Of a DNA stretch of 64,000 bases, positions 1 to 64,000 are shown piece after piece. The position numbers and the translations under genes were made by a program. Each line of letters begins with the position of its first letter. Positions within the stretch are counted from its first letter, which is position 1. This stretch comes from Streptomyces sp. NBC_01463 (GTDB lineage: Bacteria > Actinomycetota > Actinomycetes > Streptomycetales > Streptomycetaceae), in the NCBI GenBank assembly GCA_036227345.1, contig CP109468.1:1674001-1738000 (forward strand), written 5' to 3'. The notes under the pieces are model-generated. The model ran no database searches, was not told the DNA's origin, and worked only from the letters and a program-made list of their open reading frames with translations.

Positions 1-4
1 GCGA

Positions 5-17
5 AGTTCTCCGATGT
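5..17 (+). promoter_or_regulatory. Shared 13-bp motif, copy A (upstream of ABC importer operon)
   Basis: AGTTCTCCGATGT at 5-17, about 130 bp before the binding-protein gene. The same 13-mer recurs exactly at 9825-9837 and with one change at 8409-8421, each time in front of a gene of this sugar island. It is probably a regulator site or part of a shared promoter. The regulator is not known; the GntR protein at 13446 is the nearest candidate. Confidence 0.5.
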
Positions 18-145
18 CTTTAGGGCTCATCGTTGACATGAGCGTTCATTCGGGTGTCACATAGGCGCTCAGCGTACATGAGAGGTCGGAGAAGTCGCTC
101 TGATGGCGCTCTCAGCTCATCCCGCCCTCCGAGGAAGAGAAGCAC

Positions 146-1444
146 ATGAAAGCCAGACTCGCGGTCGTACCTCTCCTTGCGGTGACCAGCCTGATGCTCG
201 CCGGGTGCGGCGGGCAGAATGAGTCGAAGTCCGACGTGAAGCAGGACGCCGGTGCTCCGATCACCATCTGGGTCGACGACACGCGCACGAAGCCGGCCCA
301 GGAGTTCGCCGCAGCCCATCCGGACCTGAAGGCCACGATCAAGTCCGTGGACAACACGCACGGGAACATCTCGGCCCAGATCGCTCTCGCGGTCAAGGCG
401 AAGAAGGACGTGCCGGACGCGATCTTCCTGAGCTACCCGGACGAGATCGCCGGCATGATGGTCAACCCCGTGAACTACGCACTCCCGCTGAACGACGTCG
501 TCGGTCCCGATGTCCTGGGCGGATTCGCCAAGGGATCCACGGCGGCCTGCACGTTCGATGGCAAGACCTACTGCCTGCCCAACGACCTCGCCCAGACCGT
601 CCTGTATTACAACAAGAGCCTCTTCAAGGAATTCGGCTACACCGTCCCGAAGACGTTCGACGAGTGGCTCGCGCTCGGTTTGAAGGTCGGCAAGGAGCAC
701 CCCGGGTACTCCCTGGGCTCGGTGAACAGCCGATACGGGCTGAACGCCTACTACGGTTCGAGTGGTTGCGCCTTCAGCGCGTCGAGTTCTCCGACGACTG
801 TCAAGATCGACTTGAAGTCTCCGGAATGCACACGGGTCAACGACGTGATCGGTCCGCTACTCGCCAACAAGACCCTCTCGCCGCTGGACCCCTTCGACGC
901 GGCCTACACGCCTGTCGTCAAGAGCGGCAAGCTACTGGCATCGATCTCTCCGTCCTGGATGGGCGACTACGGAATCAAGCCGACCGCCCCGAAGAAGGGC
1001 GACTGGGCCGCTGCGCCCATGCCGACCTGGAAGGGGGCCACGACCAACGCGTCGGGCACCGCGGGCGGAGGTATCTGGGTGGTCTCTGCACTCTCCAAGA
1101 ACAGGGACGCCGCCGCGAAGTTCGCCTCGGGGATGGCCACGGACCCAGTTGTCCAGAGCACTTCGCCCGGCTACCCGGCCTCCACCGCGGCGGCCGATGC
1201 CTGGCTCAAGAAGGTGGCCAAGGACGACTGGTACGCGGAAGACCCCTCGGCCGTCTACAGGGATGCCGCGGGCAAGATCTCCCCCACCCTCGGGTTCGTG
1301 CGCTTCCAGGTCCAGGCGGAGGATGCGTTCAACGCCACCGTCGTCAAGAGCAGGGGCCGCGACATCGGCGCCGCGCTGACGGCCTTCGGCGACCGGGTTT
1401 CCAAGGCCGCGAAGTCGGCGAGCTACACGGTCAAGGGCGAATAA
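146..1444 (+). CDS. ABC sugar importer, extracellular solute-binding lipoprotein (CUT1)
   Basis: Captures a sugar or oligosaccharide outside the membrane for the two permeases that follow. The 432-residue product begins with a lipoprotein signal: a hydrophobic stretch and then the lipobox LAGC near residue 20, followed by a Gly/Ser/Asn-rich linker. Length and overall character fit family 1 (MalE/MsmE-like) binding proteins. GAGGAAGAG lies just before the ATG. The gene ends 3 bp before the first permease, so they are one operon. No cognate ATPase is encoded here; CUT1 systems in Streptomyces usually share the MsiK ATPase encoded elsewhere. The substrate is inferred from the neighbours to be an L-fucose-like deoxysugar or its oligomers. 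Confidence 0.93.
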   Translation: MKARLAVVPLLAVTSLMLAGCGGQNESKSDVKQDAGAPITIWVDDTRTKPAQEFAAAHPDLKATIKSVDNTHGNISAQIALAVKAKKDVPDAIFLSYPDEIAGMMVNPVNYALPLNDVVGPDVLGGFAKGSTAACTFDGKTYCLPNDLAQTVLYYNKSLFKEFGYTVPKTFDEWLALGLKVGKEHPGYSLGSVNSRYGLNAYYGSSGCAFSASSSPTTVKIDLKSPECTRVNDVIGPLLANKTLSPLDPFDAAYTPVVKSGKLLASISPSWMGDYGIKPTAPKKGDWAAAPMPTWKGATTNASGTAGGGIWVVSALSKNRDAAAKFASGMATDPVVQSTSPGYPASTAAADAWLKKVAKDDWYAEDPSAVYRDAAGKISPTLGFVRFQVQAEDAFNATVVKSRGRDIGAALTAFGDRVSKAAKSASYTVKGE

Positions 1445-1447
1445 CTG

Positions 1448-2353
1448 ATGGCGCCGCCAACTTCCGCGGTGCGACGCAGTTTCCGTCGCCGCACCGCTGG
1501 TATCTCCTTCGTTCTGCCGTACCTGGTCTTCCTTGTCCTCTTCGGAGTCGTGCCCACGGTCTACGGCATCGCCACCTCTTTCGAGGTGACCCCAGTCATC
1601 GGCGATGCCCACTTCAGCCTGACGGAGAACTACGCGGCTGTCCTCAGTGACGACCGGACCGTCCGGGCAGCGAAGAACGTCGGCCAGTACCTGCTGATCT
1701 GGCTGCCGTCGATGCTGGTGATCGTTTTTGCGATCGCCCTGGCGATGGACGCCCGGCGTACCCGCTTCGCGGCACTCACCCGGTTCGTCTCCTACGTTCC
1801 CGGCGCAGTCACGGGAGCGGCCGCGGCCCTGCTGTGGCTGTTCATGTTCTCGCCTGCGGTCAGCCCGGTCGGGACGCTTCTGCAGCCGCTCACGGACGAT
1901 TCCGGAACCATTGTCCGTGACAGCACGATGCCCCTGATCCTCTCGGTGATGGGCATCGCGGCCGGAGCCGGCGGCTGGATCGTGCTGCTCTACGGTGCGC
2001 TCACCGATATTTCGAAGGACGTGCTGGAGGCCGCCGAACTCGACGGGGCGCGCGCGTGGCACGTCGTTTGGCACATCAAGCTGCCGATGCTGCGCAACTA
2101 CATCGGCTTCATCTTCATCGTCTCTCTCGCCAACGGCTTCCAGGTCTTCGTCGAGCCGCAGGTGCTCGGCGCGGGCGCCCGCGGTCAGATCGACAGTGCC
2201 TGGTCGCTGAACCAACTCGTCTTCTCCTACGCCACCGGCGAGTCCAACTATGGTCGCGCTTCCGCCCTTTCGGTGCTCCTGCTCCTGGTCACGGTGACGG
2301 CGGCAATTGTCGTGATCAAGAAGACCCGTTTCCACTCGAAAGAAGCGGCATGA
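1448..2353 (+). CDS. ABC sugar importer permease 1 (MalF-like)
   Basis: Inner-membrane permease of the CUT1 importer, 301 residues with about six hydrophobic segments. The EAA loop that contacts the ATPase is visible as EAAELDGARAWHVVWHIKLP around residue 196, as in MalF/UgpA proteins. The N-terminus is basic and followed at once by the first membrane helix. It starts 3 bp after the binding-protein stop, and its TGA overlaps the ATG of the second permease (ATGA), so translation is probably coupled. Confidence 0.93.
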   Translation: MAPPTSAVRRSFRRRTAGISFVLPYLVFLVLFGVVPTVYGIATSFEVTPVIGDAHFSLTENYAAVLSDDRTVRAAKNVGQYLLIWLPSMLVIVFAIALAMDARRTRFAALTRFVSYVPGAVTGAAAALLWLFMFSPAVSPVGTLLQPLTDDSGTIVRDSTMPLILSVMGIAAGAGGWIVLLYGALTDISKDVLEAAELDGARAWHVVWHIKLPMLRNYIGFIFIVSLANGFQVFVEPQVLGAGARGQIDSAWSLNQLVFSYATGESNYGRASALSVLLLLVTVTAAIVVIKKTRFHSKEAA

Positions 2354-3264
2354 ACAAGGCACCGTCCTCACCATCGTCCCCGTCCCGCCGGAGGGGGACG
2401 GGGGCACCGCTCGGCTCTCTGGGCCGCAACGCGCTCCTGTCGATGACCGTCCTGTTTTTCGGGGTCCCGATCCTGTGGCTGCTACTGGCCCCGACGAAGA
2501 CCCGGAAAGAACTGACGAACGACGCGCCGCTCTCATTCGGCAGCGCGTCCCACGTCGGCGACGCCTGGTCACATGTATTCGGCTACAGCGACGGGATCTT
2601 CAGCACGTGGCTGGGCAACTCCGCCATCATCAGCGTTGCCGCCGTACTTCTGACCGTGTGCACCTGTGTCCCCGCCGGTTACGGCCTCGCCAAGTTCGCC
2701 TTCGTCGGCCGGACCACGATGCTGTTCCTGACCATGGTCACGATGATCGTCCCGCAGGCCGCCCTCATCCTGCCGCTCTACCTCGAGATGTCGGCGGTCG
2801 ACCTTACGAACACACTGTGGGCGGTCATCCTGCCCCTCTCCTTCTACCCATTCGGCGTCTACATCGTGTATCTGCACGCTGTGGCCTCGATGCCGAACTC
2901 CCTGATCGAAGCCGGCCGGCTCGACGGGGCTTCGGAGTGGACGATCTTCTTCCGTATCTACGCGCCCATAGCGCGGCCCGCGATCGCGATGGTCTCGTTC
3001 TTCTCGTTCGTCACGGCCTGGAACACGTTCTTCCTGCCGTACATCATGAATACCGATCCAGAGCTGGCCAACGTGCAGACGGGGCTTCAACTGCTCGTCC
3101 GCAACACCAACGCTCTCGGCGGCGCGAATTTCACCGGCATCCCTGTGCGCGAGCCCGAGGTGGCACTCGCCGCCCTGCTGTCCATCTCCCCGATCCTGCT
3201 CATCTTCCTCTTCGCCCAGCGCTTCCTGGTCGCCGGCCAGAAGGCTGGAGCAGAGAAGGAATGA
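2350..3264 (+). CDS. ABC sugar importer permease 2 (MalG-like)
   Basis: Second permease of the CUT1 importer, 304 residues with six predicted membrane segments. It carries the MalG-type loop EAGRLDGASEWTIFFRIYAP near residue 188. The ATG at 2350 is chosen because it overlaps the upstream stop and gives normal family length; the frame is open further upstream only inside permease 1. The long Ser/Pro/Arg-rich N-terminal tail (about 25 residues) is common in Streptomyces homologues. A short gap leads to the dehydratase gene, so transport and catabolism are probably co-transcribed. Confidence 0.93.
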   Translation: MNKAPSSPSSPSRRRGTGAPLGSLGRNALLSMTVLFFGVPILWLLLAPTKTRKELTNDAPLSFGSASHVGDAWSHVFGYSDGIFSTWLGNSAIISVAAVLLTVCTCVPAGYGLAKFAFVGRTTMLFLTMVTMIVPQAALILPLYLEMSAVDLTNTLWAVILPLSFYPFGVYIVYLHAVASMPNSLIEAGRLDGASEWTIFFRIYAPIARPAIAMVSFFSFVTAWNTFFLPYIMNTDPELANVQTGLQLLVRNTNALGGANFTGIPVREPEVALAALLSISPILLIFLFAQRFLVAGQKAGAEKE

Positions 3265-3286
3265 CTCTTCGAAAGGATCACACTCT

Positions 3287-4450
3287 GTGATCACCGACAT
3301 GCGCACGCTGTGTGCTACCCGGCTGCACGGCCGGGAGGACCAATGGCTGACCGATCGATACCGCAGCGTCAAAGCGGATGTGGCCATCGTCGTCGTGGAG
3401 ACCGATGACGGCGTGACAGGGATCGGAGAAGCCTGCTCGTACGGCAATCCGCTCCAGATCGCCGACTGGGTCCGGTGGTACCGCCCGAGCCTCATTGGCA
3501 GAGATCTCGACGACTTCTCCATCGTGCCCCGTCCTACCGGGACCGCTCTGGAGCACGCGGTGGGCTCGGCACACGACTTCGCGGTTGCCGGCATCGACTG
3601 CGCCCTGTGGGACGCGCGCGGCCGCCTGGCCGGCAAGCCGGTGGCCCAGCTCCTGGAACCTTCGGCCTCTGTGAGCGACGTCGATGTCTATGCCTCGGGC
3701 GGCGTGCGCTACGACTGGCACGACGAGCCTCGCACGCTGGTCGAGGACGTGCTCGGCTACGTGGATGCGGGATACCGGACCGTGAAGTTCCGGCTCGGCA
3801 CCGCGTGGCACTGGGACAATGTCACTCCGGCTCGCTTCCTCGCCTTGTTCGACGGGGTTCGAGAGGCCGTGGGCGACCGCGCAGGGCTGGCGGTCGACGC
3901 CAACAGCCGACTCTCGCGTGCCGAAGCACGTGAGCTCGCGGAGGGCCTGGCGGAGCGCGGAGCGCTGTGGCTGGAAGAGCCGCTCGCCAAGGACGACATC
4001 GAGGGATACGCCTCGCTGACGCAGTCGGTGGACCTGAAGATCAGCGGTGGCGAGTCGTTCACCACCATCGAGCAGTTCCGGCCGTGGATCGACCGTGGAT
4101 GCTTTGACATCGTCCAGCCCGACGCCGGTGTGTGCGGCATCAGCGAGGTCATGCGGATCGGACGCATCGCCGACAGCGCAGGCCTCTCGCTCATTCCTCA
4201 CTCGTGGCACAACGGGGTCATGCTGATGGCCAACGCCCACGCGGTCGCGGCGCTGCCGAACGCCTCGATGGTCGAGGAATGCATGGTCCAGGGACCGTTG
4301 CGATGGGACATCGTCCAGGATGGCTCGCGCGTCAAGGACGGGACGGTCTCGGTACTCGAGTCGCCGGGCCTGGGGGTGGAGATCATCGGCGACCTCGTCG
4401 ATCGGTATCCCTATGTCGAGGGCCACTACAGCGTCGAGGTGTACCGATGA
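3287..4450 (+). CDS. Enolase-superfamily sugar-acid dehydratase (mandelate racemase-like)
   Basis: Probably dehydrates a six-carbon deoxy sugar acid (L-fuconate, L-rhamnonate or similar) to the 2-keto-3-deoxy acid. The 387-residue barrel has the family residues: K167-x-R169 at the end of the second strand (KxR instead of the more common KxK), metal ligands D204, E230 (LEEP) and E256 (GGES), D279, and H305 in PHSWHN as the general base of the mandelate racemase subgroup. GTG at 3287 is used; an in-frame ATG at 3299 is possible. Its TGA overlaps the next ATG. The exact substrate rests on the neighbours: mutarotase, sugar dehydrogenase, lactonase, SDR and FAH hydrolase, which form the known oxidative L-fucose route. 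Confidence 0.85.
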   Translation: MITDMRTLCATRLHGREDQWLTDRYRSVKADVAIVVVETDDGVTGIGEACSYGNPLQIADWVRWYRPSLIGRDLDDFSIVPRPTGTALEHAVGSAHDFAVAGIDCALWDARGRLAGKPVAQLLEPSASVSDVDVYASGGVRYDWHDEPRTLVEDVLGYVDAGYRTVKFRLGTAWHWDNVTPARFLALFDGVREAVGDRAGLAVDANSRLSRAEARELAEGLAERGALWLEEPLAKDDIEGYASLTQSVDLKISGGESFTTIEQFRPWIDRGCFDIVQPDAGVCGISEVMRIGRIADSAGLSLIPHSWHNGVMLMANAHAVAALPNASMVEECMVQGPLRWDIVQDGSRVKDGTVSVLESPGLGVEIIGDLVDRYPYVEGHYSVEVYR

Positions 4451-5298
4451 CAGGGTCCACTCCCAAGGGTGGGATCGATCCTGTCGGCATAGGGCCGGAC
4501 GGGATACCCGAGTACCGCATCGAGGGAGCGTGGACGCTGCCCGTCAAGGGGCCTGCGGTTCCCCGGCTGGGCCCCGGTCTGGTCGAGTCCCTGCGGACGG
4601 TGACCGCCGCCACCGCGTCGGCCACGCTGCACCAGATGGGCATCACCAAGACCTTCATCCAGGGTCCTCGGTCCAATAAGCCGGGCCGAAGGATCATCGG
4701 TCGGGCTGTCACCCTGCAGCTCATGCCGATGAGAGAGGACATCTACAGCGACGCCGGCGTCACCCAGGAGTACGTCGAGCGGGCCACCGCGCTGTGGGCG
4801 GTCCTCGACTTCATCGAACCCGGCGACGTCCTGGTCGTCCAGGCGCACGGCTCCCTGCGCAGTGGTGTGGTCGGGGAAATGCTCGCGACCCACCTCCAGA
4901 ACCGCGGTGGTCTGGGACTCGTCGCGGACGGAGGCATCAGGGACTCGGCCAAACTCGACCAGCTCGACGTGCCGATCTGGTCGCTCGGACCGACACCCCA
5001 CTACGCCTCCCAGGGGGAACTGCTGCCCTGGGGCTACCACGTTCCGGTGGCCGTGGGAGGCACCCTGGTCCTTCCCGGGGACCTCATCGTCGCCGACGAC
5101 GACGGAGCAGTTGTGGTGCCGGTAGCAAAGGCCGCTGCGGTCGCCGAGGCCGGCGCCTCCCACGAGGCGTGGGAGGACTTCTCGCGGGCAAAACTCGCGC
5201 TCGGCGGTGCGCTGCGCCGCTACTACCCCCTCGATGACGTCGGACGCGCCGAGTACGAGGAGTGGGAGGCCGCCGGGCGGCCTCCGCTCAGCGCCTGA
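4447..5298 (+). CDS. RraA-family aldolase/decarboxylase-like protein
   Basis: 283 residues of the RraA/HMG-aldolase fold. The core shows GEMLATHLQNRGGLGLVADG then IRDS, matching the family's G-x(20)-R-D metal/substrate site (about residues 144-166). Family members are usually 4-hydroxy-4-methyl-2-oxoglutarate aldolases, oxaloacetate decarboxylases or 2-keto-acid aldolases; others are RNase E inhibitors. This protein is longer than the 160-230 residues of many relatives because of an N-terminal extension of about 45 residues. It is translationally coupled (ATGA) to the dehydratase, so it probably cleaves a keto acid of the same pathway, for example a 2-keto-3-deoxy-fuconate to pyruvate and lactaldehyde. 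That substrate is inference. Confidence 0.85.
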   Translation: MTGSTPKGGIDPVGIGPDGIPEYRIEGAWTLPVKGPAVPRLGPGLVESLRTVTAATASATLHQMGITKTFIQGPRSNKPGRRIIGRAVTLQLMPMREDIYSDAGVTQEYVERATALWAVLDFIEPGDVLVVQAHGSLRSGVVGEMLATHLQNRGGLGLVADGGIRDSAKLDQLDVPIWSLGPTPHYASQGELLPWGYHVPVAVGGTLVLPGDLIVADDDGAVVVPVAKAAAVAEAGASHEAWEDFSRAKLALGGALRRYYPLDDVGRAEYEEWEAAGRPPLSA

Positions 5299-5304
5299 CC
5301 CTCA

Positions 5305-5703
5305 TCAGTTCGCCGGAGCAGGGAGCACGTCGCCCTCTGCTCCGGCGAATTGCGCTGTCCCGGTCATGGTCCAGACGAGCGGGAGAATTTCATCGGCGTC
5401 TGTTCCGTCTTCCAGCAGCTCGCTGATGATGGCGTCCCAGTCGGGGTCGACCGGGCCGATTCTCAGCATCCGCTCGACCATGACCTCATAGCGGTCCGTG
5501 GTCTCGATCAGGTGGAAGAGGTCTCTTCCGTCACGCCAGATCTGCCACCGGGCCACGCCGCAGGAGGCCAGTGCGTCGCATACCGCGGAGGGGATCTCGG
5601 CGTGCACTGTGGCGTACCGGATCTCCATTCCTGGCCGGACGCGGGTCCGCCTGCCCGTCACGTGGATTCGTGCTTCACTCGGAGCCGTATCCGTCTGTCG
5701 CAT
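5305..5703 (-). CDS. L-rhamnose/L-fucose mutarotase family protein
   Basis: 132 residues of the RhaM/YiiL family of small sugar mutarotases, which speed the alpha/beta interchange of deoxysugars so that the right anomer is fed to the next enzyme. The family signature is visible: RYATVHAEIP with the conserved His, then WQIWRDGRDLFHLIET and, further on, DPDWDAIISELLED. AGGAAGG lies upstream of the ATG at 5703. The N-terminal 25 residues are somewhat long; the alternative ATG (M26) would remove part of the conserved first strand. In this cluster it would act before the aldo/keto reductase dehydrogenase. Confidence 0.88.
   Translation of the reverse strand: MRQTDTAPSEARIHVTGRRTRVRPGMEIRYATVHAEIPSAVCDALASCGVARWQIWRDGRDLFHLIETTDRYEVMVERMLRIGPVDPDWDAIISELLEDGTDADEILPLVWTMTGTAQFAGAEGDVLPAPAN
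5309..5349. terminator. Hairpin between convergent genes, inside the mutarotase 3' end
   Basis: Perfect 13-bp arms (TTCGCCGGAGCAG at 5309-5321 and its complement at 5337-5349) with a 15-nt loop. It begins 11 bp after the RraA stop and lies within the last codons of the convergent mutarotase gene. There is no clear U-tract, as is common for Streptomyces terminators. It is probably a terminator for the plus-strand operon. Confidence 0.55.
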
Positions 5704-5776
5704 GGGTCACCCTTCCTGGGCCGGTCGTTGCTCTTCGGGACTGCTGCTCATTGCGTGCTGTTCAGTGAACTCATGA

Positions 5777-5817
5777 GCCGGGGCGCCGCAGGGGTCTTCC
5801 CTCTGCGGCGCCCCGGC
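5777..5817 (-). terminator. GC-rich hairpin between beta-helix gene and mutarotase
   Basis: Perfect 15-bp arms (5777-5791 and 5803-5817) with an 11-nt loop, about 50 bp after the beta-helix stop and before the mutarotase start on the same strand. It may end or attenuate the beta-helix transcript. No U-tract follows. Confidence 0.6.
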
Positions 5818-5868
5818 TTCGTCGTGCGGTAGCGGGTCAGCTTCTCTTCGAACTGGCTAGGAGGGGCT

Positions 5869-8364
5869 TCACTTGACCGGTCGGACAGTGAACTGCATAT
5901 TGCCGACGTCGCTGCATGTGTACTGCAGGAGACCGACGCCGTCCTCAGTGCCGAGCCCGGCTACGTTGAGGCACTTGCCGGAGTGGGAGGCCACGATCTC
6001 TTGGTAGCCTGCGGCGGTTTCACGCACGTTCCACGAGAAGTGCGGCTGGGTGGAGCACGACCACTGGTAGACCGGCGCGAGGTTGTCCGTACGCCCGCCG
6101 GCGACTGCCAGGCACAGGCCGCTGACGAGGTTCTTGATCTGCACGGTGCCCCCCGCCTGGGGCAGGATCTCCCACTGCTGTGAAGGACTGTTCGTATCGG
6201 TCTGCTGCGTTATTTGCGCGGCGGTCCCGTCCGCAGCGATGTCCTTGCCGCTGTGACGGGCGACGATGGTCACCTTCGCTGTCGAAGCCTTGCCGCATTC
6301 CGGTGCGATGGTGCAGCCGGTCAGCCATGTGGCTTGGCCCGACTCGTAGGCGCCCTGGTCGGGGGCACTGCCGGTGTAGCCGTCGGTCACTCCGGCCACC
6401 GGTGTGCCCTTGTCGATCGCGGGTGATCCCGCCGCGGGTGTGAAGTCATTCGCGGAGAATGCTGTGTAGCCGGGATTCGGCGTGTTGGCGGCGGGGTTCT
6501 GGCTGTACTTCGTGGCGAGGTTGTGTGACTCGTTCGGGGTGCCACCGGGGATGTATTCATAGGTCCGGTCAGCAGGCTTGTCGCCGTCGAGGACGTTGTT
6601 GCGGACCGTGGTATTCGCGACCTGGGCAGCTGTCGCGTAGTAGTTCAGGATCGTCGACTTGTTGGGCGTGACGACAGTGTTGTTCGTGTAAGTGCCCTTG
6701 AGGTACGGCAGGGGGTGACCCGCGTTCCAGCCGCCCTGCGCGATGCCGTGGCCGCTGTTCGCGCTGGATCCGAGACCCCAGATGACGTTGTGGTCGACGT
6801 TGACGTCGATGGTTCCGTTGTCGAAATGCAGGCCGTTTCCGACATGGGAGGGGTTATGGATCGTGTTGTGGTCGATCCTGCCGCGCAGCGAGGTGTCGCA
6901 GCAGACATAGACGGCGCCCAGGTCGTATCCGATCTTTGCGTAGTCGGACATGTCGTTGTAGGCGATCCGCAGGTCGTAGCCGGCGTTGGGGTAGGCGTTG
7001 GTGTTCATGTTGATGACGTCGCGGCCGGTGGAACGCATCGTGTTCTGGACGATGGAGGAGTTCTGGGTCCCGTCCTCGACGGTGACAGCAGCGGCGTACG
7101 AGCCGTTGTAGGCGATGTCGGTGATGAGATTGTTCCGCACGACGTGGCCGGATCCCTTGAGGGAGATCCCTGCGCCGCCGGAGTACTGGATCCGGCTGTC
7201 GAGGAGCTTGTTGTTGCTGCCGTGCAGACGGATTCCGCTGTCGGCGCGATGGTTGCCGGCGTAGATGCCGGCGTAGGGCAAGTCACTTCGGTACTGCGTG
7301 GTCTGCCACTCGGACAGGTACCTTGCGTCGATCCTGGCCAGGGTGATGTCCGAGCTGGAGTCGTCCGTGCGGATCGTTGTGCCGAAGAACTTGATCCCGT
7401 CGATGATGATGGAGCTGCGCCCGGCGAGGTCGAAGCCGTAGTTGCGCTTCTTGGCCGTGATATTGCGCGGCGCCTGGCCGTCGGATGCCCGCATGAACAG
7501 TTGGTGGCTTGCAGCGTCGTAGTACCACTGGTTCGGCTCACGCAGGAATGACTTCTTGCCGACCAGCCGGAACTTGGGCGAAGGGCCACCGATCATGACG
7601 GGCGAGTCGCTGTTGGGGAATGTCAGGTGCAGTGTCTTGTTGGTGCCGTCGAGGTTGCCGGAGGACACCGTGCTTGTCGTGGTCACCCAGTGGCCGGCCA
7701 GCTGGACGGTGGCGCCGGTGAGGTCACCCAGAGCTGGGAACCCGTCATATGTCAGGGTGCCGGTGCCCTGCGAGTTACAGGGCGGCGTCGCGCAGGTGCC
7801 GCCCGTGGTGAGGGACCCCGACCAGCCCGCGGAGACGTATCCCGCGTCCCAGACCCCGGCCCCGGAAGCCGGATAGGACGCCTCCGGCACTGGTGTCGAG
7901 CCGGTGAATATCTGATTGGCCCACAGGTCGGAGTTCGCGGGATCGGCGCTGCTGCCGTAGGGCGCGCTCGCGGTGCCGGCCAGGACCAGGGACGTCTTGT
8001 AGACGTTGCCCGCGTCGGGGGTCCACCCGGAAACGGCGTCGGTGCCGTCCACTGTTACTTGGGCCCCCGACGCCGCCTCGAAGCGGATCGGGGCCGTACC
8101 GGTACCGGACGTGGGCGGGGTGACCGTCTCCCGGTAGGTCCCGGCCAGGATGCGGCAGGTGTCACCGGGCTGCGCGGTATCCGCGCAGTGCTGGATGGTG
8201 CGCAGGGGTGAGGGCTCCTCCCCACTTGCCGAGTCGTCGCCGTCCGGCGAGACGAAGTACACGGAACCGGCGGCCTGCGCCGGCTGCGCGGAGACCCCCA
8301 CGAGGACTGTCGAAAACAACATCGCGGCGACCGCCGCGATGGCCGTACTTGTCCGTCGGACCAT
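5869..8364 (-). CDS. Secreted right-handed beta-helix protein with C-terminal ricin-type lectin domain
   Basis: 831 residues from the ATG at 8364, chosen because CGGGAG precedes it and a clean Sec signal follows (basic VRRTS, hydrophobic core, AQPAQAAG). A TTG 11 codons upstream is less likely. The mature protein opens with YFVSPDGDDSASG, the start of many secreted pectate-lyase-like beta-helix proteins, then has repeated short coils rich in Asn, Gly and His (about residues 30-690). The last 120 residues are a ricin-B/CBM13-like trefoil with repeated QW motifs and Cys pairs. It is probably a glycoside hydrolase or lyase acting on fucose- or uronate-containing glycans. Family (for example GH141 or PL6-like) cannot be fixed by eye. 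Confidence 0.8.
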   Translation of the reverse strand: MVRRTSTAIAAVAAMLFSTVLVGVSAQPAQAAGSVYFVSPDGDDSASGEEPSPLRTIQHCADTAQPGDTCRILAGTYRETVTPPTSGTGTAPIRFEAASGAQVTVDGTDAVSGWTPDAGNVYKTSLVLAGTASAPYGSSADPANSDLWANQIFTGSTPVPEASYPASGAGVWDAGYVSAGWSGSLTTGGTCATPPCNSQGTGTLTYDGFPALGDLTGATVQLAGHWVTTTSTVSSGNLDGTNKTLHLTFPNSDSPVMIGGPSPKFRLVGKKSFLREPNQWYYDAASHQLFMRASDGQAPRNITAKKRNYGFDLAGRSSIIIDGIKFFGTTIRTDDSSSDITLARIDARYLSEWQTTQYRSDLPYAGIYAGNHRADSGIRLHGSNNKLLDSRIQYSGGAGISLKGSGHVVRNNLITDIAYNGSYAAAVTVEDGTQNSSIVQNTMRSTGRDVINMNTNAYPNAGYDLRIAYNDMSDYAKIGYDLGAVYVCCDTSLRGRIDHNTIHNPSHVGNGLHFDNGTIDVNVDHNVIWGLGSSANSGHGIAQGGWNAGHPLPYLKGTYTNNTVVTPNKSTILNYYATAAQVANTTVRNNVLDGDKPADRTYEYIPGGTPNESHNLATKYSQNPAANTPNPGYTAFSANDFTPAAGSPAIDKGTPVAGVTDGYTGSAPDQGAYESGQATWLTGCTIAPECGKASTAKVTIVARHSGKDIAADGTAAQITQQTDTNSPSQQWEILPQAGGTVQIKNLVSGLCLAVAGGRTDNLAPVYQWSCSTQPHFSWNVRETAAGYQEIVASHSGKCLNVAGLGTEDGVGLLQYTCSDVGNMQFTVRPVK

Positions 8365-8408
8365 GTCTACTCCCGTGTCGCCAGTAAGTGACGGCAACGT
8401 AACGAGAA

Positions 8409-8421
8409 AGTTCTCCTATGT
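8409..8421. promoter_or_regulatory. Shared 13-bp motif, copy B (upstream of beta-helix gene)
   Basis: AGTTCTCCTATGT, one base different from copies A and C. It sits 45 bp upstream of the beta-helix start codon. Here the motif forms part of a short inverted repeat GAGAA-AG-TTCTC at 8404-8415. Confidence 0.5.
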
Positions 8422-8541
8422 CTACGCCTCAAACTGCATGATGCTGATCCAGCAATGGGGCGAAACTGGGGCCTATCCACTACAAGAGGTACGAGAACTT
8501 GCTCGATGAGTGTCGCGTGGTCGCAGTCGCCGGATTCGGGG

Positions 8542-9534
8542 TCACCGCCCGGTTCTCGGTACCAGACCCTGCTGGTCAAGGTCGTCCCACAGGGCATCGG
8601 GGATCGCGGCACCGAACCGGGTGAGGTTCTGACGGATCTGGTCAGGACTGTCTGCACCTACGACCACGCCAGCCACAGCCGGGTCGAGCAGGGGGTATTG
8701 CACGGCGGCCGCGGGAAGCTCGACACCGTGCGCGACACAGACGGATTCGATGCTGCGCGCCCGGGCAAGGACGTCCTCGGAGGCAACCTGATAGTCGAAC
8801 GTTGCCCCCTTGGCGGGCGACCGGGCCAGGAGGCCGCTGTTGAAGACCGCCGCCGCCACCATCAGGGTGCCGTGACGACGGCACGCGGCAGCAAGTCCGG
8901 GCACCGCGCCCTGATCGAGAAGGGTGTAACGGTTCGCGACCATGACGATGTCCGCCAACCCGGTCTCCACCGCGGAGATCAGCGTGCCCGGGTCCATCGA
9001 GCCGGCGCCGACGAAGGTGACCACTCCCTCGTCACGCATCCGGCTCAGGGCCGTCATCCCCTCATGAACCGCTCGGGAATCGCCGGAATGCTCCGGGTCG
9101 TGCAGGTAGAGGATGTCCACTCGGTCCATCCCCAGACGTTCGAGCGAGTCCTCCAATCCCCTCCGAACGCCGTGCTGGCTGAAGTCCCAGGACCGACGGA
9201 GTTGTGCGGGGACGGCAAACCCTTCCGGGTCGGTCGATCTGCCGTCCCAGGCAGGGTCCTCCCGCAGGAGTCGGCCCACCTTGGTGGAGATCACGAACTC
9301 CGAGCGCGGTTTCGTCGCCAGAAAGCGGCCGAGCCTCCGCTCCGACAGGCCCAGCCCGTAGTGGGGCGCCGTGTCGAAGTGCCGAACACCGGCCTCCCAG
9401 GCAGCTTCGAGTACAGCCTCGACTTGTTCGTCGGAACGCGCGCGGAACATGTTGCCGAGCGGAGCGCATCCAAGGCCGAACTTCGGCACTGCTGTGCCGC
9501 TCGCGGTGGTCAGGATCCGGGGGTGGTGTGCCAT
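8542..9534 (-). CDS. Aldo/keto reductase, probable L-fucose-type sugar dehydrogenase
   Basis: 330-residue AKR with the complete catalytic tetrad: D54, Y59 (HFDTAPHYG), K85 (ISTKVG) and H145 (LYLHDPE). AKRs of this subgroup (L-fucose dehydrogenase, D-threo-aldose 1-dehydrogenase, pyridoxal dehydrogenase) oxidise C1 of aldoses with NAD(P) to the lactone. Placed beside a mutarotase and a lactonase, it is the likely first oxidation step of the pathway. Spacing is normal, with GGAGGG just before the ATG. It faces away from the FAH operon; the two share a 338-bp intergenic region. Confidence 0.85.
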   Translation of the reverse strand: MAHHPRILTTASGTAVPKFGLGCAPLGNMFRARSDEQVEAVLEAAWEAGVRHFDTAPHYGLGLSERRLGRFLATKPRSEFVISTKVGRLLREDPAWDGRSTDPEGFAVPAQLRRSWDFSQHGVRRGLEDSLERLGMDRVDILYLHDPEHSGDSRAVHEGMTALSRMRDEGVVTFVGAGSMDPGTLISAVETGLADIVMVANRYTLLDQGAVPGLAAACRRHGTLMVAAAVFNSGLLARSPAKGATFDYQVASEDVLARARSIESVCVAHGVELPAAAVQYPLLDPAVAGVVVGADSPDQIRQNLTRFGAAIPDALWDDLDQQGLVPRTGR

Positions 9535-9652
9535 GGGCCCTCCTGTGGACGGGGTCTCAACGTGAGCTGGGACATGACTGATCTGGGGGCATGGCTTCTC
9601 TGCATAAGAGTCGCGCCCTGCATCTCATCGATTGCCGGCAGACCGGAAAGCA

Positions 9653-9684
9653 GCCGCCGCAGGGGAACACCTTCCTGCGGCGGC
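9653..9684. terminator. GC-rich hairpin in the AKR/FAH intergenic region
   Basis: 11-bp perfect arms (GCCGCCGCAGG and its complement at 9674-9684) with a 10-nt loop. The position between divergent genes is odd for a terminator, so it may be a remnant or may insulate the two promoters. Confidence 0.4.
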
Positions 9685-9824
9685 TCTACCTGAAGCGCGC
9701 CTGCGCCGAAGCACGCCACCCGCTGAACCATGGCGGCTGCCCCTCACGAGTGTAACCACGAGAGGTCTGATGACTTCTTGCGATGATCCCATGAAAACGC
9801 TAAGTTCGCTGCGATTCGCCGCCG

Positions 9825-9837
9825 AGTTCTCCGATGT
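9825..9837 (+). promoter_or_regulatory. Shared 13-bp motif, copy C (upstream of FAH-SDR-lactonase operon)
   Basis: AGTTCTCCGATGT, identical to copy A, 36 bp before the GTG start at 9873. This is close enough to the start to overlap the promoter or leader. Confidence 0.5.
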
Positions 9838-9872
9838 GTGGTGGTGAACCTGGATCAAGGAAGAAGTGTGAA

Positions 9873-10754
9873 GTGAAACTGTTGCGCATCGGTCCCCCTG
9901 GGGCCGAACGGCCCGCTCTGCTGGCCCATGACGGGCGGCTGCTGGACCTGTCCGGCCTCGTCGAGGACATCGACGGCAACTTCTTCTCCAGCAACGGCCT
10001 GGAGCGGATACGGGCGGCGCTCGGCACCGGTGTCCTCCCCGCCCTGGAGGCTGGACAAGCCCGGGTCGGAGCACCCGTGGCTCGCCCGGGAAAGGTGGTC
10101 TGCGTCGGCTTGAACTACCGGGACCACGCGCGAGAGACCGGGGCCACGATCCCGGTGCGTCCTGTGGTGTTCTTGAAAGACTCCTCGACAGTGGTGGGGC
10201 CCTACGACCATGTGAGGGTGCCGCGAGGGTCAGTGAAAACGGACTGGGAAGTGGAGCTGGCCGTCGTCATCGGCACCCGCGCCCGCTACCTGGATTCGCC
10301 CGAGGACGCCGCAGCGGTCATCGCCGGTTTTGCTGTCAGCCACGATGTTTCCGAGCGGGAGTTCCAGCTGGAGTACTCCGCGCAGTGGGACCTCGGCAAG
10401 TCCTGTGAGACGTTCAACCCGCTCGGCCCGTGGCTCGTCACCGCGGACGAGGCAGGCGACCCCCAGAGCCTCGCGATGCATTTGTCGGTCAACGGTGTCC
10501 GGCGCCAGGACGGTCACACCAAGGACATGATCTTCGACGTGAACCATCTCGTCTGGTACCTGAGCCAGTACATGGTTCTCGAACCCGGCGACCTGATCAA
10601 TACCGGCACCCCTGCCGGCGTCGCACTGGGACTTCCGGACACGCCCTACCTCAAGGCAGGCGACGTGGTCGAGTTGGGCATCGACGGGCTGGGGGTGCAG
10701 CGTCAGGTATTCGTTGCCGCACCCCTCGGTGAGCGGAATGGGAAGAAGTCATGA
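9873..10754 (+). CDS. Fumarylacetoacetate hydrolase family protein, probable 2,4-diketo-3-deoxy-fuconate hydrolase
   Basis: 293 residues from the GTG at 9873, preceded by AAGGAAGAAG. The FAH fold is clear: CVGLNYRDHARE near 78-88, metal ligands E126 and E128 (DWEVELAVVIG) and D158 (SHDVSERE), and the C-terminal GDLINTGTPAGVALG loop. In the oxidative L-fucose route this enzyme splits 2,4-diketo-3-deoxy-L-fuconate to pyruvate and L-lactate. Other family members act on acylpyruvates or homoprotocatechuate products, so the substrate is inferred from the linked SDR and lactonase. Its TGA overlaps the ATG of the SDR gene. Confidence 0.88.
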   Translation: MKLLRIGPPGAERPALLAHDGRLLDLSGLVEDIDGNFFSSNGLERIRAALGTGVLPALEAGQARVGAPVARPGKVVCVGLNYRDHARETGATIPVRPVVFLKDSSTVVGPYDHVRVPRGSVKTDWEVELAVVIGTRARYLDSPEDAAAVIAGFAVSHDVSEREFQLEYSAQWDLGKSCETFNPLGPWLVTADEAGDPQSLAMHLSVNGVRRQDGHTKDMIFDVNHLVWYLSQYMVLEPGDLINTGTPAGVALGLPDTPYLKAGDVVELGIDGLGVQRQVFVAAPLGERNGKKS

Positions 10755-11530
10755 GCGACCTCACAGGACTGCGCGCGGTCATCACTGGAGGCGGCTCCGG
10801 CATCGGCCTCGCCACAGGGCTCCTGATGGCCTCGCGGGGCGCCCGCGTGGCAGTCCTCGACCTCGCGCCGACTGGCGTGCCCGCGCCGCTCATGGGTTTC
10901 CAGGCCGACGTCGCGGACGAAACATCGATCCATGACGCGGTGCTCAGTGCGGCCGGCGCGCTCGGCGGCATCGACATCCTGGTCAACAACGCGGGCGTCG
11001 GGGCGGCGGGGACCATTGCGGACCACTTGGACGAAGAGTGGCTGCGCGTGCTCAACGTGAACGTTCTCGGAGTCGTGCGCACGACCCGGGCGGCTCTGCC
11101 ATACCTGCGGGAGTCAGAGGCCGCCTCGATCGTCAATCTCTGCTCGATCGCCGCTACCGCCGGGCTCCCCCGACGCGCGTTGTACTCAGCGAGCAAGGGC
11201 GCCGTGCTGTCGCTGACTTTGGCGATGTCGGCCGACCACGTCGGCGAAGGAATTCGTGTCAACTGCGTGAACCCGGGAACCGTCGACACGCCGTGGGTCG
11301 GACGCCTCCTGGACGCCGCCGACGACCCGGAAAGCGAACGGGCTGCACTGGAGGCCCGGCAGCCCACCGGCAGATTGGTCACCGCGGACGAGGTGGCCGC
11401 TGCCATCGCCTATCTGGCCGGCCCGTCGGCCGGCTCGGTCACAGGCACCGCGCTGGCCGTGGACGGCGGCATGTCGGGTCTGCGGGTACGCCCGGCACCG
11501 TCGCGAAGCGAACGCCCCTTGCGACCATGA
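10751..11530 (+). CDS. SDR-family dehydrogenase, probable 2-keto-3-deoxy-fuconate 4-dehydrogenase
   Basis: 259-residue classical short-chain dehydrogenase. The NAD(P) loop is TGGGSGIG near residues 12-19, NNAG is present, and the catalytic S...YSASK motif is seen, ending with GTALAVDGGMSG. Coupled by ATGA overlaps to the FAH hydrolase before it and the lactonase after it, it is best placed as the NAD-dependent oxidation of 2-keto-3-deoxy-L-fuconate to the 2,4-diketo acid that FAH then cleaves. A role as the first sugar dehydrogenase is possible but less likely given the AKR. Confidence 0.87.
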   Translation: MSDLTGLRAVITGGGSGIGLATGLLMASRGARVAVLDLAPTGVPAPLMGFQADVADETSIHDAVLSAAGALGGIDILVNNAGVGAAGTIADHLDEEWLRVLNVNVLGVVRTTRAALPYLRESEAASIVNLCSIAATAGLPRRALYSASKGAVLSLTLAMSADHVGEGIRVNCVNPGTVDTPWVGRLLDAADDPESERAALEARQPTGRLVTADEVAAAIAYLAGPSAGSVTGTALAVDGGMSGLRVRPAPSRSERPLRP

Positions 11531-12387
11531 GCGCTGCGACGGGCTTCGTGGATGCTCACGTACACGTGTGGGACCTTGCCGTGCGCAGCCAGCCGTGGAT
11601 CGTAGGCCCCGGGCTCGCCCCGATCCGCCGCAACTTCTGTGTCGAGGATCTGAAGCCGGCCGCACAGGCTGCCGAAGTCACCTCGGCGATACTGGTGCAG
11701 ACCGCTGCCACTCGGAAGGAGACCTCCGAGTTCCTGGCCCTTGCAGGACAGCACACGCTCATTGGCGGAGTGGTCGGCTGGGTCGATCTGACCGCTCCCG
11801 ACGTAGCAGACCAGGTGGCCGAACTGCGCGAGGGACCCCATGGCCGGTACCTCAGATCGATCCGTCACCCCGTGCAGGGGGAGCCCGATCGACGATGGCT
11901 CTGTCGTACCGACGTACACCGCGGCCTGAAGGCCGTGGCCGCGGCAGGACTCGCATACGACCTGCTGGTCACCCCGGAACAACTGTCAGCCGCTGCGGAA
12001 ACGGCAAGGGCGATCCCCCACCTGCGACTCGTCCTGAATCACCTCGGCAAGCCGTCGCCTGCACCGGGTGCCGCGGCACTGTGGTCTCAGGGCCTGCGGG
12101 CCCTTGCGAGGAACGGGAACGTCAGCGCCAAGATGTCCGGCCTGCTGACCGAAATACCGCAGGGCTCAAGCTGGACCGACGAGGTGCGCCCATACGTCGA
12201 CATGGCGCTCAATGCCTTCGGGCCGGACCGGCTGATGGCAGGGTCTGACTGGCCTGTATGCCTCTTGGCCGCCGACTACGGAAAGACTCTGGAAACCGGC
12301 CGCGCCCTGATCGCGGATCTCTCCGCCGCGGAGCGGGCCAAGATCCTCGCCGGAACGGCCCGCAGCGTCTACCGCCTCACCCCGTAA
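11527..12387 (+). CDS. Amidohydrolase-2 family lactonase, probable L-fucono-1,5-lactonase
   Basis: 286-residue TIM-barrel hydrolase of the amidohydrolase-2 (COG3618) family, in which L-fuconolactonase and L-rhamnonolactonase fall. The first strand gives the metal motif H11-V-H13 (FVDAHVHVWD), followed by VLNHLGKP and the C-terminal MAGSDWPV carrying the catalytic Asp. It opens the lactone made by the dehydrogenase to give the acid for the dehydratase. ATG at 11527 overlaps the SDR stop. It is the last gene of the FAH-SDR-lactonase operon and is followed by a hairpin. Confidence 0.88.
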   Translation: MSAATGFVDAHVHVWDLAVRSQPWIVGPGLAPIRRNFCVEDLKPAAQAAEVTSAILVQTAATRKETSEFLALAGQHTLIGGVVGWVDLTAPDVADQVAELREGPHGRYLRSIRHPVQGEPDRRWLCRTDVHRGLKAVAAAGLAYDLLVTPEQLSAAAETARAIPHLRLVLNHLGKPSPAPGAAALWSQGLRALARNGNVSAKMSGLLTEIPQGSSWTDEVRPYVDMALNAFGPDRLMAGSDWPVCLLAADYGKTLETGRALIADLSAAERAKILAGTARSVYRLTP

Positions 12388-12391
12388 CGCC

Positions 12392-12425
12392 CCGGCGGCC
12401 CCGTCGTCATACGCAGGGCCGCCGG
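12392..12425. terminator. Hairpin between convergent lactonase and SDR genes
   Basis: 10-bp arms CCGGCGGCCC (12392-12401) and GGGCCGCCGG (12416-12425) with a 14-nt loop, 5 bp after the lactonase stop and in the convergent gap with the SDR gene. Probably a bidirectional terminator. Confidence 0.6.
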
Positions 12426-12492
12426 CCGTCCTCGCCATGTGCAGGGTGGAAGGCGTCTTCCCATCCGCCTGCGTGCCGCCGGGCTTCGCGCC

Positions 12493-13248
12493 TCAGGCGA
12501 ATCGGGCGGAGACTCCCCCGTCTACAGCCCAGTCCGCGCCGGTGACGAATCCAGCAGCGTCGGACAGGAGGAAAGCGACTACAGAGGCGACCTGGTCGGG
12601 GGTGCCGAGTCGGCCGAGGATGTGTTTGGCCAGCGCTTCCTGGCGGACCTGCGGCGCCTCCTGGTCAAAATACTCGGCCAGCAGGTCGGTCTCGATATAT
12701 CCGGGGCTGACCGCGTTGACCCGGACACCCTGCGGTCCCACCTCGAGGGCCATGCTGCGTGTCAGACCTACGAGTCCGGCTTTGGCCGAGGCGTAGGGGA
12801 ACATGCCGGGGCAGGTCATCGTGGCATGCATCGAGGCGATGTTCACGATCGCGCCCCGCCCCTGAGCGGTCATCCCCGGCAGGACGGCCCTGGCCATGAG
12901 CCACGCCCCCTTGAGGTCGACGCCGAACACCTCGTCCCACTGCTGGGTGGTCATGGCGACCACGTCAGCATACGAGTTGCGTCCCGCGTTGTTCACCAGG
13001 CCTGTTGCCGGTCCCAGCTCGTCGCGCAGGGCACTCACAGCGTCGCGGACCTGATCCTCGCAGGTGATGTCGCACGCTGCCCAGCCGGCGGACGGGCCGA
13101 TTCGGCGAGCGGTTTCCCGCGCGCCGTCACCGTCGATGTCCAGGAGGCCCACCCTCGCACCGGCGGCTGCCGCCATCGTGGCCACGGAGGCGCCGATGCC
13201 GCGGGCGGCGCCGGTGACCAGCACTACCTCATTGCTCAGGTCAAACAT
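12493..13248 (-). CDS. SDR-family oxidoreductase (second SDR of the island)
   Basis: 251 residues from the ATG at 13248 (GGAG six bases upstream), giving the standard N-terminus just before VLVTGAARGIG. NNAG and the YASAK catalytic motif are present, and the C-terminus is the usual WAVDGG segment. It is monocistronic and divergent from the GntR gene. It may be an alternative sugar or sugar-acid dehydrogenase. A near copy of its last 37 residues is found as an orphan fragment at 53180-53291. Confidence 0.87.
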   Translation of the reverse strand: MFDLSNEVVLVTGAARGIGASVATMAAAAGARVGLLDIDGDGARETARRIGPSAGWAACDITCEDQVRDAVSALRDELGPATGLVNNAGRNSYADVVAMTTQQWDEVFGVDLKGAWLMARAVLPGMTAQGRGAIVNIASMHATMTCPGMFPYASAKAGLVGLTRSMALEVGPQGVRVNAVSPGYIETDLLAEYFDQEAPQVRQEALAKHILGRLGTPDQVASVVAFLLSDAAGFVTGADWAVDGGVSARFA

Positions 13249-13368
13249 GTCGGTCTCCGTTCCGCGCGGGGCGCGGGAGTAGTCAAGGTGAGTAACGGAG
13301 CACAACCGGGCAGAGCCATCACTTGCGCGGGCCCCTGGGCCGGCGTGCTGATTTGGATACGAGGCGAA

Positions 13369-13381
13369 CTTAGCAGCTAAG
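13369..13381. promoter_or_regulatory. CTTAGC-A-GCTAAG palindrome before the GntR gene
   Basis: Perfect 13-bp odd palindrome, 65 bp upstream of the GntR start and 120 bp upstream of the divergent SDR. A degenerate version (CTAAGCTGCTATG) lies at 17903-17915 before the GH2 gene. A likely operator of the GntR protein, by position and symmetry. Confidence 0.55.
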
Positions 13382-13445
13382 CTGCCAGGTGTGTCGGCGG
13401 GTTGGAGGCGGGGACTCCCCTGCCCGGAGGTGAGGGAGTGAACGC

Positions 13446-14141
13446 ATGACGATCGGGCGGACGACGCTGAGTCAGCACGTGGCTCAGGAGATCATCGGCG
13501 ACATCAAGCTGCGCGGTCTGCGGGCGGGCGATGAGATCCCGGCCGAGGGCGAACTCGCTGAGCGGCACGGCGTCAACCGCCTCGCCGTGCGTGAGGCGAT
13601 CCGCACGCTGGTCGCACGTGGTGTCCTCGTCTCGAGCCAGGGCAAGCGTGCGCGTGTAGCGGTCCCCGCTCCCGCAGTGCTGGAGCAGATTCTCGATTTC
13701 CGCCTCAGTCAGAACTCGATGGAACTGGCGGACCTGCTCGACACCCGGCGTGTGATCGAGGCGGAGCTCGCGCGCCGGGCCGCAGTGCGTCGCGCCGCCG
13801 GCGAGGGCTCCATGACGGAGGTGGATCGCGCGCTGGCCACGATGGGCCACGCGGTCGGTGAGCCGGAGGCGTTCATCGCCGCGGACCTCGCCTTCCATCA
13901 GGCTGTCGCAGAACTGGCCGCATCGGGCCTGTTCTCCTTCGTTCTGACGGCAATGAACGGAATCCTGCTCGACTCCCGCAGAGCGAGCTACCACGGTCGT
14001 GAACGCCGGGGGGCGGGGCATGAAGCCACGGTCGTTGCGCACAGGCACATCGCCGACGCGATCGCCGGTGGCGACGGGAATCGCGCGGCCGAGGCCATGA
14101 CCGCCCACCTTGCGGAGACCGGTCACGACCTCGGACTGTGA
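13446..14141 (+). CDS. FadR-type GntR transcriptional regulator
   Basis: 231 residues. The N-terminal winged helix (about 5-75) has the GntR pattern LRAGDEIPAEGELAERHGVN followed by RLAVREAIRTLVARGVL. The C-terminal all-helical FCD ligand domain shows FIAADLAFHQAVAELA and the His residues that bind a metal in this subgroup (VVAHRHIADAI). Such proteins usually sense sugar acids or keto acids and repress their own cluster. It is divergent from the second SDR, with a palindromic site in its promoter. It likely controls the deoxysugar island and perhaps the GH2 gene. Confidence 0.88.
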   Translation: MTIGRTTLSQHVAQEIIGDIKLRGLRAGDEIPAEGELAERHGVNRLAVREAIRTLVARGVLVSSQGKRARVAVPAPAVLEQILDFRLSQNSMELADLLDTRRVIEAELARRAAVRRAAGEGSMTEVDRALATMGHAVGEPEAFIAADLAFHQAVAELAASGLFSFVLTAMNGILLDSRRASYHGRERRGAGHEATVVAHRHIADAIAGGDGNRAAEAMTAHLAETGHDLGL

Positions 14142-14157
14142 TGCCCTCCGACGGCTG

Positions 14158-17100
14158 TCAGGGCAGCAGTCGCACCCGTGCCGTGCCGCTCCAGTCGGCC
14201 GGCAGCGTGATCGCGGGGTCGATGTAGTTGCCCCAGGCGAGATCGGGATAGTTGATGCGGGCGCTGACGATCAGGCCCACGCCGGGAGCCCTGAGCGGGA
14301 AGGCGTCGCTCGTCAGCGCCTCGAACGCGTCCAGGGCCACATGGGCGTCCGTGGCAGCTGCGTTCTTGCGGCCGCTCACCTTGATACTGACAGTGTGCTG
14401 GCCCTCTGCCAGGCCGGTGCGTTCGAGCACCCGTTGCTGGAACTGCTTGCTCGACGCATAGAGGTCAACCTCGGTGGCGGGCCCACCGTCGATGGAGATC
14501 TCAGCGATGCCCTGGTTGGGGCCCTTGGGGCAGATGACGCGGATTCCCGTTCCCGAGAGCCTGACGGTCGCCGTGTCGCCCGCGGTTCTGCTGAAGGATT
14601 CGGTGCGCCCGAGATCGCCGCTCGTCCACGTCTTGCTCGAGTCCGCATGTGTCCACGAGCCCTTGTAGACAACCGCGTCCGAAGCGTCGTCGATCACCGG
14701 GTCCACCACTTGGAAGGCGTCGACGAGCGCAAAGGCCCCCTTCGACGAGGCATTCTTGGTGCCGGTGCACTCCACCTTGACCGTGTGCCGTCCGTACGCC
14801 AGTGATGCGCTACGGAAGACGAGCTGGGCCGGAGCCTTCCCCGGTCCGTAGAGGTCGACCGTTTCCGCAGGCTTGCCGTCCACCGAGATCTTCACGATGC
14901 CGAGGTTGTCCGCCCGGGCGGAGTACAGGCCGACCCCCGTGCCAGTGAAGGTCAGTTCTGCTGCCGCCCCCGCTGCGTTGGTGAAGGATTCCGTGCCGAA
15001 CAGGTCTCCGGCGGTGTAGCCCGAGCTCGCGTCCGCATGGGTCCAGGAACCCGTGTAGACGATGTCCGGGGAGGCGTCGTCGATGAGCGCCGGCTCCAGC
15101 GGTGCCAGCCGGACCGAGTCGGAACCGTCCGACTCGACCTGCACACCCGGTCCCGCCGCGCCCGCGGTGGCCTTGGCCACCCTGACGTTCGCCTTGGCGC
15201 TGCGGAAGTCGTTGGTCCAGTGTGCGGCGCTGTCCTTGCCCAACAGGAAGTAGCTGTGGGTGTCCTGGGACCACGACCAGTCCGGCTTCGTACGGTATCC
15301 GTCTGCGCCGGTGGCCCGGCTGCGGGTCGCGGTACCGGAGGCCCTGCCGATGTGGTCGTCGGGGTACGCCGTCCACTGGGCGTCCCGCTGCCAGCTCAAG
15401 GTGTCCGTGCCGTCGGCGAGGACGTACCGTATGCCCACGTCACTGACCTGGCCAGAGGGCGGGTTGGTGATCGTGTACGTCGTGGTCAGCAGACCGCGAG
15501 GGCTCACCGCCACCTTGATCGTGGTGTCGATGGTGCCGAAGCGTCCCTTCAGGCTGACGGTCACCTTGCCGTCGGTCGTGGTCACGCTCGCCGATGTCCC
15601 CGCCCACTGTCCGGGAACGGCACGGGAGATCACCAGGTCCGGGCCACTCGTCAGGATCACGGTGCCGTTGGCTGTCGCTTCGACGAGCCGTGCGGTGCGC
15701 TTGTCGAACACCACCGTGAACGGCGCGTCGACGCCCGTGACGGTGATCGTGTCCGGGCTCTCGTCGACGGTGGGCGCCTTGCCGCTGTCGGAGGGGGAGG
15801 CCGGCGTCGCACGGGTGTTGAGCCAGAGCCGGTATTCGTCGATCAGCGCCGTGCCACGCCGGAAGGTGAGTCTCAGGGTGTCGCCCGCCGACCAGGCGCC
15901 GGCCGGGACGGTCAGGGTGCCGCTCTGCCGGGGTGCGATATCGACGCCGTCGATGGTGCCCGACCTGCTGCCGATCTGCCAGCCGACCGCGAGTTCCCCG
16001 AGGTTGCTGTGGTCGTACCAGTTCTTGACCGGCACCGGTATCGCTCCTCCCGGGGTCAGGCCGGTGAGCACCCCGTCCGCGATCTGTACCGGAGAGAAGG
16101 CCTTCTGCGTGAGCCAGAACTCGGGCTTGCGGCGGCGCCACAGGTCGATGATGCCCCACTCGCCGTACCCCACAGGCCCGTTGGCCAGGTGGAACACCTC
16201 GTCGATGGCCGCCCAGATGGCGCCGCCCACGACTCCGTCCGTGGTACGGAACTTCTCCGCCAGCTTCGCGATGCTGTGGCCCCAGAAGTCGCGCACCCCG
16301 GGGTCTTCCTTCAGGGTCCCCACGTTGTAGCACGGCACATGGGCGAACTCGCCGTACTGGATGGGCTGTTTGGCATTGCCGTTGGCGTTCTGGAGGTTGG
16401 GGTAGTGACCGCTGTAGATGTCGGTCTGAGTGCCGCCGTTGCTCTGGCCCATGTCCTCGAAGACCGTGGGACGAGAGGTGTCCGTCTCGTGGGCGTAGGT
16501 GTTCTCCGAGGCGAAGTTGCGGCCCATGCCGCTCTCGTTGCCGACGGACCACTCGATCACGCAGGGGTGGCTGCGGTCGCGTTCGATCATCTCGGCGAAC
16601 TGTGTCATGTACTGCTCGGTGTAGGCGGGGTCGTCGACGGTGCTCTGCTGGAAGCAGACGGGCGACTCGACCTCGACGTACAGGCCGAGACGGTCGGCCC
16701 AGTCCAGTAGCGCCGGTGTCGGCGGGTAGTGCGAGGTGCGGATGTAGTTGCAGTTCGCCTCCTTGTAGAGGCGGGCGGCCTGCTCCTCCATGGCCGGGTT
16801 GGTCGAACGGCCCTGCTTCTCCGTGATGCTGTGATGGCAGACGCCCAGCAGGTGTACGGGGCTGCCGTTGACCACCAGTTTGTTGCCCTCGACCTTGACC
16901 TGACGGAATCCGACCTTCCGGGTCACCGTCTGGGTCACGCCTCCGGCGGTGAATTCGGCGGTCAGGGTGTAGAGGTGGGGGTGTTCCGCGTCCCACTTGA
17001 GGGGGGCCTTGACCGGGATCACGGCCTGTTGCTGCGGATTCGTGCCGGTCAGGTCGATCTTCGACGGAGTGATCGCGACTGGCCGGCCCTCGGGGTCGGT

Positions 17101-17883
17101 GAGGGTGAGCGTGGCCGTTCCGCTCTGGCCCGTCTGGAACGACGCGGCCGCGGTCACGGTGAGCGTGGCGTCCCGGTACGCGCTGTCGAAGGTCGTGTCG
17201 GCGTGCAGCCTCGTGAGGTGGGAAGGCGGGAGGGCGACCAGGGTGACGTCGCGCAGGATGCCGCCGATGATGTGGTGCGCGTAGTTGGACTGGCCGGCGA
17301 TGCTGGTGGGCCGGTCGGTGACGCCGAGGGTGACGACGGCCGCGCGGCCCGGCGTGACCAGGGAGGTGATGTCGGCGTACCAGGTGGTGAAGCCGCCGTC
17401 GTGGGTGCGTACGGCAGTGCCGTTGACCCACAGTCGGGCGTAGCTGTAGACGCCGTCGAAGCGGAGCATCACGCATTTGCCGGCGAAGTCCGCCGGAACG
17501 GTGACCTCGACGGTGTACGCGCATTCGGTGTCCGAGGGGACGGACTGGCTCTGCAGGGCCGGTTCGCCGGGTACGTCGAGCGGGTGCCACGAGGAGGTGT
17601 CGGTGCCGGATGTCCAGAAGGATGCCGGAGGGCTGGACGTCCAGCGCCATCCGGAGGCGACGGGGACGAGCGGGTTGCCCACGCCGGAGACCGTCTCGGG
17701 AAGGGGCGGGATCACGGGCGGCGCGGTGGCGGCATGGGCGGGTGCGGCAAGGAAGACATCGCCTGCTACGGCGAGGAATCCCGCTGCCGCCAGGCTCTTC
17801 AGCACACCGCGGCGGCTGAACCCTCCTGCCTTTGCGGCGGGGCCGCTGTGTTCCGAAGGCGTGCTGCTGTGCGAGAACGTCAC
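14158..17883 (-). CDS. Secreted GH2-family glycoside hydrolase (beta-galactosidase-like) with two repeated C-terminal domains
   Basis: 1241 residues. A Tat-like signal begins it (FSRRGVLKSLAAAGFLAVAG and then APAHA). GH2 sugar-binding, Ig-like and TIM-barrel domains follow. The barrel shows HLLGVCHHSITEKQGR, NYIRTSHYPP and the acid/base motif WSVGNESGMG; QYGEF is a candidate nucleophile segment. Two related domains of about 135 residues end the protein, each starting with VYTGSW or VYKGSWTHAD and containing a lectin-like beta-sandwich; these are probably carbohydrate binding. Substrate is probably a beta-galactoside, but GH2 also includes mannosidases, glucuronidases and arabinosidases. A possible GntR site lies 20 bp upstream. 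Confidence 0.88.
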   Translation of the reverse strand: MTFSHSSTPSEHSGPAAKAGGFSRRGVLKSLAAAGFLAVAGDVFLAAPAHAATAPPVIPPLPETVSGVGNPLVPVASGWRWTSSPPASFWTSGTDTSSWHPLDVPGEPALQSQSVPSDTECAYTVEVTVPADFAGKCVMLRFDGVYSYARLWVNGTAVRTHDGGFTTWYADITSLVTPGRAAVVTLGVTDRPTSIAGQSNYAHHIIGGILRDVTLVALPPSHLTRLHADTTFDSAYRDATLTVTAAASFQTGQSGTATLTLTDPEGRPVAITPSKIDLTGTNPQQQAVIPVKAPLKWDAEHPHLYTLTAEFTAGGVTQTVTRKVGFRQVKVEGNKLVVNGSPVHLLGVCHHSITEKQGRSTNPAMEEQAARLYKEANCNYIRTSHYPPTPALLDWADRLGLYVEVESPVCFQQSTVDDPAYTEQYMTQFAEMIERDRSHPCVIEWSVGNESGMGRNFASENTYAHETDTSRPTVFEDMGQSNGGTQTDIYSGHYPNLQNANGNAKQPIQYGEFAHVPCYNVGTLKEDPGVRDFWGHSIAKLAEKFRTTDGVVGGAIWAAIDEVFHLANGPVGYGEWGIIDLWRRRKPEFWLTQKAFSPVQIADGVLTGLTPGGAIPVPVKNWYDHSNLGELAVGWQIGSRSGTIDGVDIAPRQSGTLTVPAGAWSAGDTLRLTFRRGTALIDEYRLWLNTRATPASPSDSGKAPTVDESPDTITVTGVDAPFTVVFDKRTARLVEATANGTVILTSGPDLVISRAVPGQWAGTSASVTTTDGKVTVSLKGRFGTIDTTIKVAVSPRGLLTTTYTITNPPSGQVSDVGIRYVLADGTDTLSWQRDAQWTAYPDDHIGRASGTATRSRATGADGYRTKPDWSWSQDTHSYFLLGKDSAAHWTNDFRSAKANVRVAKATAGAAGPGVQVESDGSDSVRLAPLEPALIDDASPDIVYTGSWTHADASSGYTAGDLFGTESFTNAAGAAAELTFTGTGVGLYSARADNLGIVKISVDGKPAETVDLYGPGKAPAQLVFRSASLAYGRHTVKVECTGTKNASSKGAFALVDAFQVVDPVIDDASDAVVYKGSWTHADSSKTWTSGDLGRTESFSRTAGDTATVRLSGTGIRVICPKGPNQGIAEISIDGGPATEVDLYASSKQFQQRVLERTGLAEGQHTVSIKVSGRKNAAATDAHVALDAFEALTSDAFPLRAPGVGLIVSARINYPDLAWGNYIDPAITLPADWSGTARVRLLP

Positions 17884-17902
17884 GTCAAACCCTTCTTGAC
17901 AA

Positions 17903-17915
17903 CTAAGCTGCTATG
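17903..17915. promoter_or_regulatory. Imperfect copy of the GntR-type palindrome before the GH2 gene
   Basis: CTAAGCTGCTATG, read on the minus strand as CATAGCAGCTTAG. It matches 10 of 13 positions of the palindrome at 13369-13381 and shares the TAGCAGCT core. It lies 20 bp upstream of the GH2 start. Confidence 0.4.
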
Positions 17916-17964
17916 CGTGCGGGTCAGTGTGGGCATGTGGTTCGGTGAAAGGCGCTCCTTCCTG

Positions 17965-17991
17965 CCCGGGCCGCGTGAGACCTGGCCCGGG
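17965..17991 (-). terminator. Hairpin after the CUT2 permease
   Basis: 8-bp perfect arms CCCGGGCC/GGCCCGGG with an 11-nt loop, 5 bp after the permease stop, between it and the GH2 gene. Likely ends the transport operon. Confidence 0.55.
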
Positions 17992-17995
17992 TGCC

Positions 17996-19030
17996 TCAGT
18001 TGGGTAGTCCGACAGCGCGTTCGCCGCTGCGTCGCTGCTGGATCACGACGGCTATGACGAGGAGGGCGCCCTGGGCGACGTTCTGCCAGAAGGAGTTGAT
18101 GCCCTGGACGGTGAGACCGTTCTCCAGGGCGCCGAGGAGGGCGACGGCGAGGAGGGTGCCGCCGATGCCGCCCTTGCCGCCCTTGAGTGCGGCGCCGCCG
18201 AGTGCGGCGGCGGTGATGGCCTTGAGTTCGAGGCCTTCGCTGCCGGAGGTGGGCTGGCCGGATCCGGTGCGGGCGGTGAGGAGGATGCCGGCGACGGCGG
18301 CGACGATGCCGATGAGGGCGTAGACGCAGATCAGGTATTTGTTGATGTTGATGCCGGCGAGGCGGGCGGCGGTGTCGTTGCCGCCGATGGCGTAGATGTT
18401 GCGGCCGATGTCGGTGTAGCGGAGCAGGATGTGGACGGCCACGGCGACGACGATGAGGATCCAGACCATGACGGGGAGTCCGGCGATCTTTCCGCGCCCG
18501 AGGAAGATGAAGACGTCGTTGTTGAGGACGTATCCCTGGGCGCGTCCGTCGGACAGGAGTTGGGCGAGGCCTTTGTAGGCGGCGAGGCCGGCGAGGGTGG
18601 CGATGGTGGGGTTGACCCGGCCGTAGACGATGATCAGGCCGTTGAGGGCGCCGATGAGCAGGCCGACTCCGATGGCGGCCGCCATGCCGAGGAAGGCGTT
18701 GGTGCCGGTGCTGGTGAAGACCATGGCGCTGACCACGGATGCCACACCGGCCTGCGAGCCGACGGAGATGTCGAGGCCGCCGCAGATGATGACGACGGTC
18801 TGGACGATCGCGAGCAGCCCGGTGATGGTCGCCGCCTCCGCGATGACCTGCATGTTCGACAGGCTCAGATAGTTGTCGTTGAGGACCCCGAACAGCCCGA
18901 GCACGAGGATCAGCGCGCCGACGAGGCTGATGTTTTGCCCGCTGATGCGGGAGAGCAGCTTCGGCGTGGAGGAGGCCGGTCCTTCCGACGGCTCCTTGAC
19001 TGCCGGGGACGGGGCGCTGGTGGTGGTCAT
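17996..19030 (-). CDS. ABC sugar importer permease (RbsC/AraH-like, CUT2)
   Basis: 344 residues with eight to ten hydrophobic segments and a hydrophilic N-terminus of about 30 residues. It contains GGLDISVGS and, later, GSGQPTSGSEGLELKAITAAALGG (residue blocks typical of ribose/arabinose/galactose permeases). Its start overlaps the stop of the ATPase gene (4 bp), so the importer is an operon of binding protein, ATPase and permease. Confidence 0.93.
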   Translation of the reverse strand: MTTTSAPSPAVKEPSEGPASSTPKLLSRISGQNISLVGALILVLGLFGVLNDNYLSLSNMQVIAEAATITGLLAIVQTVVIICGGLDISVGSQAGVASVVSAMVFTSTGTNAFLGMAAAIGVGLLIGALNGLIIVYGRVNPTIATLAGLAAYKGLAQLLSDGRAQGYVLNNDVFIFLGRGKIAGLPVMVWILIVVAVAVHILLRYTDIGRNIYAIGGNDTAARLAGININKYLICVYALIGIVAAVAGILLTARTGSGQPTSGSEGLELKAITAAALGGAALKGGKGGIGGTLLAVALLGALENGLTVQGINSFWQNVAQGALLVIAVVIQQRRSGERAVGLPN

Positions 19031-20625
19031 GAAGAGGCTCCGGGGGTACGGGTGCTGATGATGTCGTCGGCCATGGCGAGTTGGAGGATGGACTCTTCGG
19101 TGGCTTCGCCGTGGCTGAGCTCGCCGGTGATGTGGCCGCCCTGCATGACGACGACGCGGTCAGCGAGGCCGAGGAGTTCGGGCAGTTCGGAGGAGATGAC
19201 GAGGACGGCCACACCGTCGGCGGCGAGGTCGGCGATGATCTGGTAGATCTCGGCCTTGGCGCCGACGTCGATGCCGCGGGTCGGCTCGTCGAGGATGAGG
19301 ACCTTGGGTTTGCGGGCGAGCCAGCGGGCGAGGACGACCTTCTGCTGGTTTCCGCCGGAGAGTTTGCGCACTTCGTGGTCGATCGAGGGGGTGCGGACCC
19401 GGAGCCGGTCGGTGTAGTGCTGGGCGAGCTCTCGTTCGGCGGTGCGGCGTACGAAGCGGGAGCGTCGCAGCCGGTCGAGGACTACCTGGGAGATGTTGGC
19501 CCGGACGGACTGCTGCAGGAAGAGCGCCTGTGCCTTGCGCTCCTCGGGGGCGAGGCCGAGGCCGGCCCGGATCACCGCACCGGGGCGGCCGCTGGGCAGT
19601 GGGACCCCGTCGAGGGTGGCGGTGCCGCTGTGGACGGGCTGGTCGCCGGCCAGCGCGAGGGCCAGTTCGGAGCGTCCTGCTCCGATGAGGCCGGCCAGGC
19701 CGACGACTTCGCCGGCGTGGACCTGGAGCGAGATGTCGTGCACGTCGTCGGTGGTGAGGTTCCTGACGTCGAGAACGAGGCGGTCGGTGGCGACCCGCTG
19801 CCGGACGAACATGGTGGACAGGTCGCGGCCCACCATGAGGCGTACCAGCTCTGCTTCGTTCGTCGTGTCGGCCTGCTGGACACCGACCAGGTTGCCGTCG
19901 CGCAGCACGGCGATACGGTCGGCGAGCTGGAAGATCTCCTGCATCCGGTGCGAGACGTAGACGATCGCGATGCCCTGGTCCCGCAGTCGCCGGATCAGGG
20001 CGAACAGAGCGTCCACCTCGTGCTCGGCGAGGGAGGAGGTGGGTTCGTCGAACGCGATCAGTGTGGCAGCCGTGCTGCCGGTGAGGGCGCGCATGATCTC
20101 GACCAGCTGGCGTTGGGCCGGGGTCAGCTGTGAACCCAGGAGGTCCGGGTCCAGCACATCGGCGAAGCCCAGCCGGGCCAGGTCCGCGTCGATGCGGCGG
20201 CGGAGCTCGGCCCGGTCGAATCGCCGGCCGGACTTGCGCGGCAGGGCGCCGGCGTAGACGTTCTCGGCGACCGAGATGTGCGGGATGATCTCCGGTTCCT
20301 GCGGAATGATCCGGATACCTGCCGTGCGTGCCTTGGCCGGGGAGTCGAGCAGAACGCGCTCGCCGCCCAGGACGATGTGCCCCTCGGTGGGCTGGTGGTC
20401 ACCGGTGAGGATCTTGAGCAGGGTCGACTTGCCCGCGCCGTTCTCACCCATCAGTGCGGTGACCTGCCCGCGGGGGAAGTCGAGCGTGACCCCGCCGAGG
20501 GCCCGCACCGCCCCGAAACGTTTGGTGACGTCCACGATGCCCGGCGACGGGGACTGCGGCGACGCTTCCTCAATCTGTCCTTCGGAAGGGTCCCGGCCGG
20601 CGGGCGAATGGGAGGCTCTGGTCAT
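19027..20625 (-). CDS. ABC sugar importer ATPase with two nucleotide-binding domains (RbsA/AraG-like)
   Basis: 532 residues with two ABC domains. The first has Walker A GENGAGKST and signature-region LTPAQRQLVEI, then LIAFDEPTSSL. The second has the degenerate P-loop GLIGAGRSE and the intact signature LSGGNQQKV, with LILDEPTRGID. This is the usual pattern for CUT2 ATPases, in which only one site hydrolyses ATP well. It powers uptake of a monosaccharide captured by the downstream-numbered lipoprotein. The N-terminal 30 residues are low complexity and may be shorter in reality. Confidence 0.93.
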   Translation of the reverse strand: MTRASHSPAGRDPSEGQIEEASPQSPSPGIVDVTKRFGAVRALGGVTLDFPRGQVTALMGENGAGKSTLLKILTGDHQPTEGHIVLGGERVLLDSPAKARTAGIRIIPQEPEIIPHISVAENVYAGALPRKSGRRFDRAELRRRIDADLARLGFADVLDPDLLGSQLTPAQRQLVEIMRALTGSTAATLIAFDEPTSSLAEHEVDALFALIRRLRDQGIAIVYVSHRMQEIFQLADRIAVLRDGNLVGVQQADTTNEAELVRLMVGRDLSTMFVRQRVATDRLVLDVRNLTTDDVHDISLQVHAGEVVGLAGLIGAGRSELALALAGDQPVHSGTATLDGVPLPSGRPGAVIRAGLGLAPEERKAQALFLQQSVRANISQVVLDRLRRSRFVRRTAERELAQHYTDRLRVRTPSIDHEVRKLSGGNQQKVVLARWLARKPKVLILDEPTRGIDVGAKAEIYQIIADLAADGVAVLVISSELPELLGLADRVVVMQGGHITGELSHGEATEESILQLAMADDIISTRTPGASS

Positions 20626-20741
20626 ATGTCGTTCACCTCGAAGGCATGGCGCGCAGAGTGTTCATGGAAAGGGAACCGGTACGACGGAGCTGTCGTCGGC
20701 CCGCGGCCGGAACGGGTGGTCAGACCGCGGGCCCGGACGGG

Positions 20742-21785
20742 TCAGGCGCAGGTGAGACCGGCGGTCTTCCAGGAGGAGTGGTCGACCATCGTGGTGGGAG
20801 CGAAGGCCTCCTGCGGGAAGTCCTTGCCGTTCTTGAGCTTGTCGTACATGGTCTGAACGGCCAGGGCGCCGACGTCCTTGCCGTTGATGAAGAGGGCGGC
20901 CTTCATGCCGCTCTTCTTGTCGGTCTGCCATTCCTTGCAGGCGAGGTAGGCGCCGAGACCGACGCCGATGACGTGGTCGGGGCCGATGCCGGCGTTCTGC
21001 AGGGCGGTGACCCCGCCCATGGCGTTCTCGTCGTTGCAGCCCCAGACGACCCAGTTCTTGACCTTGGAGTTCGCGGTGATCGTCGCGGCGATCTTGTCCT
21101 GGGCGCCGGTCGGGGTGTTGTCGGTGGGCACGTTGAGGGTCTTCACGCCGGGCACCGCGGCGTCGAACGTCTTCTTGGCCGCGTTGACCCGGTCGCCGCA
21201 GACGGTGACGTCCTGCTTCCAGGCCGAGATGACACGGGTGTCCGTGGCCTTCCAGCCGGCCTTCTTGTACTCGGCGGCCGCTCGCTTGCCGACCTCCTCA
21301 CCCATCTGCGCACCGCTGAACCCGATGCGGGGGACCAGGTCGTCCTTGCCGCAGGCGGCGGGGTCGGGCCCGGTGGTGCAGATCTGGTCGTCGGAGGTGA
21401 GCAGGGCGACCTTCCCGTCCTTCGCCGTCTGGACGACCTGCGGGCCGACGGCCGGGTCGGGGACGACGATGATGATGCCGCTCGTCTTCTGTGCGACGGC
21501 TGACTGGACCTCACTGACGGTCTTGTTGGCGTCGTTGCCCAGGTTCACCACCTTGAGGTCGATGCCCAGCTCCTTGGCCTTCGCCTTGGCGCCGGCCGCC
21601 TCGCCGATGAAGTACTCCTGGTCGCCCTGCTTCTGCAGGTAGGTGAGGGAGATCTTGCCGTCGACCTTCTTGTCGACCGCGTCGCCGCCGGAGGACTCCT
21701 TGCCCGACGAACACGCCGTGGCGAGACCGAGAGTGAGCAGCAGGCCGGTGGCCACGGCAATGTTCCGGTGGAACGAAGAGTTCAT
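20742..21785 (-). CDS. ABC sugar importer substrate-binding lipoprotein (AraF/RbsB-like)
   Basis: 347 residues from the ATG at 21785, preceded by AAGGAGCTCC; the longer upstream frame has no support. A lipobox LATACSSG follows the hydrophobic signal. The fold is a periplasmic-binding-protein type 1 (RbsB/AraF/ChvE group) with VVWGCNDENAMGGVTAL as the hinge-region motif. Several extra Cys pairs are present (CTTGPDPAACG). First gene of the importer operon and divergent from the dehydratase; likely binds the hexose or pentose whose acid is used by the genes to the right. Confidence 0.92.
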   Translation of the reverse strand: MNSSFHRNIAVATGLLLTLGLATACSSGKESSGGDAVDKKVDGKISLTYLQKQGDQEYFIGEAAGAKAKAKELGIDLKVVNLGNDANKTVSEVQSAVAQKTSGIIIVVPDPAVGPQVVQTAKDGKVALLTSDDQICTTGPDPAACGKDDLVPRIGFSGAQMGEEVGKRAAAEYKKAGWKATDTRVISAWKQDVTVCGDRVNAAKKTFDAAVPGVKTLNVPTDNTPTGAQDKIAATITANSKVKNWVVWGCNDENAMGGVTALQNAGIGPDHVIGVGLGAYLACKEWQTDKKSGMKAALFINGKDVGALAVQTMYDKLKNGKDFPQEAFAPTTMVDHSSWKTAGLTCA

Positions 21786-22193
21786 GTGGAGCTCCTTCGA
21801 GCTGGCAGTGACCGCCGCGCATCGTGCTGTCGGGGCCGTGTGGTGAGGACTGATCCGGTGGTTCCGGGTCACCTCGGTGTGCTCGCCCGTGCGGGGAGGG
21901 CACCGGGCTTCGTGCATCGGTGTGCGGGGGGCCGGTCCGCCGGTGCCCGGTGGACAGGTTCCGACGGTCGCGACAGGCGGTACGCCAAAGGTCAAGAGAC
22001 GGACGAGCCGCACCGGCGCATTACGTACCACGGGTTGAACCTCCGCTTCCGTGACAGCCTCGTGCGACCCCCCGAGGCGTTATCGTCATTTGATAGCATC
22101 ATTAAATCCGTCGGCAGGGCAAGCCCCTGCACGGTCACAGCGCGGTCTCAAGCGGTCGGAACCGCGTGGCCGTACCCCATCGGAGGCTCATAC
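21786..22193. other. Divergent intergenic region, importer operon / dehydratase operon
   Basis: 408 bp with no credible gene. It contains an AT-rich island around 22080-22110, unusual for this genome and probably the dehydratase promoter, and the inverted repeat TGAT-AGC-ATCA. Confidence 0.6.
22091..22101. promoter_or_regulatory. TGAT-AGC-ATCA inverted repeat before the dehydratase operon
   Basis: 11-bp inverted repeat within the AT-rich stretch about 93 bp before the start at 22194. A plausible operator for the GntR regulator at the end of this operon; no second copy was found near the regulator gene. Confidence 0.4.
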
Positions 22194-23954
22194 ATGGCAG
22201 AGCGAGAGACACCGTCAGCCGCAGTTCCCGTCTCGCGTCGAGAGCCGCTCAGGAGCCGTGCCTGGTTCGGCGACGGCGGCAAGAACGGTTTCATCGCCCG
22301 TCACCACCTGCGGGCCATGGGGCGCGGCGGTCACAACTTCGACGGCCGCCCGGTCATCGGCATCTGCAACACGTTCTCCGAACTGACCCCGTGCAACGGC
22401 CATTTGCAGATCCTTGCCGACGCGGTGAAGCGTGGAGTGCTGCAGGCGGGCGGCTTCCCTCTGGAATTTCCTGCCATGTCTCTTGGTGAACCCTTCCTGC
22501 GGCCGACGTCGATGCTCTTCCGCAACCTGGCGGCCATGGAGATCGAAGAGCAGATCCGCGCCAATCCGATCGACGCCGTCGTACTGCTCACCGGGTGCGA
22601 CAAGACCACGCCCGCCGCCCTGATGGGTGCCGCCAGCGCCGGTGTGCCCGCCATCGTCCTCACCGGGGGACCCATGCTCAACGGCAGGTTCAAGGGCCGC
22701 AACGTGGGTTCCGGCACGGACATCTGGCGGATGACGGAAGAGCTGCGCGCGGGGACGATCACGCAGGAGGAGTTCACCGAGTTCGAGTCGTCCCTGAACC
22801 GCTCCGCGGGTCACTGCATGACCATGGGTACGGCGTCCACCATGGCCTGCCTGGCGGAAGCCCTGGGCATGATGCTGCCAGGCGGCTCCGGGCTGCCGGC
22901 CGTGGACGCCCGGCGCGGCACACTGGCCGAAGAGACCGGCGCACGTGCCGTGGCGCTCGCGGGAAGCGACCTCACCCCCCGGCGCATCATGACGCGAGCC
23001 GCCTTCGAGAACGCCGTCCGGATCAACGCGGCGATCGGCGGGTCCACCAACGCGGTGGTGCACCTGCTCGCCCTGGCCGGCCGACTGGGCGTACCCCTGG
23101 AACTCGACGACTTCGACCGCCTGGGCGCCGAACTCCCGCTTCTCATCGACCTGATGCCCTCCGGACGGTTCCTGATGGAGGAGTTCGCCTACGCCGGAGG
23201 GCTGCCGGCCCTCGTCAACGACCTGCGGGACGCCCTGCACCAGGACACGGTGACGGTCACCGGGCTTTCCCTGACAGCCAATTGCATGGGTGCGCAGGTG
23301 TACGACCGTGAGGTCATCCGGGCCTTCGACAACCCGGTGCTGCCCGCGGGACGAGGAACCGCCGTGGTGCGCGGCAGCCTCGCCCCGGACGGTGCCGTCA
23401 TCAAGCTGTCGGCAGCCGCACCGCACCTGCTGGACCACACCGGCCCCGCCCTCGTCTTCGACTCCATAGAGGAATACCTCGCCGTCGCCGAGGACCCCAC
23501 GCTCGACGTCTCCGCCGAGACGGTGCTCATCGTGCGCAACACAGGCCCCCGCGGATATCCGGGCATGCCCGAGGTGGGCAACCTGCCCTTGCCGAAGAAG
23601 CTGCTCGACGCCGGGATCAGGGACATGGTCCGGGTATCCGATGCCCGCATGTCCGGAACGGCCTTCGGAACGTGCGTGCTCCACGTGGCACCGGAGGCGG
23701 CCGTCGGCGGCCCGCTGGCGTTCGTCCGCACCGGCGACCAGGTCAGACTCGACGTGCCCGGCCGACGGCTCGACGTACTGATCGACGATACCGAGATGGA
23801 CCTGCGGCGCTCAGCGTGGCAGCCGCCGAAGCCGCCCGTCACCCGCGGCTGGACCTACCTCTACACCGAACACGTCACGCAGGCGGACACCGGCGCCGAC
23901 CTCGATTTTCTCGTCGGCGCGACCGACTCGCCCCCGCCCCGCCAAGCCTTCTGA
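22194..23954 (+). CDS. IlvD/Edd-family sugar-acid dehydratase
   Basis: 586 residues from the ATG at 22194, which has GGAGG nine bases upstream. Iron-sulphur dehydratase of the dihydroxy-acid/sugar-acid group: ICNTFSELTPCN gives the first Cys, LTGCDKTTPAALMGAASAG the second, and SAGHCMTMGTASTM the third; the C-terminal domain has GYPGMPEVGNLPLPKK and SDARMSGTAFGTCVLHVAPE. The sequence resembles L-arabinonate / D-xylonate / D-galactonate dehydratases more than IlvD proper, because GYPGMPEVGN is typical of that branch. It makes a 2-keto-3-deoxy acid, passed on to the kinase and aldolases downstream. First gene of a probable five-gene operon. Confidence 0.9.
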   Translation: MAERETPSAAVPVSRREPLRSRAWFGDGGKNGFIARHHLRAMGRGGHNFDGRPVIGICNTFSELTPCNGHLQILADAVKRGVLQAGGFPLEFPAMSLGEPFLRPTSMLFRNLAAMEIEEQIRANPIDAVVLLTGCDKTTPAALMGAASAGVPAIVLTGGPMLNGRFKGRNVGSGTDIWRMTEELRAGTITQEEFTEFESSLNRSAGHCMTMGTASTMACLAEALGMMLPGGSGLPAVDARRGTLAEETGARAVALAGSDLTPRRIMTRAAFENAVRINAAIGGSTNAVVHLLALAGRLGVPLELDDFDRLGAELPLLIDLMPSGRFLMEEFAYAGGLPALVNDLRDALHQDTVTVTGLSLTANCMGAQVYDREVIRAFDNPVLPAGRGTAVVRGSLAPDGAVIKLSAAAPHLLDHTGPALVFDSIEEYLAVAEDPTLDVSAETVLIVRNTGPRGYPGMPEVGNLPLPKKLLDAGIRDMVRVSDARMSGTAFGTCVLHVAPEAAVGGPLAFVRTGDQVRLDVPGRRLDVLIDDTEMDLRRSAWQPPKPPVTRGWTYLYTEHVTQADTGADLDFLVGATDSPPPRQAF

Positions 23955-23963
23955 GGAACCGAC

Positions 23964-24908
23964 ATGTCCACACCCGAACACAAGGACCTCGAGACACTGG
24001 TCCGAGGAGTCTCACCCGTACTGGAGGTTCCGTTCCACGACGACGGAGAGCTCGACCCCGACGGATTCACCGCAGTGGTGGACCGGGTACTTGCGGCAGG
24101 GGTGAGCTCGCTGATGTTCCCCGGTTTCGCGAGCGAGTTCCACAAACTCGACCCCGACGAGCGGGAACTGCTCACCGGTCTGCTGCTCCAGCAGACCCGG
24201 CACCGCCAGGATGTCGCCGCCATCGTCTCCGTACCGGACCACGCCACCCGAACCGCGGTCCGCCAGGCGCTCCGCGCCGCGGAACTCGGGGCCGACGCCG
24301 TAAACCTGCTCCCGCCGCACTTCCTCGCGCCGTCCAAGACCGCCGTCTCGGCCCACCTGCGCGAGGTCCTGCTCGCTGTCGACCCGCTGCCCGTCGTGGT
24401 GCAGTACGCCCCGGCACAGACCGGAACGGCACTGGACGCACCCACCCTGCACACCCTGGCCGCCGAGCACTCCAATCTCCGCTGGGTCAAGGTCGAGTCC
24501 GCACCGCCAGGACGGCTGATCGCCGCGCTGGCCGCCGGGCCTCGTCCGCTGCCCTCCCTGGTCGGATACGCAGGACTGCAACTGCCGGACGCCCTGCGGC
24601 GCGGGGCAGTCGGCGTACAGCCGGGCTGCTCCTTCACCGAGCTGTACGTCGAGATCTGGGAACACTGGCAGCGCGGTGACGAGGCCGAGGCCGTCGCGCT
24701 GCACACCCGGATGCTGCCGTTCCTCTCCTACTGGATGCAGAACGTGGAGCTCATCATCGCCGTCGAGAAGGAGGTCTCGGTGCGCCGTGGCTGGTTCGCG
24801 TCCGCACACTGCCGGGCACCCGGATACTCGCTGGACGAGGAGGAGCTGAACATGATCGACCGCTTCTGCGCGGAGTTCGCCCCGCTGATACCGGAGCTCG
24901 CTCGATGA
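23964..24908 (+). CDS. DapA/NAL-family aldolase or dehydratase
   Basis: 314 residues of the dihydrodipicolinate synthase/N-acetylneuraminate lyase family. Schiff-base Lys is K176 (RWVKVES) with Y148 (VVQYAP) as partner. The usual GTTGE motif is changed to PGFASEF, which suggests a substrate other than pyruvate plus semialdehyde. In sugar-acid clusters such enzymes are 2-keto-3-deoxy-sugar-acid aldolases or 2-keto-3-deoxy-arabinonate/5-keto-4-deoxyglucarate dehydratases. It starts 10 bp after the dehydratase stop and overlaps the kinase start. Confidence 0.87.
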   Translation: MSTPEHKDLETLVRGVSPVLEVPFHDDGELDPDGFTAVVDRVLAAGVSSLMFPGFASEFHKLDPDERELLTGLLLQQTRHRQDVAAIVSVPDHATRTAVRQALRAAELGADAVNLLPPHFLAPSKTAVSAHLREVLLAVDPLPVVVQYAPAQTGTALDAPTLHTLAAEHSNLRWVKVESAPPGRLIAALAAGPRPLPSLVGYAGLQLPDALRRGAVGVQPGCSFTELYVEIWEHWQRGDEAEAVALHTRMLPFLSYWMQNVELIIAVEKEVSVRRGWFASAHCRAPGYSLDEEELNMIDRFCAEFAPLIPELAR

Positions 24909-25858
24909 GCCCCGACGTCGTCGTATGCGGCGAGACCATGCTCCTCCTGCTGGCCGAACCCGGAGTGCCGCTGGAGCACGCGGTCTCCTTCCGCCGCTCC
25001 ATCGCAGGCGCCGAGAGCAATGTGGCGGCCGGCCTCGCCCGGCTCGGACACTCCGTTCGCTGGCTCGGCCGCGTCGGCGACGATCCGGCAGGGCGTGCCG
25101 TACTGGCCCAGCTCCGCGCCCATGGTGTCGACAGCTCGTACGCGGTCACGGACCCGGGGGCTCCGACCGGTGTCCTCATGCGTGACAGCCACCCGGCGCG
25201 CGCGATCGACGTGCAGTATCTGCGTGCAGGTTCAGCATCCTCCCGCCTCTCGCCGGACGAACTGCATCCCCACATGTTCCAGGGGGCACCGCTCGTGCAC
25301 ATCACCGGGATCACCCCGATGCTGTCGGACTCGGCGAACCGGGCGACATGGCGACTGGTCGAACTGGCTCGAGCCGCCGGCGCGGTGCTCTCCTTCGATC
25401 CGAACATCCGCCACAAGCTCGGCTCCCCCGATCGTTGGCGCGAGGTCGTCGGCCCTCTCCTGGCCCACGCGGACGTGGTGCTGGCAGGCGAGGACGAATG
25501 GGAGCTGCTGGGTGTACCGGACCCGGCCGCGCTGCTCGGGACAGGGCCGCGAACCATCGTCGTGAAGCACCGCGACAAATCGGCCACCTGTCTCACCCTC
25601 GAGGCGGAAACGGTCAGCCAGCCCGCCTTTGACGTACCGGTCGCCGACCCCGTGGGAGCGGGGGACGCCTTCGCCGCAGGATTCCTCTCGGGCCTGCTCC
25701 ACGGTCACGGTCCAGATCAGTGCCTGCGCCAGGCCGCCGCCGTAGCGGCTTTGGTGGTCCAATGCCCCACCGACACGGACGGCCTGCCCAACCAGGCCGG
25801 CCTCGATCGCGCCCTGGCCGGCTTCACAGACGCCGGATCCGAAACCGTCATCCGGTGA
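24905..25858 (+). CDS. PfkB-family kinase, probable 2-keto-3-deoxy-sugar-acid kinase
   Basis: 317 residues. The N-terminal PfkB signature region AGAESNVAAGLARLG (about 35-48) and the C-terminal DPVGAGDAFAAGFLSG with catalytic D254 are both intact. DPNIRHKL is typical of 2-keto-3-deoxygluconate/galactonate kinases. It phosphorylates the dehydratase product before cleavage by the KDPG-type aldolase that follows. ATG overlaps the stop of the DapA-family gene. Confidence 0.9.
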   Translation: MSPDVVVCGETMLLLLAEPGVPLEHAVSFRRSIAGAESNVAAGLARLGHSVRWLGRVGDDPAGRAVLAQLRAHGVDSSYAVTDPGAPTGVLMRDSHPARAIDVQYLRAGSASSRLSPDELHPHMFQGAPLVHITGITPMLSDSANRATWRLVELARAAGAVLSFDPNIRHKLGSPDRWREVVGPLLAHADVVLAGEDEWELLGVPDPAALLGTGPRTIVVKHRDKSATCLTLEAETVSQPAFDVPVADPVGAGDAFAAGFLSGLLHGHGPDQCLRQAAAVAALVVQCPTDTDGLPNQAGLDRALAGFTDAGSETVIR

Positions 25859-25911
25859 CACCGGCAACCGGCCACCGCCGGACCACCACACCCCTCCACA
25901 AGCAGAAGAGC

Positions 25912-26541
25912 ATGAACGTCATGTACCGATGGGAAACCACCCAGGCCGTCACCGCACAGCGCGTGTTCGGCATCATCCGCACGGCAGGTCCGGACGAGGC
26001 CGTCGCCGCGGCGGAAGCCGTCCTGGACGCTGGGCTGCACGCCGTGGAGATCGCCCTCACCACGCCACGCGCCCTCACCGCCCTGGCCCGCCTCGCCGAG
26101 ACCCGCCCCCATGCGCTGCTCGGCGCGGGCACCGTCATCGACGCGGCCGCGGCCCGCGCGGCCATAGAAGCCGGCGCACGCTTCCTCGTGTCGCCGAGCC
26201 TCCACCCGGAAGTCATCCGCACAGGTCACCGCTACGGAGTTCCGGTCTTCCCCGGCGTGGCCACCCCGACTGAAATGGTGCACGCCTTGGAGGAGGGTGC
26301 CGACGCACTGAAGCTCTTCCCGGCCTCGGCCGTATCACCTGCCTGGCTGCGCGACGTGCGCGCGGCGCTCCCCCAGGCACCCCTGCTGCCCACTGGAGGT
26401 GTGACAATCGACAACGCTCCGGAATGGATAGCTGCGGGTGCGGTGGCCTGCGGGATCGGTTCGGCCCTGACGTCGGGCGGTGCCCCGAGCACAGGTGAAC
26501 GCGTGGGCACGCTCTTGCGTAGACTCGCGGATTCTCGTTGA
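25912..26541 (+). CDS. KDPG/KDPGal-type aldolase
   Basis: 209 residues from the ATG at 25912 (normal for the family). E46 (VEIALTT) and the Schiff-base K134 (ALKLFPAS) are in place, with GAGTV and PTGGV phosphate-binding loops. It cleaves a 2-keto-3-deoxy-6-phospho-sugar acid into pyruvate and glyceraldehyde-3-phosphate. A second in-frame ATG three codons on is also possible. With the preceding kinase it forms the last two steps of a De Ley-Doudoroff-like route. Confidence 0.9.
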   Translation: MNVMYRWETTQAVTAQRVFGIIRTAGPDEAVAAAEAVLDAGLHAVEIALTTPRALTALARLAETRPHALLGAGTVIDAAAARAAIEAGARFLVSPSLHPEVIRTGHRYGVPVFPGVATPTEMVHALEEGADALKLFPASAVSPAWLRDVRAALPQAPLLPTGGVTIDNAPEWIAAGAVACGIGSALTSGGAPSTGERVGTLLRRLADSR

Positions 26542-26603
26542 CGGGCACCGGACGCCAGAATCGGCAAGCGTAGGCGCTTGTGAAACGGACGACAGGGAGT
26601 GGC

Positions 26604-27341
26604 GTGGAACTGCACGGACTGCACGGTCAGGTGGTCGAGCGCATCGGGGAATCCCTCGCCGCGGAGGAGATCCGTGCGGGCGAGGTGCTCCGCCTCGAAG
26701 ACGTACAGGACCGGTACGGAGTCTCCCGTACCGTGGCACGCGAGGCGGTCCGGGTCCTGGAGTCGAAGAGGGTCGTCACCAGCCGACCCCGCGTGGGAAT
26801 CACCGTGCGACCGATGACCGAGTGGAACCTCTACGACCCCCAAGTCATCCGATGGCGACTGGCCTCCCCCTCCCGCGGCGCCCAGTTGCGCGAACTCACC
26901 GAATTGAGGGCTGCGGTGGAACCGTCCGCCGCGGCCCTCGCGGCGGCGGGCGCGTCACCCAGCGCACGGAAGGCGCTCGTCGAGCTCGCCCGGGCGATGG
27001 AGAGCGTCGCTCGAACCGATGACATCCAAGGCTTCATAGCCGCGGACCTGGCCTTTCACAAGGCGCTGCTGAATGCCTCGAACAACGGGATGTTCGCCCA
27101 GCTTTCCGAGGTCACCGAGGAGCTTCTCGTCGCCCGCCGCGACCTGCCCCTGATGCCGGACCACGTGGACGTGGACGCGGTACGCCGCCATATGGAAGTG
27201 GCCGAGGCCATCGCGGACGGACGTCCGGAGGACGCTTCGCGGTGCGTCCGCGCCATCGTCGACTCTGCTCACCGGGAGGTGGAACAGCTCTTGGAAGGTG
27301 GCGCGCACTGCGCGCTCGGCAGCCGCCCCCATACGGCTTGA
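26604..27341 (+). CDS. FadR-type GntR transcriptional regulator (DgoR-like context)
   Basis: 245 residues from the GTG at 26604, chosen because GGGAG lies five bases upstream; another GTG at 26580 is in frame but has no ribosome site. Winged helix at the N-terminus (VLRLEDVQDRYGVSRTVAREAVRVLESK) and an FCD domain with FIAADLAFHKALLNAS and RRHMEVAEAIADG. The context (sugar-acid dehydratase, kinase, aldolase) fits the galactonate regulator DgoR or similar. Last gene of the operon and probably its repressor. Confidence 0.87.
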   Translation: MELHGLHGQVVERIGESLAAEEIRAGEVLRLEDVQDRYGVSRTVAREAVRVLESKRVVTSRPRVGITVRPMTEWNLYDPQVIRWRLASPSRGAQLRELTELRAAVEPSAAALAAAGASPSARKALVELARAMESVARTDDIQGFIAADLAFHKALLNASNNGMFAQLSEVTEELLVARRDLPLMPDHVDVDAVRRHMEVAEAIADGRPEDASRCVRAIVDSAHREVEQLLEGGAHCALGSRPHTA

Positions 27342-27410
27342 GCGGGGCACTACACACGCGGGCATCCCCGGACGACGCGTCGACGTGACAGCGGGCTGCC
27401 AGACACCCTG

Positions 27411-27414
27411 CTAG
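27411..27414. repeat. CTAG at the left edge of the IS5-family element
   Basis: CTAG followed by GCGATGTCTTCAAAATGG looks like the left end of the IS. A related sequence (minus strand, GCCCTGTCGTCAAATGTCG) flanked by CTAA is at 29166-29190. IS5/IS427-type elements target YTAR. Confidence 0.4.
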
Positions 27415-27417
27415 GCG

Positions 27418-28290
27418 ATGTCTTCAAAATGGTCACGGTTCGTGGATCATGGTGCTGTGCTGGGTCGCCATGAACTGTCCGATGCTGAGTGGGAGTTCGT
27501 CCGGCCGTTGCTGCCCGAGTCGTTGCGGGGGCGGAAGCGGCTGGACGACCGCAAGGTGCTGAACGGAATCGTGTGGGAAATTTCGTACTGGCGTCACCTG
27601 GCGGGATGTGCCCGACCGATACGGACCGTGGGCCTCTCTTCCTACTCGTTTCTGCAGGTGGACGCTAGACGGAACGTTCAATCGGATGCTTCGGGCGGCC
27701 CAGGCGAAAGCCGATGCGGTCGGCGACGTTAAATGGCTCGTCGCGGTCGACTCGACCGTCGTGCGCGCTCACCAGCATGCAGCCGGGGCCCGAAAAGGGG
27801 GCTCCGCGACCCAGCTCTCGGACGGTCCAGAGGCGGGCTGACCAGCAAGATTCACCTGGCCTGCGACGGACGGGGCCGTCCCCTGGCTTTCGTCATCACC
27901 GGCGGCAACACCAACGACTGCACCCGGTTCACCGCCGTGATGGAAGCCATCCGGGTGCCTCGGATCGGGCCGGGCCGGCCCCGCGTCCGGCCCGATCACA
28001 TCTTGGGCGACAAGGGCTACAGCTCGAAGGCGATCCGCTCCTGGCTGCGGCATCGGGGCATCCCGCACACCATCCCTGAGCGAGCTGACCAGAAAGCGAA
28101 CCGAGCCCGGCGGGGCAGTCGGGGAGGCCGCCCGCCGGTCTTCGACCGCGAGGTCTACAAGCACCGCAACGTCGTGGAACGGTGCTTCAGCCGACTTAAG
28201 CAATGGCGAGGGATTGCCACCCGCTATGACAAGGCTGCCGAGTCCTACGAAGCAGCCGTTGCCCTTGCCTCACTTGTGATGTGGGCCTGA
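27418..28290 (+). pseudogene. IS5-family (IS427-like) transposase, broken by two frameshifts
   Basis: Three frames together encode one complete DDE transposase of about 290 residues. Segment 1 (from 27418) has LSDAEWEFVRPLLPE; segment 2 has VTWRDVPDRYGPW through VDSTVVRAHQHAAGARKGGSA; segment 3 has GRSRGGLTSKIHLACDG, NDCTRF and ERCFSRLKQWRG to the stop at 28290. The first shift is consistent with one extra G in the GGG at 27575-27577, the second with one missing base near 27806. Programmed frameshifting occurs in some IS427 elements, but two shifts in both directions fit decay or sequencing error better. Confidence 0.85.
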
Positions 28291-28343
28291 CATTTGGCGG
28301 CTCGGCCTCGTGCGGTCATGCGCTCTGCCGATCGGTCTCTCCG

Positions 28344-29021
28344 TCAGCCTCGCAGAGCCATGGCCGCCCCCAGACCGACCAGTCCCACGCCCGACGCTCC
28401 GGCCAGTCCGCGCCGGACACTACGGCGGCGCAACAGGACCTCGACTCGGGCGAGGAGCAGGAGAACCAGCGCGAACCACATCAGGCACATGAGCCAGAAG
28501 ACTCCGGCCAGAACACTGTGCGAGGCCGTGGTTCCCAGGCCGGGCAGGATGAACTGTGGGAAGAGGGCCAGGTAGAAGACTGCCACCTTGGGGTTGAGCA
28601 GATTACTGATCAGGCCCTTCCGGAAGGCGATGCGTACGATACGTCCCGCAGCCGCTGGGGCGGTCTCGGCGGCGCGGGAAGCTGGAGTATCTGCGGCGGC
28701 ACTGCGGCGCAGGCGCACGAAATCTGCCAGGGACTGGGCGCCGAGATAGACGAGGTAAAGGGCGCCGGCGACACGGAGAATGGTGTAGCCGACCTGTGAG
28801 GCGGCCAGCAGAGCCGTCAGTCCAGCCACCGCTGCCGATGCCAGTACGGCGTGTCCCAGCATGATTCCGGCAGCGGTCGCACGGCCCGCGCGCCGCCCGG
28901 ACCGGGCTGTGTTTGCCAGCAGCAAGGTCAGATCAGGTCCGGGCACGACGATGATGACCAGGGATGCGGCGATGAAGCCGAGCAGTTCTGCCACAGAGAT
29001 CGGTCCGTTCGGCGTGTACAT
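28344..29021 (-). CDS. LysE-family amino-acid/metabolite exporter
   Basis: 225 residues from the ATG at 29021; the longer frame to 29105 adds a sequence without family character. Six hydrophobic segments. The family motif PGPDLTLLLANTARSGRRAG follows the first helix and NLLNPKVAVFYLALFPQF lies in the middle, as in RhtB/LysE exporters of homoserine, threonine or similar. It sits between the IS5 transposase remnant and an IS end, so it may be a passenger of a mobile element. Confidence 0.88.
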   Translation of the reverse strand: MYTPNGPISVAELLGFIAASLVIIVVPGPDLTLLLANTARSGRRAGRATAAGIMLGHAVLASAAVAGLTALLAASQVGYTILRVAGALYLVYLGAQSLADFVRLRRSAAADTPASRAAETAPAAAGRIVRIAFRKGLISNLLNPKVAVFYLALFPQFILPGLGTTASHSVLAGVFWLMCLMWFALVLLLLARVEVLLRRRSVRRGLAGASGVGLVGLGAAMALRG

Positions 29022-29165
29022 GGCCCGGGACAGTAGCGCCGGGAGCCGTCGCACGGGGTCAGGGCCCGGCAACAGCGGCAGAGCAATTCCAGCACACGAT
29101 GCCACCGTAAGGGCAGGGCCAATCCGAACGGTCTGGACTGATTGTGCAAAGGCGCGTCGGGCGGA

Positions 29166-29190
29166 CGCGACATTTGACGACAGGGCCTAA
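29166..29190 (-). repeat. IS end (terminal inverted repeat remnant) with CTAA flank
   Basis: Minus-strand GCCCTGTCGTCAAATGTCGCG, abutting CTAA. It resembles the left end at 27415 (shared TGTC-N-TCAAA) and lies exactly where the TPR-gene fragment stops making sense, so it marks an insertion point. Confidence 0.45.
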
Positions 29191-29386
29191 GCCTCCCCGC
29201 CTCCCGCAGGGCGCCCCCAAGGTCGTTCAGCGCCTGCCCTTCGCCGTGCTGGTCGCCGGTCTCACGAAGAATGTCGGCGGCCGGCGTGCTGGCAGCGATG
29301 GCCTTCTCGAACGTCCGCACCTCCAGCAAGGCGGCGCCGAGATTCAACAGCGTCTCCGCTTCGCTGTGACGGTCGCTACGCCTACG
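29191..29386 (-). pseudogene. TPR-protein gene fragment
   Basis: About 65 codons on the minus strand encoding SEAETLLNLGAALLEVR and GDQHGEGQALNDLGGALREAG, two tetratricopeptide repeats like those at the C-terminus of Streptomyces NB-ARC/TPR proteins. It is cut at the IS end on its 3' side and loses homology at about 29386 on its 5' side. No start or stop of its own. Confidence 0.65.
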
Positions 29387-29585
29387 TGACCGGCACCCTG
29401 GGCGGTGAGGCGCTTCTCAACAGCCACTTCCCCATGCTCGATCTGATCGAGCAACTCGGAAAGGTGGCTTGGGGGGCATGTCGCACGTCCGCTCGGCGGC
29501 AGCATGATGTGGTTGTCTCGGACGAATCGCGCGAATACATTGCGGTTCGCCAGAGACGCAGTGAGAGCGACGTCGATGTGGAGTG
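29387..29585. other. No recognisable gene
   Basis: About 200 bp between the TPR fragment and the NmrA gene stop. A plus-strand frame (from 29386) is open but has no recognisable motif. Confidence 0.5.
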
Positions 29586-30437
29586 TCAGTCGCTGGATCG
29601 CATCTCCCTTTCCAGGACCGTGCGGAAGGTGCGTGCGGGCCGGCCGGTGAGGCGCTGGACGGTGTCGGTGACCCGGTCCTCGGCTCCGTCGGCGATGGCA
29701 CGGTCCATGCCGGCCAGCATCGAGGCGAACTCCAAGGGCATCTGCGCGGAGAGGCGGTCGCGCATCTGCTCGTAGGACAGCCTGCGGTGTTCCACGGGGC
29801 GGCCGGTGAACTGAGCGAGGATGGCGGAGACGTCGTCGTAGCTGAGCGCTTCCGGTCCGGTGAGGACGAGATCGGCGTTGGGGGCCTGCGGGCCGGTCAG
29901 GGCGTGGACGGCGACGGCCGCGATGTCCTCGGCGTCGACGAAGCCCACCCGGCCGCTCCCTGCCGCGGTCCAGATCGCGCCCTCTTTCCGGATGCTCACG
30001 GCGTGCGGGTGTGCGCCGGTGAAGTTCTGCATGAACCAGGAGGGTCGCAGCACCGCCCAGTGGTCGAACAGACCGGGCAGTTCCTGGTGCACCTTCCCCA
30101 CTGCCGGGCCGCCCTGGGGGACGGCCGAGGCGCTGAGGAGCACCGCGCGTCGCACGCCGGAGGTGCGGGCCTGCCGGAGGAAGGGCAGCATGACCGCAGC
30201 CGGGTCGGGGTCGCCCACGGGCGGCAGAAGGTAGACGCGGTCGGCTCCGTCGAGGGCGGCGGCGTGGGTCTGGGGGGCGTACCAGTCAAAGGGGACCGAC
30301 TCCGCGCCGGGGACCGGGGCGGAGTGCCGGCTCGCGGCTCTGACGCTGTAGCCGGCCGCGGTGAGCTGCGCGGCGATACGGCTGCCGGTGTTGCCGGTCG
30401 CGCCGGTGACCAGCGTGGTTTCCGTGGCGGTGATCAT
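29586..30437 (-). CDS. NmrA-family NAD(P)-binding oxidoreductase-like protein
   Basis: 283 residues, atypical SDR fold. The N-terminal dinucleotide motif is LVTGATGNTGSRIAAQL. The classical YxxxK is absent and the later part contains LRPSWFMQNF and FVDAEDIAAVAVHAL, which are typical of NmrA/isoflavone-reductase-like (QOR2-like) proteins. It overlaps the NTF2-like gene by 4 bp (ATGA). Functions in this family range from redox sensing to quinone reduction. Probably repressed by the divergent TetR protein. Confidence 0.88.
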   Translation of the reverse strand: MITATETTLVTGATGNTGSRIAAQLTAAGYSVRAASRHSAPVPGAESVPFDWYAPQTHAAALDGADRVYLLPPVGDPDPAAVMLPFLRQARTSGVRRAVLLSASAVPQGGPAVGKVHQELPGLFDHWAVLRPSWFMQNFTGAHPHAVSIRKEGAIWTAAGSGRVGFVDAEDIAAVAVHALTGPQAPNADLVLTGPEALSYDDVSAILAQFTGRPVEHRRLSYEQMRDRLSAQMPLEFASMLAGMDRAIADGAEDRVTDTVQRLTGRPARTFRTVLEREMRSSD

Positions 30438-30868
30438 CGGCTGCTCCGGTTGAAGTCGGTGCCGGGTGCGGTGACGGCGAGGGGGTTCCAGTAGTCGCGG
30501 TAGGAGGTGATGTAGCCGTCCCGGACCGTCACGACGGCGATGTAGGTCATGTCGAAGGGGCTGTCGGTCTCCACCAGGCGGCCGACGCCTCGCATCTCCA
30601 CCACGATGACCTCCGGATCGGTGGTCTGGTGGATCCGCAGCTCGGGGAAGTCGTGCAGATCGATGTGGTCGGGGTAGTGCCGCATGTACGCGGCGATGGC
30701 TTCCCTGTTCTCCAGGCGCCTGGGCCAGCCCTCAGGGGCGAAGGGGAACTCCATGGAGCCGTCCTCGGCCCACAGGGAGATCCATCCGGGAATGTTCTTG
30801 TCCAGCAGCAGCCGCAGGCTGTGGTGGTAGACCTCCGCCGGTGAGGTCGGAGCCGTCGGTGCGGTCAT
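30434..30868 (-). CDS. NTF2-like/SnoaL-fold protein
   Basis: 144 residues from the ATG at 30868 (GGAG seven bases upstream). The cone-shaped NTF2 fold is suggested by the sequence order: WISLWAEDGSMEFPF, REAIAAYM, then a C-terminal sheet with RDGYITSYRDYWNPLAV. Members are isomerases, hydratases or small ligand binders. First gene of a two-gene operon with the NmrA protein and divergent from tetR; two palindromes in the intergenic region imply TetR control. Confidence 0.85.
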   Translation of the reverse strand: MTAPTAPTSPAEVYHHSLRLLLDKNIPGWISLWAEDGSMEFPFAPEGWPRRLENREAIAAYMRHYPDHIDLHDFPELRIHQTTDPEVIVVEMRGVGRLVETDSPFDMTYIAVVTVRDGYITSYRDYWNPLAVTAPGTDFNRSSR

Positions 30869-30892
30869 GGGGTTGCTCCATCTCATAGAATG

Positions 30893-30907
30893 CGGACCCT
30901 GGGTCCG
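30893..30907. promoter_or_regulatory. TetR operator 1 (CGGACC-CTG-GGTCCG)
   Basis: 15-bp inverted repeat with 6-bp perfect arms, in the 87-bp gap between the divergent NTF2 and tetR genes. Confidence 0.75.
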
Positions 30908-30919
30908 CTTTAGACAATA

Positions 30920-30934
30920 CGGACCACCGGTCCG
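30920..30934. promoter_or_regulatory. TetR operator 2 (CGGACC-ACC-GGTCCG)
   Basis: Second 15-bp site with the same arms as operator 1. The centres are 27 bp apart. It lies 22 bp before the tetR start, so autoregulation is likely. Confidence 0.75.
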
Positions 30935-30955
30935 TTTTGCAACTGGAGGAGCACC

Positions 30956-31555
30956 ATGACCGAGCGCAAGCCCCGCAAGGACGCCGCGCGCAACAGGGAG
31001 GCCGTCCTCGCCGCCGCCGACGCCCTCTTCGCCCGCGGCGAGAGTCCCGAGGACATCACGATGGCCGACATCGCCACAGCGGCCGGCGTCGGCAAAGGCA
31101 CGCTCTTCCGGGCCTTCGGCGACCGACCCGGTCTGCTGCGCGCGCTGTACGAGGCCCGGCTCGAACCGGTCAGACAGGCCGTCGAGGCCGGCCCGCCACC
31201 TCTGGGCTCCACCGCCCCACCGCAGCAGCGCCTACCCGCCCTGCTCGACGCCATCCTGTGCTTCAAACTCGACAACCGCCGCCTCGCGCTGGCCCTGGAG
31301 GAGAGCGGGACCGGCAGCCCGTACCTGGCCGAGCACTACGGGTGGTGGCACGGCCTGCTCCGGTCCATACTCGAGCAGGCCCCCGCCCCGGCCGACAGCA
31401 GCTTCACTGCCCACGCCCTGCTCGCCGCCACCCGAGCCGACCTCGTCGAGCACCTGGCCGGACAGGAGCGGGTGCCGCGCGAAACGATGCGCGCGCAGCT
31501 GGCGGCCTTCACCGCCACCGTCCTCGACTCCGGCGGAGCATCCCGGGAGGACTGA
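30956..31555 (+). CDS. TetR/AcrR-family regulator
   Basis: 199 residues. N-terminal HTH with NREAVLAAADALFARGESPE then TMADIATAAGVGKGTLFRAFGDRPGLLRALYE. The C-terminal ligand domain is poorly conserved. GGAGGAGC lies upstream of the ATG. Divergent from the NTF2/NmrA pair with two matched operators between, so it is probably their local repressor, induced by an unknown small molecule. Confidence 0.9.
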   Translation: MTERKPRKDAARNREAVLAAADALFARGESPEDITMADIATAAGVGKGTLFRAFGDRPGLLRALYEARLEPVRQAVEAGPPPLGSTAPPQQRLPALLDAILCFKLDNRRLALALEESGTGSPYLAEHYGWWHGLLRSILEQAPAPADSSFTAHALLAATRADLVEHLAGQERVPRETMRAQLAAFTATVLDSGGASRED

Positions 31556-32049
31556 GAGGAGTGTTCCAAGTGCAACCGCACCCGGACCACTCCTGCCAGT
31601 CCCCCTCCCGCGTCGGTTGCCACCCGCTCCAGGATCTGACCGGTCTTGGTGCGCTTGCCGCCCTTCGTTTCGAAGTAGCGGGCCTGGGCGGACGCTCCGA
31701 TCCATGGACACCTTGGCCAGGCTCAGCGTCACGGTGCCCGAGTAGTCCGCGGGCCTGGTGACGAGCGGACCGGCCAGCGGTACCGGCAGTCACTCCTTGG
31801 CCGGCCGGCCTTCGATCGAGCGGAGATCCAAGAGCAGATCATCCCGCTTCTGCACACCCCTGAACCGGGATTTCGCGGCGGCTTGGGCGCCGACGGGGAT
31901 GCCTGCACCTATGTCTTGTCCGCGTACACGTGAACGTACCCAACTGTGTACGGGTGAACGTGCTCAGCTGGTGATGTGCTGAGGCCAGTGCCTCGCCCGG
32001 CGGCACCCGACCCACGAGACTGCGCCGATCGGTGCAGTCTCGTGGCCGA
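31556..32049. other. Degenerate region without an intact gene
   Basis: About 490 bp. The minus strand shows broken pieces of what looks like one former gene in two frames (for example RYFETKGGKRTKTGQILERV near 31620-31690 and DYSGTVTLSLAKVSMDR near 31700-31750), but I cannot name the family. Probably remains of a mobile or replication gene. Confidence 0.4.
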
Positions 32050-32319
32050 CTACACCTCGTTGAAGCCACGCGACGCGTCGTAGATGTCGAGTTCGATGAA
32101 GACCACGTAGAAGCTCGTTACGACGTAATGGACCATGACGTGGTCCTCCCAGACCGAGCGGGTGACTGTATCGGTCGTATAGGCGAGATGGCTGCCAGCG
32201 CCCTCTGGCTCGGCTGCGATCCTGCCGACCAGACGCAGGAACGTTTCTCGATCTTCTGTCGGCATGTAGTCACGGAACCGCGCAACCTGCTCGGTGAACT
32301 GCACTCGTCTCTTCATCAA
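32050..32319 (-). CDS. Small hypothetical protein, possibly RelE/ParE-like
   Basis: 89 residues. The pattern (basic start, FTEQVARFRDYMPTED, RLVGRIAAEPEGAGSHL, VTRSVWEDHVMVHYVVT, VVFIELDIYD) is like small RelE/ParE-fold proteins: helix-helix then a four-strand sheet. No antitoxin gene is visible next to it. The toxin function is therefore only a structural guess. Confidence 0.55.
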   Translation of the reverse strand: MMKRRVQFTEQVARFRDYMPTEDRETFLRLVGRIAAEPEGAGSHLAYTTDTVTRSVWEDHVMVHYVVTSFYVVFIELDIYDASRGFNEV

Positions 32320-32670
32320 GGCAGGACTCTATGGGCGCGGTCAACGCCCGCGCCCGGAATTTCGACCGGGCCTGCTGGCCTGAAGGCCAGCTCAGGCGGC
32401 AGCTTCCTCCAGGAAGTCAGAGACAAGGTCAGTCGAGCCCCAGGATGGTTGGCAGCCGACGTACGTGTACTGAACGCCGACATGGGCGAGCTCCAACTGA
32501 GCACGTTTATCTGTACTTCGTTGAGCACATTCGCAAGTACGCCGACAACGTCTCCTCGGTCGCCCGACCGCCCCGCCGCACACGAAGGGCCCGGAGTCAC
32601 TGGTACGGGCCCTTCGCCGTCACCGTACCCGGCCACGCAACCATCCAGCCGTGCCCACCGTCCTCCGGGT
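32320..32670. other. No recognisable gene
   Basis: 351 bp between the small minus-strand gene and the pentapeptide pseudogene. Open frames overlap it on both strands but none has family character. Confidence 0.5.
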
Positions 32671-34513
32671 ATGCCGCACCCGAGCCCCGTCACTTCCCCA
32701 ACTCCGCCTGCCTGGACGCACTGCGCCCACAACCCCACCCCCGACGACTCTGTCGGCTGCCGCGGCATCCACGTCCCCGGCCACACCGCCTGTCTCGCCC
32801 ACCTGGCCGACCCCGACCGCGACACCTATCTCTCCGGCCTGGTCCCCGGCAGCGACATCGATCACCGCGGCACCACCTTCACCGAGCCCCTCCTGTGATC
32901 TCCTCGCAACTGTCCGCGACTCCGAATCCGGACGCCCCACCTTCGGCAACGCCAGGTTCGAGTCGGCTACTTTCACGGGCGACACCAACTTCGAGTCGGC
33001 GATCTTCGCGGGCTACGCCGGGTTCAGAGAAGCGACCTTCACGGGCGACACCTAGTTCCAGGAAGCGACCTTCACGGGCGACACCAGCTTCGATTGGACG
33101 ACCTTCACAGGCGAAGCCTGGTTCGACAAGGCGACCGTCACGGGCGTCGCGAGGTTCAGGGAGGCGACCTTCGCTGGCTACGCCGGGTTCAGCGAAACCA
33201 CCTTCACAGGCAGAGCCTGGTTCGGGAAGGCGACCTTCACAGGCAATGCCTGGTTCGCGGAGACGAGATTCACGGGCAGCGCCGAGTTCAGGGAAGCGAC
33301 CTTCACGGGCGACGCCTGGTTCGGGAAAGCGACCTTCGAACGCGACACCGAGTTCGGGATGGCGACCATTGCGGGCAACGCCAGGTTCCACTCGACGGCA
33401 TTCAAGCAGACGGCCAGCTTCGGGCCGTTGGAGTGCGCCGGACGACTACAACTGTCCGGGGCTGTCTTCGGCGGTCCGGTGACCCTTCTGATCTCCGCGC
33501 GCCGATTGGAGTGCCGACGGACCCGCTGGTCCGCGACGGCCGAGCTGCGGCTGCGCTACGCCACCGTGGACTTCGCCCAGGCGGTTTTCGAGTACCCCCT
33601 CACGATCACCGCGGAAGCAAGCCCTCTCGCTCTCAACAACGGACAGCCGATGGCAGAGCAGGCTCTTGCAGGCTCGCCCGATGCCACGGTGCGGATGGCC
33701 TCGATGCGCGGGGTAGACGCGGCCCACCTGGTCCTCGCCGACGTCGACCTGTCGCAATGCCTCTTCACAGGGACCGTGCACCTGGACCAACTACGGCTGG
33801 AGGGCACCTGCACCTTCGACAAGGTCCCCGCCCACACAAGCTGGCGGCACTGGCACCCGGTGCGGTTCACCCAGCGCCACACCCTCGCAGAAGAACACCA
33901 CTGGCGCGCCAGACAGCCAGCAGCAGTCCCCGGGTGGAACAGGGCAGTCTTCAACGCCAGCCACGCAGGACCGGCCCAGCTCGCACCCGTCTACCGGGCG
34001 CTGCGCAAATCGTACGAGGACAGCAAAAACGAGCCCGGAGCAGCCGACTTCTACTACGGCGAAATGGAGATGCGCCGCCACGACCAGACCAGCAGCGCCC
34101 GCACCGAACGGGGTCTCCTGCACGGCTACTGGCTCCTGTCCGGCTACGGCCTGCGCGCCTCCCGCGCCCTGGGCTGGCTCGCCGCGGCCATGCTCACCAC
34201 CATCGTGCTGCTCATGGGCTTCGGGCTTCCCCAGAACGAGCCGAAGCAGGCAGCGACCGGCAAGCTCCCGCCGGGCGGAGGCACGGTCACCTTCGAGATC
34301 GACAAGGACCACCCTCAAAACCCCACCAAGGACAGGTTCACCGGCGAGCGATTCGAGAAGGCCCTGAACATCACCCTCAACTCAGTGGTGTTCCGCTCCT
34401 CCGGCCAGGACCTCACCACCGCCGGCACCTACATCGAGATGGCCTCACGCGTCACTGAGCCCATCCTCCTCGGCCTGGCGGTCCTCGCCGTCCGCAACCG
34501 CGTCAAACGCTGA
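32671..34513 (+). pseudogene. Pentapeptide-repeat membrane protein gene, broken by a frameshift and an amber stop
   Basis: The normal N-terminus (HCAHNPTPDDSVGCRGIHVP, CLAHL, DIDHRGTTFTEPLL) runs from the ATG at 32671 in frame 1 and ends at TGA 32896-32898. The continuation (DLLATVRDSESGRPTFGNARF) is in another frame. After about ten A(T/R)F-type repeats this frame meets TAG at 33053-33055 and then continues unbroken in the same frame to 34513 with a further dozen repeats (FTGDAWFGKATF type), a long soluble part and two membrane segments near the end (GWLAAAMLTTIVLLMGFGL and PILLGLAVLAV). Intact, it would be about 610 residues. Function of such proteins is unknown. Confidence 0.82.
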
Positions 34514-34577
34514 TCACCAGCAACGACGACCGTCAGAGTCTGACGACCACGCCCTCGGACGCCCCCGCGGCGTCGAG

Positions 34578-35120
34578 GTGACCGGCTGCCCGGCAGGCTG
34601 GTCGGTGGCCGCTGCCCGAGCCGCGATCACGACCGAAGGCCCTGCGCCTCTGCCCCTCCTTGACGACTCCGACCCCGCCATCCGCATTGCCGCCGCGTAC
34701 GCCACCGCCGCCGACCCCGACCACACGGTCCGAACCGCCTTCGCCACCCGGCTCACCACGGAGCACGATCCCATGGTCCGCGCCGCCCTGATCCTCGCTA
34801 CCGCGGAGACGACCCATGCTCACCCGCACGCACCGATCACTGTGTGGATCCGCGAGCGGTGGCAGGACGGGATGCAGGCCCCCGAAGTCCGCTTGGCCGC
34901 CGCGATCGGTTGGCTCTGTCTCACCGATGAACCCGCCCCGGACGACCCGCACGCCATCGTCGGCATCCTCGCCACCGACGAATGCGCCCGTGCCATGGAC
35001 GCCCTGCCCTGGATGACCGTCGCCGGATGCGGCGAACCGGGACTTCTGCGCTGCGTCCGCCGAATGCTCCGCCCCGGGGAGCCCGAACCGCATGACGACC
35101 CATGGGCTCCACCTCCCTGA
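34578..35120 (+). CDS. HEAT-like repeat protein, probably 5'-truncated
   Basis: 180 residues of alternating helices with HEAT-like spacing (PLLDDSDPAIRIAAAYATA, HTVRTAFATRL, DPMVRAALILATAE, VRLAAAIGWLCL). The GTG at 34578 has no ribosome site and the sequence seems to start in the middle of a repeat, so this is probably the C-terminal part of a longer scaffold protein. No function can be assigned. Confidence 0.5.
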   Translation: MTGCPAGWSVAAARAAITTEGPAPLPLLDDSDPAIRIAAAYATAADPDHTVRTAFATRLTTEHDPMVRAALILATAETTHAHPHAPITVWIRERWQDGMQAPEVRLAAAIGWLCLTDEPAPDDPHAIVGILATDECARAMDALPWMTVAGCGEPGLLRCVRRMLRPGEPEPHDDPWAPPP

Positions 35121-35279
35121 ACGACGAGCGGCCGGCAGCCCTCGACCATGCCTCGCGGGCACCTGCCCGCGTTTGTGTATCGCAGTTGTCCGTCAAGGCC
35201 AACTACCGGGCTCATTCACAGGATCTGTGACTGATTCCCCATGATTCTTGTCAACCCAGTGAGCCGTAAGGTGCGGCCC

Positions 35280-35804
35280 ATGGAATCGCTGATCGCTGCC
35301 GTCCGTGAGCAGGACGAAGCTGCCCGTTTTCTCGCTTGGCCGGGTGACTTTGACCTGGACCGAGGCGACCATGTCGAAGAAGTCCACCTCGCTTCGGGGG
35401 CCGCACTCGAAGGTTTCGCCGGCGACGGCGCCGGGGGCACGTACTTCTTCTGCGGTGAAGGTGGCGAGGAACGTCCCATCCTCTATGCCGACTCCGAAGG
35501 AGGTGCGGCTCTGGTTGCGATCGGCAGTCCCGAGCTCCTGCGGCTGCTGCTCGTCGCGCCTTGGTGGCGCGACTGCCAAGCGTTCACGGACGAGGAGAGT
35601 CGCGAGCTCGCGGCCGAGTACCTGGAGGACATGCCGGATCTCGCGGCCAGGAGAGACCGTGCCGCGGCAGCCCTGGGCCTCGACCTGCCGGCCCAGGCAG
35701 AAGTCTTGGCCCGCTTGCGGGAGGTGGCTGTTCGGATGGGTGAGAACTTCGTCCTCGTCTTCACCCCGGAGGGCCACCCCTACGAGCGTCTCATCAGGAA
35801 TTGA
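35280..35804 (+). CDS. Hypothetical protein
   Basis: 174 residues from the ATG at 35280; an upstream ATG at 35241 gives a less likely 13-residue extension. Acidic, soluble, no signal or membrane segment. The middle (GGTYFFCGEGGEERPILYADSEGGAALVAIGSPELLRLLL) resembles a SUKH/SMI1-like beta-alpha arrangement, as in many immunity proteins, but the similarity is too weak to name it. It is next to the IS110 transposase. Confidence 0.6.
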   Translation: MESLIAAVREQDEAARFLAWPGDFDLDRGDHVEEVHLASGAALEGFAGDGAGGTYFFCGEGGEERPILYADSEGGAALVAIGSPELLRLLLVAPWWRDCQAFTDEESRELAAEYLEDMPDLAARRDRAAAALGLDLPAQAEVLARLREVAVRMGENFVLVFTPEGHPYERLIRN

Positions 35805-37190
35805 GAGACATCGCGGCAGCAAGCACGCGCCGTTCCAGCCAACAGGGATCAGCCCACGGCGAGACCGTGCTGAGGTGGTAGGACGTCGAAGGTTCGCTGG
35901 TCGCGGATGAGGGCCCACAGGACGCCGAGACGGCGGCGGGCGAGGGCGAGGATCGCCTGCTTGTGGCTCTTGCCCTCGGCTCGCTTGCGATCGTAGAAGC
36001 TCTTGGACGTGGGGCAGAAGCGGACGGCGATCTGGGCGGAGAGGTAGAAGATGCGCAGGAGTCGGCGGTGGTAGCGGTGTGGCCGGCGCATGTTGCCGCT
36101 GATGCGACCGGAGTCCCGAGGGACCGGTGCGAGACCGGCGACGCCGGCGAGCCGGCCCGCGCTGCCGAAGGCGTCCATGTCTCCGCCGGTGCAGGCGATG
36201 AACTCCGCCCCCAGCAACGGGCCCATGCCGGGCATGCTGAGGACGACTTCCGCGTGGCGGTGCTCACGGAAACGGACCGCGATCTGCGCGTCGACGTCAG
36301 CGATCTCGTCGTCCAGAGCCAGCACCGCCCTGGCCAGGGCGGTGACCACCGCCGCGGCAGTGCTCTCCCCGGTCACGGCGGTGTGCTGGGCCTGGGCCGC
36401 GGCGACGGCCGCATCCGCCATGGCTTGGGCGCCACGCACTTTGCGGTTCTTCAGCCAGGTCACGAGTCGGCTCGTGCCGACCCGCCGCAGGCCGGCTGGA
36501 GTTTGGTAGCCGGTCAGGAGGACGAGTGCGGCTTTCGAGGCGGCGTAGTCGAAGGCCCGTTCAAGGGCAGGGAAGTACTCCAGGAGCTGGGCTCGCATCC
36601 GGTTGACGGCGCGGGTGCGGTCTGCGGCGAGGTCGTAGCGGTGGGCGGTGAGGATCTTCAGGTCCACCGCGATCTCGTCCCACTCCTGCAGCGGCTGCAG
36701 GTCCCGGCGCATCCGTGCCTGGTCGGCGATGACATAGGCGTCCTTCGCATCCGTCTTTCCGTCCCCGCGATAGCCGCGGGAGGCGTGATGGACGGTTCGG
36801 CCAGGAATGTAGAGGAGCCGCCGGCCATGGCTGGTCAGGAGAGCGATCAGCAGAGCGCCCCCGCCGGCGTTCAGGTCGACAGCCCAGGTCACCGGGCCGT
36901 CCTCCGCCAGGGCGAGGACGTCGCCCAACAGCTCCAAGAGCTCAGGTTCGTTGTTGGGCACCCGGCGCGAGAGCACCTTCGTCCCGTCCGTGTTGATCAC
37001 CGTGCAGTGATGCGCGGCCTTGCCGGCATCCGTCCCCGCCCGTGTCTTCGGGATCTCCATCACCACCGCCATGAAGTACATCCACGCTGCCCACCCTCAC
37101 CGCGCCGGCCCTGTTCCTCACTGAGGCAGACGACCGCCCCCGGGAAACAGGTGCACCCCCGAATAGCGTCACTCCAGGACCCTGACCTGC
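35805..37190 (-). mobile_element. IS110-family insertion sequence (ends not defined)
   Basis: Built around the intact transposase at 35849-37081. IS110 elements lack long inverted repeats and target duplications, so exact ends are not visible. The left-hand bound is the stop of the upstream hypothetical gene and the right-hand bound the stop of the MerR gene. The non-coding stretch 5' of the transposase (37082-37190) would hold the bridge RNA in this family. Confidence 0.6.
35849..37081 (-). CDS. IS110-family transposase (DEDD recombinase)
   Basis: 410 residues, full length. The N-terminal RuvC-like DEDD domain begins GTDAGKAAHHC with the first Asp, continues VDLNAGGGALLIALL and RGDGKTDAKDAYVIADQAR with the last acidic pair. 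The C-terminal Tnp domain has MPGMGPLLGAEFIACTGG, the Ser of which region is nucleophilic in the family, and CPTSKSFYDRKRAEGK. It moves the element with guidance from an element-encoded RNA. A start a few codons later (MAVVMEIPKT or MEIPKT) is also possible. Confidence 0.93.
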   Translation of the reverse strand: MYFMAVVMEIPKTRAGTDAGKAAHHCTVINTDGTKVLSRRVPNNEPELLELLGDVLALAEDGPVTWAVDLNAGGGALLIALLTSHGRRLLYIPGRTVHHASRGYRGDGKTDAKDAYVIADQARMRRDLQPLQEWDEIAVDLKILTAHRYDLAADRTRAVNRMRAQLLEYFPALERAFDYAASKAALVLLTGYQTPAGLRRVGTSRLVTWLKNRKVRGAQAMADAAVAAAQAQHTAVTGESTAAAVVTALARAVLALDDEIADVDAQIAVRFREHRHAEVVLSMPGMGPLLGAEFIACTGGDMDAFGSAGRLAGVAGLAPVPRDSGRISGNMRRPHRYHRRLLRIFYLSAQIAVRFCPTSKSFYDRKRAEGKSHKQAILALARRRLGVLWALIRDQRTFDVLPPQHGLAVG

Positions 37191-37192
37191 TT

Positions 37193-37987
37193 TCACAATG
37201 ACGGCAGCTCCGTGTTGAGTCTGTCGGCAGGCACTCGCTCGATGCGGGTCCAGCCCCTCCAGCCCCGCTCCTCCAGGATCTCCAACAGCCGCTCGGCGAC
37301 CGGTGAGGAGTTGGCCGCGGTTGAGTCCAGCAGGTCGACGAACTGGTCGTCGATGCCGTCGTCGGCACCCACATGGCCGGCCTCCACAGCGCGAACCATC
37401 AAGCGCTCCATGATGTCGGCGACCTCGACGATCCGCGGATCGTTGGCCGGCCAGTCGAGTGCCCCGCTGAGAAGGCTGTAGAGCTTGACCGTGTCGGGGT
37501 CGTCCAGCTCCTCGTGCTTCCTGGTGATCACGGAGTCGATCGAGTCTGGCACCTGGGCGGCGATCATGATCCAGGCGTCCCGCTCCATCTCGATGTACCG
37601 CTCCTCAACGCCGAGACCGCGCAGCCGGTCGAGGTAGTCCACGACGCTCTGCGGGAGCGCCAGGTGCTCTCCGGCGGCGAGCCTGGCGAGTCGGCTGCGG
37701 GTGTTCTGCAGACGCCGGATCTCGACGCGCAGGGTCTTGTCGATCTCCTGGACGCCGCCGGCGAAGTCCTCCGGGCCGGCGGCGAGGAGTTCCTGTACCC
37801 GGGCCAGCGGCACGCCGGCGTCTGCGAGGGTGCGGATCCGGATCAGTCGCACGACCGCGGCAGCGTCGTAGGTCCGGTATCCGGACCGGTCGCGATCGGG
37901 TTCCGGCAGCAACCCGATCCGGTGGTAGTGGCGTACGGCCCGCACCGTCACCCCGGCGTACGCCGCAAGCTGGCTGATGGTGAGCAT
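37193..37987 (-). CDS. MerR-family transcriptional regulator
   Basis: 264 residues. The N-terminal MerR helix-turn-helix (ISQLAAYAGVTVRAVRHYHRIGLL) and wing (DRSGYRTYDAAAVVRLIRI) are intact. The long C-terminal part has no Cys-rich metal site, so it probably senses an organic molecule. It lies 15 bp downstream of the ABC permease gene on the same strand, suggesting control of the exporter. Confidence 0.9.
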   Translation of the reverse strand: MLTISQLAAYAGVTVRAVRHYHRIGLLPEPDRDRSGYRTYDAAAVVRLIRIRTLADAGVPLARVQELLAAGPEDFAGGVQEIDKTLRVEIRRLQNTRSRLARLAAGEHLALPQSVVDYLDRLRGLGVEERYIEMERDAWIMIAAQVPDSIDSVITRKHEELDDPDTVKLYSLLSGALDWPANDPRIVEVADIMERLMVRAVEAGHVGADDGIDDQFVDLLDSTAANSSPVAERLLEILEERGWRGWTRIERVPADRLNTELPSL

Positions 37988-38002
37988 GGGTCTCAGCCTG
38001 CC

Positions 38003-38764
38003 TCAGGCGATCTTCCGGCGATAGGCGGCCATCGCGAAGATGTACGCCACGACGAGGATGCCGATGCACCAGGCGAGGGCGGTCCAGATGTCGTCGCCGA
38101 CCGGCTGCTGGGCGAACAGGTTTCGGATCGTGTTGACGATCGACGTCACCGGCTGATGTTCGGCGAACCAGCGCACCGGTCCGGGCATCGTCTTTGTGGG
38201 CACGAACGCCGAACTGACAAACGGCAGGAAGATGAGGGGGTAGGCGAACGCGCCCGCTCCCTCGACCGACGACGCAGAGAGCCCGGGGATCACGGCGAGC
38301 CAGGTCAGCGCCAGGGTGAACAGGAGCAGGATGCCGGCGACCGCGAGCCATGCCGACACTCCTGCCCCCGAGCGGAAGCCCATGAGGACAGCGACGCCCA
38401 CGACGAGCACGAGCGCGATCAGGTTGGCGACCAGAGAGGTGACGACGTGGGCCCACAGCACACCTGACCGCGCGATCGGCATGGACTGGAACCGTTCGAA
38501 GATCCCGCTCTTCACGTCGGTGAACAGCCGGTACGCGGTGTAGGAGATGCCTGAGGCGATGGTCATGAGCAGGATGCCGGGCAGCATGTAGTTCACGTAT
38601 GGAACCGTCCCGGTATCGATGGCGCCGCCGAACACGTAGACGAACATCAACATCATGGCGACCGGTGTGATGGCGGTCGTGATGATGGTGTCCATGCTGC
38701 GTGTCACATGGCGCAGGGTCCGCCCCGTGAGTGCGGCAGTGTCGTTGAAGAAGTACGCGGTCAT
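38003..38764 (-). CDS. ABC-2 type exporter permease (DrrB-like)
   Basis: 253 residues from the ATG at 38764, which overlaps the ATPase stop by 4 bp; the longer frame is a shadow of the ATPase gene. Six membrane segments. The motif GIFERFQSMPIARSGVLWAHV is typical of DrrB/NodJ-like permeases. Forms a drug or metabolite exporter with the ATPase before it. Confidence 0.9.
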   Translation of the reverse strand: MTAYFFNDTAALTGRTLRHVTRSMDTIITTAITPVAMMLMFVYVFGGAIDTGTVPYVNYMLPGILLMTIASGISYTAYRLFTDVKSGIFERFQSMPIARSGVLWAHVVTSLVANLIALVLVVGVAVLMGFRSGAGVSAWLAVAGILLLFTLALTWLAVIPGLSASSVEGAGAFAYPLIFLPFVSSAFVPTKTMPGPVRWFAEHQPVTSIVNTIRNLFAQQPVGDDIWTALAWCIGILVVAYIFAMAAYRRKIA

Positions 38765-39576
38765 CCTCGTCCCCCAGTTGTCGTGCCAGTGACGTCGCTC
38801 TTGTCGCCGCCGCCGATGACCGCGAGGAAGATCTCTTCGAGAGACGGCTGCTTCTCGACGTACTCGACCTTGGCGGGCGGGAAGAGCTGCTTGAGCTCGG
38901 CGAGGGTGCCGTTCACGATGATCCGACCCTGGTGGAGGATCGCGATCCGGTCGGCCAGCTGCTCGGCCTCGTCCAGATACTGCGTGGTCAGCAGCACCGT
39001 CGTTCCATGGCCGGCGAGCTCCTTGACCGCCTCCCACACCTCAATGCGCGCCTCGGGATCAAGACCGGCCGTCGGCTCGTCCAGGAAAATCACCGGCGAA
39101 TTCCCGATGAGGCTCATCGCGATGTCCAGCCGGCGGCGCATCCCACCCGAATACGTGGACACTCTCCGCGCGCCCGCCTCGCTCAGCGAAAAGCGCCTCA
39201 GCAGGTCATCCGCGATCGCGCCCGGGTCCTTGAGGTGGCGCAGCCTGGCGACGAGAGCGAGGTTCTCCCGCCCGCTGAGGATCTCGTCGACGGCCGCGAA
39301 CTGCCCGGTGAGACTGATGGACTCCCGCACGTTCGCCGGTTGCGTGGCAACGTCGAAGCCATTGACGCTCACCGCCCCCGCGTCGGCCTTCAGGAGCGTG
39401 GCGAGGATCCTCACGGTCGTGGTCTTGCCCGCCCCGTTGGAACCGAGCAGGGCAAAGATGCTGCCCGGCACCACCTCGAAGTCAACACCGCGCAGCACTT
39501 CGAGCTTCCCGTACGACTTCTTGAGACCTTGCACGCGAATCGCCGGACCGGCGATCGATTGGGCTGTCATGGTCAT
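38761..39576 (-). CDS. ABC exporter ATPase (DrrA-like)
   Basis: 271 residues. Walker A GSNGAGKTTT, signature YSGGMRRRLDIAMSL, Walker B VIFLDEPTAGLD and the switch His region (TTQYLDEAEQLADRI) are complete. The C-terminal part carries the DrrA-type extension (VEYVEKQPSLEEIFLAV). Powers the coupled permease; such pairs confer resistance to anthracyclines and similar drugs, but no drug gene is nearby. Confidence 0.92.
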   Translation of the reverse strand: MTMTAQSIAGPAIRVQGLKKSYGKLEVLRGVDFEVVPGSIFALLGSNGAGKTTTVRILATLLKADAGAVSVNGFDVATQPANVRESISLTGQFAAVDEILSGRENLALVARLRHLKDPGAIADDLLRRFSLSEAGARRVSTYSGGMRRRLDIAMSLIGNSPVIFLDEPTAGLDPEARIEVWEAVKELAGHGTTVLLTTQYLDEAEQLADRIAILHQGRIIVNGTLAELKQLFPPAKVEYVEKQPSLEEIFLAVIGGGDKSDVTGTTTGGRG

Positions 39577-39739
39577 CTGCCTCCTTCGCGGAGCTGTTCC
39601 CGGCTACTGCCCGGAAGCTCCTCCCGGAAGGATGGAGGGTTGACCCAGCGTCAAGGTCAAGCTCGTTCCGACCACGGCACTCAGATCGCCGACCGGCCAG
39701 ACGCACCGCAGCGATGACGGGCCGTTCGCCCCGAGCTCG

Positions 39740-40190
39740 TTCGGCCGCGAACCCGCCATACTCATAGCTGTCGGTGAACCACTCACACGTCGGTTCCTGC
39801 GACTCACCAGCCAGAAATCAACGAACCCGCCTGCTTCTCCCGGCGGCACCGTCGAGCCCGGGGAGTCCTTCGAAACCGCGGTGGTCCGCGAACTCGGTGA
39901 GGAAAACGGTCTGACCGCGCGTCCCGAAGACGTGCAGCTCCTGAGCACGCTCGTCGACCACGTCGAAGGAGTTCTGCGGTCACTGTCGGAGCGGTCGTAC
40001 ACGTCTGGCGAGGGCAGCCGGCCACTCAGCCGAACGAGCGCGTCGGCGAATGGGGGTGGCACCCACTCGATCAACTTCCTGACGGTCTGTTCGTATGCAG
40101 CGCCCAGATCCTCACCGCCTGGCGTGCCGACCTGACCATCGACCACGCACCCGCACACTTCACCCCCTTCGCTCACGGCTCACAGCCCTC
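39740..40190 (+). pseudogene. Nudix hydrolase gene, frameshifted
   Basis: One frame encodes the Nudix box: [20 protein letters not shown] then ENGL at 39842-39910 (G-x5-E-x7-RE-x2-EE-x-GL intact) and [14 protein letters not shown]. Near 39975 the coding sense moves to another frame, which encodes [37 protein letters not shown] and [20 protein letters not shown]. The N-terminus ([17 protein letters not shown]) also has no good start codon. Intact it would be a typical 150-residue Nudix protein (nucleotide pyrophosphatase or repair type). Confidence 0.75.
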
Positions 40191-40291
40191 GAAGCCGGTG
40201 GACGGCCTGCTGGACGCCGGGGGGGGCGAACTGTGGCTGGGCGAGGCGCTCGGTCGTGGTGGGAGTGCGGTTCAGGTGCTCTGAAGGCGCT

Positions 40292-40430
40292 CACATCAAC
40301 AGCCGCCCACGCAAAACGCTCGACTGGGAAACCCCAGCCGAGCGCCTCGCTAAGCCACTGGACCTGGCCAGTTGACCAGCAGTGTTGCAACGACCCCTCG
40401 AATTCGCCCACCAGGGTGGGGCCTTCCCGT
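40292..40430 (+). pseudogene. IS30-family transposase 3' remnant
   Basis: 28 codons ending at TGA 40373-40375: HINSRPRKTLDWETPAERLA and then KPLDLAS, the usual end of IS30 transposases (N-x-RPRK-x-L-x-W-x-TPAE). The following GTGTTGCAACGACCCC-type sequence (40384-40399) looks like the IS30 terminal repeat. All upstream parts are gone. Confidence 0.65.
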
Positions 40431-40528
40431 GGCCGCCGCACTGTCGCTGGACCGGTACAGCCGAAAGATCTGCACTGTTTCAGGATTCTGATGGCTCGGC
40501 TCGCGTCGTAACGAACGGAGAGTGCTGA

Positions 40529-41905
40529 TCAGTCGCCGGACGGACTCACGGGCTCCAGTTTGATGCTGAAGTGTCGGAGGATCGGGGACTGGCCCGTAAC
40601 CCGGTAGCCACGGACCGATTCAGGATTCTTCGCGATATCCGCCAGGGTGGCGGCAACGTGGTCGTAGTGGCTGCGGGTGTAGACCCGTCGGGGAAGAGCC
40701 AGCCGTACAAGTTCGTAGGGCGCCGTCTTGACAGGGTTGCCGTGCTCGTCCTCTTCACCGAGGTACAGCGACCCCAGCTCCGCCGAGCGGATGCCTCCGC
40801 GCAGGTAGAGCTCGCAGACGAGTGCGGTGCCGGGGTACTGGTGCGGGGGGATGTGGGGCAGGAGGCGCCCGGCGTTGACGTAGAGGGCGTGCAGACCGGC
40901 GGGTTCCACGATGTCGACGCCGGCCTCGCGGATGCGTGCGGCGAGATGGGCGGCTATGTCGGCACGCTCGGCGAGGTAGGCCGGCTCGGTCACTTCGAGG
41001 AGGCCGCGGGCCATCATGTCGAGGTCGCGTCCGGACAGACCGCCGTAGGTGGTGAATCCTTCGGTGGCGATGAGCAGACCCCCGCACCGCTCGGCGAGTT
41101 CGGCGTCCTTCAGGCCGATGAAGCCGCCAATGTGGACGATCCCGTCCTTCTTCGCGCTCATGACGCAGCCGTCGGCGAGGCGGAAGGCTTCCTCGGCGAC
41201 CTGGCGCGGGGTGCGGTCGGCGTAGCCGGGTTCGCGCTGGGTCACCAGCCACGCGTTCTCCGCGAACCGGGCCGCGTCGAGGATCATCGGCACGTTGTGC
41301 CGGCGGCACAGTTCGGCGGTGCGGTGCAGGTTGTCCATGCTGACCGGCTGGCCCCCGCCACCGTTGTTGGTGATGGTCATCAGCACGGCCCCAACGGGCG
41401 TCTGGTCCGCGTTCTCCAGGGCCTGTTCGAGGGCGATCAGGTCGATGTTGCCCTTGAACGGAAAGTCGCTGTCGAGGTCCTTCGCCTCGGCGCAGGGCAG
41501 GTCGTACGCCGTGCAGCCAGTCAGTTCGACGTTGGCGCGGGTGGTGTCGAAGTGCGTGTTGGACAGCACACTCGTGCCAGGCCGCAGCAGCGAGGAGAAG
41601 AGGATGCGCTCGGCCGCGCGGCCTTGGTGGGCCGGCAGGATGTGGGGGTAGCCGGTGAGTTCGGAGACGACCTCGTGCCATCGGTAGAACGAGCGGCTGC
41701 CGGCGTAGGACTCGTCGCCCTGCATTCCTGCGGCGAGCTGGTCTGCGGAGATGGCACCGGTCCCGGAGTCGCTCAGCAGGTCGATGGTGACTTCGTCGGC
41801 CCGCAGATCGAAGGGGTTGTAGGAAACCCGCTTCAGCGCGGCCTCGCGCTCCTCCCGGGTGGTGAAGGCAAGAGGTTCTACGACCTTGATGCGGTAGGGC
41901 TCCAC
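40529..41905 (-). CDS. Tryptophanase/tyrosine-phenol-lyase-like PLP enzyme
   Basis: 458 residues, normal for the beta-eliminating lyase family. SAKKDG gives the PLP Lys (K253, with neighbour K252), FDTTRANVE and LDAARFAENAW are the family cofactor segments, and the C-terminus has ELVRLALPRRVYT. Probably cleaves a (prenylated) tryptophan to the indole plus pyruvate and ammonia. Its start overlaps the end of the prenyltransferase gene by 28 bp, so they are translated together. Pairs of an indole prenyltransferase and a tryptophanase are known in Streptomyces for 6-dimethylallylindole-type products. Confidence 0.9.
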   Translation of the reverse strand: MEPYRIKVVEPLAFTTREEREAALKRVSYNPFDLRADEVTIDLLSDSGTGAISADQLAAGMQGDESYAGSRSFYRWHEVVSELTGYPHILPAHQGRAAERILFSSLLRPGTSVLSNTHFDTTRANVELTGCTAYDLPCAEAKDLDSDFPFKGNIDLIALEQALENADQTPVGAVLMTITNNGGGGQPVSMDNLHRTAELCRRHNVPMILDAARFAENAWLVTQREPGYADRTPRQVAEEAFRLADGCVMSAKKDGIVHIGGFIGLKDAELAERCGGLLIATEGFTTYGGLSGRDLDMMARGLLEVTEPAYLAERADIAAHLAARIREAGVDIVEPAGLHALYVNAGRLLPHIPPHQYPGTALVCELYLRGGIRSAELGSLYLGEEDEHGNPVKTAPYELVRLALPRRVYTRSHYDHVAATLADIAKNPESVRGYRVTGQSPILRHFSIKLEPVSPSGD

Positions 41906-43134
41906 GTGACTTCCTTCTGTGCGGTGGGCGGGCTGATGTGGCCGACGGCCTGGTGCCCGAGGTCCAGGACGCTCTGGGTGAGTTGCGCAGGCATCCAGGT
42001 GCCCCGCGGGTACTGCTCCTGCGGCGGCCGGACGCGGTGGGCCTCGGAACTCAGGTAGGCGGTGAGCCGGGGCGGCCGGTTGCGCTCGTACACCAGGGCC
42101 AGGTAGGCGATCAGCCCCACGCCGTCGGCGAGGGTTCGCTGTGTCAGCGCTCCCAGACTTCGGTTCAGGACGGTGGGGTCCATGCCGGCCCTGGTCAGCA
42201 GGGCTGTGGCGCGGGCGAGGGCCTCTTCGTCATCGCGCACGTAGTCGCGAACGGGAATGTGGAGCGTGAAGCCGCTCGGGTCGCTGTCGCCTCCGGTGAA
42301 GGAGTGGCAGGTGAGCGCCGGCCGCCGCACCAGGCGCAGGGGGCCGTTTCCGCCGCGCTCGGACGGCGTGAGGGATCCCGCGGCCGCGTGGAAGAAGTAG
42401 CGGATGTCGGCCGCTGTGGCTCCGGAGGTACGGCTGAGCGCGCAGGCGTCATCGGCTGACATGCGCGGGTGGCTCACGTAGACCTTGACGCGGGGGGACG
42501 GCCAGGCGCCCAGGTCCAGAGCGAGGAACGGATAGCCGGCCGCCGGGGGCAGTTGCTCGAAGGCCTGGCCGTAGCCGAGCCGCCGCAGCGCCTCGTGCAC
42601 GGTGCGGGCCGCGCTTTCCGGGCCGGAGGCGGAGGGGTTCAGGTAGACCTTGACCCCTGGGACCCCTCCGGCGCGCAGATCGAGCGCGTACCACAGGGCC
42701 AGGGGGCCCTGGGCTGCAGCGGGGAAGAACAGGTCGGCGAGGGCGTCGAGCTGGTCGGTGGCGAAGCCCCAGCGGGCGCCCATTGCGCGGATGGCCGCAA
42801 GCCCGGCGCGGCCGCTGTCGGCCATGTCGCTGTGGACCCACCCGGGCTCCACGAGCACGCGCAGGGCCGGGGCGGCGTCCGGAGTGCTGGCGAGGGAGAA
42901 CTCGACGGGGGTGTGGTCATCGGAGAGGAAGGTGGGCGAGGCCGGCGGCAGGGACAGCGGCCGGTGGGCGGCGCCTGCGAGGGAGGCGATCAGGACCTGT
43001 CCGTACAGCTCGGTGTCCGCCTCGCTCAGGCCCACCGTGGCGCCCAGGCGCCGCAGTTGACCGAGTACGTGGTCGCCGAGCTTCGTCTCACCGGGGCTGG
43101 CTGCCGGTATGCCGGGCCCCGGGCGGGAGGTCAT
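41878..43134 (-). CDS. Aromatic (indole/tryptophan) prenyltransferase, DMATS type
   Basis: 418 residues from the ATG at 43134. The ABBA/DMATS fold is recognised by the repeated beta-strand blocks: TPVEFSLA, RVLVEPG, GVKVYLNPSASG, RVKVYVSHP, LTCHSFTGGDSDPSGFTLHIP and LTAYLSSEAHRVRPPQ, with the basic and Tyr residues that bind the prenyl diphosphate (K/Y pairs KVYL and KVYV). Streptomyces relatives put dimethylallyl on C5 or C6 of L-tryptophan. The tryptophanase-like neighbour would then release the prenylindole. A promoter region with an inverted repeat separates it from the P450 gene. Confidence 0.88.
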   Translation of the reverse strand: MTSRPGPGIPAASPGETKLGDHVLGQLRRLGATVGLSEADTELYGQVLIASLAGAAHRPLSLPPASPTFLSDDHTPVEFSLASTPDAAPALRVLVEPGWVHSDMADSGRAGLAAIRAMGARWGFATDQLDALADLFFPAAAQGPLALWYALDLRAGGVPGVKVYLNPSASGPESAARTVHEALRRLGYGQAFEQLPPAAGYPFLALDLGAWPSPRVKVYVSHPRMSADDACALSRTSGATAADIRYFFHAAAGSLTPSERGGNGPLRLVRRPALTCHSFTGGDSDPSGFTLHIPVRDYVRDDEEALARATALLTRAGMDPTVLNRSLGALTQRTLADGVGLIAYLALVYERNRPPRLTAYLSSEAHRVRPPQEQYPRGTWMPAQLTQSVLDLGHQAVGHISPPTAQKEVTWSPTASRS

Positions 43135-43486
43135 CGTGCCCCTCGCACGTCGTGGCGCGTAACGCGTCTGGACGGTGCGGGAGTACGGGGATGCGCTCCG
43201 TCGACAAGGGAGGAGACGAGGGCCGATCCGCTGCCGGAAGCAGCGGGTATTCGGTCCTGCGGCTGGTCGGGGTCGTCGCCCCCGCACGGGTTCCGTCTGC
43301 TGGGGGTGGTGCGCCGTTGGCCCGGTCGGGCGCTCGCGGATGGGGGCGCGGAGATGCTTGCGAGGTCCACTGCCTCTCCTTCATCTTGTGTCACTCCAGA
43401 CACTCCGCGCCGTCCTACCCAGGAAGTTGATCTTTCATGCAGGCTACGTCAACTGCCTGTGTCACATGCATCACAGGGGGTGTGGG
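43135..43486. other. Intergenic region between prenyltransferase and P450 genes
   Basis: 352 bp without a supported gene, despite several overlapping open frames. It carries the putative prenyltransferase promoter: TTGACG on the minus strand at 43447-43452 directly below an inverted repeat at 43456-43477. Confidence 0.5.
43456..43477. promoter_or_regulatory. CCTGTG-N10-CACAGG inverted repeat before the prenyltransferase
   Basis: 6-bp perfect arms, 22 bp overall. It lies immediately upstream of a minus-strand TTGACG, a position suited to an activator, or to a repressor of the prenyltransferase/tryptophanase operon. The N10 spacing is too wide for a standard CRP site. Confidence 0.4.
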
Positions 43487-44833
43487 CTACTGGCCCGTCA
43501 GCCACTTCGTGAAGCTGCTCCAGCGCCCCGCTTTGCCGGTGGGCTTCGGCGCAGCCGGCGCGGGTGCGGCCGCGACGGGGGGTGCCTGGTAGCGGGGCAC
43601 GGCCGTCGGCTCCGGTGCGGCCGCGGCGCGCGGGGTGACTGCGCTGAACCGGACGGGCAGGGAGGCCAGGGCCCGGTTGAAGGGACCGGGCCGCCAGGCG
43701 AGGCTGTCCGCGGGGACGGCGAGTTCCACGTCGGGCAGGGCGTTGAACAGCGTCTCCAGGCCCGTCAGGGCGATCAGCCTGGCCGGTTCCTTCGACGGGC
43801 AGGCGTGCGGGCCGGCGCTCCAGGCGAGGTGACCGCGGGTGTCGGCACCGCGGTCCGCGAGCGCCGTGTTGGCGGCGCCGAAGGACACCAGCACCAGGTC
43901 ACCGGCGCGCACCTTGTCGCCGGCCACGTCCGTGTCGACCACCGGGTAATGGGGCGCATAGTTGGACATCGGCGCATTGCGCCACAGAGTGTCGTCCACC
44001 GCCTTGTCGAACTGCCCCAGGCGCGCGAACTCCTCGTTGGTCAGCATCGTGTAGAAGGCGTTGCCGATCAGGTTGCCCTCCGGCTCGCCGCCCGCACCGA
44101 GGAGCAACACCAGCGTGTGCGCCAGTTCCTCGTCGTTCAGCTGCGCCGGATGCTGCATCAGGTAGGACGTGATGTCCTCCCCGGGCTGGGCGCGCTTGAG
44201 CGCCACCAGCTCGCTGACCGCTCCGAGCAGAACCTGGCTGGCCGCTTCGGCGTTGACTCCGTCGAACATGCCGGAGATGCCGAACAGCACCCGGTCACCG
44301 ATCTCTGCCGGGCAGCCGAACAGCTCGTTGAACACGTACAGCGGGAGCTGCTGGGCGTAGTCGCGGAGCAGGTCGGCGCTGCCGCGGGCGCTGAACTGGT
44401 TGATGAGGAACTGGGCCGCCTGGCCGACGATCCGGCTCAGCCGCTTGTTGCTGACGCGGGCGAAGGAGCCGGTGATGGCCTGGCGCAGCCGCACATGCTC
44501 GGCGCCGTCGGTGAACATCGCGTTCGGCCGGTAGGCCAGCAGCGGCAGGACCGGGCTGTCGGGGCGGATGCAGCCCTCAGCCAGGGCACGCCAGCGGCGT
44601 GAGTCCTTGCGAAAGGTCGTCGAATCCTGCAGCAGTTCCAGAGCCGCGTTGTAATCGGTCACCAGCGTCGCCTCCACGCCGGGGGCGATGGTGACCGGAG
44701 CGGTGGGGCCGAGCTCGCGCATGTAGCGGTAGTACGCGTGCGGATTGGCAGCGAACTCAGCGCTGTCCAGGGGTATGCGCTGCCCGCTGCCGTGTGCGGG
44801 GCAGCCGGGCGGAGGTACAGAGGGGGTTGTCAT
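43487..44833 (-). CDS. Conservon-associated cytochrome P450 without ExxR motif (CYP157-like)
   Basis: 448 residues. The haem loop is SAGPHACPSKEPARL, with the single Cys ligand. The usual I-helix AGxxTT is replaced by LLGAGGEPEGNL. In the K helix, where P450s have ExxR, the sequence is VDDTLWRNAPMSNYAP; the R is missing from its normal place (DTLW). CYP157 members from Streptomyces conservons are known for exactly this loss. The C-terminal 60 residues are Pro/Ala-rich. The ATG overlaps the cvnD stop by 4 bp, so it is the fifth gene of the conservon operon. Its role may be structural or redox rather than oxygenation. Confidence 0.9.
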   Translation of the reverse strand: MTTPSVPPPGCPAHGSGQRIPLDSAEFAANPHAYYRYMRELGPTAPVTIAPGVEATLVTDYNAALELLQDSTTFRKDSRRWRALAEGCIRPDSPVLPLLAYRPNAMFTDGAEHVRLRQAITGSFARVSNKRLSRIVGQAAQFLINQFSARGSADLLRDYAQQLPLYVFNELFGCPAEIGDRVLFGISGMFDGVNAEAASQVLLGAVSELVALKRAQPGEDITSYLMQHPAQLNDEELAHTLVLLLGAGGEPEGNLIGNAFYTMLTNEEFARLGQFDKAVDDTLWRNAPMSNYAPHYPVVDTDVAGDKVRAGDLVLVSFGAANTALADRGADTRGHLAWSAGPHACPSKEPARLIALTGLETLFNALPDVELAVPADSLAWRPGPFNRALASLPVRFSAVTPRAAAAPEPTAVPRYQAPPVAAAPAPAAPKPTGKAGRWSSFTKWLTGQ

Positions 44834-45435
44834 GCGTGCTCCAGGTCGGCGCGCTCGTGCAGATAGCGGACCAAGGTGATCAGGGCGTCGACGGACGACT
44901 TCTCGTCGCGTGCGTCGATGGTGACGACGGGGGTGTCGGGCAGCAGGTCGAGTGCCTCCCGGACTTCCTCCGGGGTGTGGACCGTACTGCCGTCGAAGTG
45001 ATTGATGGCCACGGCGAAATCGAGGCCGTAACTCTCGACCAGATCCATGATGTCGAAGGAGTCGGCCAGGCGCTCGGGGTCCACCAGGACCAGGGCGCCC
45101 AGAGCCCCGCGGGCCGTGTCGTCCCAGAGACTCACGAAGCGCTGCTGTCCGGGGGAGCCGAACAGGTACAGAACGATGCGCTCGCTCAGCGTCAGCCGGC
45201 CAAAGTCCAGGGCAACGGTGGTGGTGGTCTTTCCCTGAACCCCTTTGAGGTCGTCGACGCGCTCCGAGAGCGTTGTCATCCGCTCCTCGGTGGACAGCGG
45301 CGCGATCTCGGAAAGTGAGCTGATCAGGGTGGTCTTGCCGACGGCGAAATGCCCGACGACCAGGATTTTCACTGCAGTCTGCTGTGCGCCGCTGGGCACG
45401 TAGGCATCCTCAGACAGAGAGAGCCTTGAGGCCAT
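44830..45435 (-). CDS. cvnD: Conservon small GTPase-like protein
   Basis: 201 residues. G1 is VVGHFAVGKTTL near residues 26-37, G3-like LFGSPGQQRFV follows DFGR, and NHFDG serves as the G4-like motif. CvnD proteins are Ras-like switches at the membrane, working with the CvnA sensor, the CvnB roadblock and CvnC. It overlaps cvnC by 26 bp and cvnE (P450) by 4 bp. Confidence 0.92.
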   Translation of the reverse strand: MASRLSLSEDAYVPSGAQQTAVKILVVGHFAVGKTTLISSLSEIAPLSTEERMTTLSERVDDLKGVQGKTTTTVALDFGRLTLSERIVLYLFGSPGQQRFVSLWDDTARGALGALVLVDPERLADSFDIMDLVESYGLDFAVAINHFDGSTVHTPEEVREALDLLPDTPVVTIDARDEKSSVDALITLVRYLHERADLEHA

Positions 45436-45805
45436 CGAGCACCTCCTTGAGCAGGGCCTTGTTGGTGGGACGGGCCGAGGGCACCGGCGCCCGGGTCACG
45501 AGATAGCCCCCCTCGGCGAGGGAACTGAGCAGCGCCTTGACCACCCCGAGCGGCAGCTGGGAGTGCGCGGCGATCTCAGCGACCGAGAGGTAGCCCCTGG
45601 AGCACATCTCCAGGATCTGTTCCTCCTCGGGCGAGAGCCGTTGGGGGCGCTGCTGCTCGTCGATGGCCGTCGTAACGAGAGAGATGAGGGCGAACTCGCT
45701 CTCATCGGGCAGGTCACGGCCACGGGTGATGACGTAGGGACGGACTAATTCTCCGGCCTCGGACACGAACTCGGGCTCGGGCTCGGGACGGGCGGGTTCC
45801 GTCAT
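45410..45805 (-). CDS. cvnC: Conservon DUF742 protein
   Basis: 131 residues of the DUF742 family, with a winged-helix-like C-terminal half: LSPEEEQILEMCSRGYLSVA followed by EIAAHSQLPLGVVKALLSSL. The N-terminus is Pro/Glu-rich. Member of the cvnABCD unit; ATGA overlap with cvnB. Confidence 0.92.
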   Translation of the reverse strand: MTEPARPEPEPEFVSEAGELVRPYVITRGRDLPDESEFALISLVTTAIDEQQRPQRLSPEEEQILEMCSRGYLSVAEIAAHSQLPLGVVKALLSSLAEGGYLVTRAPVPSARPTNKALLKEVLDGLKALSV

Positions 45806-46200
45806 GAGGTGACCGTGTCGCCGCGAAGGCCGGTCGACATCGCCTTGCCCAGTCGGCTGACCAGCTGCTGCATCCGGTACGTGATGTCCTGCATGTCGAC
45901 CTCGGCCGACGCCGCCACGGCGAGGTAGCTGCCGCCGCCCGCAGCGTTCAGGAACACCCAGCCCCCGTCGAACTCGATGAGGGTCTGGCGCCAGTTCGCT
46001 CCGTGCTCACCGCAGAAGAAGCTGACGGCCCGGCTGAGCGACTGCAGGCCGGAGACGGCTGCGGCCACCTTGTCGGCATCGCCCCTGTCGAACTCCGCGG
46101 TACGGGACATCTGGAGGCCGTCGGCGGAAATCAGGACCGCGTGGAGAGCATGCGGAATCTGCAGCGCGTCCTCAAGCATCCAGGACAGGTCGTCGCTCAC
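45802..46200 (-). CDS. cvnB: Conservon roadblock/LC7 protein
   Basis: 132 residues of the roadblock/longin fold: LQIPHALHAVLISADGLQMS, then AVSGLQSLSRAVSFFCG and a sheet with GGWVFLNAAGGGSYLAVAAS. Such proteins are regulators (MglB-like) of small GTPases, so CvnB probably modulates CvnD. ATGA overlaps with both neighbours. Confidence 0.93.
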   Translation of the reverse strand: MSDDLSWMLEDALQIPHALHAVLISADGLQMSRTAEFDRGDADKVAAAVSGLQSLSRAVSFFCGEHGANWRQTLIEFDGGWVFLNAAGGGSYLAVAASAEVDMQDITYRMQQLVSRLGKAMSTGLRGDTVTS

Positions 46201-47396
46201 GGGGCATCGAATCCTTCGTGTGAATCGGCAGTGGTATCACCTTCGGCGGCCGGTACCCCCGCACCTCGGCCGCTGAGAGTGCCGCGCTGAAACGCGCCCA
46301 TGGCCGCCACCCTTGCCTCTGCTGACCTGGCCGGCGGCGCTTCATCAGATCTGCGGCCGCTGTCCGGCACGAGCGCCATGCCGCGCTTGTTCCGTCGCCT
46401 GGGCAGCCCGCCCTCTGCCGCCGCAGGAGCCGAATCGCGGCTCTCGGCAGCGGCATTGACTTCTTGCGTGGTCGTGGGCGTCTTGGGCTCGGGCATCTCG
46501 GTCAACAACTCCTTCGGCACCATCACCACCGCGCGGACGCCGCCGTAGGGAGAGGTGCTGTCGATGGCGACCGTGAACCCGAACCGCGCGCACAGGGCAC
46601 CGATCACCGCGAAACCGAACGCGGGAGGGTTACCGAGCTCCGCAACGCTCACCGCGGACCCGCTGGACAGCAGAGCGGTGGCGTTCGTCCGTTCTTCCTC
46701 GCTCATGCCGACACCGGCGTCGTCGATCACGATGCAGATGCCCCGGGGCACCGTCCGCACCTCGACCTCGACCATGGTGGACGGCTCGGAATAGCTGGCC
46801 GCGTTGTCGAGCAGCTCGGCCACCGTCAGCGCGATCGGTTCGACGGCACGGCTGGTCACCGCGAAATCGACCCGTGAGGCGATCTCGATACGCTGGTAGT
46901 GCCGGATACGGCCCTGCGCTCCGCGGATCACGTCATAGACCGATGCGGCCTCCCGCTGCCGGCCGAGCCACCCGCCGCACAGCACAGCAATGGACTGCGC
47001 ACGCCGGTTGAATTGCGAGTTCATGTGGTCGATGTCCAGCATGTCCCGCAACACGGCCGAGTCGCCGTACTTCTTCTGCAGCCCGGAGATGGCCCGCTGC
47101 TGCTCCGCGGCGAGGCCTTGAAGGGTCCGCATAGCCGACTTCAGTACGGTGTTTGTGGCCTCCTCCGCCTCTTCCTTCGCCTGGCGGACCACCTCGTCGT
47201 AGCCGCTGCGCAGCTCGGTGACGGTGGACCCGAGGTCGACGGCCCTGCCCTGCGATGCGGTCAGCTCACCCTGAAGGCCCTGCTTCTGACGACGTAGCGC
47301 CTTGATCTTTTTTCGCTGGCGAGTGATTACCGTGGCGGCGACAGCGACGCCGACGGCAAGCGCCCAGACTGTCGGATCCTGCCAAAAATTCGTCAT
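46197..47396 (-). CDS. cvnA: Conservon sensor histidine-kinase-like protein
   Basis: 399 residues from the ATG at 47396 (MTNFWQDPTVWALAVG); a longer frame to 47507 lacks support. A single N-terminal membrane helix (WALAVGVAVAATVI) is followed by a long coiled coil (residues 25-100), then a GHKL ATPase domain with ELLDNAASYSEP (N box), DDAGVGMSEEE (G1) and GFAVIGALCARFG. No phospho-acceptor His motif is evident, as in other CvnA proteins. The C-terminal 100 residues are disordered. It starts the cvnABCD-P450 operon. Confidence 0.92.
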   Translation of the reverse strand: MTNFWQDPTVWALAVGVAVAATVITRQRKKIKALRRQKQGLQGELTASQGRAVDLGSTVTELRSGYDEVVRQAKEEAEEATNTVLKSAMRTLQGLAAEQQRAISGLQKKYGDSAVLRDMLDIDHMNSQFNRRAQSIAVLCGGWLGRQREAASVYDVIRGAQGRIRHYQRIEIASRVDFAVTSRAVEPIALTVAELLDNAASYSEPSTMVEVEVRTVPRGICIVIDDAGVGMSEEERTNATALLSSGSAVSVAELGNPPAFGFAVIGALCARFGFTVAIDSTSPYGGVRAVVMVPKELLTEMPEPKTPTTTQEVNAAAESRDSAPAAAEGGLPRRRNKRGMALVPDSGRRSDEAPPARSAEARVAAMGAFQRGTLSGRGAGVPAAEGDTTADSHEGFDAP

Positions 47397-47848
47397 GTGA
47401 CTCTCTATTGAGCGGCTGGATTCCAGCTCTCGAAATCTGTCCAAGCGGACCCTCGGCTGTGGGCAGACGTCACCGCCCGGAGAGCCCCCTGGCTGTAGCC
47501 ATGCCAAGGTGAATGCTCACGTGGCATGTGCACGCGAGCTTATCACCGGACGATCATGAGACTCTGTCAAGTCCGCCACGCAGTTGCCCCGTTGGCGAGA
47601 AACGCATGTTCATGTCAGTGAGGAAGGTGTGCCCGCAGGGTGGAGGCTCAGTGGCGGAGCGCGCACTATGCCGCTCTGTGGTGTGGTACCTGGGTTCTTG
47701 CAGCTCTGTGCCGCATCTCGCCTCATAGCGGGCTGACGCTGCGACACAGAGCAGGGCAAGTGCCATCCGACCAACAAGCTTTCCCAGGGCACACGATGGC
47801 CGATTCGAGAGCGGGCTACGGACAGCGACGCGAGCTGCGACTCAGCGC
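47397..47848. other. Intergenic region upstream of cvnA
   Basis: 452 bp between divergent cvnA and the membrane-protein gene. Promoter of the conservon must be here. No repeat or operator stands out. Confidence 0.5.
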
Positions 47849-48529
47849 ATGTGCCCGCAGCCTCACGGTCTGGGCTTCCTTGTCGCCGGCAGCCTGTCCA
47901 GAACACGACGACGCGAACGACGGGAAGGGGAAGACGGCGCTCCCCGGCAAGCCGACAGCTTCGGCAGCTCGGCCGGCCGGAGCACCTCGCACGTCGCCGT
48001 CAGGTCCGCTGTGGTCCACCCGCTGGAGCCGAACGCTTCGGACGGGACAGTACGGCCCGCGGCGGTGATCGCGCCCGTTGGGGCAAGCCTCCCCTGGTCG
48101 GTTTCCAACGTCACAGTGCCGCTGGGTGCGTTCTTCGCCTTCGCCGTCGCGGCCACCGTGCAGGCCCGGGGCATCGCTGCTGTGAACGCGAGCACGTGGG
48201 CATGTCTCCTGATCACCTGCATCCTGTTGGTGGCCGTCCGCCGACTGACCGCTCTGGGCCTGCTGGGCTACGCCCGGCACCTGGGCGAACACCGCGTGAC
48301 CGTCGACGCATCCGGCATCAGGATCGAGACCGAGCGGCATACGCAAGAGACCGGCTGGCAGTTCTACGGACGCTGCGTCGAAGGCCGGCGAGTATTCGTT
48401 CTCCTCACTCCTGACGCGTCGCGGTCCGGCGTGATGATCCTGCCCAAACGCGGTCTGGCCTCACCGCAGGACTCGGACCGGCTGCGGGAGCTGATCACCG
48501 CCCACCTCGGCCACCTCCCCACCAGGTGA
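47849..48529 (+). CDS. Membrane protein with YcxB-like C-terminal domain
   Basis: 226 residues as drawn, but the first 80 have no hydrophobic or folded character, so the true start may be later (for example a GTG near 48065). Two membrane segments (VTVPLGAFFAFAVAATV and STWACLLITCILLVAV) precede a C-terminal domain with HRVTVDASGIRIETERH, WQFYGRCVEGRRVFVLL and LPKRGL, the YcxB-like pattern. Function unknown. Confidence 0.65.
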   Translation: MCPQPHGLGFLVAGSLSRTRRRERREGEDGAPRQADSFGSSAGRSTSHVAVRSAVVHPLEPNASDGTVRPAAVIAPVGASLPWSVSNVTVPLGAFFAFAVAATVQARGIAAVNASTWACLLITCILLVAVRRLTALGLLGYARHLGEHRVTVDASGIRIETERHTQETGWQFYGRCVEGRRVFVLLTPDASRSGVMILPKRGLASPQDSDRLRELITAHLGHLPTR

Positions 48530-48674
48530 CAACGAGTGTCCGTCCGGCGGAAGCCGGTCCTCGCAGTGACGTTTACGGCCACGGCTTCGCTTGGTCGGGA
48601 GGGGCACCGAAAGGGGTCCCCCGCCGGGCGTGCAGTGCAAGGCCGGGCGGAAGCCGCTGGAGGAACGAGGCGTC

Positions 48675-51020
48675 TCAGCCCGTCGTCTGGCCGGCGATGG
48701 CGAACCCTGCGGTGACTTGGCACAGTTCGTCGGCGGCTTCGCGCCGGCGGGGGTTGTTCAGCCCGACGAGGGTGCGGTGGGCCGTGGTCAACGTCGCGCG
48801 GGCCTCGTGGTGGCGGTTGAGGTGGCGCAGGGTAATGCCGAGGTCGAGGCGGACGGGTTCGCTCCAGGCAGGCATCCGGCCTGCCTCGAAGTGGGCCAAG
48901 GCGGCACGCAAAGGGGATTCGGCCTGGACCCATCGCCCCAGGGCCATGAGGTCACTGCCGAGGTTATGGCGGGTCTGCGCCAGATATGTGGCGATGAGGT
49001 CGTGCGGCTTCCCCGGCACGCCGGCGAGGCAGAGGGCTTCGCTGCGCCGGTGGATGACCAGGGCCTCGTCCGTACGGTTGGCGTAGCGCAGGTGCTGGCC
49101 CAGGGTATTGAGAATGGTGAGTTCGGCGAGGCGGACTTGCGGATCTGTGTGGTTCCTGAGGTGGGCGGCTGCTTCGTGCAGCCGGACAATGGATTCGTCG
49201 ATCCGTCCGAGCCGACGGAGTGCTCCTGCCGCGTAGCCCAGGGCCCATCCCGTTTGGAGCTGGTCTGCGGCCTCGTATGCCGCGGCCAGGGCGGCTTGTG
49301 CGGCGGCCAGGGCGGCGGGGTAGTCGTTGAGGCAGAAGTTGTAGGTCCAGGCGAGGTAGTTGAGGTGGACGGCCTCGTCGCGCCTGCTGCCGAGCGCGCG
49401 GGCTGAGTCAACGGCGCGCTGGAACACCTCCGCCCACAGCTCCCAGTGCGCGGTGATGTCGGAAAACCAGTGCATCGCTTCGGCGGCGTCGATGACCTGC
49501 TGGTGCCGGCCTGCCGCCTGGGCCTGGCCCAGGGCCGCGAGCCACTGGGGCCGCTCGGCTTCCAGCCAGATCCGGGCTTGCTCGTGGCCGCTGGGCGCGG
49601 TGGCCAGGTCGGGGTCGCCTTCGGGCGCGTCCTGGTGGCGGTCGGCATCGAAGCGCAGTGCGGCGGCGGTGGCCCGGCGCAGGATCCAGCGGGCGGCCCG
49701 GTCCTGGGCAGCGGCGGTCTCGGTGGGATCGTCATCCTCGACCAGTTGCTCGGCGGCGAACAGGCGCAGGAGGTCGTGGAAGCTGTAGCGGTCGGCGGTG
49801 GAGTGGGGCTGGAGCAGTCCGGCGTCGGTCAGCCGTTCGATGCAGCGCGCGGCCTGGCGTGGGGGTATGCCTGCCAGGAGGGCTGCGGTGGTGGGGCTGA
49901 AGTCGGGGCCGCAGGCGAGTGAGGCGCGGCGGAAGACGGTGCGGGCGGCCGGGCTGAGCTGAGCGTAGGACAAGGTGAAGGCGGACCGTATCTGCAGGGA
50001 GCCTGCCCGCAGGGTGTCCAGGCGGTCCCCGTGAGCGGTGAGCTGGGTAACGAGTTTGGCCAGGGTCTCGCCGGGCCGGGAGGCCAGGCGCTGGGCGGCG
50101 ATGCGCATGGCCAAGGGCAGGTACCCGCAGAGTTCCGCGAGGTCGCGGGCGGCCTGTGCCTCCCGCTCGACCCGCTCCGGCCCGATGACGCGGGTAAGGA
50201 GTTCGACCGCTTCCTCCCGGCGCAGCAGCGACAGCTCCGTGCGGTGGACGGCTTCCAGGCCGGCCAGCGAGCGGCGGCTGGTGACCAGGGTCAGACAGGC
50301 GCCGTGGCCGGGCAGCAGGGGGCGGACCTGGTCCTCGTCGGCGGCGTTGTCCAGAAGGAGCAGCACCCGGCGCTCGCGCAGCACCGAGCGCAGCAGACCG
50401 CTGCGCTCGTCGGTGGCGGCCGGGACAGCGGTCTCGGCCACACCGAGCGCGTAAAGAAGCCGGGCGAGCACCTCGCGCGGCGGTGTGGGCTCCGGGTCCA
50501 TGCCGCGCAGATCGACGGCGTACTGCCCGTCCGGGAAACTCGGCGCCAGAGTATGGGCGGCGTGCACGGCGAAGGCGGTCTTGCCCAGCCCGGGTTGGCC
50601 GCAGATCACGGCGACCGGCGGTCGGGCGGGAGCGAGGTCCTCGGCCAGGCCCCGCAGCCCGGCCAGGGCAGGGCCGCGGGCGGTGAAGTCACAAAGATCA
50701 CGCGGCAACGCCAGCCCGTGCACAGCCGCCGACCCCGCCCCTGGCCCTCTCCCGGCGGCCGACCTGGGCCCCGCCCCGCCCACGGTCCGCGGACGACCCG
50801 AACGGGCGGCTTCCTCGAGCTCATGGCCCACAACGCCATCCACTCCCAAGGCCGCCACCAAAGCCTCCACCGTGCGCTGCCGCGGCCCTCGCGTCCGCCC
50901 GCGCTCCATGTCCGACAGCGCCCGCACACTGACGCCCGCCCGCTGCGCCAGCCGCTCCTGGCTGGTGCCCGCTCCCGTGCGCAGTGCGTGCAGCAGCTCG
51001 CCGAACTTGTTGTCGCTCAC
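48675..51020 (-). CDS. XRE/NB-ARC/TPR regulator (AfsR-like architecture without SARP domain)
   Basis: 781 residues. An XRE helix-turn-helix (FGELLHALRTGAGTSQERLA then VSVRALSDMERGR) occupies 5-60. An NB-ARC ATPase follows: Walker A CGQPGLGKTAF near 140, RVLLLLDNAADEDQV as Walker B, and LVTSRRSLAGLEAV. The last 350 residues are TPR-like helices. Such proteins are switch-type regulators of secondary metabolism or development. It is the nearest regulator to the conservon/prenylindole genes, but on the far side of a membrane-protein gene. It starts 340 bp from the divergent GT87 gene. Confidence 0.9.
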   Translation of the reverse strand: MSDNKFGELLHALRTGAGTSQERLAQRAGVSVRALSDMERGRTRGPRQRTVEALVAALGVDGVVGHELEEAARSGRPRTVGGAGPRSAAGRGPGAGSAAVHGLALPRDLCDFTARGPALAGLRGLAEDLAPARPPVAVICGQPGLGKTAFAVHAAHTLAPSFPDGQYAVDLRGMDPEPTPPREVLARLLYALGVAETAVPAATDERSGLLRSVLRERRVLLLLDNAADEDQVRPLLPGHGACLTLVTSRRSLAGLEAVHRTELSLLRREEAVELLTRVIGPERVEREAQAARDLAELCGYLPLAMRIAAQRLASRPGETLAKLVTQLTAHGDRLDTLRAGSLQIRSAFTLSYAQLSPAARTVFRRASLACGPDFSPTTAALLAGIPPRQAARCIERLTDAGLLQPHSTADRYSFHDLLRLFAAEQLVEDDDPTETAAAQDRAARWILRRATAAALRFDADRHQDAPEGDPDLATAPSGHEQARIWLEAERPQWLAALGQAQAAGRHQQVIDAAEAMHWFSDITAHWELWAEVFQRAVDSARALGSRRDEAVHLNYLAWTYNFCLNDYPAALAAAQAALAAAYEAADQLQTGWALGYAAGALRRLGRIDESIVRLHEAAAHLRNHTDPQVRLAELTILNTLGQHLRYANRTDEALVIHRRSEALCLAGVPGKPHDLIATYLAQTRHNLGSDLMALGRWVQAESPLRAALAHFEAGRMPAWSEPVRLDLGITLRHLNRHHEARATLTTAHRTLVGLNNPRRREAADELCQVTAGFAIAGQTTG

Positions 51021-51360
51021 AGCTGTGGTCCTCCTGGTCCGCGAGGCCCGGCCGGAACGGCGTACCTACTGGTAGTACTCACCGGCAGAAGTATGCGGGC
51101 CGCTCCAACCACCGGTCGAACTTCCTGGTCCCCCCGACCTGCACTGGATTGGATGAGGTGTGTCGGGCGCGGTCCTGTGCGCTTCTCGTACAGGGGAAAG
51201 ACGCCAGGGCGCGGATCAGCATGCGCTGAAACGCGCGTCACGTTGCACAGGGCGCCAGCCCGGCCACCCGACAGCGGGCGCCCGGTTCGCCGGCGCATCC
51301 ACCCGGTCGCCGCGCGTCTGTTCGCTTGTGCAGACGACTTCCTAGCCAAGGCCCCTTTAC
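51021..51360. other. Divergent intergenic region
   Basis: 340 bp between the XRE/NB-ARC gene and the GT87-like gene. Minus-strand frames are open but lack family features. No operator was identified. Confidence 0.5.
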
Positions 51361-52614
51361 ATGCACATATCACGATTCTCAGATGCTTCCGGTGAACGTC
51401 CGGGTCGCCGCTCCAGCACGGCTGTCCGCCGGTGGGACGTGTGGGCATTGGCAGCGAGCTCCTTGACGGCCCTGGGTGTGGGACTTGCCTCCGCATCGAA
51501 CACATCGCAGCACCGGTGGGGACTTGCCGCTGCTGGCGCCTATGCCTGTGCCGCACTGGTGTCACTGGGTTCCCGTGTCCAGTGGTCTCGCGTGGTGGCC
51601 CTGATCGGCGTCGTCGGCGCGCTGGCCGTTCCGCTGGTATGGCTGACCGCCGTGGGCCTGCAGCAGATGGAGGTCGGCGTCGTCGAGCGGTCCGCCCAGC
51701 ACTTCCTGGAGACCGGCACCCCCTACCTCTCGCATCCGGTCGCGGTACGTGACTTCAACCCCTACCTGCCCGGCATGGCCCTCTTCGGGCTCCCCCACGC
51801 GCTGTTCGGCGCAGGAATGTTCTCCAGCGCCCGCCTGTGGAGCCTGGCCGGGTTCGTTGCCGCGCTGGCCGCTGCCGTGGCCGTACTGGTCAAGGGCCGG
51901 CCGCAGGCCCGACGCACGGCGGTGACGGGGGCGGCGTGGATAGCGGCCTGCCCCGTGGTGGCACTGCCGCTGGCCATAGGCGGAGTTGATCCCGTGGTCG
52001 TGGCCTTCGTTCTTCTGGCCTTGGCATACGCACACCGGGGCCGTTCCATGGGTGCGGGTCTGGCACTGGGAGCGGCAGCCATTCTCAAGTGGACCGCGTG
52101 GCCGGCCATACCGGTCATCGTCGTCCTCCTGGCCGCGACCAAGGGATCACGCGCGGCCAGGACCGCGGCTGCGGTGGCGGTCGCAGTGGCGGCGTTGGCG
52201 GTCGTGCCGCCGCTCCTGACCGATCCACATGCCTTCGTCGACAACGCGGTGCTCTACCCCTTCGGACTGAGCGATACCGCCTCGACCGCCGCCAGCCCGC
52301 TCCTGGGCGCCCTCCTGTCTGCCGTGCTGCCCCACGGAAAGACCATCGCCGTGGCTCTGATAGGCATCGGTGCCATTGCCGTAGCCATGTCGCTCATCGT
52401 TCAGCCGCCGAAGACCACGGCGGCCGCCGCCCATCGGCTCGCGCTCGGCCTCACCATCGCCATCCTGCTGTCTCCGGCGACCCGCATCGGCTACGCCGTC
52501 TACCCCCTCACCCTTCTGATCTGGGCCCGCTGCACCACCCTGGCCAGGCCACAGCCCGCCCCGGAACCGACACCGGACCTGGGCGCCAGCAGTCCAGTGC
52601 TGCCCCGGCCGTAG
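51361..52614 (+). CDS. GT87/DUF2029-like integral membrane glycosyltransferase
   Basis: 417 residues with about ten membrane segments. The first extracytoplasmic loop after helix 3 holds ETGTPYLSHPVAVRDFNPYL, the acidic/aromatic loop of polyprenyl-phosphate-mannose-dependent transferases (GT87, PimE-like), followed by PGMALFGLPHALFG. The later GAAAILKWTAWPAIPVIV fits the family. Probably transfers a sugar from a lipid carrier to an extracellular acceptor. AAGG lies nine bases upstream of the ATG. Confidence 0.8.
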   Translation: MHISRFSDASGERPGRRSSTAVRRWDVWALAASSLTALGVGLASASNTSQHRWGLAAAGAYACAALVSLGSRVQWSRVVALIGVVGALAVPLVWLTAVGLQQMEVGVVERSAQHFLETGTPYLSHPVAVRDFNPYLPGMALFGLPHALFGAGMFSSARLWSLAGFVAALAAAVAVLVKGRPQARRTAVTGAAWIAACPVVALPLAIGGVDPVVVAFVLLALAYAHRGRSMGAGLALGAAAILKWTAWPAIPVIVVLLAATKGSRAARTAAAVAVAVAALAVVPPLLTDPHAFVDNAVLYPFGLSDTASTAASPLLGALLSAVLPHGKTIAVALIGIGAIAVAMSLIVQPPKTTAAAAHRLALGLTIAILLSPATRIGYAVYPLTLLIWARCTTLARPQPAPEPTPDLGASSPVLPRP

Positions 52615-52787
52615 AGCGGCTCCGAGTGGGCGGTTCGTGCGGCTTTGAGTGGTCTTGCTGTCGCCTGATGGTGTGGTGGCGGGGCGGAAGCTGATGATCA
52701 CCGTGCGGAAGGACCGACACCGCTCGGTCAGCGGCCACGGGGGGCGCCCACGAGATGCGGGAGATCGCTAACGCACGCGCCCGCCGA

Positions 52788-53120
52788 TCAGGCGCAGTCT
52801 TCGGATCTCCTGTTGTGGGTTGGGTGTTGGGTCCAGGTGGAGTGAAGCTGTTCAGCCGTGGGCGGGCCGTCTGGAATCTCACTGATCAGATGGTCGATGC
52901 CCGGGTTCGGTCCGTGGCCCGGCCGGGCGAACAGTCTGATGACCAGATCGAATTCAGCGCCGACCACCACAGCCTGCCCCTCACCGTCAGGGCGGGCCCA
53001 GAAGTGCCCGCCCAGCCATAGCCGCGGCCTGACTTCGTTCCACGGTGCCCGCGGGTCGGGTACACCCCGGCCGCTCTGACGTACCCTCACGGACGCTCCT
53101 CTCCGAGGGCCCAGCGGCAC
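52788..53120 (-). pseudogene. Dual-specificity protein phosphatase fragment (5' part)
   Basis: The frame encodes PWNEVRPRLWLGGHFWARPD, VVVGAEFDLVIRLFARPGHG and PGIDHLISEIPDGPPTAEQL, the beginning of a phosphatase-fold protein family common in Streptomyces. It breaks off before the CxxxxxR catalytic loop, so it is a dead fragment. It abuts the orphan SDR tail. Confidence 0.6.
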
Positions 53121-53179
53121 AGTCAGGCGACCGCCGCTCCTGCTCGATGCACTGTCGCCGTGTCCAGCGCGGGTTCAGC

Positions 53180-53291
53180 AACCCCGGAACAGGTCGCGTC
53201 CGTGGTCGCCTTCCTGCTGTCCGACGCGGCGGGCTTCGTGACCGGCGCGGACTGGGCCGTCGACGGAGGCGTGTCGGCCCGGTTCGCCTGA
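53180..53291 (+). pseudogene. Orphan 3' fragment of an SDR gene
   Basis: About 37 codons reading TPEQVASVVAFLLSDAAG and then FVTGADWAVDGGVSARFA and a stop. This is nearly identical (two changes) to the last 37 residues of the SDR encoded at 12493-13248. No 5' part or start codon is present. It marks a duplication/rearrangement junction. Confidence 0.8.
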
Positions 53292-53316
53292 CGTCGCCTC
53301 TCGCGTCAGGGCATGC

Positions 53317-53351
53317 GTGGTGGCCCGGCAGCGGATCTGCCGGGCCACCAC
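53317..53351. terminator. Strong hairpin after the cupin gene
   Basis: 15-bp perfect arms (53317-53331 and 53337-53351) with a 5-nt loop, 4 bp after the cupin stop. Very likely a terminator for the MFS/cupin operon, and possibly for what reads from the left. Confidence 0.8.
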
Positions 53352-53355
53352 CGCT

Positions 53356-53751
53356 TCAGTGCGTGTAGGTGCGCTTTTCGAGGCGGGTGCCGTGGCGCAG
53401 GGTGACCGACATCAGGTCGCTGGGGGCGTCCAGCTCCAGGCGGTGCCAGCGGCCGCGGGGGACGATCACCGCGCTGCCCGGCAGTAACCGCACCATGTCC
53501 TCGGCACCGCCGGGCGTGGTGGCACGGAAGTGGATGCGCGCTGCGCCGGTCAGGCAGCACACCGCTTCCTCGGCCTCCGGGTGCATCTCCCAGTGGTCGC
53601 CGTGGACGTCGGCGTCGGTCTCCACGTGGAAGGTCGCGATCTGCCAGGTGCCGGGGTCGCTGCTCGTCATCTGCCGGCCGGCGGCCCGGACACCGCCGTC
53701 GGGGCGGAACTGTAGCGCGGAGGCGAACAGGTCGATGGGGATCGTCGTCAT
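53356..53751 (-). CDS. Cupin-domain protein
   Basis: 131 residues from the ATG at 53751. One cupin barrel: HWEMHPEAEEAVCCLTGAAR (motif 1, with two His and Glu positions) and LLPGSAVIVPRGRWHRLEL (motif 2). It could be an isomerase, dioxygenase or ligand binder. It overlaps the MFS gene by 4 bp, so they are co-expressed. Small cupins next to MFS exporters may modify or bind the exported compound. Confidence 0.87.
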   Translation of the reverse strand: MTTIPIDLFASALQFRPDGGVRAAGRQMTSSDPGTWQIATFHVETDADVHGDHWEMHPEAEEAVCCLTGAARIHFRATTPGGAEDMVRLLPGSAVIVPRGRWHRLELDAPSDLMSVTLRHGTRLEKRTYTH

Positions 53752-55196
53752 GAAGGGGTTCCTTCCAGTCGGTTCTGTGCGGGGGCGGCCGGCTGCGGGC
53801 CGGGCGGGGCGGGCCGGTGCCGGGGCAGGACCACGATCGCCACGGCTGCGGCGAGCACGAAGAGGCCGGCCGTGACGGCGAGGCCCAGGGCGTAGCCGTC
53901 GTTGAGGGCGGCGGGGCCGGTGGCCGTGCCGGTACGGAGTGCGGCGACGGTGGCCAGGGCGGCCAGGCCGACGCAGCCGCCGAGTTGGCGGGAGCTGTTG
54001 AAGAGGCCGGAGGCCATGCCGGCCTCGCGGGAGGCGACACCGGTGGTCGCGGCGGCCGCGACCGGGGCCAGGACCAGTCCGACGCCGACGCCGGAGACGA
54101 CGCAGGGGCCGAGCACGTCGGTGAGGAAGCTGCCGCCGGGGCTGATGAGGGCCAGCCAGCCCAGGCCGGCGGCGGCCAGCAGGGCGCCGGGCACCAGGGC
54201 GGCCCGGGGGCTGCGTGCCGTGGTGACGCGGGTCGCGATGACGGTGCCCGTGACCAGGCTCACCGAGAACGGCAGGAACGCGGCGCCGGTGGCGGCGGCA
54301 CTCATGCCCAGGACCTGCTGCATGTACAGGGACACGAAGTAGAACGCCGTGAACTGGCCTGCCGCGGCCAGGAAGACCAGCACGTTGGCCCCGGCCACCC
54401 AGCGGCTGCGCAACAGGCCCAGGCGCAGCAGCGGCGAGGAGGCCCTGGATTCGGTGAACGTGAAGGCGGCCAGGAGCGCGGCCGCGGCGGCGAGGGTCGC
54501 CAGGGTGGCCGGGGATCCCCAGCCCCGGGCGTCGGTGCGGACGACGCCGAACACCAGCAGCCCGACTCCGCCGGTCGCCAGGACGGCGCCGAGCACGTCC
54601 GGCCTCGCGCGCCCGCCGGGCTGTGCCGCGGCGGTCACGCCTGCCGGCACCAGCGCGAGGGCAGCGGCCACGATGGGCAGGTTGACCAGCATGACCCAGC
54701 GCCACCCCGCGTACTCGGTCAGGAGGCCACCTGCCAGTACGCCCAGCGCTCCCCCGGCGGCGTTCACCGCACTCCACACGCCGAGCGCCCGGACACGCCG
54801 CGGCCCCTCGGAGAACGTCGTCGTGAGCATGCCCAGCGCGGCCGGGGCGGCCGCGGCGGCACCCAGCCCCTGGCCGGCGCGGGCGGCGATCAGCTGCCAG
54901 GGCTCCTGGGCCAGCCCGCCCGCCAGCGAGCAGAGCCCGAAGACGGCCAGGCCCCCCACGAAGAGCCGGCGGTGACCGTACAGGTCACAGGCGCGGCCTC
55001 CCAGGAGCAGGAGTCCGCCGAAGGTGAGCGCGTAGACGTGCACCACCCACGACAGGTCGAGCGGCGCGAATCCCAGGGCGGTGCGGATCGCGGGCAGCGC
55101 GACGTTGACGACCGACATGTCCAGGGCGAAGACGAACTGGGCGACGGCAGCGGCCGCCAGCACCACTCCCGGTCTGCCCCGTGAGTTTTTATACAT
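53748..55196 (-). CDS. DHA2-type MFS exporter (EmrB/QacA-like)
   Basis: 482 residues with about 14 membrane segments. Motif C-type and A-type sequences are visible: LDMSVVNVALPAI after helix 1 and LLGGRACDLYGHRRLFVGG. Exports drugs or metabolites with proton antiport. The start codon at 55196 lies inside the palindrome TATACATGTATA, which is the probable TetR operator. A short N-terminus (MYKNSRGRPG) then leads into the first helix. Confidence 0.92.
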   Translation of the reverse strand: MYKNSRGRPGVVLAAAAVAQFVFALDMSVVNVALPAIRTALGFAPLDLSWVVHVYALTFGGLLLLGGRACDLYGHRRLFVGGLAVFGLCSLAGGLAQEPWQLIAARAGQGLGAAAAAPAALGMLTTTFSEGPRRVRALGVWSAVNAAGGALGVLAGGLLTEYAGWRWVMLVNLPIVAAALALVPAGVTAAAQPGGRARPDVLGAVLATGGVGLLVFGVVRTDARGWGSPATLATLAAAAALLAAFTFTESRASSPLLRLGLLRSRWVAGANVLVFLAAAGQFTAFYFVSLYMQQVLGMSAAATGAAFLPFSVSLVTGTVIATRVTTARSPRAALVPGALLAAAGLGWLALISPGGSFLTDVLGPCVVSGVGVGLVLAPVAAAATTGVASREAGMASGLFNSSRQLGGCVGLAALATVAALRTGTATGPAALNDGYALGLAVTAGLFVLAAAVAIVVLPRHRPAPPGPQPAAPAQNRLEGTPS

Positions 55197-55201
55197 GTAT
55201 A
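55190..55201. promoter_or_regulatory. TATACATGTATA palindrome (TetR operator) over the MFS start codon
   Basis: 12-bp perfect palindrome in otherwise GC-rich DNA, 52 bp before the divergent tetR start. It contains the MFS initiation codon itself, so the repressor would block the gene at its start. Confidence 0.75.
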
Positions 55202-55253
55202 GAAATTAGCGCCGGAGGGTCGCCGTTGTCGAGAGCTGGGGAATGATGGGGAC

Positions 55254-55922
55254 ATGCCGCAGCCATCCGCACCGCGCAAGACCCCTGGCCGACCTCCCCG
55301 TATCTCCCGCGAGGAGGTCATCGGGACGGCCCGCCGGATCGTGACCGAGGAAGGTGTGGACCGGCTGACCATGCGGCGGCTGGCCAAGGAGATCGGCAGT
55401 ACGCCGATGGCGCTGTACCACCACGTCGGCAACAAGGAAGAACTGCTCGTCCTGCTGCTGAACGACTACGCCGCGCAGGCGCTGCGCCGGCCCGAACCGC
55501 CCGCTAACCCTCGTGAGCGGGTCGTCGGCGCCGCCGCCGCGATCCACGAAGCGCTCGCCGCCTGCCCCTGGATCGTGGAGGTGCTGACGGCCGATGACCT
55601 GATGTCGGCGTCCGCGCTGTGGTTCGTCGAGGAGATCGTCGACGGCCTCGTCGAGTGCGGGCTGTCCCCCGAGCGGGCCGTGCACGGCTACCGCGCGATC
55701 TGGTACTACACCGCCGGCGAGATCGTGGTCCGGGCGACGGCGGCCCGGCGGCGCGCGGACGACGACCGGGGGACCTACCGGGAACAGGTCTTCGGCAGTC
55801 TCGATCCGGGCGCGCTGCCCCGGCTGGCACAGGTCGCGGACCGCTGGGCCGCCCTGACCGGTGAGGACACCTACCTGGACGGGCTCCGAGCGCTGGTGGA
55901 CGGCCTGCTCGCCGCCCGCTGA
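55254..55922 (+). CDS. TetR-family regulator with TetR_C domain
   Basis: 222 residues. HTH: RISREEVIGTARRIVTEEGV, then RLAKEIGSTPMALYHHVGNKEELL, which is the TetR(class)/TetR_C pattern. C-terminal ligand domain with EIVVRATAARRRAD. Divergent from the exporter and probably its drug-responsive repressor. Confidence 0.92.
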   Translation: MPQPSAPRKTPGRPPRISREEVIGTARRIVTEEGVDRLTMRRLAKEIGSTPMALYHHVGNKEELLVLLLNDYAAQALRRPEPPANPRERVVGAAAAIHEALAACPWIVEVLTADDLMSASALWFVEEIVDGLVECGLSPERAVHGYRAIWYYTAGEIVVRATAARRRADDDRGTYREQVFGSLDPGALPRLAQVADRWAALTGEDTYLDGLRALVDGLLAAR

Positions 55923-56321
55923 CGGCTCTCCGCCGCCGACGGCGAACCGCCCCCTCGGTCAGCCGCCCATTGCCCCCAGTCAAGGTGAACCGGACTGCGG
56001 CCGGAGGAGGCGAACCTTTCCGGCCGCGGCTCGATCATGTCAGCGCCTGCCGGCGGATGTCGCACTTGACGGTGGCCCGGTCGCGTCGCGCTTCTCGAAA
56101 CCCGTCACTTCACCCGGTACTTGTCCGTGTCGAGGAGCAGGAACGGGCCGGAGCGCCTCTCCCGGCCACATTGACCGGATCGGGGCTCGACAGACGGCGC
56201 GGGGTTCCCGATCATGGCGCAGGACGTGGAGACGCACGGGTGGGCACTCGCGTGTGCGCTCATGCCGGGTGCGGTCCGCCGGGGCTTGTGCGGCGCGAGA
56301 CGAAGCAGGGGTTGGGCGGCC
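55923..56321. other. Intergenic region with hairpin
   Basis: 399 bp between tetR and the Ser/Thr kinase. It has a hairpin (9-bp arms at 55997-56005 and 56019-56027) that probably ends the tetR transcript. If the kinase starts at an ATG at 56214 this gap is shorter. Confidence 0.5.
55997..56027 (+). terminator. Hairpin after tetR
   Basis: 9-bp arms GCGGCCGGA/TCCGGCCGC with a 13-nt loop, 75 bp after the tetR stop. Confidence 0.5.
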
Positions 56322-57710
56322 GTGGAGCAGATCGGCGAGTACACGGTCCTGCGCCTGCTGGGCAGCGGCGGCATGGGCTCCGTCTACCTGGCCCGCTCGC
56401 TGTCCGGAAGGCTCGTGGCCATCAAGGTCGTCCGGCCCGAGTACGCCGCCGACCCCCGCTTCAGAGAACGCTTCCGCCAAGAGGTCGAGGCCGCCCGTAC
56501 GGTCGGCGGCTTCCATACGGCGGCGGTGGTGGACGCCGATCCCGACGCCCCGCAGCCGTGGATGGCCAGCGCGTATGTCGAGGGACCGACGCTGCAGGCG
56601 GAGATCGCCCGGCGCGGGCAACTCGCCGAAGCGGAGCTGTGGCAGCTCGCCGCCGTGCTGGCCGAGGCGCTCCGGGCGATCCACGGCCACGGCCTCGTAC
56701 ACCGCGATCTGAAGCCCGCCAACATCGTCCTGGCGTCCGACGGCCCCCGCGTCCTGGACTTCGGGGTCGCCCGGGCCGTGGCGGAGTCCAGGCTGACGAC
56801 CGACGGCGCGGTGGTCGGCACGGCGGGGTACCACTCGCCGGAGCAGGCTCTCGGACACGCGGTCACGGGAGCGAGCGACGTGTTCGCTCTCGGTTCGGTG
56901 CTCGTCGCGGCGTCCGGCGGCAGCGCGTTCGGCCACGGCTCGCCCGCGGGGCTGATGTATCGGGTGGTGCACGAGGACCCCGACGTCTCCGCGGTGCCGC
57001 CCCCACTTCGGCCCCTGGTCCTCGCCTGCCTCCGCAAGGATCCTCTCCGGCGCCCTGCCCCACGCGAACTGCTCGACCTGTGCAGGGCGCAGGAGGGGGC
57101 CGGAACGGCGCACGACGCCACGGTGACGGACGACGGGCCGCCCCCTCCCGCGGCTCCACCGCGGCCACGTACACCGGCAGCGGCGGCGGAGAGCCCCTCG
57201 CCTCCCCTTGCCGTGTACCTCGTCGGCAGGCGCGTCTGGCTCCTGCAGATCCTGCGCAACGCGCTCGTCGCGGCCGGCCTCGTCGCCGGAACCGTACTGA
57301 CCGGCATGTACGCCCCCGAGCTCGGCGTGGTGGCGGTGACCCTCGCGATCGCCGCCCTCGCGGTCGCCCTCAGGGTCCTGGGACTGCTCGGCACGGCGAA
57401 GGACAGCCTCACCCTCAACAGCCGCGGAATCGGACTGGGTACGCCGAAGAACCTCGTGGTCATGCCCTGGCACGAGATCCGGGCTCTGGAACTGACACAC
57501 CACACCGAATGGACGGACCTGACCGTCCACCTCGATGCCGTGCCACAGACACCCATCGGTTTCACGTACCCTGCCTGGGTCGACAGCACCTACCGAGACA
57601 CGGTCGTCGTTCGCGCGCGCAGGCTTGCCCCGCTCGGCACCGCTCCCCAACTGGCGCCCGCTGTGCACGCGTTCGCGAAGTGGCAGCGCATCCGGGTGAG
57701 CGAGGGATGA
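56322..57710 (+). CDS. Serine/threonine protein kinase with one membrane-region hairpin
   Basis: 462 residues from the GTG at 56322, where the kinase N-terminus (EQIGEYTVLRLLGSGGMGSV) begins; ATG at 56214 would add 36 residues without family character. Catalytic residues: K35, HRD with D129 and K131 (VHRDLKPANIVL), DFG at 146-148. A Pro/Ala linker follows the kinase domain. Two hydrophobic segments (ALVAAGLVAGTVLTGMY and LGVVAVTLAIAALAVALRVLGLL) precede a soluble C-terminal domain of about 110 residues with a beta-rich pattern, unlike PASTA kinases. The ligand is not known. Confidence 0.85.
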   Translation: MEQIGEYTVLRLLGSGGMGSVYLARSLSGRLVAIKVVRPEYAADPRFRERFRQEVEAARTVGGFHTAAVVDADPDAPQPWMASAYVEGPTLQAEIARRGQLAEAELWQLAAVLAEALRAIHGHGLVHRDLKPANIVLASDGPRVLDFGVARAVAESRLTTDGAVVGTAGYHSPEQALGHAVTGASDVFALGSVLVAASGGSAFGHGSPAGLMYRVVHEDPDVSAVPPPLRPLVLACLRKDPLRRPAPRELLDLCRAQEGAGTAHDATVTDDGPPPPAAPPRPRTPAAAAESPSPPLAVYLVGRRVWLLQILRNALVAAGLVAGTVLTGMYAPELGVVAVTLAIAALAVALRVLGLLGTAKDSLTLNSRGIGLGTPKNLVVMPWHEIRALELTHHTEWTDLTVHLDAVPQTPIGFTYPAWVDSTYRDTVVVRARRLAPLGTAPQLAPAVHAFAKWQRIRVSEG

Positions 57711-57712
57711 AC

Positions 57713-58123
57713 TCAGAGGGCCTCTTGCGCCAGGTCGAACCGCTCCCTGGCCCCTTCGACCTCGTCGACGTGACTCGACGCCCAGTTCTTCACGGCGGCG
57801 AGCAGACAGCACAGGCTGTGGCCCAGCCCGGTGAGCTCGTAGTCGACGCGCACCGGGACCGACGGCGTGACCGTGCGCGTCACGATGCCGTCGCGCTCCA
57901 GTGAGCGCAGGGTCTGGGTGAGCATCTTCTGGCTCACGCCGGGGATCTTGCGGCCCAGATCGCTGTAGCGCATCGGTGACTGCTCACCGAGCGCGTTGAC
58001 CACCAGATTGACCCATTTGTCACTGACCCGCGCGAGCAGCTGACCGGTCGGACAGTCCTTCACGAAGGCGTCGTCCGCCGCGCCCTCCTTGGCGCTCTGT
58101 CGCGCCGTGGCCATGGCCGCCAT
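57713..58123 (-). CDS. HxlR-family regulator
   Basis: 136 residues from the ATG at 58123, preceded by GGAGGTGAGAGG; the longer frame to 58300 is unlikely. HxlR winged helix: CPTGQLLARVSDKWVNLVVN, then MRYSDLGRKIPGVSQKMLTQ and LRSLERDGIVTRTV. The single Cys in the first helix is the usual redox/electrophile site. Divergent from the MFS gene with two AGWGTWACTCT-type sites between. Confidence 0.9.
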   Translation of the reverse strand: MAAMATARQSAKEGAADDAFVKDCPTGQLLARVSDKWVNLVVNALGEQSPMRYSDLGRKIPGVSQKMLTQTLRSLERDGIVTRTVTPSVPVRVDYELTGLGHSLCCLLAAVKNWASSHVDEVEGARERFDLAQEAL

Positions 58124-58175
58124 GCCTCTCACCTCCGGGTGTCCCGCACGCTGCCGAGTCTGCACGTACTCGAAG

Positions 58176-58186
58176 AGAGTAACTCT
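58176..58186. promoter_or_regulatory. HxlR-type operator 1 (AGAGT-A-ACTCT)
   Basis: 11-bp odd palindrome, 53 bp upstream of the HxlR start. Matched by site 2 near the MFS gene. Confidence 0.6.
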
Positions 58187-58271
58187 TCCGCGGGTTCCGG
58201 CGGCGGAGCGCTCCCCCCGCCGCGACGAGTCCGGGCCACTCCGCACCGCACCCCCCACAGCTCCCCGTTCA

Positions 58272-58282
58272 AGTGTTACTCT
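58272..58282. promoter_or_regulatory. HxlR-type operator 2 (AGTGT-T-ACTCT)
   Basis: Same pattern with one arm mismatch, about 110 bp before the MFS start. Sites 1 and 2 are 96 bp apart. Confidence 0.55.
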
Positions 58283-58393
58283 CTTTTGGTTCGTAGCCAA
58301 CCAGTAGAGATCTACGGTGCACGAGGGTGGCGGTGGATCCTGACCCCGTCCGCACCGTCACTCGGAGCGCAACAGACCGAATAGGAAACAGAG

Positions 58394-59830
58394 TTGACTT
58401 CCTCCACGACTCCCTCCACTGCGGTGGCGGGTGCCGCCGGGCAGGTGGCGCGGCACCCCGGCATCATCCTCGCCATCATCGTGTCCTGTCAGATGATGGT
58501 GGTCGTCGACACCACCGCCATGACCGTCGCACTCCCGCAGATCCAGGCCGACCTGGGCTTCTCGGCCACCGGTCTCTCCTGGGTCCTCAACGCCTACGTG
58601 CTCGCCTACGGAGGCCTGCTGCTCTTCGGCGGCCGGCTCGGTGACATCTTCGGGCGCCGCAACACCTTCGTGGCGGGCATCCTCCTGTTCACCGTCTGCT
58701 CGCTGCTCGGCGGGTTCGCCGTGAACGACTGGCAGCTGCTCGCCGCCCGTGCGGTGCAGGGCGTCGGTGCGGCATTCGCGGCGCCAGGTGCGATGTCCCT
58801 GCTCATCACGAACTTCGAAGAGGGAAACGCGCGGAACAAGGCTCTTGCCGTCTATTCGACCCTGGCGGGCCTCGGTATGGCGCTGGGAATGATCCTCAGC
58901 GGCATCCTGACCGAATGGGCTTCCTGGCGCTGGGTCCTCTTCATCAATGTGCCGATCGGTATCGCAGCGGTCGTCCTCACACCGAAATTCATCACTTCGC
59001 CCGCCAAGCACCCCGGGCGTGTCGACGTGGTGGGGGCATTCACCGCGACCGTGGGTCTCACCGCACTCGTGTACGGACTGATCCGGGGCGAGTCCGAGGG
59101 TTGGTCCGACGCGGTGGCCATCGGGTCGCTCGTGGCCGCTTTCGTCCTCCTGGCCGGCTTCCTCGTCACACAGTTCCGCATCAAGAATCCCATCATGCCG
59201 ATGCGGCTGCTTGCCAGCCGTCTCCGTGGTGCCGGATATGCGGTCATGCTGTTGGTGCTCGCCTGCAATTTCAGCGTGTTCTATTTCGTTCCGCAATTCC
59301 TTCAGGAAGTTCTCGGATTCAGTGCGCTGAAGGCGGGACTCGGGTTCCTCCCGATGGGTCTGGCCATGTTCGCCATGTCCCGGGCCACCCCGAAGCTGCT
59401 CCCCAAGTTCGGCCCCCGCCGGCTCATCCTCGCCGGGCTCGTACTGATCCTCGCCGGGGTGCTCTGGCTCTCCTCGCTCGACGCCGGCACCTCGTACGCG
59501 GCCGGGCTGCTGCTGCCGTTGGTCCTGGTCGGCGTCGGTATCGGCACCTTCCTCATGCCGCTGACCGCGCTGATCCTCGGCGGAGTCGCACCGCGCGACT
59601 CCGGCGTGGCGGCCGGCATCCTGCAGACGATGCAGCAGATCGGCGGCGCCCTCGGGCTCGCCGTGCTCGTCACCGTGTACGGCGCCAGGGCCGATGACGC
59701 CACGACCGGTCCGGCGGCCACGACCGCGATGGCCGACGGAATCGGGAACGCGCTCCTCGTCGGCAGTGGATTCGTCGTGGTGGCTTTGATCCTGGTGGCC
59801 ACACTGATCAAGACGAAGCCGCGCGCATAG
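58394..59830 (+). CDS. DHA2-type MFS exporter
   Basis: 478 residues from the TTG at 58394, which follows AGGAAACAG; 14 membrane segments. VVDTTAMTVALPQIQADLG and LLLFGGRLGDIFGRRNTFV are the usual DHA2 motifs. Exports a toxic compound or metabolite; probably controlled by HxlR. It is followed by a very strong terminator. Unrelated in detail to the MFS gene at 53748, so they are not a recent duplication. Confidence 0.92.
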   Translation: MTSSTTPSTAVAGAAGQVARHPGIILAIIVSCQMMVVVDTTAMTVALPQIQADLGFSATGLSWVLNAYVLAYGGLLLFGGRLGDIFGRRNTFVAGILLFTVCSLLGGFAVNDWQLLAARAVQGVGAAFAAPGAMSLLITNFEEGNARNKALAVYSTLAGLGMALGMILSGILTEWASWRWVLFINVPIGIAAVVLTPKFITSPAKHPGRVDVVGAFTATVGLTALVYGLIRGESEGWSDAVAIGSLVAAFVLLAGFLVTQFRIKNPIMPMRLLASRLRGAGYAVMLLVLACNFSVFYFVPQFLQEVLGFSALKAGLGFLPMGLAMFAMSRATPKLLPKFGPRRLILAGLVLILAGVLWLSSLDAGTSYAAGLLLPLVLVGVGIGTFLMPLTALILGGVAPRDSGVAAGILQTMQQIGGALGLAVLVTVYGARADDATTGPAATTAMADGIGNALLVGSGFVVVALILVATLIKTKPRA

Positions 59831-59842
59831 CTTCACAGTAGG

Positions 59843-59887
59843 AACACAAAAAGGCCCGACAGCTGAGCTGTCGGGCCTTTTTGTGTT
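59843..59887. terminator. Perfect 22-bp hairpin terminator with T-tract
   Basis: Two 22-bp perfectly complementary arms with a 1-nt centre, starting 12 bp after the MFS stop. The arms end in A- and T-tracts, giving a rho-independent terminator that can work in both directions. Confidence 0.93.
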
Positions 59888-60396
59888 TCCAGGCGGAAAA
59901 GTAAATGGCCGAAACGTGCTGCAACTTTTTCGGCCCACATGAATCAAATGTTTCGCGCTTGCAACATAAATTTCTGCCACATAGACACTGCCTCGTTCCC
60001 GACGCGGGTCGCGTCGGCCGAATCATCAATCGTCCGAGGTGAGGAAGGTGAGACCATTAACGGGTGAAATCAGCGCTGTTTTGCGAACTCTTTAATGTCT
60101 CTCTCGTCACGTTGCCGGTATAGGCCAACCCGTCCGGAAGTCATTGACCCTGACCTGTTCAGTGACGGAACATTCGAAGGGTTGTGCGATCGAGGAAGGC
60201 TGGTCATGTCACCATATTCCCGTTTCCTGTTCTACCCCGAGTTCCCGCGACTGCTCCCCTCCGCCTACCCCTCGAAGTCCCCACGGAACGGAATCACTTC
60301 GAATGGCTGGATTCGAATGGATCTCGCCGGGCGACAGATCTCCGTCCGGGCCGGCCTCGCGCCGTCCCGCACAGCATGAAGGGGGCCCCGTACGCC
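59888..60396. other. AT-enriched upstream region of the polyprenyl synthase
   Basis: About 510 bp with no supported gene. The first 200 bp are AT-rich for this genome and hold an imperfect direct repeat (GAAACGTGCTGCAAC near 59912 and TTTCGCGCTTGCAAC near 59952). A further short direct repeat TTCGAATGG occurs at 60299 and 60312. Promoter of the isoprenoid genes is probably here. Confidence 0.5.
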
Positions 60397-61455
60397 ATGG
60401 CGGATCAGATGCGCCTGACGGGGCCAGCCCTGCCTGACGCGCTGGAGTCCCTGGAGAGATGCCGCGACCTCGTGCAGCCCGCACTGCACGACGCGGTCGG
60501 CCGGTTGCACCCGAGCGTGGGGCGGATGGCGTCGTTCGCGTTCGGCTGGTGCGACGTCGACGGTGTGCGCCGGGGCGGGGGCGGTGGCAAGGGGCTGCGG
60601 CCCGCCCTCGCGGTGCTCTGTGCCGAGGCCGTCGGAGGATCCGCCGCGGACGCGGTGGCCGGGGCGGTCGCGGTCGAACTCGTGCACGCCTTCTCGCTGG
60701 TGCACGACGACATCATCGACGGCGACGAGCGCAGACGGCACCAGGACACCTTGTGGAAGGCGTTCGGTGTGGGGCCCGCGGTCCTGGCGGGCGACGCACT
60801 GCTGGCACTCGCCCTCGGCACCATCGGGTCCACGGCCGAGGGCGCGACGGCCATGCTGTCCGCCGCGCTGGTCGAACTGGTCGAGGGGCAGGCGGCCGAC
60901 ATCTCCTTCGAGGGCCGCCCGTGGGCGGGCCCGCACGCGGTGACCGTGGACGAGTACACCACGATGGCCGCCGACAAGACCGGGTCCCTGCTCGCCTGCG
61001 CCGCCGGACTCGGCGCCCTGCTCGGCGGCGGCGGATCCGATGCCGCCGCCGCGATGTCCACGGCGGGCAGGCACCTGGGCCTGGCCTTCCAGGCGATCGA
61101 CGATCTGCTCGGCATCTGGGGCGACCCTTCGGTCACCGGGAAGCCGGTCTTCAGCGATCTGCGGCGGCGCAAGAAGTCGCTGCCGGTGGTCTTCGCGGCC
61201 ACCGTCGAGAACGGGACACACGCGGAACTCCTCGGGCGCCTCCTGGACACCGCGCCCGACGCACCGGAGCGGGACCTCGACCTGCGGCGTGCCGCCGACC
61301 TGATCGCCCGCGCCGGCGGCCGGACCTTCGGCGCGGAGCAGTCCGACGGGCATCTGCGACAGGCCCTGGAGGTCATCGGGGCCACGGCAGTGGACCTCAC
61401 CGCCGCGGCCGAACTGACGGGCCTGGCACGGTTCGTCGCCGACCGCTCGCACTGA
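60397..61455 (+). CDS. Polyprenyl diphosphate synthase (GGPP-type likely)
   Basis: 352 residues from the ATG at 60397 (GGGGG upstream; an ATG at 60376 adds seven residues). First Asp-rich motif D104-D105-x-x-D108 (VHDDIIDGDERRR), second motif D235-D236 with D243 (AIDDLLGIWGD). GLRPALAVLCAEA and KTGSL are in place. Condenses IPP with allylic diphosphates; chain length (FPP/GGPP or longer) cannot be read directly. Followed by an IclR gene 36 bp later, and next to dxs/ispG, so it probably feeds a terpenoid pathway. Confidence 0.9.
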   Translation: MADQMRLTGPALPDALESLERCRDLVQPALHDAVGRLHPSVGRMASFAFGWCDVDGVRRGGGGGKGLRPALAVLCAEAVGGSAADAVAGAVAVELVHAFSLVHDDIIDGDERRRHQDTLWKAFGVGPAVLAGDALLALALGTIGSTAEGATAMLSAALVELVEGQAADISFEGRPWAGPHAVTVDEYTTMAADKTGSLLACAAGLGALLGGGGSDAAAAMSTAGRHLGLAFQAIDDLLGIWGDPSVTGKPVFSDLRRRKKSLPVVFAATVENGTHAELLGRLLDTAPDAPERDLDLRRAADLIARAGGRTFGAEQSDGHLRQALEVIGATAVDLTAAAELTGLARFVADRSH

Positions 61456-61491
61456 GACGCCGTACACACAGCACATAACAGGGGGATTCAC

Positions 61492-62304
61492 ATGTTCGAC
61501 CGTGGTACTGCGACGACCATACGAAAAGCCGGGGCCGGACCCCGCTGCCCCGAAGCGGGGCGGAAAGCGGCACAGCAGGAGCCGGCGGCGGCGAGGAACG
61601 TGGTGGAGAAGTCCTACCTCGTCCTCGGCGCGCTCCCCGTGGACGGCGACTGGATCGGCGCGTCGGAGGTGGCGCGGAACACCGGGCTGCCGAAGTCGAC
61701 GGTGCACCGGCTCCTCGGCGTCCTGGCCGACCTACGGCTCGCGGACCGGCAGGCCGCCGGATACCGGCTCGGCCCGCGCATGCTGAACCTCGCCCGTCAG
61801 GCGTCCGGCGGCCGGGCCCTGGCACTCAGAGACCTCCTGCTGCCGCATCTCCTCGACCTCTTCCAGGCCACCGGGCTCGCCGTCCACCTCGGAGTGGAGC
61901 ACGAACACGGGGTGCTCTGCCTCGAACACCTGCACGGGCACCGGGGGTTGCCGCTCCCGATCAGGACCGGCTCGGTGCTCCCGCGCCACACGACGGCGAT
62001 GGGCAAGGTCCTGGCCGCCCACTCGGACGAGACCGGTGACGAGCTGCCCGCGCGGCTGCGCGCCGAACTGGCACGCATACGACGCGACGGGATCGCCGTC
62101 AATCTCGGCGGCCCCACCCGGAACGTGACCAGTCTCGCCATCCCGGTCTGGGACTCCGCGCGCACCGTGGCCGCGGTCATCGCCGTCGCCGGTCCCTCGC
62201 ACACCGTCGACGTGCAGGCGGCTTCGCGCCAGCTCCGCCGGGCCGCGCACGCCGCGGCCCGGGAGCTGGCGGCCGGTGGGGTCATCGGTCCCGTCTGCCG
62301 GTAA
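61492..62304 (+). CDS. IclR-family regulator
   Basis: 270 residues. Winged helix at about 45-105 (VVEKSYLVLGALPVDGDWIG then VARNTGLPKSTVHRLLGVLAD). C-terminal ligand domain with LRTGSVLPRHTTAMGKVLAA and GPTRNVTSLAIPVWD. Co-directional with the prenyl synthase and convergent with ispG. It may regulate the isoprenoid genes. Confidence 0.9.
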   Translation: MFDRGTATTIRKAGAGPRCPEAGRKAAQQEPAAARNVVEKSYLVLGALPVDGDWIGASEVARNTGLPKSTVHRLLGVLADLRLADRQAAGYRLGPRMLNLARQASGGRALALRDLLLPHLLDLFQATGLAVHLGVEHEHGVLCLEHLHGHRGLPLPIRTGSVLPRHTTAMGKVLAAHSDETGDELPARLRAELARIRRDGIAVNLGGPTRNVTSLAIPVWDSARTVAAVIAVAGPSHTVDVQAASRQLRRAAHAAARELAAGGVIGPVCR

Positions 62305-62321
62305 GGGCGGCGGGACAGCCC

Positions 62322-63479
62322 TCAGGCCCCGGCGAAGACCGTCGGTTCGCCGGGCTCCGCGCCGTCCTCCTCCAGCTGTTCGGCGAGTTTCATGGCCTCC
62401 TCGATCAGGGTCTCCACGATCTTCGACTCGGGGACGGTCCTGATGATCTCGCCCCTGACGAAGATCTGTCCCTTGCCGTTGCCCGACGCCACTCCCAGAT
62501 CGGCCTCCCGCGCCTCACCGGGGCCGTTGACCACACAGCCCATCACCGCGACCCGCAGGGGTACCTTCATGCCGTCCAGGCCGGCGGTGACCTGGTCGGC
62601 CAGCTTGTAGACGTCCACCTGGGCCCGGCCGCAGGACGGGCACGAGACGATCTCCAGAGCGCGCTGCCGCAGACCGAGGGACTGCAGGATCTGGGTCCCG
62701 ACCTTGACCTCCTCGGCGGGCGGCGCGCTCAGGGAGACCCGGATGGTGTCCCCGATGCCCTCGCTCAGCAGGGCCCCGAAGGCGACGGCGGACTTGATGG
62801 TGCCCTGGAACGCGGGACCGGCCTCGGTCACCCCCAGGTGCAGCGGATAGTCACAGACGGCGGCGAGCTGCCGGTAGGCGTTGACCATCACCACCGGGTC
62901 GTTGTGCTTCACCGAGATCTTGATGTCGCCGAAGCCGTGCTCCTCGAAGAGCGAGCACTCCCACAGCGCGGACTCCACCAGCGCCTCGGGGGTGGCCTTG
63001 CCGTACTTGGCGAGCAGCCGCCGGTCCAGCGAACCGGCGTTGACACCGATCCGGATCGGGACACCCGCACCCGACGCGGCCCGTGCGATCTCGCGCACCT
63101 TGTCGTCGAACTGCCGGATGTTGCCGGGGTTCACCCGCACCGCGGCGCAGCCGGCGTCGATCGCCGCGAAGACGTACTTCGGCTGGAAGTGGATGTCGGC
63201 GATCACCGGGATCTGCGACTTGCGCGCGATGGCGGGCAGGGCGTCCGCGTCGTCCTGGGACGGGCAGGCGACCCGGACGATCTGGCAGCCCGCCGCGGTC
63301 AGTTCGGCGATCTGCTGGAGGGTGGCGTTGATGTCGGAGGTCAGGGTGGTGGTCATCGACTGCACCGATACGGGTGCGTCGCCGCCCACCGGGACCTTCC
63401 CGACCATGATCTGCCGGGAGCGGCGGCGGGTGGCGAGGGGCTGGGGCGGCAGTGAGGGCAGGCCGAGGGCGACCGTCAT
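62322..63479 (-). CDS. ispG: 4-hydroxy-3-methylbut-2-enyl diphosphate synthase (IspG/GcpE)
   Basis: 385 residues. Converts MEcPP to HMBPP in the MEP pathway. The [4Fe-4S] ligands are C280, C283 (SCPSCGR), C315 and E322 ([10 protein letters not shown]). The N-terminal TIM-barrel part starts [22 protein letters not shown] overlaps the dxs stop by 4 bp, so it is the second gene of a dxs-ispG operon. A chromosome normally has another housekeeping copy; pairs like this are common in terpenoid clusters. Confidence 0.95.
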
Positions 63480-64000
63480 GAGTGCGAACTCCGTTCCGTG
63501 AGGTGCGGTGCGTCGGCCGGAAGCCGTCGGCAGGCCTTCTCCACCGCGGCGGCGAGCTGTTCGGCCGTGAGTCCCGACTCCTCCAGGACCTCCTGGCGTG
63601 TTCCGTGGTTCAGGAAGCGGGCCGGCGTTCCGAAGTCCCGCAGCGGTACGTCCACGTCGGCGTCGCGCAGCGCCTGGGCGATGGCGGAACCGACTCCCCC
63701 GGCCCTGCTGCCGTCCTCGACCGTGGCCACCAGCCGGTGCTCGGCGGCGAGGGACACCAGGGAGCTGTCGACCGGTTTGACCCAGCGCGGGTCGGCCACG
63801 GTCACGGTGAGGCCCACCTCGGTGAGCAGCCCGGCCGCCGCGAGGCAGAGAGGCGCCATGGCACCGACCGCGACGAGCAGGACGTCGTGGAGGCGCGCTG
63901 CGGACTCACCGGAGTCGGTGGAGTCGGTGCGTGCGGCGGCCGGTTCGGCCAGGATGTCCGTCCCGCCGCGCCGCCCGACCGCCGGAATGTCCGCCGGTAC
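63476..64000 (-). CDS. dxs: 1-deoxy-D-xylulose-5-phosphate synthase, 3' part (cut by window end)
   Basis: The frame runs off the right edge. It encodes the C-terminal transketolase-like domain: [15 protein letters not shown] near the edge, then [48 protein letters not shown] and a tail ending TERSSHS. This domain fits DXS, and the ispG coupling supports it. The insertion TDSTDSGES in the loop before the conserved VGAMA is unusual. Start codon lies outside the window. Confidence 0.9.

Follow-up and report, generated by a model that had tools for sequence, protein, structure and literature searches.

A conservon, a P450 gene without the ExxR motif, and an overlapping pair of genes for a DMATS-type prenyltransferase and a tryptophanase-like lyase follow one another on the minus strand of Streptomyces sp. 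NBC_01463, as an earlier note on this DNA had described (Table 1; the window is the whole stretch of 64,000 nucleotides analysed). Comparison with related loci suggests that the DMATS gene displaced an older P450 gene, apparently taking its promoter. Overall, the locus is probably a Type A prenyltransferase cluster in which the DMATS-lyase pair sits in the replaced slot of a second P450, possibly under conservon control.

Table 1. Features of the conservon-prenyltransferase locus in the window
Feature	Position	Strand	Remarks
cvnA	46197-47396	minus	HATPase, PF02518 6.9e-8, 399 aa
cvnB, roadblock/LC7 protein	45802-46200	minus	PF03259 2.7e-18
cvnC, DUF742	45410-45805	minus	PF05331 8e-34; weak winged-helix match PF09339 3e-5
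cvnD, small GTPase	44830-45435	minus	PF03029 2.2e-27
CvnE-type P450, CYP157-like	43487-44833	minus	DDTLW for ExxR, without I-helix Thr, heme Cys present
Promoter-like element GCATGAAAGATCAACTTCCTGGGTAG	43415-43440	minus	0 mismatches to GCATGANNNNTCAACNNNNNGGGTAG
Shine-Dalgarno-like purine-rich stretch ATGAAGGAGAGGCA, 5' of leader ORF	43371-43384	minus	
Leader ORF, GTG start, 79 codons	43131-43370	minus	stop overlaps DMATS ATG
Hairpin CCGCTGC..GGCAGCGG	43228-43246	minus	no T-run
DMATS-type tryptophan/indole prenyltransferase, 418 aa	41878-43134, ATG; ORF reaches to 43287	minus	PF11991, TIGR03429
Tryptophanase-type beta-eliminating lyase	40529-41905	minus	PF01212 3.7e-66; NF009709 615 bits

The four upstream genes encode a kinase-like ATPase, a roadblock protein, a DUF742 protein, and a small GTPase, in the order that characterizes a conservon. 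The ATGA overlaps claimed earlier for this unit are present at the cvnB/cvnC and cvnD/P450 junctions; cvnA and cvnB share GTGA instead, and cvnC and cvnD overlap by 26 nt. The DMATS and lyase genes overlap by 28 nt, and 352 bp separate the P450 and DMATS genes. Because the 9.07-Mb genome contains 11 DUF742 (cvnC) genes and a single DMATS gene, the adjacency of conservon and DMATS is not a matter of chance. No extracellular sensor domain is evident in CvnA; a short hydrophobic stretch, VWALAVGVAVAATVI, can be discerned by eye near the N-terminus, and all 19-residue windows of the N-terminal region score at or below 1.6 on the Kyte-Doolittle scale.

The P450 has EP at the I-helix Thr site and retains the heme Cys in the motif GPHACP; it matches solved P450s at 1e-36, and its match to the Pfam P450 model (E 0.008) is under the cut-off. 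The lack of ExxR, the xxLW motif in the K-helix (DDTLW), and the heme Cys agree with the CYP157 family, in which xxLW replaces ExxR and which adjoins conservons (Rupasinghe 2006 as cited in the relevant passages of PMC3599690). The window P450 shares both this motif and this neighbour and is called CYP157-like on the basis of the motif. A P450 accessory gene next to cvnABCD and a CvnA without an evident sensor domain are likewise found in the conservon/CvnE G-protein system, as portrayed in passages of PMC13343842 and PMC8510531, whereas the cvn8 conservon described there, unlike the window, has the GAF protein CvnF and a lanthipeptide cluster alongside. Such a P450 has been proposed in the literature to provide the input where CvnA has no sensor domain, and passages of PMC8510531 identify the neighbouring gene cluster as a target of cvn8.

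The DMATS protein matches PF11991 above the cut-off and has solved DMATS relatives (PriB, 1e-126), and its match to TIGR03429 (1.6e-36) is nevertheless under the curated cut-off. It is about equally distant from PriB (5inj, 426 bits) and 6zs0 (425 bits), with the 6-DMATS 7w8u at 398 bits, so the position of prenylation on the ring is not settled by the sequence. Two relatives are much closer to one structure each: the DMATS of locus L040 matches PriB at 740 bits and that of the Type B locus L042 matches 6zs0 at 672 bits. By analogy, the window product would most likely belong to the 6-prenyl series. The lyase reaches the NCBIfam tryptophanase subfamily NF009709 (615 bits against a cut-off of 285) and stays below the cut-offs of the equivalog models TIGR02617 and NF053783. 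The PLP lysine and the active-site Tyr, Arg, and His are conserved in the alignment, at positions which we take to be those of Escherichia coli TnaA. The two enzymes form a single reading frame (fusion) in three loci. The DMATS would attach a dimethylallyl group to tryptophan, and the lyase would release prenylindole.

The idea that conservons and prenyltransferases belong together is not new, since the association was published in 2013. The passages of PMC3617294 (Ozaki, Nishiyama, Kuzuyama 2013) describe conservons upstream of indole-prenyltransferase clusters of Type A, with a tryptophanase, and Type B, with a flavin monooxygenase (FMO), and state that all clusters found had a conservon. 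With a conservon upstream of DMATS and tryptophanase genes, the window is of Type A and resembles the iptA locus of Streptomyces sp. SN-593, in which (according to the same passages) conservon (with a P450 in some), DMATS, and tryptophanase are combined; the small indole-isoprenoid pathway envisaged in the earlier note agrees with these clusters. For Type B, the S. coelicolor genes SCO7467 and SCO7468 are linked there to 5-dimethylallylindole-3-acetonitrile. The Type B loci that we compared, all from other strains, share the conservon, the P450, and a DMATS of the same clade with the window, and carry a convergent FMO gene where the window has the lyase.

Our genome comparisons show the pairing to be real and widespread as well as already published. 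A conservon lies upstream of DMATS in 39 of 42 close loci (at least 50% identity, genomes of the genus) and in all 60 assessable non-duplicate named loci from the best 80 matches, and the P450 subfamily adjoins DMATS in 27 of 31 genes (at least 60% identity, 201 genomes); the conserved co-occurrence that had been proposed as the test of a single system is thus borne out. The unit remains intact across differing gene neighbourhoods and also occurs in Kitasatospora and Actinacidiphila. Conservon-less DMATS genes exist, in six related loci (43-47% identity; five with a lyase) and in L050 (60%), and the enzymes therefore do not need the conservon.

The origin of this arrangement is suggested by the P450 tree, in which one clade of 106 among 132 tips (support 0.94) is mostly DMATS-linked. 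This clade includes the DMATS-less loci L192-L195, and its sister consists of the conservons L196 and L197, which have a second P450. The DMATS-linked conservons thus form one clade nested among conservons with a canonical P450 after the CYP157-like gene. L196 and L040 occupy the same chromosomal locus, with 81% identity before the slot and 77-83% after it, and differ in that L196 has the second P450 in place of DMATS-lyase. The slot P450 of L196 is canonical (PF00067, 2.1e-26; ExxR; FGGGIHYCIG). The name CYP154 is not supported for this second P450: the L196 protein has no solved match at 1e-60, and neither 1gwi nor 1odo, the CYP154 structures, is among the best 60 of its 296 matches. In 10 of 12 loci of the L040 clade, the leader preceding DMATS matches the N-terminus of the second P450 with scores of 117-161, where shuffled sequences reach 52 at most, and an alignment of the slots points the same way. 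Given the shared promoter-like element described below, the P450-remnant leader, and the same-locus P450 in one genome, we infer that DMATS took the downstream slot by replacement: the DMATS-lyase pair would have replaced the second P450, keeping its promoter and start region, and in one branch a convergent FMO gene would later have taken the place of the lyase, giving Type B. In the midpoint-rooted DMATS tree, from which L075 and L078 were left out as under its identity cut, four conservon-less DMATS fall beside the window clade (support 0.70) and L050 lies within the linked group; the DMATS side thus does not settle whether capture happened once.

The element, GCATGA-N4-TCAAC-N5-GGGTAG, lies between the P450 and DMATS genes and is a possible DMATS promoter. 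With 17 specified bases, it is present at no more than 4 mismatches in 99 of 105 linked loci and exactly in 38, and carries 1.14 bits per position compared with 0.30 upstream, which fits the earlier statement that the prenyltransferase has its own promoter region. The genome of NBC_01463 has one exact copy; each locus with a match has a single copy, and none was found upstream of cvnA. A simple scan of the window junction for sigma-70 promoters and terminators recognised nothing. CvnC, given its weak winged-helix matches, is a candidate for the protein that reads the element. In the sister conservons, the canonical P450 gene is preceded by an element that is similar but weaker. At no more than 3 mismatches, the element occurs in none of the seven conservon-less DMATS loci (five reach 6-8 at best) and in only 3 of 20 more distantly related P450 loci that lack DMATS. 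Searches of PMC3617294 (outline, passages, single terms) return none of the words intergenic, leader, terminator, and fusion, give 'promoter' for the cloning vector only, and show nothing on the element, a P450-derived leader, or conservon-less relatives; in the literature searched, these junction features look unpublished.

An element 3' of the P450 that could serve as DMATS's own promoter is also what one would expect if the two groups of genes were adjacent, co-inherited operons that function independently, the conservon regulating other things and DMATS borrowing a convenient promoter. The conservon-less DMATS-lyase pairs fit this possible, if doubtful, alternative, as do L192 and L193, in which conservon, P450, and FMO are present and DMATS and the element are both absent, so that the element may serve the slot gene only. 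Mere neighbourhood is, however, harder to reconcile with a unit that persists in differing surroundings and other genera, with a P450 subfamily rarely found without DMATS, and with sister conservons whose corresponding slot holds a different enzyme gene, preceded by a similar element.

Expression of DMATS might instead depend on a transcription attenuator, in which translation of the leader opens a terminator-like hairpin and is thereby coupled to DMATS expression, a tentative proposal that we regard as fairly unlikely. A leader ORF of at least 25 codons, preceded by a Shine-Dalgarno sequence and ending on the DMATS start, is present in 97 of 105 loci; 87 of 105 leaders contain a stem of at least 8 bp (mononucleotide-shuffled: mean 5.1, maximum 10), and in 54 the stem has a T-rich tail (shuffled likewise: mean 0.15, maximum 2). 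Leader codons, however, change at positions 1/2/3 in 1442/1711/1518 cases, with no third-position bias and therefore no conserved leader peptide, and 25 leaders of 35 codons differ by 750 synonymous versus 2877 non-synonymous changes. A peptide (VDHIST..IPAPxGGYL..) was accordingly rejected; its middle motif is the hairpin and, in the L040 clade, also a remnant of the second P450. A second frame is open in 74 of the 97 leaders, which makes openness weak evidence, and the hairpin may be merely a reshaped remnant of P450 codons. The window leader occupies the position of the P450-derived leader of other clades, and the window hairpin sits where relatives have the terminator-like hairpin GATACCCGCC..GGCGGGTATC; since the window leader does not detectably resemble the second P450 (z -0.5) and the window hairpin has no T-run, which also speaks against attenuation, both identities are drawn from the relatives. 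Rfam covariance models gave no match at the gathering threshold in the window; of two further leaders, that of L040 gave no match and that of L042 gave two, which stay below the threshold.

It is improbable that the CYP157-like P450, rather than sensing, oxidises prenylindole as part of the biosynthesis (for example, towards the 3-carbaldehyde): the heme Cys is kept in 39/39 aligned DMATS-linked P450s and passages of PMC3617294 give an oxidised prenylindole carbaldehyde as the known Type A product, but ExxR and the I-helix Thr are missing in 39/39, related P450s accompany the second P450 rather than DMATS, the protein is common to Types A and B despite their different products and missing between conservon and DMATS in L045 and L047, and P450-type accessory proteins generally go with sensor-domain-less CvnA (passages of PMC13343842).

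Under slot replacement, the conservon and its odd P450 would act on the promoter before DMATS, and prenylindole would thus be the output of a G-protein system; the conservon may control DMATS, or its P450 may sense prenylindole. More speculatively, and with rather low probability, the conservons of this clade may be signalling modules whose output slot can take different enzymes, a canonical P450 or DMATS with a lyase or FMO. Such a module would comprise the G-protein core, a P450 that lacks the usual catalytic residues and senses a ligand or the redox state, and a promoter dedicated to the slot; prenylindole would be both output and P450 ligand in a bacterial G-protein autoinduction circuit. 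Slot replacement provides a candidate promoter with one exact site in the genome, as well as two natural loci that represent the states before and after it, and control of a specific enzyme by a conservon thereby becomes directly testable.

According to Ozaki, Nishiyama and Kuzuyama 2013 (PMC3617294), a conservon accompanies every indole-prenyltransferase cluster found, with an extra P450 in some, and might, as these authors suggest, take part in signalling. They divide the clusters into Type A, with a tryptophanase, and Type B, with a flavin monooxygenase (FMO); one Type A cluster yields 6-dimethylallylindole-3-carbaldehyde, and SCO7467 together with SCO7468 (Type B) yields 5-dimethylallylindole-3-acetonitrile. 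The window cluster is Type A. Our literature search, which was thin on subscription journals, found no published account of the junction element, second-P450 remnant or DMATS-lyase fusions described below.

All seven genes named in the earlier note, cvnA, cvnB, cvnC, cvnD and those for the P450, the DMATS prenyltransferase and the lyase, were located where it had placed them on the minus strand. The four short overlaps running from the conservon into the P450 gene likewise stand, except that they are not all ATGA (GTGA, ATGA, 26 nt and ATGA). The P450 and DMATS genes are separated by a 352-bp gap, and the DMATS and lyase genes overlap by 28 nt. In alignments, the lyase retains the tryptophanase active-site positions known from E. 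coli TnaA. The 9.07 Mb genome encodes one DMATS and 11 genes of the DUF742 (cvnC) family.

A search of 295 genomes of the genus found DMATS relatives in 53, the window's own among them; 56 loci other than the window were mapped as a first set. The earlier note had proposed comparing neighborhoods, and co-occurrence is conserved from both sides: at least three cvn genes lie directly upstream, on the same strand, in 39 of the 42 first-set loci with at least 50% DMATS identity, and among 31 P450 genes with at least 60% identity in 201 genomes (61 + 70 + 70; at most 27 candidates scored per genome), 27 adjoin DMATS. The exceptions among the 42 are L050, without a conservon, L068, with the P450 only, and L056, where the contig ends; the P450 between cvnD and DMATS is missing in two of the 39 (L045 and L047). 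Elsewhere in the genome of L045 (G118) lies a tandem pair of related P450 genes (L194). Among P450 genes without DMATS, L192 and L193 have a conservon and an FMO, and cvn genes were not seen at L194 and L195.

The second set, the best 80 of 160 stretches encoding a DMATS relative and thus biased to close relatives, contributed 64 loci that an exact 300-nt test did not identify as duplicates of the first set, three of them (L115, L116 and L125) from one S. alfalfae assembly. Within this best-80 selection, all 60 non-duplicates with at least 5 kb upstream have the P450 and three or more cvn genes; 27 of the 64 carry the lyase, 35 the FMO, none both and two (L145 and L157) neither. Back in the first set, no conservon was found at six DMATS loci of 43-47% identity (L072-L075, L077 and L078), five of which carry the lyase. 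Near 30% identity, five of eight DMATS loci (L080, L081, L082, L084 and L085) adjoin a separate conservon that points the opposite way and has a CYP157-like P450 (35-39% identity); this is perhaps a second, independent conservon-DMATS association. An aminotransferase gene lies between the DMATS and the conservon in L080.

Loss of ExxR is a published trait of CYP157 (PMC3599690). Across 39 aligned DMATS-linked P450s (the window and 38 loci), the R is invariably W, the heme Cys is always retained, and the I-helix Thr position holds Pro in 38 and Ala in one. The P450s accompanying the five distant conservons (L080-L085) have W for R and retain Thr (NETT). A further 20, less closely related P450s all have the W and 18 have the Pro; cvn genes adjoin 19 of the 20. 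These substitutions are therefore a trait of the wider family. No extracellular domain is evident at the N-terminus of the window CvnA. According to PMC13343842, CvnA proteins devoid of a sensor domain are accompanied by P450-type and GAF-type accessory proteins, proposed as their signal inputs.

Between the P450 and DMATS genes lies a promoter-like 26-nt element with 17 specified bases, GCATGANNNNTCAACNNNNNGGGTAG, which has one mismatch-free site and five further three-mismatch matches in its own genome, compared with one match for the reversed element. We scanned 105 linked loci: the window, 41 of the first set (the 42 less L050, retaining L056 and L068 although a conservon was not seen) and 63 of the second (the 64 less L153, which is too short). 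The element is present within four mismatches in 99 (38 exact, 30 with one, 21 with two, 7 with three and 3 with four), the best sites in the other six having five to seven. Information content in 30 thinned sequences is 1.14 bits per position across the element, compared with 0.30 on its upstream side and 0.43 on its downstream side. With up to three mismatches allowed, the element is absent from all seven DMATS loci lacking a conservon, and the best sites in the five of these that were rescanned have six to eight mismatches.

A leader ORF preceded by an SD sequence ends on the DMATS start in 97 of the 105 linked loci. Against shuffles that preserve base content only, hairpins of at least 8 bp, usually GATACCCGCC..GGCGGGTATC, occur in 87 leaders (shuffle mean 5.1), and hairpins with a T-rich tail in 54 (mean 0.15); the window hairpin is shorter and lacks the T-run. 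Codon positions vary equally, and therefore no leader peptide is conserved. Attenuation by the leader is possible on these features.

DMATS and lyase are fused in one reading frame at three loci (see table), which supports a joint pathway. The window DMATS scores almost the same against PriB (426 bits) and 6zs0 (425 bits) and a little lower against 7w8u, a 6-dimethylallyltryptophan synthase (398 bits). PriB prenylates C6. Our preferred guess for the window product is the 6-prenyl series, because that is what the characterized Type A cluster makes (PMC3617294).

The large regulator gene upstream of cvnA has matches at 1e-8 among L032-L091 only in L076 and L088. The polyprenyl synthetase and GcpE (IspG, MEP pathway) genes, about 13-15 kb from the conservon, may add to the isoprenoid supply close to the prenyltransferase.

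Coordinates of fused DMATS-lyase genes and of neighboring features in the window
Feature	Sequence	Position	Strand	Length	Remark
DMATS-lyase fusion	L049	9451-12243		930 aa	one reading frame
DMATS-lyase fusion	L057	8195-10780		861 aa	one reading frame
DMATS-lyase fusion	L071	9416-12001		861 aa	one reading frame
HTH/NB-ARC/TPR regulator	window	48675-51020	-
Polyprenyl synthetase	window	60184-61455	+
GcpE	window	62322-63479	-
Resemblance to transposase 3' end	window	40300-40400	-		by eye; directly downstream of lyase; presumably IS30-type
IS110-type transposase	window	35849-37081

In sister conservons, the place held by DMATS is occupied by a second, canonical P450 (PF00067, 2.1e-26; ExxR and heme signature), only 22-28% identical to the CYP157-like P450. 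A weaker form of the element occurs here, with one mismatch in L092, two in L093 and three in L104, and two to four in seven of the eight second-P450 loci L196-L203, the eighth, L198, lacking the GGGT demanded by the scan. At three mismatches, it was not seen in the other 17 P450 loci of the set containing L092, L093 and L104, nor was it found in the DMATS-less L192 and L193.

The leader ORF of the L040 type, from a DMATS-lyase locus, aligns with the second-P450 N-terminus of L093 (score 109, shuffled maximum 53). Against the second P450 of L196, leaders of the L040 clade score 117-161 in 10 of 12 loci, with shuffles at most 52; the other two score 42 (L061) and 50 (L178). Among 45 leaders tested, L185 (86) also matches clearly, and the scores of L123 and L131 (60 and 62) are modest; the rest are near or within the shuffles, the window leader scoring 32 against a shuffled mean of 34.8. 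L196 and L040 represent the same chromosomal locus, with 81% identity before the slot and 77-83% beyond it; the slot contains the second P450 in L196, and leader, DMATS and lyase in L040.

In a midpoint-rooted FastTree phylogeny of the P450s (132 tips), 106 form a clade nested within the second-P450 conservons; most of its members are DMATS-linked, and L192-L195, which have no DMATS, also belong to it. Type A is the basal grade and Type B a derived group. The DMATS tree is less clear, four conservon-less DMATS standing beside the window's clade at the midpoint root (support 0.70). Replacement of the second P450 in the slot by DMATS-lyase is the simplest reading of these sequence relationships; in the opposite direction, a DMATS leader would have had to give rise to an intact P450 N-terminus.
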